Assembly (NCBI GenBank): GCA_018061755.1
Contig: JAGOTP010000010.1
Span: 1 to 39,671 of the forward strand
DNA length: 39,671 nucleotides
Source of the DNA: Patescibacteria group bacterium
GTDB taxonomy: Bacteria; Patescibacteriota; Patescibacteriia; 2-12-FULL-60-25
Direction: 5' to 3'
How positions within the stretch are numbered: position 1 is the first letter of the stretch; each line of letters starts with the position of its first letter. Shown piece by piece: positions 1 to 39,671 of this stretch. The notes under the pieces are model-generated. The model did not search any database, was not told where the DNA came from, and was given only the letters and a program-made list of their open reading frames with translations. Position numbers and translations under genes: made by a program.

Positions 1-2
1 CA

Positions 3-40
3 CTTCGCTTCAATTCAGCGAAGGCGAGACACCCTTCGCT
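3..40. other. Overlapping alternative hairpins at window edge
   Basis: Three related segments can pair in two exclusive ways. CTTCGCT (3-9) pairs with AGCGAAG (17-23). AGCGAAGG (17-24) pairs with CCTTCGCT (33-40). The middle arm is shared, so only one stem can form at a time. This lies 35 bp upstream of the first gene and could be the terminator or leader region of an upstream unit outside the window. There is no T-run, so no firm role is assigned. Confidence 0.3.
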
Positions 41-74
41 CAGAGAGTAGGGGATGGGATGATATCGATAACCT

Positions 75-1154
75 ATGAATCTTGTTCTTCAGTGTTTACT
101 GATTGTGGGTCTGGCGGGGCTTGGCTCATATGGGTTGGGCTATGCTTCACGTTGGTTTGCAAAAAAGGCGAAGGCGATTGATGTACCGTCGCCGCTGGTG
201 CCGAAGAAGATTCACCGTTTTCCGACGCCGATGTTTGGAGGACTGGGCATTTTCTTGGTTGGGATGATTGGGATGATTGTGTTGGCGAAACTCGGGTTCC
301 TATCACCAGCACTTGAGTTGCGGCAGTTGATCGGTTTTGGTTTAGGGGCGACCTTGCTCTTGGTGGTTGGTCTCCTTGACGATCGCTACACCTTGCCACC
401 ACGTGTGCTGTTTCCACCGTATGCTCTAGCTTGTTTCTTGGTTGTGTTAGGCGGAACGAGCGTCCATAGCATTACTCATCCGTTTATGCCGGGATCCTTG
501 TCTCTGGTTTGGCAAGAATGGACTTTTATTTCGGGTGTCTTGTCGTTTGTCTGGCCGGCGGATGTACTGACGATCGGTTGGCTGCTCATCTTGTTGTTTT
601 CGACCAAGTTCATGGATGGTCTGGATGGCCTCGTGTCCGGTCAGGCTACGATCGGAGCAGGTATTATTTTATTGCTCTGTTTGTTGCCGACCTATCATTT
701 ACCGGCCATCGCGCTCTTGTCAGCGCTGATGCTCGGTTCGTATCTAGGTTTTCTGCCGTCGAATGTCTTTCCGGCGAAACAGTTCTTGGGGGAAGCGGGG
801 AGTACGCTAGCTGGTTTCACGCTGGGTTTTCTCGCGATCGCCTCTGGCGCCAAACTCGCAACGGCTTTTATGGCATTAGGTGTCGCTCTCATCGATGTCG
901 CGTTGGTCATTTTCGGTCGTTTCCGTCGCCACGTACCGATTACACAAGGCGATCGTACACATCTGCATCATCAGTTGCTCGATGCAGGCTTCAGTCAACG
1001 TCGCGTGGTTGGTATTCTCTGGTCAGTCGGGCTACTCTTTGGGTTAGCAGCTTTGGTGTTGCAAACCCGCGGTAAATTGCTCTTGCTTGGGCTTTTAGTC
1101 ATCCTCACGATTGGACTCTCGATCTATGCTACAAAAAGAAGGCAACATGCCTGA
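75..1154 (+). CDS. WecA/TagO-type polyprenyl-phosphate GlcNAc-1-phosphate transferase (MraY superfamily)
   Basis: Polytopic membrane enzyme of glycosyltransferase family 4, expected to move a sugar-1-phosphate from a UDP-sugar to undecaprenyl phosphate and so start a cell-surface glycan. Visible motifs are LLDDRY near residue 100, FMDGLDGL near 178-185 and a histidine motif HLHHQLL near 296-302, typical of WecA/TagO rather than MraY. About ten hydrophobic segments span the 359 residues, a normal family length. The motif that is usually GDTG reads GEAG (about 239-242), an Asp-to-Glu change at a residue that is catalytic in MraY. A true MraY is encoded at 14897, so this copy probably serves a different glycan. 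The ATG at 75 follows a pyrimidine-rich stretch without a Shine-Dalgarno site. The stop overlaps the next gene by 8 bp, so the two are probably co-transcribed. Confidence 0.85.
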   Translation: MNLVLQCLLIVGLAGLGSYGLGYASRWFAKKAKAIDVPSPLVPKKIHRFPTPMFGGLGIFLVGMIGMIVLAKLGFLSPALELRQLIGFGLGATLLLVVGLLDDRYTLPPRVLFPPYALACFLVVLGGTSVHSITHPFMPGSLSLVWQEWTFISGVLSFVWPADVLTIGWLLILLFSTKFMDGLDGLVSGQATIGAGIILLLCLLPTYHLPAIALLSALMLGSYLGFLPSNVFPAKQFLGEAGSTLAGFTLGFLAIASGAKLATAFMALGVALIDVALVIFGRFRRHVPITQGDRTHLHHQLLDAGFSQRRVVGILWSVGLLFGLAALVLQTRGKLLLLGLLVILTIGLSIYATKRRQHA

Positions 1155-1713
1155 ACCTCCACGTCTGCCAGTTCGAGATCGTGCTTTTTCAACGACTGCT
1201 GTTTTCTGGTTCTCCCTGATCGGATTTGCTCTGACCTGTCTCATCTTGTTTGGTTTCCGTTCTGTTCGATCACTCCTTCCGCCAGAAGTTGCTTCCCTTT
1301 GGTCTGAACTCTCAACACTCACGGAAGACACGGCGACGGTTGCGGAAATCCAATCTGTCACCATCGCTGGCAAGCCATATCGTCTAGAGGTTGTCCGAAC
1401 GGACGCTGCTCGTGAGCAAGGGCTTTCCAATCGCCCGGCTCTTTTGCCTGGTACGGGTATGCGCTTCGTGTTTGAAACTCCGGATCGCTACACCTTCTGG
1501 ATGAAAAACATGCGCTTTCCGATCGACATTATCTTTGTGCAAGATGGGACGATCGTGAATATTGCGAATAACCTGCCTTATCCAAAAACAAGCACGGAAA
1601 CTCCGGCCAGCGTTCGTCCACCACAGGCCTTTACGGAAGCCATTGAGCTACCAGCTGGGGATGCGGATAAGTTGGGCTTGAAGATTGGGCAGCGGATTGA
1701 TTTGGTGAATTAG
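1147..1713 (+). CDS. DUF192 domain protein with N-terminal membrane anchor
   Basis: The C-terminal two thirds match the DUF192 family: REQGLSNRPALLPGTGMRF, then FWMKNMRFPIDIIFV and a C-terminal ELPAGDADKLGLKIGQRI. The family's role is not established. One hydrophobic helix near residues 15-35 would anchor it, with the DUF192 domain outside the membrane. I chose the ATG at 1147 because AGAAGG sits just upstream. An in-frame ATG at 1126 and a TTG at 1111 are possible and would add 7 or 12 residues. It overlaps the transferase gene by 8 bp and ends 59 bp before the rplU promoter. Confidence 0.8.
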   Translation: MPEPPRLPVRDRAFSTTAVFWFSLIGFALTCLILFGFRSVRSLLPPEVASLWSELSTLTEDTATVAEIQSVTIAGKPYRLEVVRTDAAREQGLSNRPALLPGTGMRFVFETPDRYTFWMKNMRFPIDIIFVQDGTIVNIANNLPYPKTSTETPASVRPPQAFTEAIELPAGDADKLGLKIGQRIDLVN

Positions 1714-1772
1714 GCCTTGTTTAAGCTATTTTTCCATCTTTTTGATGGCTAAAGGCTTTTGTGTCTTATAGA

Positions 1773-1801
1773 TTGACAACTGGATTTAATTTGGCTATAG
1801 T
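1773..1801 (+). promoter_or_regulatory. Promoter of rplU
   Basis: TTGACA (1773-1778), a 17-bp spacer and TATAGT (1796-1801). The ATG of rplU at 1819 is 17 bp past the -10, giving a leader of only about 10 nt. Confidence 0.75.
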
Positions 1802-1818
1802 CTGGGCCATTCACACCT

Positions 1819-2118
1819 ATGATTGCTGTCATCAAAACCGGGGGAAAACAGTACCTCGTCCAAGAAGGCGACGTGATTTCCGTTGAAAAATTGGAAGTCG
1901 AACAGGGTAAGTCGCTCCAATTAGAGACCCTTTTGAAAGCCGAAGGCGACAAGCTTGAGCTTGGTACTCCAGCCTTGTCCGGCATGGTTTCGGCTGAAGT
2001 CGTGGCCCATGGTCGTGGCAAGAAGATCGAAATCGTGAAATACAAGGCCAAGTCTCGCTACACTCGCCGCACCGGACACCGTCAGGACTTCACTAAGATC
2101 AAGATTACAAAGATCTAG
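1819..2118 (+). CDS. rplU: 50S ribosomal protein L21
   Basis: Ribosomal protein L21, which binds 23S rRNA in the large subunit. The 99-residue protein starts MIAVIKTGGKQYLV and ends with the basic RRTGHRQDFTKIKITKI signature of the family, so it is full length. It is transcribed alone from a strong promoter at 1773 to a terminator at 2136. In most bacteria rplU is next to rpmA (L27), but here rpmA is about 11.5 kb away on the other strand. The two genes nevertheless end in terminators with the same 10-bp arms. There is no Shine-Dalgarno site ahead of the ATG. Confidence 0.97.
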   Translation: MIAVIKTGGKQYLVQEGDVISVEKLEVEQGKSLQLETLLKAEGDKLELGTPALSGMVSAEVVAHGRGKKIEIVKYKAKSRYTRRTGHRQDFTKIKITKI

Positions 2119-2135
2119 TCTTCAACAGAAACTGA

Positions 2136-2169
2136 AAAACACACCTTCCCGCATAGGAGGGTGTGTTTT
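2136..2169 (+). terminator. Rho-independent terminator of rplU
   Basis: AAAACACACC (2136-2145) pairs with GGTGTGTTTT (2160-2169), and the stem extends through 2149/2156 with a G-T pair. The A-run and T-run on either side would let it work in both directions. It therefore also closes the minus-strand gene region to its right. Confidence 0.85.
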
Positions 2170-2205
2170 CTTTCCTCCTGCTGATGATATGCCGTAGAAA
2201 CGATT

Positions 2206-2241
2206 GAACGGGGAGCCGCGAGCGTGCGCGACTCCCCGTTC
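2206..2241 (-). terminator. Hairpin terminator of the kynureninase-like gene
   Basis: GAACGGGGAG (2206-2215) pairs perfectly with CTCCCCGTTC (2232-2241), and the loop can itself pair CGCG with CGCG. It lies 15 bp past the stop at 2257 on the minus strand. The T-run after it is weak. Confidence 0.6.
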
Positions 2242-2256
2242 GGGAGGTGGGATCTG

Positions 2257-3330
2257 TCAGGGGAGGGGGACGAGCTTGCGGAAGATCGTCAGTGCTCTCT
2301 CGATGTCTTCGTCCGTCGTGTAGGGGGCGGGTCCGAAGCGCAGCCGCCTGCCGAGAGCGTCTACCCAGATGTCGTGCGTTCGAAGATGTCCGCAGATCCG
2401 CTCCGCATCCGCCAGTTCGATGACGAGGAAACTGCCTCGGCGCTCTGCTTCGCGCGGGGTGAGGAGCTTGTAGCCGTCGAGTCCGCTGAGCAGTACATCA
2501 GTCTGCCTGAGCGAGTTCGCTCTGAGTGTTGGGACGTCGAGCCCCAACTCGGCGAACTCTTGTGCGACCGCTCGGGCGCGGTAGTGCGCGGTTGGATCGT
2601 ACTTGAAGGGAGCTCCGCGATGCAGCATCCGTTCGTACTCGAAGCTGAACTGTCTCAGCTGGTAGGGGAGGCGCATCCAGCCCACGCCATCTCCCCACTG
2701 CGCGTGCCGTTCACCGCTGCCGAGCAGGAAAGCGGCGTGGTGGTCCCGGGCATTGAACGGGATGACATTGAAGTCATTCACCTCGATCAGGACGGCGGTC
2801 CCTTGTTTGTCGGCCGCTTCGACCAGTTTCTCGAGGTGGGGTACGAGTTCGCCGGTTCTTTCCAGCACCTGGCTGACCAGAACGCCACCGATGCCTGGGT
2901 GCATCTGACCGAGGAGTCGTTCGACGAGATCTTCCACCGGTCCCTCGTTCAGAACGTTTATACCGACGCGCCGGTTGCACAGTCTGGTCACGTTTCTGAA
3001 TCCACCGTCCTGCATCAGGATCGATGATCTGTCCTGTGGCAAATTCTGGAGGAAGAGTGCGAGCAGCGCGTCTTCGTTTTCGCCGAGAACGATGTCGTCC
3101 GGATCGCCTCCGCTCAGTCGCTCCGTGACCGCTGTCCGGACGGCTCCTGCGGCTGCAGTGATATCTAGACAGCGTTCACCCGGATGCTTGACCCAGTCGT
3201 GATGGGCCGCGACGATCCCTGCCATCGCCGCGTTCGGCGGAGCCTGGGAGACATGTCCGTTCAGAAGTATGACGTTGGCGGGCAGAGTGTACCTGTGACG
3301 GAGAAGTTCGGAGTTGAGTGGTGCGACCAT
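2257..3330 (-). CDS. Kynureninase-like protein lacking the PLP lysine (probable pseudoenzyme)
   Basis: The 357-residue protein follows kynureninase (class V aminotransferase fold) along its whole length. The N-terminal LPANVILLNGHVSQAPP matches the family's LP..viyLdGNSLG..P. VSQVLERTGEL lies in the middle, and TPREAERRGSF with LRFGPAPYTTDEDIERAL lie near the C-terminus. The family's active-site block G-C-x-Y-K-Y-L-N-G-G-P-G aligns with GSGERHAQWGDG (204-215), so the PLP-binding Lys is Arg208. The family's D-x-x-H that holds PLP reads E183-V-N-D186. By family knowledge this protein should not form the internal aldimine. A binding or regulatory role is inference. The gene is much more GC-rich than its neighbours and begins 40 bp behind the recR terminator with no clear promoter between. 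GAGAAAGAG is a weak ribosome site before the ATG. Confidence 0.75.
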   Translation of the reverse strand: MVAPLNSELLRHRYTLPANVILLNGHVSQAPPNAAMAGIVAAHHDWVKHPGERCLDITAAAGAVRTAVTERLSGGDPDDIVLGENEDALLALFLQNLPQDRSSILMQDGGFRNVTRLCNRRVGINVLNEGPVEDLVERLLGQMHPGIGGVLVSQVLERTGELVPHLEKLVEAADKQGTAVLIEVNDFNVIPFNARDHHAAFLLGSGERHAQWGDGVGWMRLPYQLRQFSFEYERMLHRGAPFKYDPTAHYRARAVAQEFAELGLDVPTLRANSLRQTDVLLSGLDGYKLLTPREAERRGSFLVIELADAERICGHLRTHDIWVDALGRRLRFGPAPYTTDEDIERALTIFRKLVPLP

Positions 3331-3369
3331 GGAAGTCTCTTTCTCGGTGAGGAGTTGAGGTTGCGCTGA

Positions 3370-3396
3370 AAAAGACCGCCGAAGTGCGGTCCTTTT
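3370..3396 (-). terminator. Terminator of recR (leader hairpin for the next gene)
   Basis: AAAAGACCGC (3370-3379) pairs with GCGGTC (3386-3391) and the T-run 3393-3396. On the minus strand the stem is followed by TTTTT. It lies 54 bp past the recR stop and 40 bp before the kynureninase-like start, so that gene would need read-through. A TTGACA-like box at 3445-3450 (minus) at the recR stop has no convincing -10. Confidence 0.75.
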
Positions 3397-3450
3397 CTAG
3401 TCTGGAATGTGCTAGGGGCTAGTGTCACGCAAACACTACTGCCCTGTCAA

Positions 3451-4056
3451 TCAGGACTCTTTCCGATTTTTCAAAGCATCGGCCACGGTTGTGGCGTCCG
3501 CATATTCGAGTGAAGCGCCAGTCGGCAGGCCACGAGCCAAACGAGTCAAACGAACTCCCAGGCCTTCTAAGCGTTTTCGTATATAAAGACAGGTGGTATC
3601 ACCTGGAATGTCGGTATCAAGCGCTAAAATGACTTCTGAAATGCGAGGTTCACTGTTGCGGATGCGCTCTAGCAAATATTCAATCGTCAGCGTGTCCGGC
3701 GTGCGACCCTCGATCGGATCGATCGTTCCACCTAAGACATGATACCGACCCTGAAAAATGCCCGTATCCTCAATTACACGAATATCAGGACTCATGGCTA
3801 CGACACAAACTGAAGCCGGATCACGCTTCGGATCACGACAGATACGACAAATCGCCTGATCCGTCCATTGATGACAGACGGAACAAGAGTGCAGATCTTT
3901 GCTCAAGCCCTCAATTGCGCGTGCAAACTGCTCAATCGCCTCGCGCGGCTGTGTCACGAGCCAATACGCATACCTCAACGCCGCCCTCGGCCCCACCCCA
4001 GGCAACCGATCAAACGCCGCCGCCGCTTGTTGAATGGGAAGAGGAAGAAGAGCCAC
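3451..4056 (-). CDS. recR: Recombination protein RecR
   Basis: RecR acts with RecO/RecF in loading RecA at single-stranded gaps. In the 201 residues I see the N-terminal helix-hairpin-helix (FDRLPGVGPRAALRYAYWL), a four-Cys zinc motif (CSVCHQWTDQAICRIC, about 58-73), a Toprim domain starting VCVVAMSPDIRVIED with the acidic LALDTDIPGDTT, and the C-terminal TRLARGLPTGASLEYAD. The length is normal. The start is GTG at 4056, preceded by a pyrimidine-rich stretch without a Shine-Dalgarno site. It lies downstream of ybaB as in many bacteria, but the two are separated here by a 175-bp gap that holds a large inverted repeat. Confidence 0.96.
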   Translation of the reverse strand: MALLPLPIQQAAAAFDRLPGVGPRAALRYAYWLVTQPREAIEQFARAIEGLSKDLHSCSVCHQWTDQAICRICRDPKRDPASVCVVAMSPDIRVIEDTGIFQGRYHVLGGTIDPIEGRTPDTLTIEYLLERIRNSEPRISEVILALDTDIPGDTTCLYIRKRLEGLGVRLTRLARGLPTGASLEYADATTVADALKNRKES

Positions 4057-4117
4057 AGGTGTTTCTATATAGATTTATTTACTTCATCTTTTTCTCTTTT
4101 CTCGAGTCTGCGTCCGA

Positions 4118-4235
4118 GTTTACTCCACAAGGAGTAAACGGATGCATACAGCAAGACTCTATACGAGCGACGGCGAAGTATATAAGCGAGACGCCAGCAG
4201 GCAAGCGAGCGGTCTTGCTGTATGCATCCGTTTAC
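4118..4235. repeat. Long perfect inverted repeat with an overlapping second hairpin
   Basis: A 24-bp arm at 4134-4157 is perfectly complementary to 4212-4235, separated by 54 bp. The right arm begins with the ybaB stop codon. A second perfect hairpin, GTTTACTCC (4118-4126), ACAA, GGAGTAAAC (4131-4139), shares 4134-4139 with the large one, so the two cannot fully form together. It fills most of the 175-bp gap between ybaB and recR. It could be a MITE-like palindromic element or an RNA switch between the two genes. It is not a tRNA: no cloverleaf or CCA stem fits. Confidence 0.8.
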
Positions 4236-4558
4236 GACTCCCCACCTTTCATCATGTCTCCAAACTCGCTCATAATATCCATCCCACCGCCTTCGCGCAT
4301 TTTGGCTGCCAATACTTGCTGAAGTTTTTGAGCCGCATCATTGAAAGCTTCTTTCAGAAGCTGTTCCAATTTCGTCTTGTCTGTCATGAGTTCTTGATCA
4401 ATCGAAACGTTGGTTACTTGCTGTGTGCCGTTGATCGTGACTTTTACTTTGCCCCAACCAGCCGAACCTTCGGAAAAGATTTGAGACAGCGAATCTTGCA
4501 AAGCCTTGGCTTTGTCTTTGAGATCTTTGAATTGCTTGAGTTTTCCAAGAAAAGACAT
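4232..4558 (-). CDS. ybaB: YbaB/EbfC-family nucleoid-associated protein
   Basis: Small DNA-binding protein of the YbaB/EbfC family, which forms dimers that grip DNA like tweezers. The 108-residue protein has the N-terminal helix (LGKLKQFKDLKDKAKALQDSL), the strand region GKVKVTINGTQQVTNVSI and the C-terminal LLKEAFNDAAQKLQQVLAAKM typical of the family. Length is normal. It lies between dnaB and recR on the minus strand, 62 bp from dnaB, with no Shine-Dalgarno site before its ATG. A terminal GG-rich tail GDMMKGGES ends inside the inverted repeat. Confidence 0.93.
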   Translation of the reverse strand: MSFLGKLKQFKDLKDKAKALQDSLSQIFSEGSAGWGKVKVTINGTQQVTNVSIDQELMTDKTKLEQLLKEAFNDAAQKLQQVLAAKMREGGGMDIMSEFGDMMKGGES

Positions 4559-4620
4559 AAATAGAAAGGGAAGAAATCAGTGGAGGTATGATGACAGGGG
4601 AAAGGGGAAAAGGCAAAGCC

Positions 4621-6087
4621 CTAGAACGGTTGTCCAGAATTCATCATAGGGGGAGGGGAGCCGCCTGGTGGAAGGGGTCCACCTGGGGAAATGGCCGCGC
4701 CTTTCATGGCTGGCGGTGGACCTAGGTCATGACGTTGCAAGTTGCGGAAACTGGCACGTGCGGCATCGAAGAAGAGTTTCACGACACCCGTTGGACCGTT
4801 ACGATGTTTGGCGATATGGATTTCCGCAATGTGCTGCTCTTCCGGTGATAGATCTTCTGGGCGATAGTTTTTGTCAGCGGCTTTGCGATAAATGAACATC
4901 ACGATGTCAGCGTCTTGCTCGATGGAGCCAGATTCACGCAAGTGGGCCAAACGAGGAATGGCTGGTTTCTGCAGTTCGACGCTACGTGACAGCTGAGACA
5001 GGGCGATGACCGGAATGTTCAACTCACGCGCAATCGATTTGAGACCACGCGTAATTTCAGCGACTTCCTGCGTACGGTTATCGCCTCCGCCACCTCCGCG
5101 GCTTTCCATGAGTTGCAAGTAGTCGATGATGAGCATACCGAGACCGTGTTCTGTTTGCAGACGACGGGCTTTGGTACGGACTTCCATGATGTTGGCGTTA
5201 GCCGAATCGTCAATGAAGATCGGGGCTTCCGACAAGACGCCGAGCGCATGACCAATGCGTGGGAATTCATCTTCTTTGCCGTTTTCATTGAGTTTTCCGG
5301 TACGCATGCGCCACAAGTCGACGTTGGCTTCGGCACAAATCATACGGTCAACCAGCTGTTCCTTCGACATTTCCAAAGAGAAGATGCCAACCGGTACGCG
5401 ATGTTTGACGGCAGCGATCCGGGCGATGTCGAGGGCGAAGGAGGTTTTTCCACACGCTGGACGAGCCGCCAGAATAATCAAGTCACTTTTCTGCATGCCA
5501 CCCAACAAGTTGTCGAGTTCGGTGTAGTTGGTCGGAACGCCACGGAGTTTGCCTTTTTCGCGGTGCAGTTCATCAATACGATCGAAGGCATCAGCCAAGA
5601 CGCTACGAATCGGTGTGAAAGCGTGCTTCAAGAATTTCTGGGAAACGTTGAACAGCGAACGCTCTGCCTTGTCGAGAACTTCAGCTACGTCTTCGGCTTC
5701 TTGGTAGCCAAGCGCGGTGATCTCGGCCGCCGAACTCAAGAGACGACGTAGGGTCGCTTTGCGTTGGACGATGTTGCCGTAGTGTTCGACGTGGCTGGCA
5801 GTTGGAACGGCGTTCGAGAGACCGATGAGCTCGGCGCGACCACCGACCATCTCGAGCTCACCTTTTTCGTTCAAACGGTTCCCTAACGATAAAAGGTCGA
5901 TCGGTTCGCTGCGGCGGTACAAATCGAGCATGGCCTCGTAAATACGCCGATGCTTATCAACGTAAAAGTCCTCCGGAGTGGTCGAATCGGCCACTTTGAT
6001 CATCGCGTCCTTATCAAGCAGAAGCGAGCCTAAAAAAGACTGCTCCGCTTCGATGTTTTGGGGGGTGAGTCGTTCGAGGCCAGCCAT
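4621..6087 (-). CDS. dnaB: Replicative DNA helicase DnaB
   Basis: Hexameric 5'-3' helicase that unwinds DNA at the replication fork. The N-terminal domain (about 1-110, PQNIEAEQSFLGSLLLD) is the collar that binds primase. The linker follows, then the RecA-like ATPase with a P-loop ARPACGKTSFALDIA (about 207-221), Walker B LGMLIIDYLQLM and the arginine-finger region LARELNIPVIALSQLSR. The tail after about residue 445 is rich in Pro, Gly and Met and probably disordered. No intein is present. It is the first gene of the minus-strand dnaB-ybaB-recR run, facing away from the permease. The region upstream of the ATG has TAAGAT about 10 bp away as a possible -10. Confidence 0.97.
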   Translation of the reverse strand: MAGLERLTPQNIEAEQSFLGSLLLDKDAMIKVADSTTPEDFYVDKHRRIYEAMLDLYRRSEPIDLLSLGNRLNEKGELEMVGGRAELIGLSNAVPTASHVEHYGNIVQRKATLRRLLSSAAEITALGYQEAEDVAEVLDKAERSLFNVSQKFLKHAFTPIRSVLADAFDRIDELHREKGKLRGVPTNYTELDNLLGGMQKSDLIILAARPACGKTSFALDIARIAAVKHRVPVGIFSLEMSKEQLVDRMICAEANVDLWRMRTGKLNENGKEDEFPRIGHALGVLSEAPIFIDDSANANIMEVRTKARRLQTEHGLGMLIIDYLQLMESRGGGGGDNRTQEVAEITRGLKSIARELNIPVIALSQLSRSVELQKPAIPRLAHLRESGSIEQDADIVMFIYRKAADKNYRPEDLSPEEQHIAEIHIAKHRNGPTGVVKLFFDAARASFRNLQRHDLGPPPAMKGAAISPGGPLPPGGSPPPMMNSGQPF

Positions 6088-6179
6088 ATGTTGCCCATCT
6101 TACGGATGAAGGTGGGGAAGGGGAAGGCCCGTTTCCTGTGGGCTGCTTGTGTGGCAACTGTGGACGATTTCTAGTGGTT

Positions 6180-6211
6180 TATCACGTCGTTCGCGAACGA
6201 CGTGATATAAT
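6180..6211 (+). promoter_or_regulatory. 28-bp perfect palindrome overlapping an extended -10
   Basis: The bases 6180-6207 form a perfect 14+14 palindrome (TATCACGTCGTTCG and its complement). Its right end runs into an extended -10, TG-A-TATAAT, at 6203-6211. The ATG at 6213 is one base past the -10. The likely transcript start near 6218 therefore favours the in-frame ATG at 6222. A dimeric repressor bound to the palindrome would block this promoter, so operator is the simplest reading. Confidence 0.65.
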
Positions 6212-6212
6212 C

Positions 6213-7343
6213 ATGCCCAGAATGCCGCGTGTTCTTTCCTCGTCTTTCGCTCGATCCCTCTTTTTTGTGGTGGGGGGCAGTATTGGGGCAGGGATGTTTG
6301 GTTTACCCGCTCTCTTTTCAGGGAGCGGTCTTATTTGGGGATCCTTGGCTTACTGGGTGATCGTGGCAGTCGCCCTTATCATCCATGTCGCTTACGCCGA
6401 CTTGCAGGCCAAGGTGGGGTCAAAACATGATCTTGCAGGGATCGCGAAACAATCGCTGGGCCGTTTTGGCTGGTTGGTAGCCATCGTGACCTATCCGATC
6501 AACGTCTACGGTGTTCTTTTGGTCTATCTTTTGCTTGGATCGCAATTCGTCGCGGCTTTGTCCGGCGCGATTGGTGGACCGACTTCCTTGTTTTTCTGGC
6601 AGGTGGTGTTGTGGGCTTTTTTTGCCTGGGGTGCGCACAAGGGGGTGAAGGGAGTGGCCAAGTTCGAACGTCCGATCACGATCGTAGTCGTTTCGGCTTT
6701 GGTTTTGGCTTCCTGTTTGGCAGCCTTGTCTGGCAATACTCCGTCGATCTCGCTTTTTCCAGGTACCTTCTCTTTTTCTACGTTTATTGGCGTTGTCTTT
6801 TTCGCCTCCTTGTCATTACCGGTCGTGGTTGAAGTCATGGCATTGGATGCACGCCGTGGAGCGATCGGTCGACGGGCGGTGATTATCGGGACGTTAATCG
6901 CAGCGACGCTCAAGTGGTTTTTTGCTCTTAGTTTCGCTGGTGCAGCTCAAGGTCAAGTGATCGAAGTCGTTGGCTTGATGCGTGCGTTACCAGTCGCGCT
7001 CAGTTGGTTATTGCCTCTGGCGGGTTTCGTTGCGATTAGCGGAGCAGCCGTGTCTTGTCTCGATAGCCTGCAAACGACCTATCGTGATGAGTTTGCCTTC
7101 CCTCGTTGGTCGGCCTGGATCTTAGCGATCTTGCCACCGCTTGTTCTGATTTTCGTGTCTCAGCAATCGCTCTTGCCGCTCATGACCTTCCTCGGTTCGT
7201 TCGTCGCTTCCACGAATGCTCTCTTGGTCTGTCTGGCCGCCCTCGTCATGCGTACCCGCTTGATGACGCGCCCGTCTCGGTTCATGATGTATGCAGCCAT
7301 CGGCCTCTGTCTCTTTTCCATCGTTCACACGTTCATTCTATGA
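6213..7343 (+). CDS. Amino-acid permease of the aromatic/neutral amino-acid transporter type
   Basis: Inner-membrane transporter with about eleven hydrophobic helices. The N-terminal FVVGGSIGAGMFGLPALF is the unwound substrate-binding helix of the HAAAP/APC families (tyrosine, tryptophan or serine permeases). The substrate cannot be decided. The region after helix 8 (SGAAVSCLDSLQTTYRDEF) also fits this group. I give the first ATG behind the palindrome. If the -10 at 6206 is used, the protein would start at 6222, three residues shorter. The gene overlaps the next by ATGA, so the pair is probably translated together. An imported amino acid fits a host-dependent cell. Confidence 0.8.
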   Translation: MPRMPRVLSSSFARSLFFVVGGSIGAGMFGLPALFSGSGLIWGSLAYWVIVAVALIIHVAYADLQAKVGSKHDLAGIAKQSLGRFGWLVAIVTYPINVYGVLLVYLLLGSQFVAALSGAIGGPTSLFFWQVVLWAFFAWGAHKGVKGVAKFERPITIVVVSALVLASCLAALSGNTPSISLFPGTFSFSTFIGVVFFASLSLPVVVEVMALDARRGAIGRRAVIIGTLIAATLKWFFALSFAGAAQGQVIEVVGLMRALPVALSWLLPLAGFVAISGAAVSCLDSLQTTYRDEFAFPRWSAWILAILPPLVLIFVSQQSLLPLMTFLGSFVASTNALLVCLAALVMRTRLMTRPSRFMMYAAIGLCLFSIVHTFIL

Positions 7344-7780
7344 CCCTCGGCTTCTTCTTTCGTTTATTCTACGTCGGTTTGCTGCGTTTTATTGGTTTGA
7401 TCGCTTTATTGATCTGGTATCAAAATTTCGAAGTCAGTCCCTTGCCGGCTTGGACTCTGGATATTTTTGTTGTGCTCGTCCAATTCGCTTGGACCTATTT
7501 CTGTACGCGTTGGGTCTTCCGTAAACTTTTCCCGACCCCGGTCATGTTCAGGATTCTATTGGGTGTTTTCTTGCTTGGACAAGTCGTCTTGGAGCTTTGG
7601 CTAACGAAACGTCTGACGGGCAGTACGTGGGGTGCGACGATCAAAGGAGCGGCTCATTGGGGTGCACTACTCCAAATTGCCATCTATTCAGGTGCGATCT
7701 ATCTAGGATACTGGCGCGCCAAAAAGAAGCGCCTGGCAGAGCACGCGGCGGATGAGGTGAAGATTCAGGGGTCGGTCTAA
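7340..7780 (+). CDS. Small four-helix membrane protein of unknown function
   Basis: The protein of 146 residues has about four hydrophobic helices (FFFRLFYVGLLRFIGLIALLIWY, then WTLDIFVVLVQFAWTYF and two more) and a charged C-terminal tail with AKKKRLAEHAADE. I recognise no family. Its ATG overlaps the permease stop (ATGA), so the two are translationally coupled and may form a transporter unit. Its stop overlaps the end of the convergent WG-like gene by 4 bp, leaving no room for a terminator. Confidence 0.7.
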   Translation: MTLGFFFRLFYVGLLRFIGLIALLIWYQNFEVSPLPAWTLDIFVVLVQFAWTYFCTRWVFRKLFPTPVMFRILLGVFLLGQVVLELWLTKRLTGSTWGATIKGAAHWGALLQIAIYSGAIYLGYWRAKKKRLAEHAADEVKIQGSV

Positions 7781-10026
7781 AGTTCCTCGTTTTGTTGGTT
7801 GAGGTTGTTGTGGGTGAAGATCCGTTTTCCGGTGATCGTGTAAAAGATATTTTGACCAGAATTGTCGTCAAGACAAGCGATAATCCCATCTTCGAAGCGC
7901 CAAAAGCGATCTTCATTGAAGTGTTGTATGAGCTGTATGCGGCACGTTTCCGGTGTTAGGCCTGCTTCTATTGCCTCTAGATCGTGAATGCTGCCGTCAG
8001 CGATGTGGACGATCTGTGGAGCGGATGTTTCCGTTTTTGCAAAAAGACAAATTCCATCTTCTATCGCTATGCTTTTAAGAGCTACGGCATACTGTCTCAA
8101 CACACGTGACCCATCCGGACGATAAAGATTGTAGATCGAGAGATCGGTTTCGATGCGTGCTTCATAGGGCGCATTCCATTCCTCTTCTGCTGCTTCGTCA
8201 ATGGATCCATCATACCCATCCTCTCGACCATATGATCCATCAGATCTAAAACTACTGCTTACAACATTGTCTGTGGGGTTTCTTGCGCATAGGCAGCCAT
8301 CTAATATGGAGACTTGTGAATGAGCTATGTCAAGAATTGGTTTCCCTCGTGTATCAATCACAATTTCCTTGTCTGGTGCATTGTCCATCCGTATAACAAC
8401 CAATCCCTGATGTTGTCTGACAACATGTGCCACGCCTTTGATATCTTCTTTCAACAATCTTTCTCCAGAAGTATTGAAAAAGTTCAAACCTTGTTTTCCT
8501 AGGCCTGAGACCACGCCTAAATCAAAGCGAGGGAACGGGAATTTATACGTTTGATAAGGGAGGGGAATCGCTTTGCCTTCGGTTGTGAAAAACGCATATG
8601 CTTCAGCAGACGGATCTAGTAGTGGCAGAATCCCGTACTCGAATAAGTCTGGCTGTTGATGTCCACTGGTGGATCTGAAGCGTGAAGTTGCTTCTGGAAA
8701 CCGCTGAAATGCTCCGTCAGGTCTGACAATCTGTGGATCCCAGTTCCCATTTTCCTGATATGTTCGGAAGAGAGCTGCGCCAGAATTGAAGCCTTGAGCC
8801 ACATGATCCTGTGTTCGTTCGTGCCAGGAATCCCAAAGCCATGTTCCATCCGTTCGTAAATAATTGATCTTTGCCTTTGTTCGATCCGTTGCTGAAGGTT
8901 CGGTGACGAGAGAGATATTATCTGTAAAATCAGAAAATTCCCAGCGTTTTGTGCGGGGGAACATCAATGTTCCATCTGGTTTACCGACGTTCCAACCACC
9001 TCTCTTTTCCATGACAGCTCTTCCACACTTGAATGGACGTAGACTGCGGGCTTTCCAATCTTCCCCGATACAGGTTTGGTCGATGCTTGCAAAAAAGTGA
9101 TATCCTTCTGCATTTGCAAAAATAAAACACGGTTGGGTGGCATCCGTATCTACCACGATTAATGGCAACGCACCTCGATCTTGAAGGAAAGGTGACCCAT
9201 CACGTCGTATTAAATATTGATTTGAACCCCAGTCATTATTAGGTGTCGTTGCAATCGCCAGATCTTCTTCTACGTGTCCAAGGCCGTAGCCTTTGAATCT
9301 TCCAACTTCAGTGTAATTTCCTTTCCGTGCTAGCTCATCTCGCAGATCATAATCAAATAATGTCACATATACCTCTGGCTTCTTCTTATTGTCATCGGTA
9401 ATCTGTTTGTTGGCTTCTTGGTTCAGGTCATTTTTTCGTTTGTAGTCTGTGTAGACGCGCTGGGCGGTACGCAGTGTCTCAAGAATGCCTCCACGATCAC
9501 GCTCTAATAAAAGCGTCGTGTAGGCATCAAAATCGATTGCTCCTCCTAAGAGCGGTTTAGGTAGTTTGAGCTCACCGTTTGCTAAAATACCTTCCAATAC
9601 TTTTAAAAAACAGATTTGCAGCTGTACTAGCGGATGTTTTACACAGCGTACATCATTTCCTTCGTAGCGTGCCTCAAATGCCTCTGCCTCCTCCTTTTTT
9701 CCTAAGGTCTTTACGTCCGTCACTTCAACTGGCAGCGTGAGCCAACGATGGAATTGTGTAATCGGGAACCCGTCTTTCAGATCATGATGCATGAGGATAT
9801 CAAGCACATTCTTCAAAAAGATCTTCACAAAACGTTCTTTGTTTCTCGCCGTTAATTCAGTCACGGGTAGCTCTTCCAATGGTGAATCTCCGGCGGCAAG
9901 GAAAGTATCCTCAACATACCCCATCAATTGCTCAAAACGACCATGATGGGTCAGGAATTCATCGGCGAGCGGAATCTCAACACGAGGAGCTTCAACCGCT
10001 GGATTTTCAAGGTACTTTTCGGCCAT
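7777..10026 (-). CDS. Large WG-repeat/beta-propeller-like protein
   Basis: The protein has 749 residues and no signal peptide or membrane helix. Residues 1 to about 250 form a charged helical region that I do not recognise. From about 270 on there are many repeats built around R/K-x-D-G followed by aromatic strands: IRRDGSPF, KPDGTLMF, LRTDGTWLW, VRPDGAFQRF, FRSDGSYG, YRPDGSRVL. This is the pattern of WG-repeat or propeller proteins, which often bind ligands or partners. The gene uses visibly more A+T than its neighbours. It starts 16 bp after folD on the same strand, so it may ride on the folD transcript. It has no Shine-Dalgarno site, in line with native genes. Confidence 0.6.
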   Translation of the reverse strand: MAEKYLENPAVEAPRVEIPLADEFLTHHGRFEQLMGYVEDTFLAAGDSPLEELPVTELTARNKERFVKIFLKNVLDILMHHDLKDGFPITQFHRWLTLPVEVTDVKTLGKKEEAEAFEARYEGNDVRCVKHPLVQLQICFLKVLEGILANGELKLPKPLLGGAIDFDAYTTLLLERDRGGILETLRTAQRVYTDYKRKNDLNQEANKQITDDNKKKPEVYVTLFDYDLRDELARKGNYTEVGRFKGYGLGHVEEDLAIATTPNNDWGSNQYLIRRDGSPFLQDRGALPLIVVDTDATQPCFIFANAEGYHFFASIDQTCIGEDWKARSLRPFKCGRAVMEKRGGWNVGKPDGTLMFPRTKRWEFSDFTDNISLVTEPSATDRTKAKINYLRTDGTWLWDSWHERTQDHVAQGFNSGAALFRTYQENGNWDPQIVRPDGAFQRFPEATSRFRSTSGHQQPDLFEYGILPLLDPSAEAYAFFTTEGKAIPLPYQTYKFPFPRFDLGVVSGLGKQGLNFFNTSGERLLKEDIKGVAHVVRQHQGLVVIRMDNAPDKEIVIDTRGKPILDIAHSQVSILDGCLCARNPTDNVVSSSFRSDGSYGREDGYDGSIDEAAEEEWNAPYEARIETDLSIYNLYRPDGSRVLRQYAVALKSIAIEDGICLFAKTETSAPQIVHIADGSIHDLEAIEAGLTPETCRIQLIQHFNEDRFWRFEDGIIACLDDNSGQNIFYTITGKRIFTHNNLNQQNEEL

Positions 10027-10042
10027 AGGTGTAGGTTAAGGT

Positions 10043-10873
10043 CTATTTCTCTGCCAAATGATACACATTCCACAGAAGCTGCGCGATCGTCATCGGTCCA
10101 ACACCTCCTGGCACCGGCGTGATCCAACAGTCTGTTTCTTTGAAGCTCGACCTATCGACATCGCCCGCAATTTTCCCATTGGCTTCTTTGGTCGTGCCAA
10201 CGTCGATCAGGACGGCGTCGTCTCTGACATGCTCCGGTTTGATCAAACGAGGCGATCCAACGGCGCTGATCACGATATCGGCTGCTTTGACGCGTTCGTC
10301 CGTAATTTGATCGGCCGCTAACCGCGTCACAAGCGCACCAGCCGTTGTTAGCAAGCGTTCTAATGGCTTGGTAAAAATCTCTGAATTTCCTACGATCACA
10401 GTTCTGGCTCCATTAACGCGTACCGGTGCCTTGCTAATCAATCGCAAGATTCCCTCATGCACGGGAGGGATGATTGTTGCCTCTCCGCGATAGAGTTTTT
10501 CCAAATTTTCAGGATGAAAGCCGTCCGCATCTTTCCGTGCATCCATGGCGTCGATGATTTTTTGTTCGTCGTGGTGAATTGGCAAAGGTAACTGTACTAA
10601 GATGCCATGGATCGTCGAATCTTGGTTCCAGCGTTGAATCAAGGCCACCAGCTTGGCTTCTGGAGTATCAGCAGCGGCATGTTCTATGTCGACTTTAATC
10701 CCAACCTCTTCCGCCGCCTTTTTCTTCAGCTTCACATACAGTGCTGAGGCTGGATCATCGCCGACTAAAAGAACGGCTAGGCGTGGAATGATTCCAGCTC
10801 TCTTTAGCTCGGCTTTCAGCTCGTTGCGTAGCTCTTCTGCCAGGCGTTTTCCATTGATTTCATGCATGGGCAT
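10043..10873 (-). CDS. folD: Bifunctional methylenetetrahydrofolate dehydrogenase/cyclohydrolase
   Basis: FolD converts 5,10-methylene-THF to 10-formyl-THF through a dehydrogenase and a cyclohydrolase step. The catalytic helix YVKLKKKAAEEVGI (about 46-59) carries the conserved Lys, followed by ILVQLPLPIH and the Rossmann domain with TVIVGNSEIFTKPLERLL, where GxS is kept. The C-terminal TPVPGGVGPMTIAQLL is the family signature. The 276-residue length is a little under the usual 280-300. An extended -10 (TGC-TACGAT, 10875-10883 minus) ends one base before this ATG, so the leaderless start may be the third codon, ATG at 10867, giving MHEINGKRL. Confidence 0.95.
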   Translation of the reverse strand: MPMHEINGKRLAEELRNELKAELKRAGIIPRLAVLLVGDDPASALYVKLKKKAAEEVGIKVDIEHAAADTPEAKLVALIQRWNQDSTIHGILVQLPLPIHHDEQKIIDAMDARKDADGFHPENLEKLYRGEATIIPPVHEGILRLISKAPVRVNGARTVIVGNSEIFTKPLERLLTTAGALVTRLAADQITDERVKAADIVISAVGSPRLIKPEHVRDDAVLIDVGTTKEANGKIAGDVDRSSFKETDCWITPVPGGVGPMTIAQLLWNVYHLAEK

Positions 10874-10874
10874 G

Positions 10875-10883
10875 ATCGTAGCA
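10875..10883 (-). promoter_or_regulatory. Extended -10 of folD
   Basis: On the minus strand TGC-TACGAT lies one base before the first ATG of folD. Initiation about 7 bp downstream would place the 5' end at the in-frame ATG of codon 3, a leaderless mRNA. Confidence 0.5.
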
Positions 10884-10929
10884 TGTGAGGGCTGTTTTTT
10901 GCCAAGCGGGTGCAGGTGTGCGGCGCGGG

Positions 10930-10938
10930 TGCTACCCT
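10930..10938 (+). promoter_or_regulatory. Extended -10 of pyrG
   Basis: TGC-TACCCT ends 12 bp before the pyrG ATG at 10951, predicting a leader of about 5 nt. It is divergent from the folD -10, with 46 bp between the two. Confidence 0.45.
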
Positions 10939-10950
10939 TGTTCTAGTTCT

Positions 10951-12594
10951 ATGCCCAAACGCCATACCTATCTCTTCATTGTGGGAGGTGTCATGTCGGG
11001 AGTGGGGAAGGGGGTCTCGTCCGCTTCGATTGGAGCGCTCCTCAAAGCCAGAGGCTTAGGTGTGACAGCCGTCAAAATCGACCCGTATATCAACGTCGAT
11101 GCCGGTACCATGAACCCAGTCGAGCACGGCGAAGTCTTCGTTACCAAAGATGGCTACGAAACCGACCAAGACATCGGCAACTACGAACGGTTCTTGGATG
11201 AAGACATCACGAGCGCCAACTACATGACCACCGGCCGCGTCTATCAAGCCGTCATCGCTCGTGAACGCGCTCTGGGCTATGGCGGCAAGCAAGTTCAAGT
11301 TGTGCCACACGTTCCGCTCGAAGTCATCGCGCGTATCAAAAACGCAGCCAAACTCGCCAATGCCGATGTCACAATCATCGAGATCGGCGGCACGGTCGGG
11401 GAGTACGAGAATTTATTATTCCTCGAAGCCGCCCGCATGATGCGCATGGAAGCGCCGAGTGATGTTTTGGTTGGTCTCGTGAGTTACCTGCCTGTGCCCG
11501 GGAGTTTAGGGGAGATGAAAAGCAAACCGACGCAACTCGCCGTGCGTGCCATTCAGGCCACGGGTTTGCAGCCGGATTTCGTGATCGGCCGCTCTTCCTA
11601 CCCAATCGACGCTCCGCGCAAAGAAAAGATTGCTCTCTATTGCAACGTTCATCCCGACGACATTATCAGCGCTCCGGACGTTCCTTCGATTTATTCCGTG
11701 CCAGAAGCTTTCCATCTTGAGGGCTTGGACGAACGAATCGTGAAAAAGCTGAAGTTACGTACCAAGCAACCGGACATCACACCTTGGAAAAACTTGCTCA
11801 AACAACGTGATAGCGCCAAAAAAACGATCCGTATCGGAATCGTTGGCAAATATATTTCCACCGGCGACTTTCTGTTAACCGATGCGTATATCTCTGTCTT
11901 GGAAGCCCTCAAACATGCCGCTTGGTCATCTAATCTCAAGTTAGAGGTGGAATGGTTGAATCCAGAGTTATTCGAACAAGATCCGAAGCGTGTGGCGAAA
12001 GAGCTGAAGCGGGTGCAGGGCATCTTGGTGCCAGGTGGGTTCGGTTCGCGTGGCATCGAAGGCAAGCTCCTCGCCATTCGATACGCCCGTGAGCACAAGA
12101 TTCCGTATCTTGGCTTGTGCTATGGCCTACAGCTCGCCACGATTGAAATTGCGCGTCACGTCTTGGGCTACAAACGCGCCAACACAACTGAGATCGATCC
12201 AACGACGCCAGAACCTGTCATCCATCTCATCAATGAACAAGCCGAACGGATGAAAAACAAAGAATACGGGGGAACGATGCGGCTTGGAACGTATCCTTGT
12301 GTTCTGAAGAAAGGATCAGTGGCGCGCAAACTCTACGGTCAAGACATCATCGAAGAGCGGCATCGTCATCGTTATGAATGTAATCCGGCTTATCGTGCTG
12401 AATTGGAAAAGGTTGGTCTCATCGCGAGCGGTCTCTCACCGGACGGTACATTGGTTGAGGTCATCGAGCTCAAGAACCACCCGTTCTTTATGGCCTGTCA
12501 GTTTCATCCTGAATTTTTATCACGACCGTTCAGACCACATCCTTTGTTTAAGGGGTTTGTTGAAGCGGCGAATAAAAGAAACGTTATAAAGTAA
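10951..12594 (+). CDS. pyrG: CTP synthase
   Basis: PyrG makes CTP from UTP, ATP and glutamine. The N-terminal synthetase domain opens FIVGGVMSGVGKGVSSASIG with its P-loop. It continues with VDAGTMNPVEHGEVFVTKDG and EIGGTVGEYENL. The C-terminal glutamine amidotransferase domain has IPYLGLCYGLQLA with the nucleophile Cys (about 390) and CQFHPEF with the catalytic His and Glu. The length of 547 is normal. I chose the ATG at 10951 (MPKRHTYLFIVGG) because the family starts here and a TGC-TACCCT box sits just upstream. An upstream in-frame ATG at 10885 gives unrelated residues. A double hairpin follows the gene. Confidence 0.97.
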   Translation: MPKRHTYLFIVGGVMSGVGKGVSSASIGALLKARGLGVTAVKIDPYINVDAGTMNPVEHGEVFVTKDGYETDQDIGNYERFLDEDITSANYMTTGRVYQAVIARERALGYGGKQVQVVPHVPLEVIARIKNAAKLANADVTIIEIGGTVGEYENLLFLEAARMMRMEAPSDVLVGLVSYLPVPGSLGEMKSKPTQLAVRAIQATGLQPDFVIGRSSYPIDAPRKEKIALYCNVHPDDIISAPDVPSIYSVPEAFHLEGLDERIVKKLKLRTKQPDITPWKNLLKQRDSAKKTIRIGIVGKYISTGDFLLTDAYISVLEALKHAAWSSNLKLEVEWLNPELFEQDPKRVAKELKRVQGILVPGGFGSRGIEGKLLAIRYAREHKIPYLGLCYGLQLATIEIARHVLGYKRANTTEIDPTTPEPVIHLINEQAERMKNKEYGGTMRLGTYPCVLKKGSVARKLYGQDIIEERHRHRYECNPAYRAELEKVGLIASGLSPDGTLVEVIELKNHPFFMACQFHPEFLSRPFRPHPLFKGFVEAANKRNVIK

Positions 12595-12608
12595 TACAAC
12601 CTCTTTCT

Positions 12609-12665
12609 GAGCCCATGTGATCCTCAGAGAGAATCGAATGGGTTCAGCGGTGGTTGGGTCACCGC
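12609..12665. terminator. Two tandem hairpins after pyrG
   Basis: GAGCCCAT (12609-12616) pairs with ATGGGTTC (12638-12645), with an inner stem GATCCTC/GAGAATC. A second stem pairs GCGGTG (12647-12652) with CACCGC (12660-12665). Neither side has a good T-run, so these may end transcription only weakly from pyrG or from the convergent minus-strand gene. The rest of 12595-12746 shows nothing else. Confidence 0.45.
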
Positions 12666-12746
12666 AGAGGGAGGACTGGTGTGCCGTTTTCACGGGACCG
12701 AGAAGCGCGAGTCTATGCGCCACACCCAACGTGAAGAGTCTTGGAG

Positions 12747-13595
12747 CTACGGGAGGTACTTGGCGGCCCGTCTGAAGAGGCGCTCGAGTTTGATCCCGAG
12801 CGAACCGGGGGTTGGGTCTCCTTGTTCCCGCAGCCACTGGAGGAGATCGGGTTCGACCGTGAGACGGATGAGGTCATCTCGCATCTCTGTGAACGTCCGT
12901 CCGAGTCTCATGGCGGCTTGTACGCTCGGGAAGTCATCGACCTGTCTTCCGATGGTTCGAAGGCATTCCACGACGTGCTTCGAGAGCACCGTGCGTCGCT
13001 CGTCACTGGTGACGCTGCCTTCGACTGGGTCGAAAATCAGCCCCAACGAGTAACGCCCATTTGCCGATCCGTCCCACGCGACCCGGACCGGGAGAGTAAC
13101 GCTTGCCTGCTCGAGCTTGGCCAGCGCTGATACTACCGGCAGCAGGAGAGCGAGCAGCTGTTCTTCATAGCGCCAGTGTAGCTCGGGCCTATAGCTCTTG
13201 GCCCAGGCTGCTGCGCCAGGCATCCGCCACTCTTCGCAGGTCATCGCGTCTGGGCCTTCCATGACGTAGAGTGTCACGCCCTGGTGGTCGATCTTGTCAT
13301 AGACCGTTTGCACGGCGCTGTGACGCACCGCCCGCAGCTGTTCGATCTGCTCGAAGATCTGTCTCGTCTTCTCGTCCGCTGCCGGATCGAGAGTCATCAG
13401 GAGGACGAACCTTCCTTGCGTGGGGTCATGAGCGGCGTAGCCGGCGATGCTCATGGGCGTTTCGCCTGTCTTGCTCATGGGTACGAGGGGACTCACTAGT
13501 TCGTAGCGATCCACCCATGTACCTTGTTTCCAACTTGGGAGAATGGTGGCCTCTCTTTCCGCCCGTTGGTTTAAAGGGCAGAAAGTTAATAACAT
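12747..13595 (-). CDS. Pseudokinase-like protein (degenerate Ser/Thr kinase fold)
   Basis: The 282-residue protein shows the outline of a bacterial Hanks-type kinase. QGTWVDRYELVSPL resembles the start of the N-lobe. HDPTQGRFVLLMTLDP sits where the ATP-binding VAIK strand belongs. FEQIEQLRAVRHSAVQTVYD matches the helix-C and strand-4 region. HQGVTLYVMEGPDAMTCEEW matches strand 5 and the hinge. The VAIK Lys is Met, the HRD region reads around SVTLPVRV, and no DFG is seen (LIFDP). By family knowledge this should not phosphorylate. It has no membrane segment. The gene is GC-rich compared with rpmA and pyrG. Its ATG lies only 19 bp past the rpmA terminator, with AGAGAG as a weak ribosome site. 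A later ATG near 13479 would cut off the N-lobe start. Confidence 0.55.
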   Translation of the reverse strand: MLLTFCPLNQRAEREATILPSWKQGTWVDRYELVSPLVPMSKTGETPMSIAGYAAHDPTQGRFVLLMTLDPAADEKTRQIFEQIEQLRAVRHSAVQTVYDKIDHQGVTLYVMEGPDAMTCEEWRMPGAAAWAKSYRPELHWRYEEQLLALLLPVVSALAKLEQASVTLPVRVAWDGSANGRYSLGLIFDPVEGSVTSDERRTVLSKHVVECLRTIGRQVDDFPSVQAAMRLGRTFTEMRDDLIRLTVEPDLLQWLREQGDPTPGSLGIKLERLFRRAAKYLP

Positions 13596-13614
13596 AATAT
13601 TGCTCTCTTGTAAA

Positions 13615-13646
13615 GCAAAAACACACCTGAAATGGTGTGTTTTTGC
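13615..13646 (-). terminator. Terminator of rpmA
   Basis: A 13-bp perfect stem, 13615-13627 with 13634-13646, has arms containing AAAAACACACC and GGTGTGTTTTT around a 6-base loop. The A- and T-runs make it bidirectional. The core arms match those of the rplU terminator at 2136. It lies directly before the pseudokinase-like start. Confidence 0.88.
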
Positions 13647-13666
13647 TACTCACATATATACCTTTA

Positions 13667-14062
13667 TTATTTCTTCTTTGAGGCAGCTTTTACTCCAGCT
13701 GCTTCTGCCTTCGCCCGCTTCAGTTTCTTGTTATTCGTCACGGCTTTCTTTGTCTTTGGCTCTTTAACTGGTTCGCTCTTGCCTTCGACTGGGATGACGT
13801 GGACCAATTTTACATCCTTGAATTCACCGGTGTAGCGACGGACACGCTTGTTGCTGAACTTGACGATGCCGTAGGCGGCAGCGAAAAGGGTGTCGTCTGA
13901 ACCCTTGAGAACGTTCAAGCCAGGACGGATGGCCGTACCGCGCTGGCGGACCAAAATGTTGCCTGTTTTGGCAAATTCGCCGGCGTACTTTTTTACTCCA
14001 AGACGCTGACCGTGAGAATCACGGCCATATGCGGTAGAACCACCAGCTTTTTTATGGGCCAT
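13667..14062 (-). CDS. rpmA: 50S ribosomal protein L27
   Basis: L27 sits near the peptidyl transferase centre of the 50S subunit. The protein starts [24 protein letters not shown], so it has no cleavable N-terminal extension of the Firmicutes type. [23 protein letters not shown] follows. It is 131 residues, longer than the usual 85-95, because of a Lys/Ala-rich tail (about 95-131) that is probably disordered and RNA-binding. It has its own promoter (14096-14124) and terminator, and is separated from rplU. There is no Shine-Dalgarno site. Confidence 0.97.
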
Positions 14063-14095
14063 AAAGGGTTAAAGAATGACGATAGAATGCGCAAA

Positions 14096-14124
14096 ATAAT
14101 AGGTCGAACGAGGGAACTTGTCAA
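14096..14124 (-). promoter_or_regulatory. Promoter of rpmA
   Basis: On the minus strand TTGACA (14119-14124), a 17-bp spacer and TATTAT (14096-14101). The ATG at 14062 follows after a leader of about 27 nt. Confidence 0.75.
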
Positions 14125-14202
14125 GCCACGTCATTCGCTACTGGCGTATCAAGGTACTAAGGGGTGGCTAATTACATCATAATGGCGTAGGATCGCTCTA
14201 TT

Positions 14203-14469
14203 ATGCCAAAAACCGTTGAGGAGGTGCGAGAGGACGTTGAGCGGGTGCTAGGAGTCCTGCGTGAGGGCTTAGCCATGCACGGCGGCAACGTTGAGCTAGT
14301 TAAGATCGACCTCGAAACGGGAACGGCTCATGTTCGTATGCAAGGGGCCTGCGTAGGTTGTCCCATGTCCGAATTGACCTTGAAAGCGGGGATTGAAGAC
14401 ACGGTCTGCGAAATGGTCCCAGAAATCAAGCAGGTCGTACGGGTTGAGGAGCCAGAATCATCCACATAG
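14203..14469 (+). CDS. NifU-type Fe-S scaffold domain protein
   Basis: The 88-residue protein consists of one NifU C-terminal domain, which carries a labile [4Fe-4S] cluster for transfer to apoproteins. The family motif GACVGCPMSELTLKAGIE holds the two ligand cysteines (CVGC, about 51-54). LAMHGGNVELVKID matches the N-terminal part. It is full length for a stand-alone domain. It lies first in a run leading to mraY-ftsW-murG. TAGGAT at 14188 is a possible -10, 9 bp from the ATG. The 140-bp divergent gap to rpmA holds the rpmA promoter and nothing else visible. Confidence 0.9.
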   Translation: MPKTVEEVREDVERVLGVLREGLAMHGGNVELVKIDLETGTAHVRMQGACVGCPMSELTLKAGIEDTVCEMVPEIKQVVRVEEPESST

Positions 14470-14501
14470 ACGCAGTCTTCGCCCTCGCATACCATACGGG
14501 G

Positions 14502-14879
14502 GTGCAGTGGAGCGCTTGGAAGTTATCCGCCCGACTCGCCTGGAGCTCGTGGCTTTATCGTATTTTCACGTTTTGGACGGTTCTTTGTCTGACGTTTGGT
14601 ATTGGTTGGTATCTAGCCCGCTTGGCGGGAGTCGATACGGCCCAGGGGTCATTCGTGTTTCATTACACCGTTTATCTGGGTATCGACGATGTTCGACCGC
14701 TGGCTTGGCTTGCTATTTGGCCGCTGGTTTGGCTCGTGATGAGTCTCCTCGGACTCGGGTTTGCCTACGGTGTTTACCGTCGGGACAGACATGCTGGCTT
14801 GGCTTGGTTGGCCTTAGTTTCCTTGTCGGCTGTTCCTTGGCTCCTGGCGCTTCACTATTTAGCCGCTATTAACCGCTAA
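14502..14879 (+). CDS. Small membrane protein of unknown function
   Basis: The product of about 125 residues has three hydrophobic helices (FTFWTVLCLTFGIGWYLARL, PLAWLAIWPLVWLVMSLLGLGFA and AWLALVSLSAVPWLLALHYL). I recognise no family. GTG at 14502 is the only canonical start, but the frame stays open and sensible back to 14448 (reading IHIDAVFALAYHTG before it). GAGGAG at 14446-14451 sits where a ribosome site would be for a start at ATC or ATA codons near 14457-14466. A non-canonical start overlapping the NifU gene's end is therefore possible. It is followed after 17 bp by mraY and may assist envelope synthesis, by context only. Confidence 0.6.
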   Translation: MQWSAWKLSARLAWSSWLYRIFTFWTVLCLTFGIGWYLARLAGVDTAQGSFVFHYTVYLGIDDVRPLAWLAIWPLVWLVMSLLGLGFAYGVYRRDRHAGLAWLALVSLSAVPWLLALHYLAAINR

Positions 14880-14896
14880 TCGATTCTCATTCTGGT

Positions 14897-15946
14897 ATGG
14901 ATGTTTTCTCTATTGCTCGTCCGATGGGTTTCGTCGCGATCGCGTTCTTGCTGTCAGCTTTGGCTATGCCAAGTTTGATTCGGACGCTCAAGCGCTTAGG
15001 GATGGGTAAACAGATTCGTGATTCAGCGGTAGCACCGATCATGGCTGAGATGCATAAGGCTAAAGCGGGAACGCCGACCATGGGGGGAATCGTGATTTGG
15101 GGAACGACGCTGTGTATCGTCCTCTTGGTGGCTGCTGGTTGTGCGTTGTCTGCTCCTGGTTCGTTGATCTGTCGTGTCAGTTTCTTGTCACGTGCGCAAA
15201 CCTGGTTGCCGCTCGGACTCATGTTTGCGGCGGCCTTGATTGGCTTGGTTGATGATTATCTCAATGTCCGACGAATTGGCTCGAAAGGTGGGGGATTGCG
15301 TGAGCGTCATCGGTTGATTTCCTATGGGTTGATCGCCGTGATCGGCGCTTGGTGGTTTTATTCCAAGCTCGGTTGGGAACACTTGCACGTTCCTTTTTTC
15401 GGGACGTATGAAATTGGGTTGTGGTATATCCCATTTTTCTTGCTCGTGATCGTTGCGACGTCTCATTCCGTCAATGTAACAGATGGCTTAGATGGTTTAT
15501 CGGGAGGAACGCTGCTCTCAGCCTTGGGTGCTTATGGCGTCATCGCTTGGTCGCAGGGCCGAACCGATCTCGCTACGCTGTGCGCTGTTCTCGTCGGGGC
15601 CCTCATGGGCTTCCTATGGTTCAACATAAATCCAGCCGAAGTCTTTATCGGTGATACGGGTGCCATGTCGCTCGGAACGGTTTTGGGAGTCGTCGCTCTG
15701 ATGACAAATCAGCCTCTCCTGCTGCTCATCATCGGCTTGCCATTCGTAGTTGAGAGTTTATCAGTTATCATACAAGTAGCGAGCAAGAAGTTACGCAAGG
15801 GCAAGAAGATTTTCAAAAGTGCGCCGCTCCACCACCATCTGCAAGCGATTGGCTGGAGCGAGCCGAAGATCGTCATGCGCTTCTGGATGATCTCGCTTGC
15901 TTTATCTGGAGTCGGTGTCGCTATTGCCCTGGTTGATCGAGTCTAA
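14897..15946 (+). CDS. mraY: Phospho-N-acetylmuramoyl-pentapeptide transferase
   Basis: MraY attaches phospho-MurNAc-pentapeptide to undecaprenyl phosphate, making lipid I. The signature HKAKAGTPTMGGIVIWG (about 54-70) is present, then LVDDYLNVRR (catalytic Asp pair), VTDGLDGLSGGT, FIGDTGAMSLG and APLHHHLQAIGW. About ten membrane helices are seen. All catalytic motifs are intact, unlike the paralogue at 75. It heads a tight mraY-ftsW-murG group with gaps of 8 bp and a 4-bp overlap. Confidence 0.97.
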   Translation: MDVFSIARPMGFVAIAFLLSALAMPSLIRTLKRLGMGKQIRDSAVAPIMAEMHKAKAGTPTMGGIVIWGTTLCIVLLVAAGCALSAPGSLICRVSFLSRAQTWLPLGLMFAAALIGLVDDYLNVRRIGSKGGGLRERHRLISYGLIAVIGAWWFYSKLGWEHLHVPFFGTYEIGLWYIPFFLLVIVATSHSVNVTDGLDGLSGGTLLSALGAYGVIAWSQGRTDLATLCAVLVGALMGFLWFNINPAEVFIGDTGAMSLGTVLGVVALMTNQPLLLLIIGLPFVVESLSVIIQVASKKLRKGKKIFKSAPLHHHLQAIGWSEPKIVMRFWMISLALSGVGVAIALVDRV

Positions 15947-15954
15947 TATCCCTC

Positions 15955-17091
15955 ATGTCCGTTCTTGAACGTCTTCGCTCCTTAGACCCTACCATCGTTG
16001 GCTTGACGCTGACGTTACTTGTCGTTGGGTTATTACTTTTGTTCTCAGCAACGGTAGCAGTTGGTGTCCAGCGAGCAGGGGATAGTTTGTTTTTTGTAAA
16101 AAATCAGTTGATTAAAGGGGTTATTCCAGGCACGTTTGCTTTTTTGCTGGCTGCTTTGATTGATTATCGAACCTGGCGAACATGGGCGTTAGGGGCGTTG
16201 ATAATCTCGATCGGACTTTTATTACTGGTCTATGTTCCAGGTGTTGGCGTAATTTTGAATGGAGCCCGTGGCTGGATTCGTATTGCAGGATTGCAGTTTC
16301 AGCCATCTGAGATTGTGAAAGTTAGCTTTATTGTCTACTTGGCTGCCTGGCTAGCGAGTCGTAAAGCAGATGAGGTGCATAAGCTTGAGACGGGCTTGAT
16401 CCCGTTCTTATTTGCCTTAGGTAGTGTCATGTTTTTGCTCATCATGCAACCGGATACGGGTTCGATGATGGTGCTCGTTGGTACGTCGCTGACCATGTAT
16501 TTTTTGTCGGGAGCGCCTGTTTCATGGTTCGTTTTGCTTTGTGCGTTGGGTTCTGGCCTCTTGGCGCTGTTGATCAAAATCTCGCCTTATCGTGCCGCTC
16601 GTTTCATGGTCTTTTTGCGACCAGAACTTGATCCTAAGGGAATTGGCTACCACATCAACCAAGCCGTATTGGCGATCGGGTCAGGCGGATGGCTTGGTCT
16701 AGGTTACGGTCAATCGCGTCAAAAATATCTGTATCTGCCTGAAGTTGAGTCAGACTCGATTGTGGCAGTTGTAGCCGAGGAATTGGGCTTTCTGGCCATC
16801 TGTTTGTTGCTCGCCCTGTTTGGAGCGCTTATCTGGCGCTGTTTTACGATTGCTCGTGAAGCCAAAGATCCCTTTGGAACTTATCTCGCTGCTGGTGTCG
16901 GTATGATGCTGGTGGTTCAATGTGTGATGAATATTGGTTCTATGACAGGCTTATTGCCGATTACAGGTGTGACGTTGCCCTTCATATCGCATGGTGGTAC
17001 CGCCATGGTTATGATCATGGGTTGTATGGGTCTGATTGCCGGTATCCCATCGCGTCAGTCAACTCGTTCTTCACTTCGTCCACGTCTATGA
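15955..17091 (+). CDS. ftsW: Septal peptidoglycan glycosyltransferase FtsW (SEDS family)
   Basis: SEDS-family polymerase with about ten helices, which polymerises lipid II at the division site. I see LLLLFSATVAVG near the N-terminus, NGARGWIRIAGLQFQPSEIVKVSFIVYLA (split here by family wording: the GARGWI and QPSE motifs), and the C-terminal TGLLPITGVTLPFISHGGTAMV signature. RodA is the alternative, but its place between mraY and murG favours FtsW. The stop TGA overlaps the first ATG of murG. There is no Shine-Dalgarno site. Confidence 0.92.
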   Translation: MSVLERLRSLDPTIVGLTLTLLVVGLLLLFSATVAVGVQRAGDSLFFVKNQLIKGVIPGTFAFLLAALIDYRTWRTWALGALIISIGLLLLVYVPGVGVILNGARGWIRIAGLQFQPSEIVKVSFIVYLAAWLASRKADEVHKLETGLIPFLFALGSVMFLLIMQPDTGSMMVLVGTSLTMYFLSGAPVSWFVLLCALGSGLLALLIKISPYRAARFMVFLRPELDPKGIGYHINQAVLAIGSGGWLGLGYGQSRQKYLYLPEVESDSIVAVVAEELGFLAICLLLALFGALIWRCFTIAREAKDPFGTYLAAGVGMMLVVQCVMNIGSMTGLLPITGVTLPFISHGGTAMVMIMGCMGLIAGIPSRQSTRSSLRPRL

Positions 17092-18182
17092 TGATTACCT
17101 TTGTCGGAGGAGGTTCGCTTGGTCCGGTCACGCCGTTGCTGGCTGTGGCGGAAGCGTTGCGTAGACTGGATCGATCTGCACAGGTGACTTGGATTGGAAC
17201 GCCCGATGGTCCTGAGCGATTGGTAGTCGAAGCGGCTGGTATTCCATTCCATTTCTTGCCTGTCGTGAAATGGCCACGTTATCCCTCTTGGCGTTGGTTG
17301 ACCTTTCCTTTCGATTGGATCCGCGTCCGTCATTTGGCGTCTGAGTTGTTGACTCGTCTAAAATCGGAAGTCGTTGTCTCTGCTGGTGGATTTACGGCAG
17401 CCCCTGTTTTTATCGAAGCAGCGAAACAAGGTGTCCCTTGTGTGGCGCATCAACTTGATTTGAAGCCTGCCTTGACGAATCGGCGGATTGCTCGCTTATG
17501 TGACAGTGTGACGACGTCATTCGAATATGAACGCCCCCCATTTGGTGAATGGGTTTCCGATGAACGTATTCCAACCCCTGTCCGTTTTCATGCATCGGAT
17601 CTACCGACCCGAGCTGCAGCGGCCAAGCATTTTGGTCTCGATCCAAAACAGCCAATTATTCTGATTTTTGGTGGTGGTACGGGTTCACAACCTCTGAATC
17701 AGCACGTTCAACGAACCAAAAAGCGTTGGCTGGCTTTCACTCAAGTTCTTCACCTCACAGGAAAAGGGAAGGATAAAGGATTCGCGCCAGAGAAAGGCTA
17801 TATTGTCCGTGATTTGTTGGTTGATGAAATGGTGCAGGCTTATGCGGCAGCAGATCTCGTTATTTCACGTGCAGGATTTGCCACGTTGTCGGAAATGACA
17901 GCTGGTTTATCGATTCCGAACATCGTTGTGCCGTTGCCGGGAACAGAACAAGAAGCGAATGCGAAAGCCTTCGAAGAACAGGGGGGATCGGTCGTCGTTC
18001 AGCAGTCACACCCAAGATTTGATGAGGAGTTACTTGCGACGGCAGAATTGCTCTTACATGACGAAGAGGGCCGACGAAAGATGGGAGATAAAGCGCATGC
18101 TTTTCTGCCGACTGATGATGGAACGACCTTGGCGAAGAGGATTTTGAAAATAGTGAAAGCACGAGCGAAAAACAGCGCATGA
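17088..18182 (+). CDS. murG: UDP-GlcNAc:lipid I GlcNAc transferase MurG
   Basis: MurG adds GlcNAc to lipid I to make lipid II, at the inner face of the membrane. The GT-B fold shows an N-terminal glycine loop (FVGGGSLGPVTPLLAVAEAL), HQLDLKPALTNR, the second-domain start LIFGGGTGSQPLN and the sugar-nucleotide site ISRAGFATLSEMTAGLSIPNIVVPLP. The loop reads G-S-L-G-P where E. coli has G-T-G-G-H, so the conserved His is Pro. I chose ATG 17088, in the ATGA overlap with ftsW. A second ATG directly follows. The stop at 18180-18182 lies inside the terminator stem. Confidence 0.95.
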   Translation: MMITFVGGGSLGPVTPLLAVAEALRRLDRSAQVTWIGTPDGPERLVVEAAGIPFHFLPVVKWPRYPSWRWLTFPFDWIRVRHLASELLTRLKSEVVVSAGGFTAAPVFIEAAKQGVPCVAHQLDLKPALTNRRIARLCDSVTTSFEYERPPFGEWVSDERIPTPVRFHASDLPTRAAAAKHFGLDPKQPIILIFGGGTGSQPLNQHVQRTKKRWLAFTQVLHLTGKGKDKGFAPEKGYIVRDLLVDEMVQAYAAADLVISRAGFATLSEMTAGLSIPNIVVPLPGTEQEANAKAFEEQGGSVVVQQSHPRFDEELLATAELLLHDEEGRRKMGDKAHAFLPTDDGTTLAKRILKIVKARAKNSA

Positions 18183-18196
18183 GCATGCGCTGTTTT
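18169..18196. terminator. Bidirectional terminator between murG and topA
   Basis: AAAACAGCGCATG (18169-18181) is perfectly complementary to CATGCGCTGTTTT (18184-18196). The A-run and T-run suit both convergent genes. The murG stop codon is part of the left arm and loop. Confidence 0.9.
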
Positions 18197-18217
18197 CACT
18201 GATTGGTACTGCTCGTT

Positions 18218-20806
18218 CTAGTTTGACGCGGCTTTTTTGCTCCGTGTTCGTTTACGCGGTGTTTTTTCCTGTCGTGTTTCAATCAATTCGACTGCTTGTT
18301 CGATGGTGATGTTTTCCGGTGTAATCGTTTTTGGGATTGTGGCATTGATTGTCCCGTATTTCACGTACGCGCCATATTTCCCATCGTGAACGGTGATATC
18401 TCCTTTCCCATTTGGATAGGCGCCAAGTGTTCGGCCGGCACTTTTACCTGCACGTCCTCCACGGCCTTTTTTCGGTTCGGCGAGGAGCGCTAAGGCGCGC
18501 TCAAGCCCAACGGTCAGAACATTGTCTTCCGCTTGCAGTGAGCGGAAGTCGCCATCATGCACAATATACGGTCCAAAACGTCCTAGACCAGCACGAACGT
18601 CTTTCCCGCTGGTTGGATGCTGTCCCAAGAGGCGGGGGAGCGATAATAAGCCAAGTGCCATCTCGCGGTCGAGTGTTTCGATCGGGACGGTTTTAGGAAT
18701 CGAAATACGTTTTGGTTTATCTTTCGATTTCGGATCCTCTGGATCTTCACCCAATTGAAGATACGGACCGTAGCTGCCGGTGCGTAGGTAGATGTACTTT
18801 CCTGTCTCTGTGTCCTGACCTAGCGTGGTTGGGCCTTGCTGGGCATGAGCGAGCAATTCAGCTAAGCGGGCAGGTGTGACATCACCCGGCAAGAAATCTG
18901 GTTCAAGCGACGCTTTGACGGGTGTTCCATGTTCAGGATGCAGACCTTCAAGGTAAGGGCCGAACCGTCCAATGAAGAACTGCATGTTGGGTGCAGTGCT
19001 GATTTCGATCAGACGGGCGTTGGTTGTATCGTCTTTGCGTGTCGTTTCTGTTTCCACTTTTTGCGCTAAGCCATCCGCACCTTGGTAGAAGGCTTTGAGG
19101 TAGGCCAGCCAATCAGCGGTCCCATCAGCGATGTGGTCGAGCTCATCTTCCATTTTGGAAGTGAAGGCAATTTGTACGAGATCAGGGAAAGAGCGCTCCA
19201 AGTATTGAACGACTGCGAAACCTGTGAAGGTGGGAGCGAGTGATCCGCTGACTTTTTTGACGTAGGCACGATCAAGTAAGGTCGCGATGGTAGCGGCGTA
19301 GGTACTTGGACGACCGATCCCTTCTTTTTCCATGAACTGGACCAAGCCAGCTTCGCTGTAGCGGCCAGGTGGCTTTGTTTCGTGACCTTTTGGTTCGACG
19401 GATAGGCAGGTTGGTTTCTGGCCTTCTGTGAGGGCTGGGAGGGGTCGTTCTTGATCGTTCAAGGCTTCTTCTGTGTCTTCCTTGCCTTCGACGTAAGCGC
19501 GTAAAAAGCCTGGTGAGAGAATACGTAATCCATTGGCTTGGAATACCGCCCCATCGGTAGCATCTATCGTGGCTTGTGACTGCATGAGCGTAGCATCTGG
19601 CATTTGGCTCGCCATGGCACGCATCCAGATCAATTCGTAGACCTTGCGTTCTTCGCCACCGATATCCAAGTCGCTCGGAGGCGTGAATGACAAGCTCGGA
19701 CGAATCGCTTCGTGTGCTTCCTGTGCGCCTTTGGCGGTCGAAGCGTAGATACGTGGAGCGGCAGGAACGAATTCAGCCCCGAAACGATCGGAAATACGGG
19801 AACGAATGCCTTGGATTGCTTCTTGCGACAAGGCGGTCGAGTCCGTACGCATGTAGGTGATAAAGCCGTGTTCGTACAAACGCTGCGCGATCGACATCGT
19901 CTCTTTCGAGGATAGGCCGAGTTTGCGGTTGGCTTCCTGCTGCAAGGTAGAAGTTGTAAACGGGGCAGGTGCTTTGCGAGAGGTCTGTTTTTCTTGGACT
20001 TCACGCACCGTCCATGGACCAGCCTGACACGCTTCAGCAATGGCTTTCGCTTGTGTCTCGTCCAATACAACAACCCCTGTTGTTTTATGTAAAGCACCAG
20101 TGGCTTCATCGAAATGTTTTCCGGTTGCGACGACCCCTTCTTTGACGCGAATCAATTTGGCTTCAAAGCTCATTTTGTCGGCTTCAAGCTGTGCTACTGC
20201 GTCCCAATAGTTGGCTTTAACAAAACGCATGCGGGCGCGTTCACGATCGACGATGGCTTTCAGAACGGCTGATTGCACGCGTCCGGCGGACAGGCCGTAG
20301 GCAATGCGCTTCCAGAGAACGGGGGATACACTGTAGCCCACCAAGCGGTCCAAGATGCGTCGCGTTTCTTGCGCGCGTACCAAACGCTCATCCAGTTCAC
20401 GCGGATGAGCGAGCGCGGCTTCGATGGCGGTCTTGGTAATCTCATGGAAGACCATGCGCTTCACGGGAACTTTTGGATGCAAGACTTCAAGCAAGTGCCA
20501 GCTGATGCTTTCTCCTTCACGGTCTTCATCAGTTGCCAAATAGATATCATCCGCATCTTTGACGGCTGCTTTTAATTCGGCCACAGTTTTTTTCTTTGAA
20601 GGCGAGACGATGTAGAGCGGTTCAAAGGTCTCAGGATCGACGCCCAGCTTGCCCTGAGGCGTTTTTTTCAAGGCTTCTGGCACATCGGCTGAAGAGGCCG
20701 GGAGATCGCGAATATGCCCCATGGAGGCCAAGACGGTGTAGTCTTTTCCTAGGTATTTACGAATGGTTTTGGCTTTGGTGGGAGACTCGACGATGACGAG
20801 GTGCAT
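18218..20806 (-). CDS. topA: DNA topoisomerase I
   Basis: Type IA topoisomerase that relaxes negative supercoils. The Toprim domain opens HLVIVESPTKAKTIRKYLG and carries YLATDEDREGESISWHL with its metal-binding Asp residues. The catalytic Tyr is in FITYMRTDSTALS (about residue 315). The C-terminal half has four short repeats of the zinc-less topoisomerase tail type, each with a core such as GRFGPYLEG, GSYGPYLQL, GRFGPYIVH and GKYGAYVKY. No zinc-finger cysteines remain there. The last 20 residues are Lys/Arg-rich. At 862 residues it is of normal size. Its promoter is at 20818-20846. Confidence 0.97.
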   Translation of the reverse strand: MHLVIVESPTKAKTIRKYLGKDYTVLASMGHIRDLPASSADVPEALKKTPQGKLGVDPETFEPLYIVSPSKKKTVAELKAAVKDADDIYLATDEDREGESISWHLLEVLHPKVPVKRMVFHEITKTAIEAALAHPRELDERLVRAQETRRILDRLVGYSVSPVLWKRIAYGLSAGRVQSAVLKAIVDRERARMRFVKANYWDAVAQLEADKMSFEAKLIRVKEGVVATGKHFDEATGALHKTTGVVVLDETQAKAIAEACQAGPWTVREVQEKQTSRKAPAPFTTSTLQQEANRKLGLSSKETMSIAQRLYEHGFITYMRTDSTALSQEAIQGIRSRISDRFGAEFVPAAPRIYASTAKGAQEAHEAIRPSLSFTPPSDLDIGGEERKVYELIWMRAMASQMPDATLMQSQATIDATDGAVFQANGLRILSPGFLRAYVEGKEDTEEALNDQERPLPALTEGQKPTCLSVEPKGHETKPPGRYSEAGLVQFMEKEGIGRPSTYAATIATLLDRAYVKKVSGSLAPTFTGFAVVQYLERSFPDLVQIAFTSKMEDELDHIADGTADWLAYLKAFYQGADGLAQKVETETTRKDDTTNARLIEISTAPNMQFFIGRFGPYLEGLHPEHGTPVKASLEPDFLPGDVTPARLAELLAHAQQGPTTLGQDTETGKYIYLRTGSYGPYLQLGEDPEDPKSKDKPKRISIPKTVPIETLDREMALGLLSLPRLLGQHPTSGKDVRAGLGRFGPYIVHDGDFRSLQAEDNVLTVGLERALALLAEPKKGRGGRAGKSAGRTLGAYPNGKGDITVHDGKYGAYVKYGTINATIPKTITPENITIEQAVELIETRQEKTPRKRTRSKKAASN

Positions 20807-20817
20807 AGGATGGGGCT

Positions 20818-20846
20818 AGTGTACTGATGAGCAGGGTGTGTGACAA
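20818..20846 (-). promoter_or_regulatory. Promoter of topA
   Basis: Minus strand: TTGTCA (20841-20846), a 17-bp spacer, TACACT (20818-20823). The ATG at 20806 is 11 bp past the -10, so the leader would be about 5 nt. Confidence 0.6.
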
Positions 20847-20875
20847 ATCGGCTAAGTATTTTGCAGAAGGGTCTC

Positions 20876-21970
20876 TCAGATCCGTCCCCAGAGATGATGA
20901 TCCAGTCGAACGACCAATTGTTTGAGCTCCAGCATGCTGAGAGCTTGGCTAATCCGACCAATTGACCAATCGTTGCCCCGAGCTAGTTCGTCACTGGTTT
21001 GTGGACTCGTCAGATATTCGAAGAGTGAGCGTTCGTCGGGGGTGAGGGGAAGGACGACTTGTGCTTGAGCCGAGCTTTCCGCTCGATCGAGATTTAGTGC
21101 TTGCAAGATATCGTTGGCTTCGGCGCAGAGTCGGGCGCCCGAGCGAATAAGCTGATGGGTTCCGGCTGAAACGTCTGACCAGATGGATCCGGGAACCGCT
21201 AAGACTTCTTGCCCGTGATCGAGGGCGAGACGAGCGGTGATGAGCGTTCCGCTGTCGATAGCTGCTTCGATGACCACGACCGCTTGCGCTAAGCCTGCAA
21301 TGAGACGATTCCGGATCGGAAAAGCCTCTGGCCTTGGTCGCGTCCCAGGCGGTGCTTCCGACAAGAGACAGCCGCCCTGTTCCAAAATCTGTTCCGCTAA
21401 GCGTTGATTGAAACGTGGGTAGATCTTTTTCTGATCAACACCAGAAGCTAAGACGGCACAGGTGTAACTTTTTCTGTTGAGAGCGAGCGCATGGGCGAAA
21501 GCATCTGTGCCTAAAGCCAGACCAGAGATAATGGGAATGCCTTGCTCAGCAATCGGGCCAACGATCCGTTCCAATGCCTGTGAGCCATATTCACTTGGTC
21601 GGCGTGTCCCGACGACCGCAATGGTTGGTCGATTGCTCGGAAGAACACCACGCACGAACAGAACCTCTGGCGGATCATGAATAGTCGTGAGGCTGAGGGG
21701 ATAGTCCAGATCTTCCCGCAAAACGATACGAATACCTTCGTCCGTCAGTGTCTGTTCAAATTTTTCGAGATCAAAGCTCGTCCTCCAGGGAACAAACCGT
21801 TCACAGCAGGTATCGCTCACGCCGATCTCGCGTAGAGTTGACTGCGAGGCCTGCCAAATATCTTCCGCTCCCAATTTGTGTTTCTGAAAACGCCGGATGG
21901 TTCCGGCTCCGATCAAGCTAAATGATGCGATCGCGCCCCACAGGAGGCGTTGGTTCGGCGGCAGTGTCAT
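20876..21970 (-). CDS. dprA: DNA-processing protein DprA
   Basis: DprA protects incoming single-stranded DNA and loads RecA during natural transformation. The 364 residues have an N-terminal helix-hairpin-helix-like region (LIGAGTIRRFQKHK), then the Rossmann core with AVVGTRRPSEYGSQALERI, ISGLALGTDAFAHALAL, VLASGVDQKKIYP and LISEAPPG-like LLSEAPPGTRPRPEAFPIRNRLIAGL. A C-terminal winged-helix domain lies at about 295-364. It overlaps the end of pth by 53 bp and ends the LCP-der-pth-dprA operon. Its presence suggests this cell takes up DNA, relevant to the GC-rich inserts. Confidence 0.95.
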   Translation of the reverse strand: MTLPPNQRLLWGAIASFSLIGAGTIRRFQKHKLGAEDIWQASQSTLREIGVSDTCCERFVPWRTSFDLEKFEQTLTDEGIRIVLREDLDYPLSLTTIHDPPEVLFVRGVLPSNRPTIAVVGTRRPSEYGSQALERIVGPIAEQGIPIISGLALGTDAFAHALALNRKSYTCAVLASGVDQKKIYPRFNQRLAEQILEQGGCLLSEAPPGTRPRPEAFPIRNRLIAGLAQAVVVIEAAIDSGTLITARLALDHGQEVLAVPGSIWSDVSAGTHQLIRSGARLCAEANDILQALNLDRAESSAQAQVVLPLTPDERSLFEYLTSPQTSDELARGNDWSIGRISQALSMLELKQLVVRLDHHLWGRI

Positions 21971-22544
21971 ATCTACTGCCGTTCCATAGATTCATGGTCT
22001 TTGTCAAGCCTTCACGAATCCAACATTCGATGGCGTCGGCTGCTCGTTCGAGTGTGTTTGATAGTTCAGCACGTTCTATCTGAGAGAATTTCTGTAAAAC
22101 ATAGTCTTTCGAAGTCAGTGGCTCCACTGGTCGTCCAATGCCGATGCGTAAACGAGAAAATTGTGTCGTGCCCGTCAGCTCGTAAATCGATGCGATGCCG
22201 TTGTGACCCCCGGGACTTCCGTTCTCACGAAAGGCGAAGGTGCCAAAGGCGTAATCCAACTCATCTTGTACCAAAAGGATATTCGTCAGGGGAATTTTGA
22301 AATACTGCGCGATGGCTTGGACGGCTCGTCCCGACTCGTTCATGTAGGTGATGGGCAAGGAGAGAAGGGCTTGCTCATGATCGAAACGGGTATCGGCAAG
22401 CAGGGTATGTAGACTTCGTTCTTCGCGAAAGGTTGAAGTTTGGCGTTTAGCAAGGGTTTCAACGGCCAGCCAGCCCAAATTATGCCGGGTGTCGGCATAG
22501 TCTGCTCCTGGATTCCCCAAGCCCACGATCAGCTTCTTCGGCAT
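21918..22544 (-). CDS. pth: Peptidyl-tRNA hydrolase
   Basis: Pth frees tRNA from peptidyl-tRNA dropped by stalled ribosomes. The start KLIVGLGNPGADYADTRHNLGW carries the catalytic His (about 21). YMNESGRAVQAI, VQDELDYAFGTFAFRENGSPGGHNGI and RLRIGIGRP follow in order. The 208-residue protein has a C-terminal extension of about 20 residues (NGSRYDTAAEPTPPVGRDRII) read from DNA that also encodes the start of DprA. It lies 8 bp behind der in the operon. Confidence 0.96.
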   Translation of the reverse strand: MPKKLIVGLGNPGADYADTRHNLGWLAVETLAKRQTSTFREERSLHTLLADTRFDHEQALLSLPITYMNESGRAVQAIAQYFKIPLTNILLVQDELDYAFGTFAFRENGSPGGHNGIASIYELTGTTQFSRLRIGIGRPVEPLTSKDYVLQKFSQIERAELSNTLERAADAIECWIREGLTKTMNLWNGSRYDTAAEPTPPVGRDRII

Positions 22545-22552
22545 AGCGGCGT

Positions 22553-24022
22553 TTACTGATACTTCTGACGACGACGCGTCTGGTTGACGAGGACTTTCTT
22601 CTCGCGAATTTTTCCGGCCACCGCTTCCATACCTGGTCCGTGGAGGTTGTGTGACTTCTGTGATTTGGCGACTGGCAAGTGACGAACCTTGGTAATGATT
22701 GGCGTACCAGTGAACAAGAACTTGTTGCGCAAGCGCTTTTCAAAGAATTTCAACCAGTTGTGATGCACGCTGTCCTTTTCCCCGTGGACCGTGATAAGGA
22801 AAGTCGGAGGTTCGTGGTCGATCTGTGCAACGTCGTAAATGCGCGGCGACTTTGGACCATACGAGGCCAACGGCTTCATGGCTTTGATACACGATTTCAA
22901 CAAGCGGTTGAGCGCATTGTAGTCGATGTGACGTTTACGTTCTTCTTGAACCTTGAGCGCAGCTTCAAGCAAGGTGTGCATGCGCTGTCTTTTCAAAGCA
23001 CTTACAAAAATCATCGGAGCCCAAGCCAAGAAAGGGAAAAGCGAGCGAATGATCTCTTCGTAGCTTTGGGTGCTTTTGGTCGTTTTGTTCTGAATCAAGT
23101 CCCACTTGTTGGCGACGAGCACGACGCCTTTGGCTCGTTCTTCGAGATAGCCGGCTAACGAGCGATCTTGTGCCGTCGGATCTTCACTGGCATCAAATAC
23201 CAGGAAAGCGACGTCACAGGCATCGATTGCGCCCAGGTTACGTTCAACACCGGCTTCTTCGATTTTGCTACGCAAAGAAGCGTTGCGGCGCATACCGGCT
23301 GTATCAATCAAGGTCAGTTTATGACCCTGGAATTCCAAATGGGTGTCTTGTGGTTCGCGGGTGGTGTGCGCAATTGGCGAGACGATGACACGCTCTTCGC
23401 CCAAGATGGAGTTCACGATCGACGATTTGCCGACATTCGGTCGACCGACGATCGCGATCTTCACGCGTTCGTCTTGTTTGGCGCTAACAGTTGGCACGCC
23501 GCGTTTGTCGAGTTCAATCAGGACTTCATCTAACAAGTCGCCGATGCCAAGACCAGTGGTGGCGCTAATGCCGCGAGGTTCGCCTAAACGCAAACTATAG
23601 AAGCCAGGATCAACGGCGGAAGACAGATCTTTCAACGTATCGACTTTGTTTACAATCAGCCAAATCTCTTTTTTGTGATGTGCGCGGACGAACTCGGTCA
23701 GTTCTTTATCTTGAGGGAGGAGACCGGTTTTTCCATCAACGACGAAAAGCACGAGATCAGCATCTTCAATCGCATTCAAGGATTGCTCTTTGATTCCGTC
23801 GCCAATCACATCTGGTTCAGTATCCATCCCTCCTGTGTCAACCAATGTAAACTCTTGGCTACGCCAAAGGACGAGACCGTGTTTACGGTCGCGGGTGGTG
23901 TGGGGGTCTTTGCTGACCAGCGCATGACCGCTTTCCGTCAGACGATTCCAGAGGCTGGATTTGCCGACGTTGGTTCGGCCAACGAGGGCAACGCGCGGAA
24001 TTCGGGGGGTGGTCTGTTCCAT
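22553..24022 (-). CDS. der: Ribosome-assembly GTPase Der (EngA)
   Basis: Der has two tandem GTPase domains and is needed to mature the 50S subunit. Domain 1 has GRTNVGKSSLWNRL, DTGGMD and NKVD. Domain 2 has GRPNVGKSSIVNSIL, DTAGMRR and NKWD. A C-terminal KH-like domain (about 370-470) follows with FFEKRLRNKFLFTGTPI, then a basic tail VNQTRRRQKYQ. All G motifs are intact. It begins 1 bp after the LCP stop, so the two are tightly coupled. Confidence 0.96.
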   Translation of the reverse strand: MEQTTPRIPRVALVGRTNVGKSSLWNRLTESGHALVSKDPHTTRDRKHGLVLWRSQEFTLVDTGGMDTEPDVIGDGIKEQSLNAIEDADLVLFVVDGKTGLLPQDKELTEFVRAHHKKEIWLIVNKVDTLKDLSSAVDPGFYSLRLGEPRGISATTGLGIGDLLDEVLIELDKRGVPTVSAKQDERVKIAIVGRPNVGKSSIVNSILGEERVIVSPIAHTTREPQDTHLEFQGHKLTLIDTAGMRRNASLRSKIEEAGVERNLGAIDACDVAFLVFDASEDPTAQDRSLAGYLEERAKGVVLVANKWDLIQNKTTKSTQSYEEIIRSLFPFLAWAPMIFVSALKRQRMHTLLEAALKVQEERKRHIDYNALNRLLKSCIKAMKPLASYGPKSPRIYDVAQIDHEPPTFLITVHGEKDSVHHNWLKFFEKRLRNKFLFTGTPIITKVRHLPVAKSQKSHNLHGPGMEAVAGKIREKKVLVNQTRRRQKYQ

Positions 24023-24023
24023 A

Positions 24024-25514
24024 CTAGAGAGGGGTATTCACGAGAGGATAGCTTGCTTCGCCCAAAATGACAAAGAAATCAAGCTCCCCACTGCTGGAAG
24101 GCCTCTCGGGAGCCAGTCCGTCGGTCGGTTGAATGGTGTCAGGTTGGTTCAAAGACACGGTTGCCTGCAGGCTTTTCTTCAATTTTGCCAGTTCTGCGGG
24201 TTTTTTGCCCTGGGTCAGATCAAAAATGATGCTTTCCTCGTAACCACGGCGAATGGCGTTGCCAAAAGCCTTTACCTCATAACCACCTTTTTCGAATTTA
24301 GCCGCCATTTGAGCGGCAAAACCGGTCCGGGTCGTGCCATTTCGGACTTCAATTCGAGGTCGAATTTGAGGGGCGACCGGTTTAGAGATGGCTGTGGTTG
24401 AACTATTGGTCGTTCCGGCTGTTTGAGTCCCGGCTACGCCATCGAACGGATTGGCGGCTAAGCCACGAATCTCTGACCAGTCTGGATTACGAGGGAAGAG
24501 CATGAACGCCCCATTGACGTTGGCGGCCACCAGCTCCTTACCTGGTTCATCGGTTAGAACCTGCAAGCTGACACGATCACTTGAGAAGTCCTTGAGCAAA
24601 GGAGCCATGGCGAGTGCGTTCCATGGGGTCAGATCCGTTTGAATATGGTTGTTGATGGTTGTATACAGGTTGGCCAGCGCTTTTGGATCAGTCAGCGTAC
24701 CGAGCGATAAGAGCTTCTCGCGTACAGCCATGATGACGATTTGCTGACGACGACTGCGCGCAAAATCGCTCCCTTCACCGTTATTGCCATGACGTGAGCG
24801 GGCGTAGACCAAAGCGGTTGCGCCATCCATCTTCTGCGGACCCTTGCGGAACGAGACAGTCATCCATTTTTTGTCGGCTGTTGGATATTGATAGTCGGTG
24901 AAGGCTCGTTCGACGGTTACGTTGATTCCACCCAAAGCATCGATAAACTTAGCGAAGCCGTTGAAGTCGATACGGATTACATGATCGATCGGTTGTTCGA
25001 GCAGGCTTGAAAATGCTTGAGCCGTGTACTTCGCTCCTTCACCCGGATGATCCTGTTCGGCGTAGGCGTGGACGGCATTGATCTTTTCAAAGCGACCGCC
25101 ACCCAATGGGTAGGCTAAGTCGCGGGGAATGGATAGGAGACCCACCTGTTTATTTTTCAGATCCACTGAAACGAACATGATGGTATCGGTCAGTTGAGAG
25201 CCTTCATGTCCATCGCCACCAATTCCAAGGACGAGGATGTTCAGACGGTCACGCGTTGTCGTGGCCGTAGTACTTGTCCCTGCGTCCTCGGTAGCACCGG
25301 TCAGCTGCGAAATCAGGGGAAGACGATGAAATTCAGCGATAACACTTGTTCCACGGACACTCGCGCGATAGGAGGCGGCTGCGCCGAGAGCTGATAAAAG
25401 ACCTACAATCACGGAAAAAACGACCGTGAGAATGATGGTCTGACGGGAAACCGAGCGCTCGCTGGGCGCGATGAAATTGGTCGACAAGGGGTCAGACTTA
25501 CGAAACGAAAGCAT
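24024..25514 (-). CDS. LytR-CpsA-Psr family protein with LytR_C domain
   Basis: LCP proteins transfer lipid-linked glycans to peptidoglycan outside the membrane. One helix (IILTVVFSVIVGLLSALGAA, about 27-46) anchors it. The LCP domain (about 90-270) has NILVLGIGGDGHEGSQLTDT, LLSIPRDLAYPLGG and ALVYARSRHGNNGEGSDFARSRRQQ with the family's Arg residues. A LytR_C domain near 380-460 (RIEVRNGTTRTGFAAQMA) follows. It could act on the glycan started by the WecA/TagO-like enzyme at 75. An extended -10 (TGG-TAGACT) lies 7 bp before its ATG, predicting a leaderless mRNA. Confidence 0.92.
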   Translation of the reverse strand: MLSFRKSDPLSTNFIAPSERSVSRQTIILTVVFSVIVGLLSALGAAASYRASVRGTSVIAEFHRLPLISQLTGATEDAGTSTTATTTRDRLNILVLGIGGDGHEGSQLTDTIMFVSVDLKNKQVGLLSIPRDLAYPLGGGRFEKINAVHAYAEQDHPGEGAKYTAQAFSSLLEQPIDHVIRIDFNGFAKFIDALGGINVTVERAFTDYQYPTADKKWMTVSFRKGPQKMDGATALVYARSRHGNNGEGSDFARSRRQQIVIMAVREKLLSLGTLTDPKALANLYTTINNHIQTDLTPWNALAMAPLLKDFSSDRVSLQVLTDEPGKELVAANVNGAFMLFPRNPDWSEIRGLAANPFDGVAGTQTAGTTNSSTTAISKPVAPQIRPRIEVRNGTTRTGFAAQMAAKFEKGGYEVKAFGNAIRRGYEESIIFDLTQGKKPAELAKLKKSLQATVSLNQPDTIQPTDGLAPERPSSSGELDFFVILGEASYPLVNTPL

Positions 25515-25521
25515 GTAGCGC

Positions 25522-25530
25522 AGTCTACCA
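25522..25530 (-). promoter_or_regulatory. Extended -10 of the LCP-der-pth-dprA operon
   Basis: Minus strand TGG-TAGACT, with the ATG at 25514 only 7 bp away. Transcription would begin at or within a base or two of the start codon. Confidence 0.55.
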
Positions 25531-25596
25531 TGGCTTTGGAATGAAAGACTAAGCCAAGAATGTGGATGAAGTCGTCTACAAGAGACGAGGTCAGTG

Positions 25597-25605
25597 TGGT
25601 ATCCT
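25597..25605 (+). promoter_or_regulatory. Extended -10 of the type IV secretion-like cluster
   Basis: TGG-TATCCT ends 16 bp before the ATG at 25622. GTGGT (25596-25600) and ACCAC form a small inverted repeat across it. The same TGG-TANNCT form occurs before the LCP gene and before the VirB4 gene. Confidence 0.55.
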
Positions 25606-25621
25606 TAAGACCACGTTTTCT

Positions 25622-28600
25622 ATGCGTTCTTTTTTCTTGAAGCGAGCTCTGCCTTTTTTGCTTGTGTGTTTGACCTTCGGTATCGTTCTGGCACCACAAA
25701 GAACGTTGGCTCAAGCGACGCAGCCGCTTCGTGCGCCGATGCAACAGGGGATCGGAGCGCAAGATCGCGGCGTCGGTGATTTCATTTCTGGTTTGTGGGA
25801 AACGGCAACCGGCGATGGGGTGCTTTCAGAGAATGCGCGGATTGCGAGTGGGGCTGTGAATGAAGTAGCCGCCGATCCGGTGGGTGCATTTAGGTCAGAA
25901 ATTCTGAACGCGCCAACCGGTGGTTCGATTACGGATGCATTGACTGCGCGCTTGATTGGGTTCATCGCCTTCATGATGGGCATTATCGTGTCCTTCTTAG
26001 GTAAGATTATTTTGCTGTTGGTCAACGTCTTACTTGGCTTCTTGAGCTATAACGGTTTTGCTGACGCGCCACCGGTCATTATTGGTTGGAGAATCGTGCG
26101 TGATTTGGCCAACATGTTCTTTATCGTGGTGTTGATCGTCGCTTCCTATGCCACGATCTTGGGTTGGCGCACCAACGATCTGCACGTCAAAACCGTTTTG
26201 CCAAAGGTGTTGCTTTCCGCTGTCTTAGTGAACTTTTCAAAAACGATCGTTGCTTTGTTGATCGACGCTTCGCAGGTTGTCATGTTGACCTTTGTCAACG
26301 CCTTCGCGGCAATTGGGGCAGGAAACTTTACGAATGCTCTGCATTTGCCGCTGATTTCCGATACCGCTAGGGCTGCTTCCAGTACGGCGGCTGCGGCTGT
26401 AGCGGCGAACGGCGCGGGTCAGGTCATCTTGGACGTTATCTTAGCCTCTGCTTTGCAGATCTTTCTCTTGGTTGTCGCAATTGGGGTCATGCTCATGATG
26501 GTGATCTTTGTGGTCGCCCGTATCGTTGGATTGTGGATGCTGTTGGTTTTTTCACCAATTCCTTTTTTGGCGGGAGGCCTGCCGGATACCATTAAGAAGG
26601 CGCTAGGTAAACAAGTAAGTGAGTTTTGGGGGACTTTGTCAGGTTTGCTTACGGGCGGTCCGATCATGGCCTTTTGGCTTTGGTTAACCTTTGCGACATT
26701 GTCGGCTCAAGGAGCGGATGAGCGATTGGGATTGTTCCAAAACACTCAGGCGGTTGATACCGGCACAATCTTTAATGGGGTACAAAGTGGGGCCAGCATG
26801 TTCATCACGGCGATCGGTAACGCCCAAGGCTTGGGTTCCTACCTGATCGCCGTAGCCATGATGATGATGGGGCTTGAGGCGGCCATGAGTGCTTCTAGTG
26901 CTGTTGGTGCGACGGCTGGTGGATGGATGAAGGCGGTTGGAAAGAAAACACAAGATTATGCTCAGCGTGCGGCTTTGTTCACTGCTGGTGGTGGGTTATT
27001 GTCGGGCGCGGGAGCAATCGCGGGAGCGGTTGACTCTCGTTATGACTTGCGTGGTCGGGCTGCCGCCGCCATTCGCAATAGAATCCCATTAGCTGGTCAA
27101 AGCAAGTGGTTGAAAGAGCAGCAGTATAAGAATCGCAACGAGTGGTTGAAGGATCGCAAGCAGATTTCGGAATTGAGCGAGGCGGGTTTGTGGCGTAAAG
27201 GAGAAAGAGAAGGAGCCATGCGTCGTGCGGCTGGCAAAGCCTTCCTAACTGGTGATCGTGGAGCCGAGTTGGCTCAGGTTGATCATCTAACCAAGACAGG
27301 TTTCGATGACAAAGCATACGAAGATCAATTGAGGCCAGGCAAGGATGCGTTGAAAGATAAGATCAAGGGAACGACAAATGATGGCGTCGTGGCTAAGCGT
27401 GTGTCTGATCGCATTGGCAAAGCTCAGTCGGCTCAAATGCGTATCAATGATTTGGAACGTGCCAAGGGTTTGTTGACGGGTTCTGAACAATTCCAGAAAG
27501 ACGAACGCTTCAAAATTGACGAAGCCATCAAGAAGATTCGCAAGGAGAATCCACACCTCATCACAGATAATCCAGAAGAGCGCGCCAAACAGATGCGCGA
27601 GGCACGTCAGAACTGGTCTTCACTCGATGCGGATGCCAAGGCGAACTTTGAAGTGTTGAAAAATGTTTCGGATGCAGGAGCATTCAGAGAGACGACGGAC
27701 GCATCCGGTAAGAAGACAATTTCTATTGGCGACAAGAATGCCATTGAACAGACGCGTAAGCGTTTGCAAGGGAAGGATCGTTCAAACTTCGATTCGATGG
27801 TCAAATTTGTCGAAGAAAGCAGCTTTACCGATGCCGCAGGTCGTACAGTGGCTGGAATTGATGCTGCTCGCTTGCAGAACTTGTCGGTTGAACAAGATGC
27901 TCAGGATAAATTCCGTGTGTTTGAGACGGATGTCAACGCAAAAGGTGAAGTTCAGGGCGGTGATTTCCGTTTGAGCAGTCAACGTCAAGCGGCTCAGAGC
28001 AGTGTCAGAACGAATTTGAGCAGCACGAGTGCGGGAACATGGTCACCGGTCACCGACACGTCTGGTTTGGATGGTCGCCGTGGCGTAGCGGATGCGGGTT
28101 CTCGTCAGTCTCTTGATCAAGCGGCTGGCGTGATCGGTGTTGCTGAAGCCATTAAGAATGTAGGCTATGGTGCTCCTCCCGCCGAAGCAGCGGCTTTGCG
28201 TCAGGCAGCAACCAACCATTTTGCAAGTTCCGTTCAACGTGACGGAAGTAGCGCGTCTGCTAATTTGACGCAGGCTCAACCTGTCTACGAGCGCGATGCT
28301 AATGGCTATATCCGTCGTGATCCAACGACCAACGCGCCGATTGAGAAAGTTGATCCAACAACGGGTCAGGTGGTCCAAGCCAGTCGTTTGCAGCGCTATC
28401 AGGATCCTTCTGTATCGCAAGTCGAAAAGGATGAAATCCGCGCTCAGTATCAGCGTGACGTGTCTCGTATCATGCCGGTCTTGGATGGGATTGAAGACCT
28501 TAGCCAAGAGCAGCAGATCAATATCATGGGAGCCATGGGACAAGGCAACGTGGGTCAGTTGTTGAATGTTCCAGACACCATGTTGAACGAAGAACAGCGT

Positions 28601-28963
28601 GTGGCGGTGAACAACGTGCGCAATGTGGCTCGCCGAACGGCTGGTATCGCGGACCAGTGGTTTGCGGAGCAGAACGCGACACCCGCTGGTACGGCGCGCA
28701 TGCAAAACTTTGCGGCAGTTGATCAATTACCTGAACCACAGCGTGCGGCTGAGTTGCATGCTAGAGGTCTGACCGCTCAGCAGTATCAGCAATATCGTGA
28801 CTACACAGGTGCTCGCATGGCTTCGACTCAATTACGTGGCACGAATCGTGGTGGAAGCTCGGGTCGTCGTGCTCGTGGCGGTGCTGGTGCCGGGGGAGGT
28901 GGTGGTCGTCGTGCTCGTGGCGGTGCCGCGGGTGGTGCTGGCGGCGGTGGTGGAACGCCTTAA
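25622..28963 (+). CDS. Giant VirB6/TrbL-like membrane protein
   Basis: The 1113-residue protein begins with a signal peptide (LKRALPFLLVCLTFGIVLA, ending near QA). A membrane region of six or seven helices lies between about 110 and 460, resembling the VirB6/TrbL inner-membrane channel component seen next to PrgI and VirB4 in Patescibacteria. The remaining 650 residues are charged, helical and low in hydrophobicity. The last 40 residues are Gly/Arg repeats (GRRARGG, twice). I chose ATG 25622, behind TGG-TATCCT, because it begins the signal peptide. The protein probably forms the membrane pore of a conjugation- or secretion-like machine, by context. There is no Shine-Dalgarno site. Confidence 0.75.
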   Translation: MRSFFLKRALPFLLVCLTFGIVLAPQRTLAQATQPLRAPMQQGIGAQDRGVGDFISGLWETATGDGVLSENARIASGAVNEVAADPVGAFRSEILNAPTGGSITDALTARLIGFIAFMMGIIVSFLGKIILLLVNVLLGFLSYNGFADAPPVIIGWRIVRDLANMFFIVVLIVASYATILGWRTNDLHVKTVLPKVLLSAVLVNFSKTIVALLIDASQVVMLTFVNAFAAIGAGNFTNALHLPLISDTARAASSTAAAAVAANGAGQVILDVILASALQIFLLVVAIGVMLMMVIFVVARIVGLWMLLVFSPIPFLAGGLPDTIKKALGKQVSEFWGTLSGLLTGGPIMAFWLWLTFATLSAQGADERLGLFQNTQAVDTGTIFNGVQSGASMFITAIGNAQGLGSYLIAVAMMMMGLEAAMSASSAVGATAGGWMKAVGKKTQDYAQRAALFTAGGGLLSGAGAIAGAVDSRYDLRGRAAAAIRNRIPLAGQSKWLKEQQYKNRNEWLKDRKQISELSEAGLWRKGEREGAMRRAAGKAFLTGDRGAELAQVDHLTKTGFDDKAYEDQLRPGKDALKDKIKGTTNDGVVAKRVSDRIGKAQSAQMRINDLERAKGLLTGSEQFQKDERFKIDEAIKKIRKENPHLITDNPEERAKQMREARQNWSSLDADAKANFEVLKNVSDAGAFRETTDASGKKTISIGDKNAIEQTRKRLQGKDRSNFDSMVKFVEESSFTDAAGRTVAGIDAARLQNLSVEQDAQDKFRVFETDVNAKGEVQGGDFRLSSQRQAAQSSVRTNLSSTSAGTWSPVTDTSGLDGRRGVADAGSRQSLDQAAGVIGVAEAIKNVGYGAPPAEAAALRQAATNHFASSVQRDGSSASANLTQAQPVYERDANGYIRRDPTTNAPIEKVDPTTGQVVQASRLQRYQDPSVSQVEKDEIRAQYQRDVSRIMPVLDGIEDLSQEQQINIMGAMGQGNVGQLLNVPDTMLNEEQRVAVNNVRNVARRTAGIADQWFAEQNATPAGTARMQNFAAVDQLPEPQRAAELHARGLTAQQYQQYRDYTGARMASTQLRGTNRGGSSGRRARGGAGAGGGGGRRARGGAAGGAGGGGGTP

Positions 28964-28996
28964 TCTGTCAGAGCTTTTGCATCTCACACCCATTCT

Positions 28997-30643
28997 ATGG
29001 ACACAGACGCTTGGCAAGAAGGCTTTCGCCGCTGTCCCAAGATCGTGCAGGATTACCTGCTTGATCCCCAGTCGGGCGACAACGAAGACAAGGCGCAGAC
29101 GTCACTGGCCTTGGATAACGACGCCTGGGATCGTGTCTCAGATCCCGCTTGGCGTTTGATCTACGATGGCATGACCAAGCAGGAGTTTCGTGAAGAGATC
29201 AAGCAGGTTGCCGGTGATCACAATCCAGATGAAATAGAGCGTGTCTTGTTGCAGTATCTCGTCTTTCCTTTGGCCGACATGGTGCCGTGGGATGTCGAGG
29301 CGCGTTTGCAAGAGTTGGGTGTTGCGTTATCTCAGCTCCAGATATCCTTTCGTATTTCACTCCGCCCCATGTCGTATGGAGCGGCGGCTCGTCGCATTGC
29401 GGCCAATGCTAAGTTGAGTATTCTGACCGAAGAAGTCGCTCGTCGTTTGCGTGAGATCCTGGTTTCTTATCTGAAAGACGTGCGAACTTTGGAACAGGTC
29501 AAACAAGCCTTGCAACAATCGCAAGGGGAAGGCGGTGTTGGTTTTTCGCGTCAGCAAGCGGATAGTTACGTCGAAGAGTTGGAGCGACTGCAGTTGGCCG
29601 TACAGATCATGTCTGAACAAGAGTACGCCGAGTGGTACTCCAATTTTCAGCGCGAAGCCAATATCAGGCTAATGCAAGAGCCGATCGAAGCAAAACAAGC
29701 CGCGGCTAATGCTTCAACTACAGGAGCTCCAGACTCGGTAGAAGGGGATGTGGTACCCGTCGTTCGAGGTTCAAACAATAATTACGATGCGCTGCTTGAG
29801 GCGGTCGTTCAGGAGACGGTCAAGACGTTAGCTGTGACGGGATTAGATGAGTATCTCAGTAAACGCTTGGGAAATATCGTGTCGACTCGTTTGCGTGATG
29901 TGCGTAATCAGCTGCAGGTAAAAGAGATCCTTGTCCGCGATTCAAAGATCGGTGGCCTGGATCGGCATCCAGAAGAAGCCGAAGCCATGGCGGGTGTTAT
30001 TGAGGCAGCCTATCAAGCCCATCGCGCAGAACTCACAGAGGCTGAACAAAAGCGCATTGAGAGCATGAAGCAGGCGCAAGAACAAAAGCGTGAAGTGCGC
30101 CGCAAACAAGAAAGCGATGACCACGCTGAGTGGTATCGTCAGAAGATCCAAGAAGCTAATCCTTGGGCGGCGGCTATTGAAGCCCAAAAAACGGCCGGAA
30201 CGAATTCCGGCCAGGTAAGCTGGCCCACGGCTACGGCCACCTCTCAGTCCGCTGGTTCAGTCCCAGCCGCTGATCCAAATGCCCGTCCAACGGTCGATTC
30301 TATTCGTGCACCAGCGCGCCTAACGAGCTTAGGCAACGAGTTAGGCGGCATTACGCTGGCCGAATTCCGCCGCATCGCTCGCACACCAGAAGAATCGATG
30401 GAGCGCCTGTGGCAGAAGCTTGAAACCTTGAAACAAGAATCCTACGAACGTTGGCAAGAGGGTGCCCAAGCCTGGCGACAATCTCCCCTCCAGCAACAGT
30501 ATCTCCAGATCGTGGCTCAGAGTTTTACATCAGGTCGTCCGGTAGCAGAGATTGCGCGCGAGCAGCACGAAAAAGACCCCAATCAACCGACTGCCGAAGA
30601 GATTGGCGCGATTTTGCTTCTGAATAATCGTCTCAACGTCTAG
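28997..30643 (+). CDS. Helical cytoplasmic protein of the secretion-like cluster
   Basis: The protein has 548 residues, no signal peptide and no membrane helix. It is almost wholly helical and charged, with a likely coiled coil near 355-390 (EAEQKRIESMKQAQEQKREVRR, a run of Gln, Lys, Arg and Glu). A Pro/Ala/Thr-rich linker lies around 410-445. I recognise no domain. It lies between the VirB6-like gene and prgI (gaps 33 and 8 bp), so it is probably a cluster component, perhaps a cytoplasmic adaptor. This is inference from position. Confidence 0.7.
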   Translation: MDTDAWQEGFRRCPKIVQDYLLDPQSGDNEDKAQTSLALDNDAWDRVSDPAWRLIYDGMTKQEFREEIKQVAGDHNPDEIERVLLQYLVFPLADMVPWDVEARLQELGVALSQLQISFRISLRPMSYGAAARRIAANAKLSILTEEVARRLREILVSYLKDVRTLEQVKQALQQSQGEGGVGFSRQQADSYVEELERLQLAVQIMSEQEYAEWYSNFQREANIRLMQEPIEAKQAAANASTTGAPDSVEGDVVPVVRGSNNNYDALLEAVVQETVKTLAVTGLDEYLSKRLGNIVSTRLRDVRNQLQVKEILVRDSKIGGLDRHPEEAEAMAGVIEAAYQAHRAELTEAEQKRIESMKQAQEQKREVRRKQESDDHAEWYRQKIQEANPWAAAIEAQKTAGTNSGQVSWPTATATSQSAGSVPAADPNARPTVDSIRAPARLTSLGNELGGITLAEFRRIARTPEESMERLWQKLETLKQESYERWQEGAQAWRQSPLQQQYLQIVAQSFTSGRPVAEIAREQHEKDPNQPTAEEIGAILLLNNRLNV

Positions 30644-30651
30644 CTCCTTCT

Positions 30652-31101
30652 ATGCCCGAACGATACGTCGTCCCACAATTCATCGACAACGAAGACAAGA
30701 TTCTCGGCCCGATCACGGTTCGCCAATTCTTGATTTTGCTTGTCTCGACGGTGTTGCTCTTCATCACCTACGCGATCTTCACCCTGCCTGTCTTCATCGT
30801 GATCGCGCTCTTCATCTGTGGAATTGCTGGAGCCTTTGGGTTCTTGAAGATTCACACCCAACCTTTCCATCTGTTTTTCTTGAACTTTTTAGCCTCGCGT
30901 TTGCGTCCACATTTGCGCGTGTGGGACAAGAATCTGACAGATGAGCAATTGCGTGTCTTCATGAATCTCGACACGGTCAAAGTCAGTGAAATCGAGGTCG
31001 ACGCCAAGAAACAGCGGCCAACGTCTTCCCGTTTACGTGACCTGACTCTGGTCGTAAATACGGGGGGAGTGTATAAACCAGATGATGATCCGTCCTTTTG
31101 A
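30652..31101 (+). CDS. PrgI-family protein (VirB3-like)
   Basis: The 149-residue protein opens YVVPQFIDNEDKILGPITVRQFLIL, then has two closely spaced helices (LILLVSTVLLFITYAIFTL and FIVIALFICGIAGAFGFL) and a cytosolic tail. This is the PrgI family layout, which takes the VirB3 place beside VirB4 in Gram-positive-type and Patescibacteria type IV systems. It follows the helical protein by 8 bp and precedes the TraC-like gene by 10 bp. Confidence 0.88.
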   Translation: MPERYVVPQFIDNEDKILGPITVRQFLILLVSTVLLFITYAIFTLPVFIVIALFICGIAGAFGFLKIHTQPFHLFFLNFLASRLRPHLRVWDKNLTDEQLRVFMNLDTVKVSEIEVDAKKQRPTSSRLRDLTLVVNTGGVYKPDDDPSF

Positions 31102-31111
31102 TCTTTGATGT

Positions 31112-31780
31112 ATGTCCAAAAACGTTTCCAAACCCGGCGTACCAACTCAGCGCTTCCTTGATGTCGCGGAAATCCGCGAAGATGTCGTCGTGCTGAAAGA
31201 CGGAACGCTGCGCGCGATTCTGCTTGTATCCAGCGTGAACTTTGCGTTGAAGTCGGTGGATGAACAGCAAGCCATCGTGCAGGCCTACATGCAGTTCGTG
31301 AACAGCATCGATTTCCCGATCCAGATCGTGATTCAGTCACGTCGCATGAATATCGATACCTACATTCGTCAGATCAACGAAACAGAAAAGAAGATCAATA
31401 ATGACCTGCTAAAGAAGCAAATAAAAGATTATCGCGACTTCATCCGTCAACTGGTAAAAATGGGAGATATCATGCAAAAGCGTTTCTATATTGCTGTCCC
31501 TTTGAATCCAGCGACCGTCCAGACCAAAGGCTTCTGGCAGCGTTTACAGGAGATCTTTACTCCTTCTTTAGCTTTCAAATTCTCGGAAGATCGATTCAAG
31601 AAACAAAAATTTGAATTGGAATTGCGTGTCAGCCAGATCTCGTCTGGTTTATCTTCGATGTCGCTCAGTGCTGTTCAACTCGATACGCAAAGTTTGATCG
31701 AACTCTTTTATAACGTGTACAACCCTGACTTGTACGAAGCGCAGCCCTTGGTGGACGTCGATCGTCTGCAAGTAGATTAG
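31112..31780 (+). CDS. TraC-like protein (VirB4 N-terminal-domain homologue)
   Basis: The 222-residue protein has the N-terminal domain features of VirB4/TraC ATPases without the ATPase: FLDVAEIREDVVVLKDGTLRAILLVSSVNFALKS, split here as an LKDGTLRAI strand and the FAL.S segment, then QIVIQSRRMNIDTYI and LSAVQLDTQSLIELFYNVYNP at the end. No Walker motif occurs. In Patescibacteria such a short TraC-like protein usually precedes a separate VirB4 ATPase. Here the ATPase gene is 6.3 kb away, behind the GC-rich island. The ATG at 31112 has no Shine-Dalgarno site, like the rest of the cluster. Confidence 0.8.
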   Translation: MSKNVSKPGVPTQRFLDVAEIREDVVVLKDGTLRAILLVSSVNFALKSVDEQQAIVQAYMQFVNSIDFPIQIVIQSRRMNIDTYIRQINETEKKINNDLLKKQIKDYRDFIRQLVKMGDIMQKRFYIAVPLNPATVQTKGFWQRLQEIFTPSLAFKFSEDRFKKQKFELELRVSQISSGLSSMSLSAVQLDTQSLIELFYNVYNPDLYEAQPLVDVDRLQVD

Positions 31781-31816
31781 GAAAAAATCGCAAACCAAAA
31801 AGTCATTTAAACGCAC

Positions 31817-31876
31817 AGCGACCCCGGCGAGAAGCATCATGGTTGTCACTACCATGAAGTCTCGCGCGGGGTCGTT
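31817..31876 (-). terminator. Terminator of the one-TM Cys-rich protein gene
   Basis: A long stem pairs 31817-31832 with 31860-31876 (AGCGACCCC against GGGGTCGTT, then CGAGA against TCTCG). It is capped by an inner stem CATGGT/ACCATG. It lies between the convergent TraC-like gene and the minus-strand gene that ends at 31881. The T-run is distal (CTTTTTGG on the minus strand). Confidence 0.65.
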
Positions 31877-31880
31877 GGGG

Positions 31881-33473
31881 TTAGGGGAAGGGTCGAAGGT
31901 TCGCGCGTCGGCGGGCGACGCTCGCGTTGGGGGTCCGGTGCTGCCTCGCCAGGCAGGTCGGATCGAGGGTGGGGCACTGCTGCGCAATCGTGCCGCACTC
32001 GTTGCGCATGTCCCGGTGGTCTTCGCGCAGGCACCGGAAGGCGACCGTCTCGTGGTCGCTGTAGGTGCAGACGCCGCTGTAGGGCGCCTGCCGCTCGTTG
32101 GTCATCTGGCCGTACTCCTCGGCCGTGATGCAGCGCGCGAGGTTGGGATCTCGCTGCTGCTGGGTGGTCGGGGAAGGTGCGGTGACGATGACCTGCGGTC
32201 GCTGCACCGGCTGCGCGTGTGGCGCGATGACGCGCTTGGTGGGGGGCACCGCACGCGGCATCTCGTGGCGCGGTTGCGCCGCGGCCACGAAGGTGGGCTG
32301 GGTGCCGGCCAGCTGCTCGCTGATCTTGACCCCCAGGGCAACCATGCAGACGAACATGACGAAGAACGCCGCCGCGATCATCGTCCAGTTGTACGGACGG
32401 ATGAGCTTGCTGGGAGGCGGCGTAGGCCGTTCGATCGCCAGCTTGTCCGTGGTGGGGCCCTGCGGCTGACCTTCCTCCGCAGGAGTTGCCTTGGCGAGCT
32501 GCGCCTTGAGGGGCTCTTCCTTCGCTTCGGCGGCGGGCTGGTCGTCCGGCGGGGTGGTGTCAGGCGCGCTCGGAGTGGGTTCGGGGGTGTGGGCCGGTTG
32601 CGCCGCGGTCGGCCGGGCGATGGGGGCTGCTACCTCGGCCGATTTGCTGAGTTCGGCCCTCCTCCTCGCCTGCGCCTCCGCCCAGCGTGCTGCCGCTGCT
32701 CCGCGCACCATCGCTTCTTCTGCGGGGGGCAGCCTCATGTTGTGTTCGCTCGGTTCGCCGGCGGCGGCCAGGAGCGCCACACGCTCCGCATCGGTGAGCG
32801 GGGGATCCTGGTCTTCCGCTGCCTCGGGCTGCAGATTCGGAGCCGGCGCGACGGGGGAGGGCCTCGTGGGCGCCTTGACGTAGTCGAGAGGGCCCTGGTC
32901 CTTCGTGAGGAGTCGATACTCCTTCGGCTCCGCCATGACCGCCGGCAGGTCGGCACCCTGCTCTTCGGGCGGACCCTGAGACTCGGTAGGGGCCGCGCCC
33001 GTCGGCAGTTCAGCCGTGACATTGCCGAACTCGTCGGGACCGTCAGACTGCGTGTCGTTGGCGCTGGCGCTGGGCCTGCGCTCGTGACCCACGAGGGTAC
33101 TCCTCAGTGAGTCAGGGGGATTACTCACCGTGCCGGGGGGGTGCGCCGTCGGCACGCGGTTGACCGTCGTCGTCATTCGCGACATTCGCGCGATGACATT
33201 GCTGTCGTGCGCCGCGTTCTCGACGGGCCGGGGCCCGAAGAAGCGGATGAACTCCAGCTCCTCACCGAGGTAGTGATCGTGCTTCTGATCCCAGTCCTCC
33301 TGCGCCTTTGCGACGCTGAGGTTGGGATGAAGGGGCCTGTGCCCCAGGGTCTGGATACAGGTCTCCAGATCGGTCATCGAGCGAAGCGCGGCCTTCCAGG
33401 CCTCGTCCCACTTCCTGACCCGCTCTGCCCAATCCTCGATGATCGGGTCTTCCGCTTCGTTCGGCTGTCCCAT
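31881..33473 (-). CDS. One-TM protein with Pro/Ala-rich cytoplasmic part and Cys-rich C-terminus
   Basis: I do not recognise the 530-residue protein. Residues 1-100 are charged and helical (EDWAERVRKWDEAWKAALRSM). Residues 100 to about 355 are low-complexity Pro, Ala, Glu and Thr, with helical segments rich in Ala and Arg. A single helix (MIAAAFFVMFVCMVALGV, about 362-380) follows. Residues 385-530 hold six cysteines (about 440-510) that could form three disulfides outside the membrane. The minus strand was chosen because this frame has the membrane helix and GAGGAG ten bases before the ATG, and a promoter at 33644-33672. The leader is about 160 nt. A host- or partner-facing surface protein is possible, as inference only. 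Confidence 0.65.
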   Translation of the reverse strand: MGQPNEAEDPIIEDWAERVRKWDEAWKAALRSMTDLETCIQTLGHRPLHPNLSVAKAQEDWDQKHDHYLGEELEFIRFFGPRPVENAAHDSNVIARMSRMTTTVNRVPTAHPPGTVSNPPDSLRSTLVGHERRPSASANDTQSDGPDEFGNVTAELPTGAAPTESQGPPEEQGADLPAVMAEPKEYRLLTKDQGPLDYVKAPTRPSPVAPAPNLQPEAAEDQDPPLTDAERVALLAAAGEPSEHNMRLPPAEEAMVRGAAAARWAEAQARRRAELSKSAEVAAPIARPTAAQPAHTPEPTPSAPDTTPPDDQPAAEAKEEPLKAQLAKATPAEEGQPQGPTTDKLAIERPTPPPSKLIRPYNWTMIAAAFFVMFVCMVALGVKISEQLAGTQPTFVAAAQPRHEMPRAVPPTKRVIAPHAQPVQRPQVIVTAPSPTTQQQRDPNLARCITAEEYGQMTNERQAPYSGVCTYSDHETVAFRCLREDHRDMRNECGTIAQQCPTLDPTCLARQHRTPNASVARRRANLRPFP

Positions 33474-33497
33474 TTCTGATGTTCTCCTCGAAAAACT

Positions 33498-33516
33498 CCC
33501 AGATGTTCAATCTGGG
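33498..33516 (-). promoter_or_regulatory. Leader hairpin next to the ribosome site
   Basis: CCCAGAT (33498-33504) pairs perfectly with ATCTGGG (33510-33516) directly upstream of the GAGGAG ribosome site of the minus-strand gene. A second stem, GGCGG with CCGCC, lies just beside it at about 33515-33536. Confidence 0.5.
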
Positions 33517-33643
33517 CGGGTTGATGTCGAACCGCCAGGTCGCCTGACCAAGCGGATAAAACTCGTGTTTTGAAAGCTGGTTCTTGAAACTCGCCACAAT
33601 CCCAGTTTTCACTGAGCAGGCCTGTTCCAGAACACAGCGTAGC

Positions 33644-33672
33644 TTTTTACCATGTTTTCCAAAAAAAGTCAA
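33644..33672 (-). promoter_or_regulatory. Promoter of the one-TM Cys-rich protein gene
   Basis: Minus strand: TTGACT (33667-33672), a 17-bp spacer, TAAAAA (33644-33649). It is divergent from the promoter at 33715, with 42 bp between their -35 boxes. The 413-bp gap 33474-33887 holds these two promoters, the leader hairpins and nothing else I can see. Confidence 0.6.
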
Positions 33673-33714
33673 TGAAAGCCGCTTTTCGCTAGTTGTGGAT
33701 AAAATCTGGGTAAC

Positions 33715-33743
33715 TTGACATTTTTGGCCAATAATACTATATT
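33715..33743 (+). promoter_or_regulatory. Promoter of the secreted Cys-repeat protein gene
   Basis: TTGACA (33715-33720), 17-bp spacer, TATATT (33738-33743). The leader is about 137 nt and ends in a hairpin (CCCC with GGGG, about 33850-33868) just before the ribosome site GAGAGG. Confidence 0.7.
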
Positions 33744-33887
33744 ACTTCCTTCTTTCGCCCTTTCGTTTGTTCGACAACGAGTCACAAGGGTGAACATTCG
33801 ACGATTTTTCAGTCCACCGTCAACCAACCACGTCCATGTTCGTAGTCTGCCCCGGCTCAGAGCTTGGGGTAGAGAGGAAAATTCATC

Positions 33888-34784
33888 GTGCACCACAACC
33901 TCGGAACCAAGTTGTACGCGCTCTCCCTCTGCCTGGCTGCGACTGTCGCGGCCAGCACCGCCTCTGCCCAGACCCAGGGAGAGCCGGATCCTCGCACGGT
34001 CGGGACCATCAACATGGCCCCGCCTCGCCTGGCGACGCTCGTCGTCACCGCGGCCAGCTGCCAGGCCAGGGGGCTGGTCTACCGACCCGCGTCCCTGGGC
34101 GTGCGGGCCGCCTGCATCGCGTCCGCTCCGTCCTCACTCGACGTCTGCAGCATCCCGGGCTTGACCCGGGGCAACCTCAACTGCCTCGCTCGCGAGGTCG
34201 CCAGCCTGCTTCCGACGCCGGCCACGACCGTCGTGGCCGCGCAGCAGCCCGTTCCGACGCTCCCTCGCACGGTCGTCGCGGCTGCGCCGGCCGTCGTCCG
34301 GCGACGTGTCCCCGCGCGTGTCCTGCCCGCCACCCCCGGGCGCTGCCAGGCCAGGGGGCTGAGCTACCGGCCCCCGGCTTCGCCGGGTGCGGCGCCCACC
34401 TGCATTCTCGCGACGGTCGCGGCCAACACTGCCAGCGAGACCTCGCGCAGCGCCGTCATCGCGGTCGCCACCGTCACCGACAGCGTCCGTGTGCTGACCG
34501 GCGATGTCCGGGCGCTCGAGCGGCGCTTCACGAATTTCGCGAGCGTGTCGTCGGCCCTGACGCGAGAGGCTGCGGCCTGCGAGGCCCACGAGTTCAACCC
34601 CGCGCATCGCATCAATCCGGCCTACAACTGCGCGACCATCGCCCGCCGGCTCCAGGACGCGCAGCGCTCTGCGACCGGCCAGCCGTCGGCCGCCACCGCA
34701 ACCGACGAGGCGCCCGCGCCCGACCCCTCGGCCGTCGCCACCGCGACGCCGACCCCCGCCCTCCCGACCGTCCCCACCCCCTGA
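33888..34784 (+). CDS. Secreted protein with repeated Cys-pair modules
   Basis: The 298-residue protein starts at GTG 33888, behind GAGAGG. A signal peptide (KLYALSLCLAATVAAS, cleaved after about ASA at 27) leads to an exported, probably free protein. The mature part has eight cysteines in four pairs. Two modules are clear repeats: CQARGLVYRPASLGVRAAC and CQARGLSYRPPASPGAAPTC. A looser third is CEAHEFNPAHRINPAYNC, and CSIPGLTRGNLNC forms the fourth pair. The first two share a 20-bp identical stretch of DNA. Linkers are Ala/Val/Thr/Pro-rich, and the tail after about 250 is Pro/Thr/Ala-rich. I know no family with this pattern. It ends at a strong terminator. Confidence 0.65.
   Translation: MHHNLGTKLYALSLCLAATVAASTASAQTQGEPDPRTVGTINMAPPRLATLVVTAASCQARGLVYRPASLGVRAACIASAPSSLDVCSIPGLTRGNLNCLAREVASLLPTPATTVVAAQQPVPTLPRTVVAAAPAVVRRRVPARVLPATPGRCQARGLSYRPPASPGAAPTCILATVAANTASETSRSAVIAVATVTDSVRVLTGDVRALERRFTNFASVSSALTREAAACEAHEFNPAHRINPAYNCATIARRLQDAQRSATGQPSAATATDEAPAPDPSAVATATPTPALPTVPTP
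34057..34361 (+). repeat. 20-bp exact direct repeat inside the Cys-module gene
   Basis: The 20 bases at 34057-34076 recur at 34342-34361, both encoding the start of a CQARGL module. This points to duplication of the module within the gene rather than chance. Confidence 0.75.
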
Positions 34785-34864
34785 CTCGTCTCGCAGCTCG
34801 ACCACCACACCAGGTCTATGACCCGGTCGCTGGTCTCTAGTCGACTGCACTCCCCCCCAACCAC

Positions 34865-34932
34865 ACAGCTTCGTCCGAACCGCTGGGATCCACTCCCGGC
34901 GCCGCTTCTCGGACGGAGCTGTCGTCGTTTTT
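34865..34932 (+). terminator. Strong terminator after the Cys-module gene
   Basis: A 14-bp stem pairs ACAGCTTCGTCCGA (34865-34878) with TCGGACGGAGCTGT (34909-34922), with one G-T pair. CGTCGTTTTT follows. This is the clearest intrinsic terminator in the island. Confidence 0.85.
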
Positions 34933-34964
34933 AGCGATAATCTAGAATAAAAAGACTCAGCTTA

Positions 34965-34993
34965 TTGACAAAAAACGAATAATTTGATATAAA
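34965..34993 (+). promoter_or_regulatory. Island promoter, copy 1
   Basis: TTGACA (34965-34970), 17-bp spacer, TATAAA (34988-34993). The 16 bases AATAATTTGATATAAA and a downstream GTTCTTT are shared with the promoter at 36608. A small GTGG/CCAC hairpin (34996-35009) lies at the expected transcript start. Confidence 0.75.
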
Positions 34994-35038
34994 ACGTGGT
35001 TCTTTCCACAACCTACTTCTTCATCATTCACTAGGTTG

Positions 35039-35126
35039 ACGCATCCAAGGTTTCAGTTGCTCAGCTGTTTGCAGAGAATATCTCGTATGTTCTTTGGAAA
35101 CAGCTGAGTAAACTGTCTGGATGCGT
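35039..35126 (+). promoter_or_regulatory. Structured 5' leader of the coiled-coil protein gene
   Basis: One long branched hairpin can form. ACGCATCCA (35039-35047) pairs with TGGATGCGT (35118-35126). CAGTT (35054-35058) pairs with AACTG (35111-35115). CTCAGCTGTTT (35060-35070) pairs with AAACAGCTGAG (35098-35108). An apical GAGA/TCTC stem lies at 35074-35084. All are perfect. It sits midway in a leader of about 196 nt, 71 bp before the GTG. No known riboswitch fits by eye. It could be an RNA sensor, a protein-binding leader or an mRNA stabiliser. Confidence 0.65.
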
Positions 35127-35196
35127 AGGGGCATGGTGCTTCTGCGCGTTCCACACGGTCGAATTTGTTTCTGAATCAGACCCACAGGAGAATGCC

Positions 35197-36459
35197 GTGA
35201 ACGCACCCGCAACCGATCCCCGGACCAAGACCACCGATCACGACCCCCACACCAGCCAGATCGTCTTCGACGAGAAGGGGGTCGAGAGCCCGCTCGACCT
35301 TCCCATGCTGGTTCCCGAACAGGGGGGCTGGCGCCAGCCGGGACACATCATCCCGGCGGGCTACGTCGTCGTCAGCGCCCAGCGGCGCGAGGCGCTCCTG
35401 ACGCAGAGCCTCCGGCGCACCGCCCGCGAGGCGAAGCTGCAGGACGACCTCGCCAAGGCCAACACCGACCTCGCAGACGCGCGGCGCGAGTACACCGAGC
35501 TCAAGGCCGCCTCCAAGCGCGCCTTCCGGCTGACGTTCGACTCGAGCTCGTGCATGCGCGACCCGATCAACGTCGGCGAGTGGGCGTACATGCGCGACGA
35601 GCGCTTCAGCCTCCTCGTGCGCACCTACACGCCGAACGGCAACCAGCTCCTCACCCCCTGCACGCTTCCCAGCGAGCACGGCGCGAGCATCGGCATCGGC
35701 GACATGGGCGACGACGGCTATGTGGTCGTCATCCGCCGTGGCGACCGTGTGCGCCCCCGCATCAAGGACGCCGAGGTCGGCTACTACGTCCTCGTCATGA
35801 GCCTCGACATCGAGTTCACCGAGGAGTTCTACACCGCCGCCGAGTTCGAAGCGATGCTCATGAGCTCGGACGGCTTCCAGACCGCCCCGGTCGCCCCCGG
35901 GCAGCGCATCAAGCTCCGCGGCTACCAGGGCGACGACCCCAAGCTGCTGCGCGAGCTGTTCGAGCGGGTCATCAGGGACAACTACGCCAACAGCTTCCGG
36001 CTGAAGACCGAGGCGGCCCAGCGCCAGCTCGAGTCCAGCGACCCCGTCGCCGGCGCCCTGCCCGCCGGTCCCCAGCAGCCCTCCGCCGCCGCGCCCGCGC
36101 GGTCGGAGGTCGACGTCAAGGATGTCAAGACCACCCCCATGACCGTCGCCAAGCCCGCGGCCGGGCCGGCCGGGCCCTCCCTGCCGCCGCCCGTCCCCGA
36201 GGTGGCGCGGCAGAGCGTCCGCCCCGACGCCCGTCCCTCGCGCGACGACGCCGGTTCCACCGGCCCCAAGGACGACACCGTGGGGGTGGACAAGGGCCTC
36301 GAGGGGAGCGGCAAGGCCGACCCGAAGGCCGACGGTGCCTCGCGCCCGACGCCCACCGGCAACGGCGGCATCAACGAGGAGCCCGTCGCCCTGGAGGACC
36401 TCGCCGCCCTCACCACCCAGGGCGCCCGCCCGCCCGCGCCCAACGCCCCGAGCGCGTGA
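35197..36459 (+). CDS. Coiled-coil, proline-rich cytoplasmic protein of unknown function
   Basis: The 420-residue protein starts at GTG 35197, seven bases after AGGAG. It has no signal peptide or membrane helix. Residues 62-110 form a likely coiled coil (REALLTQSLRRTAREAKLQD, then DDLAKANTDLADARREY). Residues 110-285 look like a folded domain with strands (FRLTFDSSSCMRDPINVGEW, GYYVLVMSLDIEFTEEFY). The rest is Pro/Ala/Gly-rich and disordered. I recognise no family. Third positions are almost all G or C. It has its own promoter, leader and terminator. The frame was preferred over an Arg-rich overlapping one because of the ribosome site and balanced composition. Confidence 0.65.
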   Translation: MNAPATDPRTKTTDHDPHTSQIVFDEKGVESPLDLPMLVPEQGGWRQPGHIIPAGYVVVSAQRREALLTQSLRRTAREAKLQDDLAKANTDLADARREYTELKAASKRAFRLTFDSSSCMRDPINVGEWAYMRDERFSLLVRTYTPNGNQLLTPCTLPSEHGASIGIGDMGDDGYVVVIRRGDRVRPRIKDAEVGYYVLVMSLDIEFTEEFYTAAEFEAMLMSSDGFQTAPVAPGQRIKLRGYQGDDPKLLRELFERVIRDNYANSFRLKTEAAQRQLESSDPVAGALPAGPQQPSAAAPARSEVDVKDVKTTPMTVAKPAAGPAGPSLPPPVPEVARQSVRPDARPSRDDAGSTGPKDDTVGVDKGLEGSGKADPKADGASRPTPTGNGGINEEPVALEDLAALTTQGARPPAPNAPSA

Positions 36460-36466
36460 TGAAGAA

Positions 36467-36565
36467 GTAGCCTCCGGCCACGCCTCCCTGGTGTGGCCAG
36501 CTACGCCGTCGATGAGATCGCCGCTGATTCTTCAGCAGCCTTCCTTCTCATCGGCGGCGTTCTCG
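36467..36565 (+). terminator. Double hairpin terminator, conserved element copy 1
   Basis: A first hairpin pairs GTAGC/GCTAC and GGCCAC/GTGGCC (36467-36504). A second, 14-bp stem pairs 36503-36516 with 36547-36560 (one G-T pair). The right end reads GGCGGCGTTCTCG (36553-36565) followed by TATT, a motif repeated after the next two genes. The 335-bp gap 36460-36794 also holds promoter copy 2 and a leader hairpin. Confidence 0.75.
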
Positions 36566-36607
36566 TATTCAAAAGAAAGAGGGAAGTTCGTTAAATGCTC
36601 AGTGAGC

Positions 36608-36636
36608 TTGACAAAAAGACAATAATTTGATATAAA
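36608..36636 (+). promoter_or_regulatory. Island promoter, copy 2
   Basis: TTGACA (36608-36613), 17-bp spacer, TATAAA (36631-36636). It differs from copy 1 (34965) at only three positions between -35 and -10, so both genes are probably expressed together. Confidence 0.75.
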
Positions 36637-36695
36637 GTGACGTTCTTTTCCATTTGAAACGCTATCCAGTATCCTGTGTTGTGCGCGTTTCGTTT

Positions 36696-36736
36696 GGCTG
36701 ATTTTCGAGATGAGTTCTTCGTCTCTGGAATCAGCC
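36696..36736 (+). promoter_or_regulatory. Leader hairpin of the two-TM protein gene
   Basis: GGCTGATT (36696-36703) pairs perfectly with AATCAGCC (36729-36736), with an inner GAGA/TCTC stem (36707-36710 with 36722-36725). The GAGA/TCTC tip recalls the leader at 35039. Confidence 0.5.
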
Positions 36737-36794
36737 GAGCGGCCGCGTAGCAAGCGCAACCCACCCTAGACCCGTTCGAGCTGGCGAGCCTCCG

Positions 36795-37550
36795 ATGACG
36801 TTCCAAAAGCGTACCCTCCTCGGCCTCATCATCTGCTCCCTCATCGGGAGCGCCGCCGGCATCGCCCTCGAGGCGGCCGGCGCGTCCATCCACTGGTGGG
36901 GGGTCACCCTCTTCACCAGCGCCTGCTGGCTCCTCCTCTGCCTGTTCGTCTACCTGAAGAAGCGCTGGGAGGACGTCCAGGCGGCCGAGGCCAAGCGCAA
37001 CGCGCCGCCCGCCGACGAGTTCATCCCGCGCGGCGTGCGCGAGACCCGCGACCCCGCCGACATCGAGAACCTCCCCGTCACCGACGAGGGGGGCAGGCGC
37101 CACGTCCCGGGCGCGACGCCCGTGACGGTCGTCGTCCACCCCAAGGGGCAGCCGGCCGCCGTCGCCCAGTTCGACCGCTTCGCCCCGGCGAGCTCGGACA
37201 GCGGCGACGCCGGGAACGCGCGCTTCTTCTTCGCGCAGATCGTCGTCCAGGTGCTCACGCGGCCCGGCGCCCCGAAGGACGGCTCGTTTCAGGCGCGCTT
37301 CGCCCTGGGCCAGACGATCCCGAAGGGCGCCCCGTCCAGGCGGTACGAGCCCGGCCACAAGGTCGACCTGGGCATCGACGTCGTCGACGTGTTCGTCTGC
37401 GCGGACTACGACAGCGGCCGCCGCTTGGCCCTCAAGCTGAACGGCGTGCGCGTGGCCGACGAGCCCACCCGGGAGGCGACGTCTGCGGCGCGTTTCGCGC
37501 TCGGTGGCGGCACCCCCGCCGCCAAGCCCGACGCCGCCGCGGGCAACTGA
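36795..37550 (+). CDS. Two-TM protein of unknown function
   Basis: The 251-residue protein has two N-terminal helices (LLGLIICSLIGSAAGIALEA and GVTLFTSACWLLLCLFVYL, about 8-52) followed by a basic stop (KKRW). A cytosolic domain of about 190 residues includes strands such as PVTVVVHPKG, ARFFFAQIVVQVLT and VVDVFVCADYD. I recognise no family. The ATG at 36795 lacks a clear ribosome site, the exception in the island. Codon third positions are almost all G or C. Long Arg-rich frames on both strands overlap it and were judged shadows because this frame has clean membrane helices. Confidence 0.6.
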   Translation: MTFQKRTLLGLIICSLIGSAAGIALEAAGASIHWWGVTLFTSACWLLLCLFVYLKKRWEDVQAAEAKRNAPPADEFIPRGVRETRDPADIENLPVTDEGGRRHVPGATPVTVVVHPKGQPAAVAQFDRFAPASSDSGDAGNARFFFAQIVVQVLTRPGAPKDGSFQARFALGQTIPKGAPSRRYEPGHKVDLGIDVVDVFVCADYDSGRRLALKLNGVRVADEPTREATSAARFALGGGTPAAKPDAAAGN

Positions 37551-37599
37551 GTCGGTGACAGGTGATGGGCAGCGTTTCAACAACTGCAGACTTTGCTTC

Positions 37600-37659
37600 A
37601 ACGCCGCCCACGAGACCCGCCGCAATCTGCGCGCCTCTCCTCGTGTGGCGGTGTTCTCG
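37600..37659 (+). terminator. Hairpin terminator, conserved element copy 2
   Basis: A 15-bp stem with one bulge pairs AACGCCGCCCACGAG (37600-37614) with 37640-37655. The right end reads GGCGGTGTTCTCG (37647-37659) then TTTC, the motif shared with 36553 and 38005. Confidence 0.75.
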
Positions 37660-37698
37660 TTTCAGGAGTAAGAAAAGAAATGGGGGAAGGAGGTTGAG

Positions 37699-37959
37699 AT
37701 GGCAAATGAGATCGCCTTTCTGCGAGATTGTCTGAAGGCAGCCTTGCTTACTACATCCTGCAACTGTCTCATGATTCTGGGTTGGATGTTGGTTACGTTC
37801 GATGATTATCTCGTCTGGGACTACATTAAGGAGTTTCAGAATTACTCACAGCTCTTTCTCGTGGCCTTTGGTCAGTTCTTTCTCTTTCTCATGATGCTGC
37901 GCGAGCAGTATTGGGTGGGACGTCTGCATCAACTGATTGAGGATCGTCCTAAAACATAA
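37699..37959 (+). CDS. Small membrane protein of the island
   Basis: The 86-residue protein has two helices (LTTSCNCLMILGWMLVTF and LFLVAFGQFFLFLMML) and a polar C-terminal tail ending EDRPKT. No family is recognised. Its ribosome site AAGGAGGT, five bases before the ATG, is the strongest in the window. Unlike the four genes before it, its base composition is close to the native genes. It has no promoter of its own, so it may depend on read-through of the terminator at 37600, and it ends 7 bp before terminator copy 3. Confidence 0.65.
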   Translation: MANEIAFLRDCLKAALLTTSCNCLMILGWMLVTFDDYLVWDYIKEFQNYSQLFLVAFGQFFLFLMMLREQYWVGRLHQLIEDRPKT

Positions 37960-37966
37960 CCGCCAT

Positions 37967-38020
37967 CGAGAATACCGCTGCCTATTAGCGGACCTGTTCT
38001 TGGTGGCGGTATTCTCGTTT
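37967..38020 (+). terminator. Hairpin terminator, conserved element copy 3
   Basis: CGAGAATACCGC (37967-37978) pairs perfectly with GCGGTATTCTCG (38006-38017), followed by TTTT. The right end GGCGGTATTCTCG (38005-38017) matches copies 1 and 2. An alternative CCGC/GCGG pairing (37975-37978 with 37988-37991) exists. Confidence 0.8.
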
Positions 38021-38035
38021 TAGAGATATGACGTG

Positions 38036-38044
38036 TGGTATACT
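38036..38044 (+). promoter_or_regulatory. Extended -10 of the VirB4 gene
   Basis: TGG-TATACT ends 13 bp before the VirB4 ATG at 38058, giving a leader of about 6 nt. It lets the ATPase be expressed despite the island and terminator upstream. Confidence 0.6.
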
Positions 38045-38057
38045 GGTTCCGTTACCT

Positions 38058-39671
38058 ATGTCCTTTGATACCGAGCCTCAGAAAAAGGCTGGTCCGGCTC
38101 TTGAGCTGACCAAACCGAAGTTAGAAAAAGGTCCTTCCAAGGCCGAATTGAAGCAGAAACAGATCGAAGAACACGCGGCGCTCGAAGACGAGCGCTTGTA
38201 CCGCAAAGGGGCCGCCGTCGTGAAGGATTTGATCGCGCCAGCTTCGATGCGGATCGAGCCATCCTTTGTGCGCTTGGGCGATATTTTCTGCCGTACGCTG
38301 TTCGTCGTGACCTATCCGCGTTACGTATCTGTTGGTTGGGCTTCGCCGGTTATCAACTTGAGTGCTCAGTTGGATATTTCGATGTTTTTCTACCCAATCA
38401 AATCGGATGTCATTTTGAAACAGTTGAAACGCAAGGTAGGTATTTTGGAGGCGCAGATTTTGTCCGACAACGAATCAGGCAAGCCACGCGATCCGATTAC
38501 AGAAACAGCCTTGCGTGACGTCGAGCAATTGCGTGATGATCTGACGCAGGGGATTGAGCACTTTTTTCAGTTTGCGTTCTATTGCACGTTCTATTCCAAA
38601 GACATGGATGAGTTGGAGCGTGTGACGACGCAAGTTGAAGGAACCTTCGCTTCGGCCTTGATTTATACGCGTCGTGCCTATTTCCAGTCCGAACAAGGCT
38701 TCAACTCGACGATGCCACTCTGCAATGATGAGCTGCAGATCACGTTCAACATGAGTACGTCGCCGATCGCGTCATCTTTTCCGTTCACATCAGCAGAACT
38801 CTCCAGTGACAACGGCATTTTGTACGGCATCAATCGGCATAATAATTCATTAATTTTGTTTGATCGCTTCTCGTTGCAGAACGCTAACGCCGTTATTTTT
38901 GCGACGTCGGGTGCAGGAAAGAGTTACGCCATCAAGCTTGAAATTGTTCGTTCGATGATGATGGGCGTTGATGTCATCGTCATCGACCCAGAGATGGAAT
39001 ATAAGCATCTGTCGGATGCCGTGGGCGGAACGTACATCAATATTTCATTATCATCCCGTTCCAAAATCAATCCGTTCGATTTGCCACGACCCAGCGGTGA
39101 AACGACCACGGCCGAAGATATTATTCGGAGTGCTGTCATCACAATCAAAGGTTTGTTGCGCTTGATGTTGGGCAAGCTCACGCCCCAAGAGGATTCCATT
39201 CTCGATCGTGCCTTGCTTGAAACGTATGCCAAGAAAGATATCGTGCCAGGCGCGGACCTGAGCAAGGTCGAACCGCCAATCATGCAAGATTTCCAGGATA
39301 TTCTAGAAGGCATGGAAGGTACGACTGATCTGATCGTCAAATTACGTAAGTTTACGGAAGGTACCTTTTCGGGTCTTTTGAATTCGCCAACAACGGTACA
39401 GATGAATAACCAGCTCGTGGTTTTCTCTGTGCGCGATCTAGAAGATGAACTGCGTCCAATGGCGATCTATACCATCGTGAACTACATCTGGAACGTGGTT
39501 CGTTCGGAACGCAAGAAGCGCATGCTTGTGATCGATGAAGCCTGGTGGTTGATGCAGTCTGAGGATTCGGCCAAGTTTATTTTTGCGCTCGTCAAACGTT
39601 GTCGCAAATACTATTTGGGCATCACGACCATCACGCAAGACGTGAATGACTTCTTAACTTCACCGTACGGC
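38058..39671 (+). CDS. VirB4-family conjugation/secretion ATPase (runs off the window)
   Basis: The first 538 residues are present and the gene continues past the right edge. VirB4 ATPases power assembly and substrate transfer in type IV systems at the inner membrane. Residues 1-60 are charged. Then come the VirB4 N-terminal region (GDIFCRTLFVVTYPRYVSVGW), the Walker A FATSGAGKSYAIK (about 282-294) and DVIVIDPEMEYKHL. The Walker B strand is RMLVIDEAWWLMQS (about 487-500) and GITTITQDVNDFL lies near the edge. I chose the ATG at 38058 because an extended -10 lies just upstream. It has no Shine-Dalgarno site. Its usual partner, the TraC-like gene, is 6.3 kb upstream. Confidence 0.93.
   Translation, partial: MSFDTEPQKKAGPALELTKPKLEKGPSKAELKQKQIEEHAALEDERLYRKGAAVVKDLIAPASMRIEPSFVRLGDIFCRTLFVVTYPRYVSVGWASPVINLSAQLDISMFFYPIKSDVILKQLKRKVGILEAQILSDNESGKPRDPITETALRDVEQLRDDLTQGIEHFFQFAFYCTFYSKDMDELERVTTQVEGTFASALIYTRRAYFQSEQGFNSTMPLCNDELQITFNMSTSPIASSFPFTSAELSSDNGILYGINRHNNSLILFDRFSLQNANAVIFATSGAGKSYAIKLEIVRSMMMGVDVIVIDPEMEYKHLSDAVGGTYINISLSSRSKINPFDLPRPSGETTTAEDIIRSAVITIKGLLRLMLGKLTPQEDSILDRALLETYAKKDIVPGADLSKVEPPIMQDFQDILEGMEGTTDLIVKLRKFTEGTFSGLLNSPTTVQMNNQLVVFSVRDLEDELRPMAIYTIVNYIWNVVRSERKKRMLVIDEAWWLMQSEDSAKFIFALVKRCRKYYLGITTITQDVNDFLTSPYG

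Follow-up and report, generated by a model that had tools for sequence, protein, structure and literature searches.

A type IV secretion system (T4SS) locus is interrupted here by more than 6 kb of unrelated genes, which raises the question of whether these genes belong to the secretion system or came to lie within it for other reasons. The window, meaning the whole stretch of DNA analyzed (39,671 nucleotides), is contig C9 (1–39671) of a 1.152-Mb genome in 37 contigs that is 93% complete. Comparison of VirB4 gave Candidatus Uhrbacteria as its relatives. The overall GC content of this Candidatus Uhrbacteria genome is 50.9%, and the tiny source bacterium is probably host-dependent. The initial annotation, made from the sequence alone, described a GC-rich five-gene island between PrgI and TraC-like genes ending at 31780 and a VirB4 gene starting at 38058, and proposed from its placement that it encodes cargo, a surface adaptor or a host-contact module. 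The coordinates hold, and the genes are arranged as follows:

30652–31101, + strand, PrgI/VirB3-like T4SS protein, left context (Pfam PF12666, 3.4e-10)
31112–31780, + strand, TraC-like T4SS protein bordering the insertion on the left (Pfam TraC_F_IV, 0.0019, below cut-off)
31881–33473, − strand, island gene 1, 530 aa, Pro/Ala-rich with one TM near residue 370 (GC 0.687, GC3 0.84)
33888–34784, + strand, island gene 2, 298 aa, signal peptide and Ala/Pro-rich tail (GC 0.741, GC3 0.89)
35197–36459, + strand, island gene 3, 420 aa, coiled coil (61–108), core domain and disordered tail (GC 0.721, GC3 0.95)
36795–37550, + strand, island gene 4, 251 aa, two N-terminal TM helices and a soluble domain (GC 0.729, GC3 0.97)
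37699–37959, + strand, island gene 5, 86-aa small membrane protein, not GC-rich (GC 0.456, GC3 0.56)
38058–39671, + strand, VirB4 ATPase, right border, running off the contig end (Pfam TraG P-loop, 4.1e-23)

The VirB4 ORF is cut off because the right end of the window is the contig end. Its start was set at 38058, and an ATG at 38028 represents an upstream extension within the likely promoter. Homologues of the TraC-like protein were present in 39 of 41 family genomes. A survey of Patescibacteria T4SS found VirB3/PrgI, VirB6 and VirB4 to be widely present, and ABY1-class T4SS loci to lie close to competence and recombination genes (PMC12102498). The distance from the TraC-like gene to virB4 was 6,278 bp here versus −43 to 455 bp in 108 related loci, a comparison in which some genomes are counted twice. 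Across these loci the distances indicate that TraC–VirB4 adjacency, as the initial annotation had described it, is the rule and that the insertion is lineage-specific among the sampled genomes. At the level of the assembly, the insertion between the two genes is confirmed.

The composition of the island was compared with that of normal genes in the genome, which have a mean GC3 of 0.508 (sd 0.062). By this measure the term GC-rich fits four of the five island genes (69–74% GC), so the description of a GC-rich island stands for genes 1 to 4 and fails for gene 5, while the intergenic DNA of the island has a near-native composition. The proteins themselves had been described broadly correctly, as two rich in cysteine pairs, a coiled-coil protein, a two-TM protein and a small membrane protein. 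The C-terminal tail of the 530-aa protein is Cys-rich, and the 298-aa protein carries a duplicated Cys motif, CQARGLxYRP, in addition to its signal peptide. No island protein had a Pfam match above cut-off, and PHROG and NCBIfam gave zero matches; likeness to known T4SS proteins was likewise absent at these thresholds in the three collections. Viral contigs, phages, plasmids and PDB held no relatives of the island proteins searched against them (for gene 3: viral contigs, phages and PDB), and a donor sequence was found for none of the five genes. Genes 1, 3 and 4 had no real homologue in 96 relatives, so a spread of the same genes through relatives was not seen for these three; the sole trace was a weak low-complexity match with stops in one genome (G024). 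Structure prediction was run for two of the five proteins, and AlphaFold models built without relatives reached mean pLDDT values of 37 (gene 3) and 44 (gene 4), which makes them uninformative. A composition-distinct insertion encoding, in part, membrane or secreted proteins without a known family is nevertheless supported.

Signals for transcription and its termination were predicted around the island genes:

31820–31874, strand not assigned, likely terminator, a GC-rich hairpin where the TraC-like and 530-aa genes converge (RNA fold z −5.1)
33714–33751, + strand, promoter of the type found at GC-rich genes, island gene 2, weaker match (PWM score 18.5–19.4)
34964–35001, + strand, strong promoter TTGACAAAAA..TTTGATATAAA-N5-GTT, island gene 3 (held-out PWM score 30.3–30.8)
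35040–35145, + strand, island gene 3, long hairpin in the leader (5' UTR) (RNA fold z −6.5, equaled by no shuffle)
36503–36560, + strand, terminator hairpin after island gene 3 (RNA fold z −4.9; shared 3' arm)
36607–36644, + strand, strong promoter, island gene 4 (held-out PWM score 28.8–29.1)
36675–36758, + strand, long leader hairpin, island gene 4 (RNA fold z −5.9)
37600–37655, + strand, terminator hairpin after island gene 4 (RNA fold z −3.4; shared 3' arm)
37959–38010, + strand, terminator hairpin after island gene 5 (RNA fold z −7.6; shared 3' arm)
38034–38044, + strand, candidate extended −10 TGTGGTATACT, putative start of virB4's own transcription after the insertion (from sequence; weak −35)

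The PWM was built from 11 promoters of GC-rich genes, none of them from the island, and it recovered the promoters at 34964 and 36607 and the weaker one at 33714 although these had been held out. The promoters of genes 3 and 4 are 83% identical over 41 bp. The shared 3' arm of the terminators, GGCGG[TC][AG]TTCTCGT, is found three times genome-wide, each time in an island terminator (genes 3, 4 and 5). Genes 3 and 4 are thus each predicted to have their own promoter and terminator, with a weaker predicted promoter for gene 2. The extended −10 at 38034–38044 may provide VirB4 with a transcription start of its own.

The whole genome was scanned for ORFs of the same kind, using a simple codon-position score whose gene calls are heuristic. 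Fifty ORFs had GC > 0.60 together with GC3 > 0.74, and 13 further ORFs joined the set on account of a preceding promoter. The resulting set of about 63 ORFs forms about 53 clusters on 20 contigs and makes up 4.0% of the genome; the island in the T4SS locus is the largest of these clusters. Mean GC around these ORFs was 0.43–0.44 at 50–150 bp upstream, 0.65–0.68 inside and 0.46–0.50 beyond 100 bp downstream of the stops, whereas normal genes kept to 0.46–0.51 throughout. We infer that the GC-rich DNA is confined to reading frames. A second insertion was found at C35:24715–25206, where 726 bp separate the flanking genes, versus 134 bp in G002, a genome from another genus of the family. At least two clusters consequently lie between genes that are adjacent in relatives, a moron-like behavior in a cellular chromosome. 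Two further stretches of the window, 2001–3500 and 12501–13500, are mildly GC-rich (0.58–0.60) and hold ORFs at 2257–3330 and 12747–13595, both on the − strand.

The promoter consensus consists of TTGACAAAA, a TATnnT box about 17 bp further on, 5 bp, and then GTT or GTC. PWM scores above 20 were reached at 42 sites in the genome versus none in shuffles. With the PWM training genes and the 13 promoter-selected ORFs left out of the GC-rich count, a promoter stood at most 480 bp upstream of 13 of 39 GC-rich genes versus 18 of 877 normal genes (Fisher p = 2e-11). Of the GC-rich ORFs, only about half stand behind a recognized promoter, and some ordinary genes are served by the type too, for example a cold-shock-like gene. 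In G002, GC3-rich ORFs stood behind the same promoter type in five of seven cases, and in several relatives the promoter was also seen upstream of GC3-rich ORFs, lipoproteins included. The strict pattern occurred in 40 of 41 family genomes and, in the class sample, in 121 of 144; on this class-wide occurrence we rejected the proposal that only GC-rich genes, or only this family, have the promoter. The idea that it marks rRNA operons was rejected as well, as there was no rRNA in the searched loci; sites once read as rRNA-operon promoters precede GC-rich ORFs. Across the class (loci L240–L281), the promoter has an AT-rich spacer ending in TGTGn before TATnnT and a fixed start motif.

Leaders, taken from the predicted transcription start to the ORF, had a mean fold z of −3.0, with 55% below −2.5 (n = 29). 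In windows of an equal 110 nt, the promoter sites of this genome gave a mean z of −1.9 (39% below −2.5), those of family relatives −1.2 and those of other families −2.1, against −0.7 (8% below −2.5) for control intergenic windows. The leader hairpins are long and imperfect, lack an evident common sequence and lie just downstream of the strong promoter; examples are C18:7287–7404, C36:46137–46284 and window positions 35020–35150, and, in relatives, loci L249, L255 and L275.

The predicted products of the GC-rich ORFs also differ from those of normal genes. A lipobox was present in 13 of 63 GC-rich proteins (20.6%) versus 18 of 877 normal proteins (2.1%), a ten-fold difference (p = 1e-8), and their mean cysteine content is twice that of normal proteins. 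This enrichment in secretion signals makes a role in host contact plausible. In a 368-kb sample of unmasked sequence from G002, rather than its whole genome, a match was found for 3 of 63 GC-rich versus 206 of 835 normal proteins. Since even a family member of another genus matches so few of them, the GC-rich gene set seems to turn over quickly.

We examined which organisms could have supplied these genes. Two GC-rich proteins outside the island matched the cysteine-rich MXAN_6577-like family (NCBIfam NF041328) at 95.4 and 43.7 bits, below the cut-off of 100. NF041328 was found in 6 of 380 Patescibacteria genomes, four of the six in this taxonomic family, and Stig1 domains were found in 11 of 41 family genomes. 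The lipoprotein linker style of the GC-rich proteins is a further feature that we take to hint at Myxococcota. Another myxobacteria-named repeat, TIGR02232, was rejected as a marker of Myxococcota, being widespread (58 of 380 Patescibacteria). Given that spread, a Myxococcota origin remains a lead; Myxococcota as donors or hosts are suggested by these matches but unproven. Our literature search returned no paper tying Uhrbacteria to Myxococcota. The M20 peptidase at C28:13189 was compared with plasmids only, and its twelve best matches, 31–47% identical, came from Gammaproteobacteria, Burkholderiales and Actinomycetota, a scatter over three groups that allows no donor call. Two other occurrences of such repeats and genes were observed. 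One other Patescibacteria family, f113 (G227, G295, G453 and others), has very many myxo_disulf_rpt repeats, often at least 18 matches per genome. In G002, contig C2 (525,788 bp; L212) carries MXAN_6577-like genes mirrored about 11 kb from both ends, and its start is GC-rich including the spacers, possibly a duplicated element.

The reading we favor, with fair but not high confidence, is that four GC-rich stand-alone genes and one small membrane gene of native composition make up the island, as a lineage-specific cluster of moron-like units that are quickly replaced and whose location is incidental. A typical unit would consist of a strong consensus promoter, a leader that often forms a long hairpin, a GC-rich ORF without a known family and a hairpin terminator. 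The GC-rich ORFs would derive from GC-rich organisms and be replaced fast, and many of their products would be highly expressed surface or secreted proteins that mediate contact with a host or prey. The position in the T4SS locus would be one of about 53 landing places, with virB4 transcribed from its own promoter after the insertion.

Ordinary horizontal transfer of a GC-rich segment, a genomic island received from a host or neighbor and later trimmed, would also explain the composition, the sporadic distribution and the missing homologues in relatives, but we consider it unlikely. Spacers and third codon positions are expected to drift at similar rates, yet the step in GC is found at the ORFs only: spacers and leaders are native while GC3 stays at 0.84–0.97, which a transferred block that has ameliorated does not fit. 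Nor do the borders support such a transfer, as the island ORFs include no integrase, the window has no tRNA, and the border stretches share no 7-mer or longer, hence no direct repeat of at least 7 bp.

A functional tie to the secretion system, in which cargo, adaptors or a host-contact module were acquired into the operon, appears quite unlikely. The insertion does lie exactly between two T4SS genes, several products are membrane or secreted proteins, and T4SS genes are cited in the Patescibacteria survey as essential to the epibiotic growth of Ca. Southlakia epibionticum (PMC12102498). The step from placement to cargo or adaptor was not borne out, however, as about 53 clusters of the same kind lie at unrelated places in the genome. 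With so many clusters and about 930 genes, it is unsurprising that one falls into one of the few T4SS junctions (the rough expectation is 0.2), and the T4SS location is probably incidental. Several units moreover have their own predicted promoter and terminator, and gene 1 runs antisense to the operon. A signal peptide, as on gene 2, usually marks Sec export rather than T4SS delivery.

That native genes turned GC-rich in place, for example through selection for high expression or for translation in another cell, is improbable. The promoter type is native and strong, and one GC-rich gene, the lipoprotein at C12:19070–19906, has a domain that recurs in about ten paralogues of normal GC elsewhere in this genome, so not all GC-rich members need be foreign. 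EF-G (GC3 0.56) and RpoB (0.60) are nevertheless not GC-rich, both being expected to be highly expressed; the predicted transcribed leaders are not GC-rich either, and GC1 and GC2 are raised as well. An assembly chimera, to which the truncation of virB4 by the contig end might point, is hardly credible, since spacers, promoters and leaders are like those elsewhere in the genome, and the pattern recurs on 20 contigs, between native genes, as well as in another genus.

Beyond the favored reading of moron-like units, we tentatively raise a wider possibility: that Uhrbacteria and related ABY1-type Patescibacteria keep 50–60 rapidly replaced, host-derived (possibly Myxococcota) genes for secreted or surface proteins, each brought in as a single ORF behind a strong promoter and a structured leader common to the set. 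If this were true, the host-derived genes would amount to a dedicated record from which the hosts could be read, and would imply an unusual, ORF-precise process of gene capture. To our knowledge, the host is unknown for most Patescibacteria, and GC-rich units captured from hosts would indicate both those hosts and the contact proteins. The confinement of the GC step to ORFs also poses a question of mechanism, namely how single frames come to lie, without their flanks, under a native promoter. The location of such islands in a T4SS locus is, as a caution, a poor guide to their function.

Several known systems can be compared with this arrangement. As in the Patescibacteria T4SS locus (PMC12102498), PrgI/VirB3, VirB6-like, TraC-like and VirB4 genes lie in one cluster, but the TraC–VirB4 junction is interrupted here. 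A study of aquifer Patescibacteria ascribed as much as 13% of genome length to horizontal gene transfer; its named donors do not include Myxococcota, a term that does not occur in it (PMC12455944). The island genes resemble those genomic islands in being lineage-specific and off-composition, and differ from them in that the GC rise is restricted to ORFs and comes without an integrase or flanking repeats. The MXAN_6577-like (NF041328) and Stig1 families were matched, below cut-off, by two other GC-rich proteins and by no island protein. An integron gene cassette was rejected as a model: the integrase match is Xer-like, only Xer-like recombinases below the TIGR02249 cut-off being present in the genome. 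Judged by eye, the hairpins seem to be without RYYYAAC/GTTRRRY attC boxes. In temperate phages, morons are stand-alone genes of deviating composition that sit between adjacent phage genes and carry a promoter and terminator of their own. The island units are similar in their predicted own promoters and terminators, in their differing composition (GC3 0.84–0.97 versus 0.51), in their insertion between genes that are adjacent in relatives and in products that lack a known family or are surface-related. Unlike phage morons, they have no prophage around them, the T4SS operon lying on both sides with no PHROG match, and they are chromosomal units at about 53 places that have a common promoter type and structured leaders.
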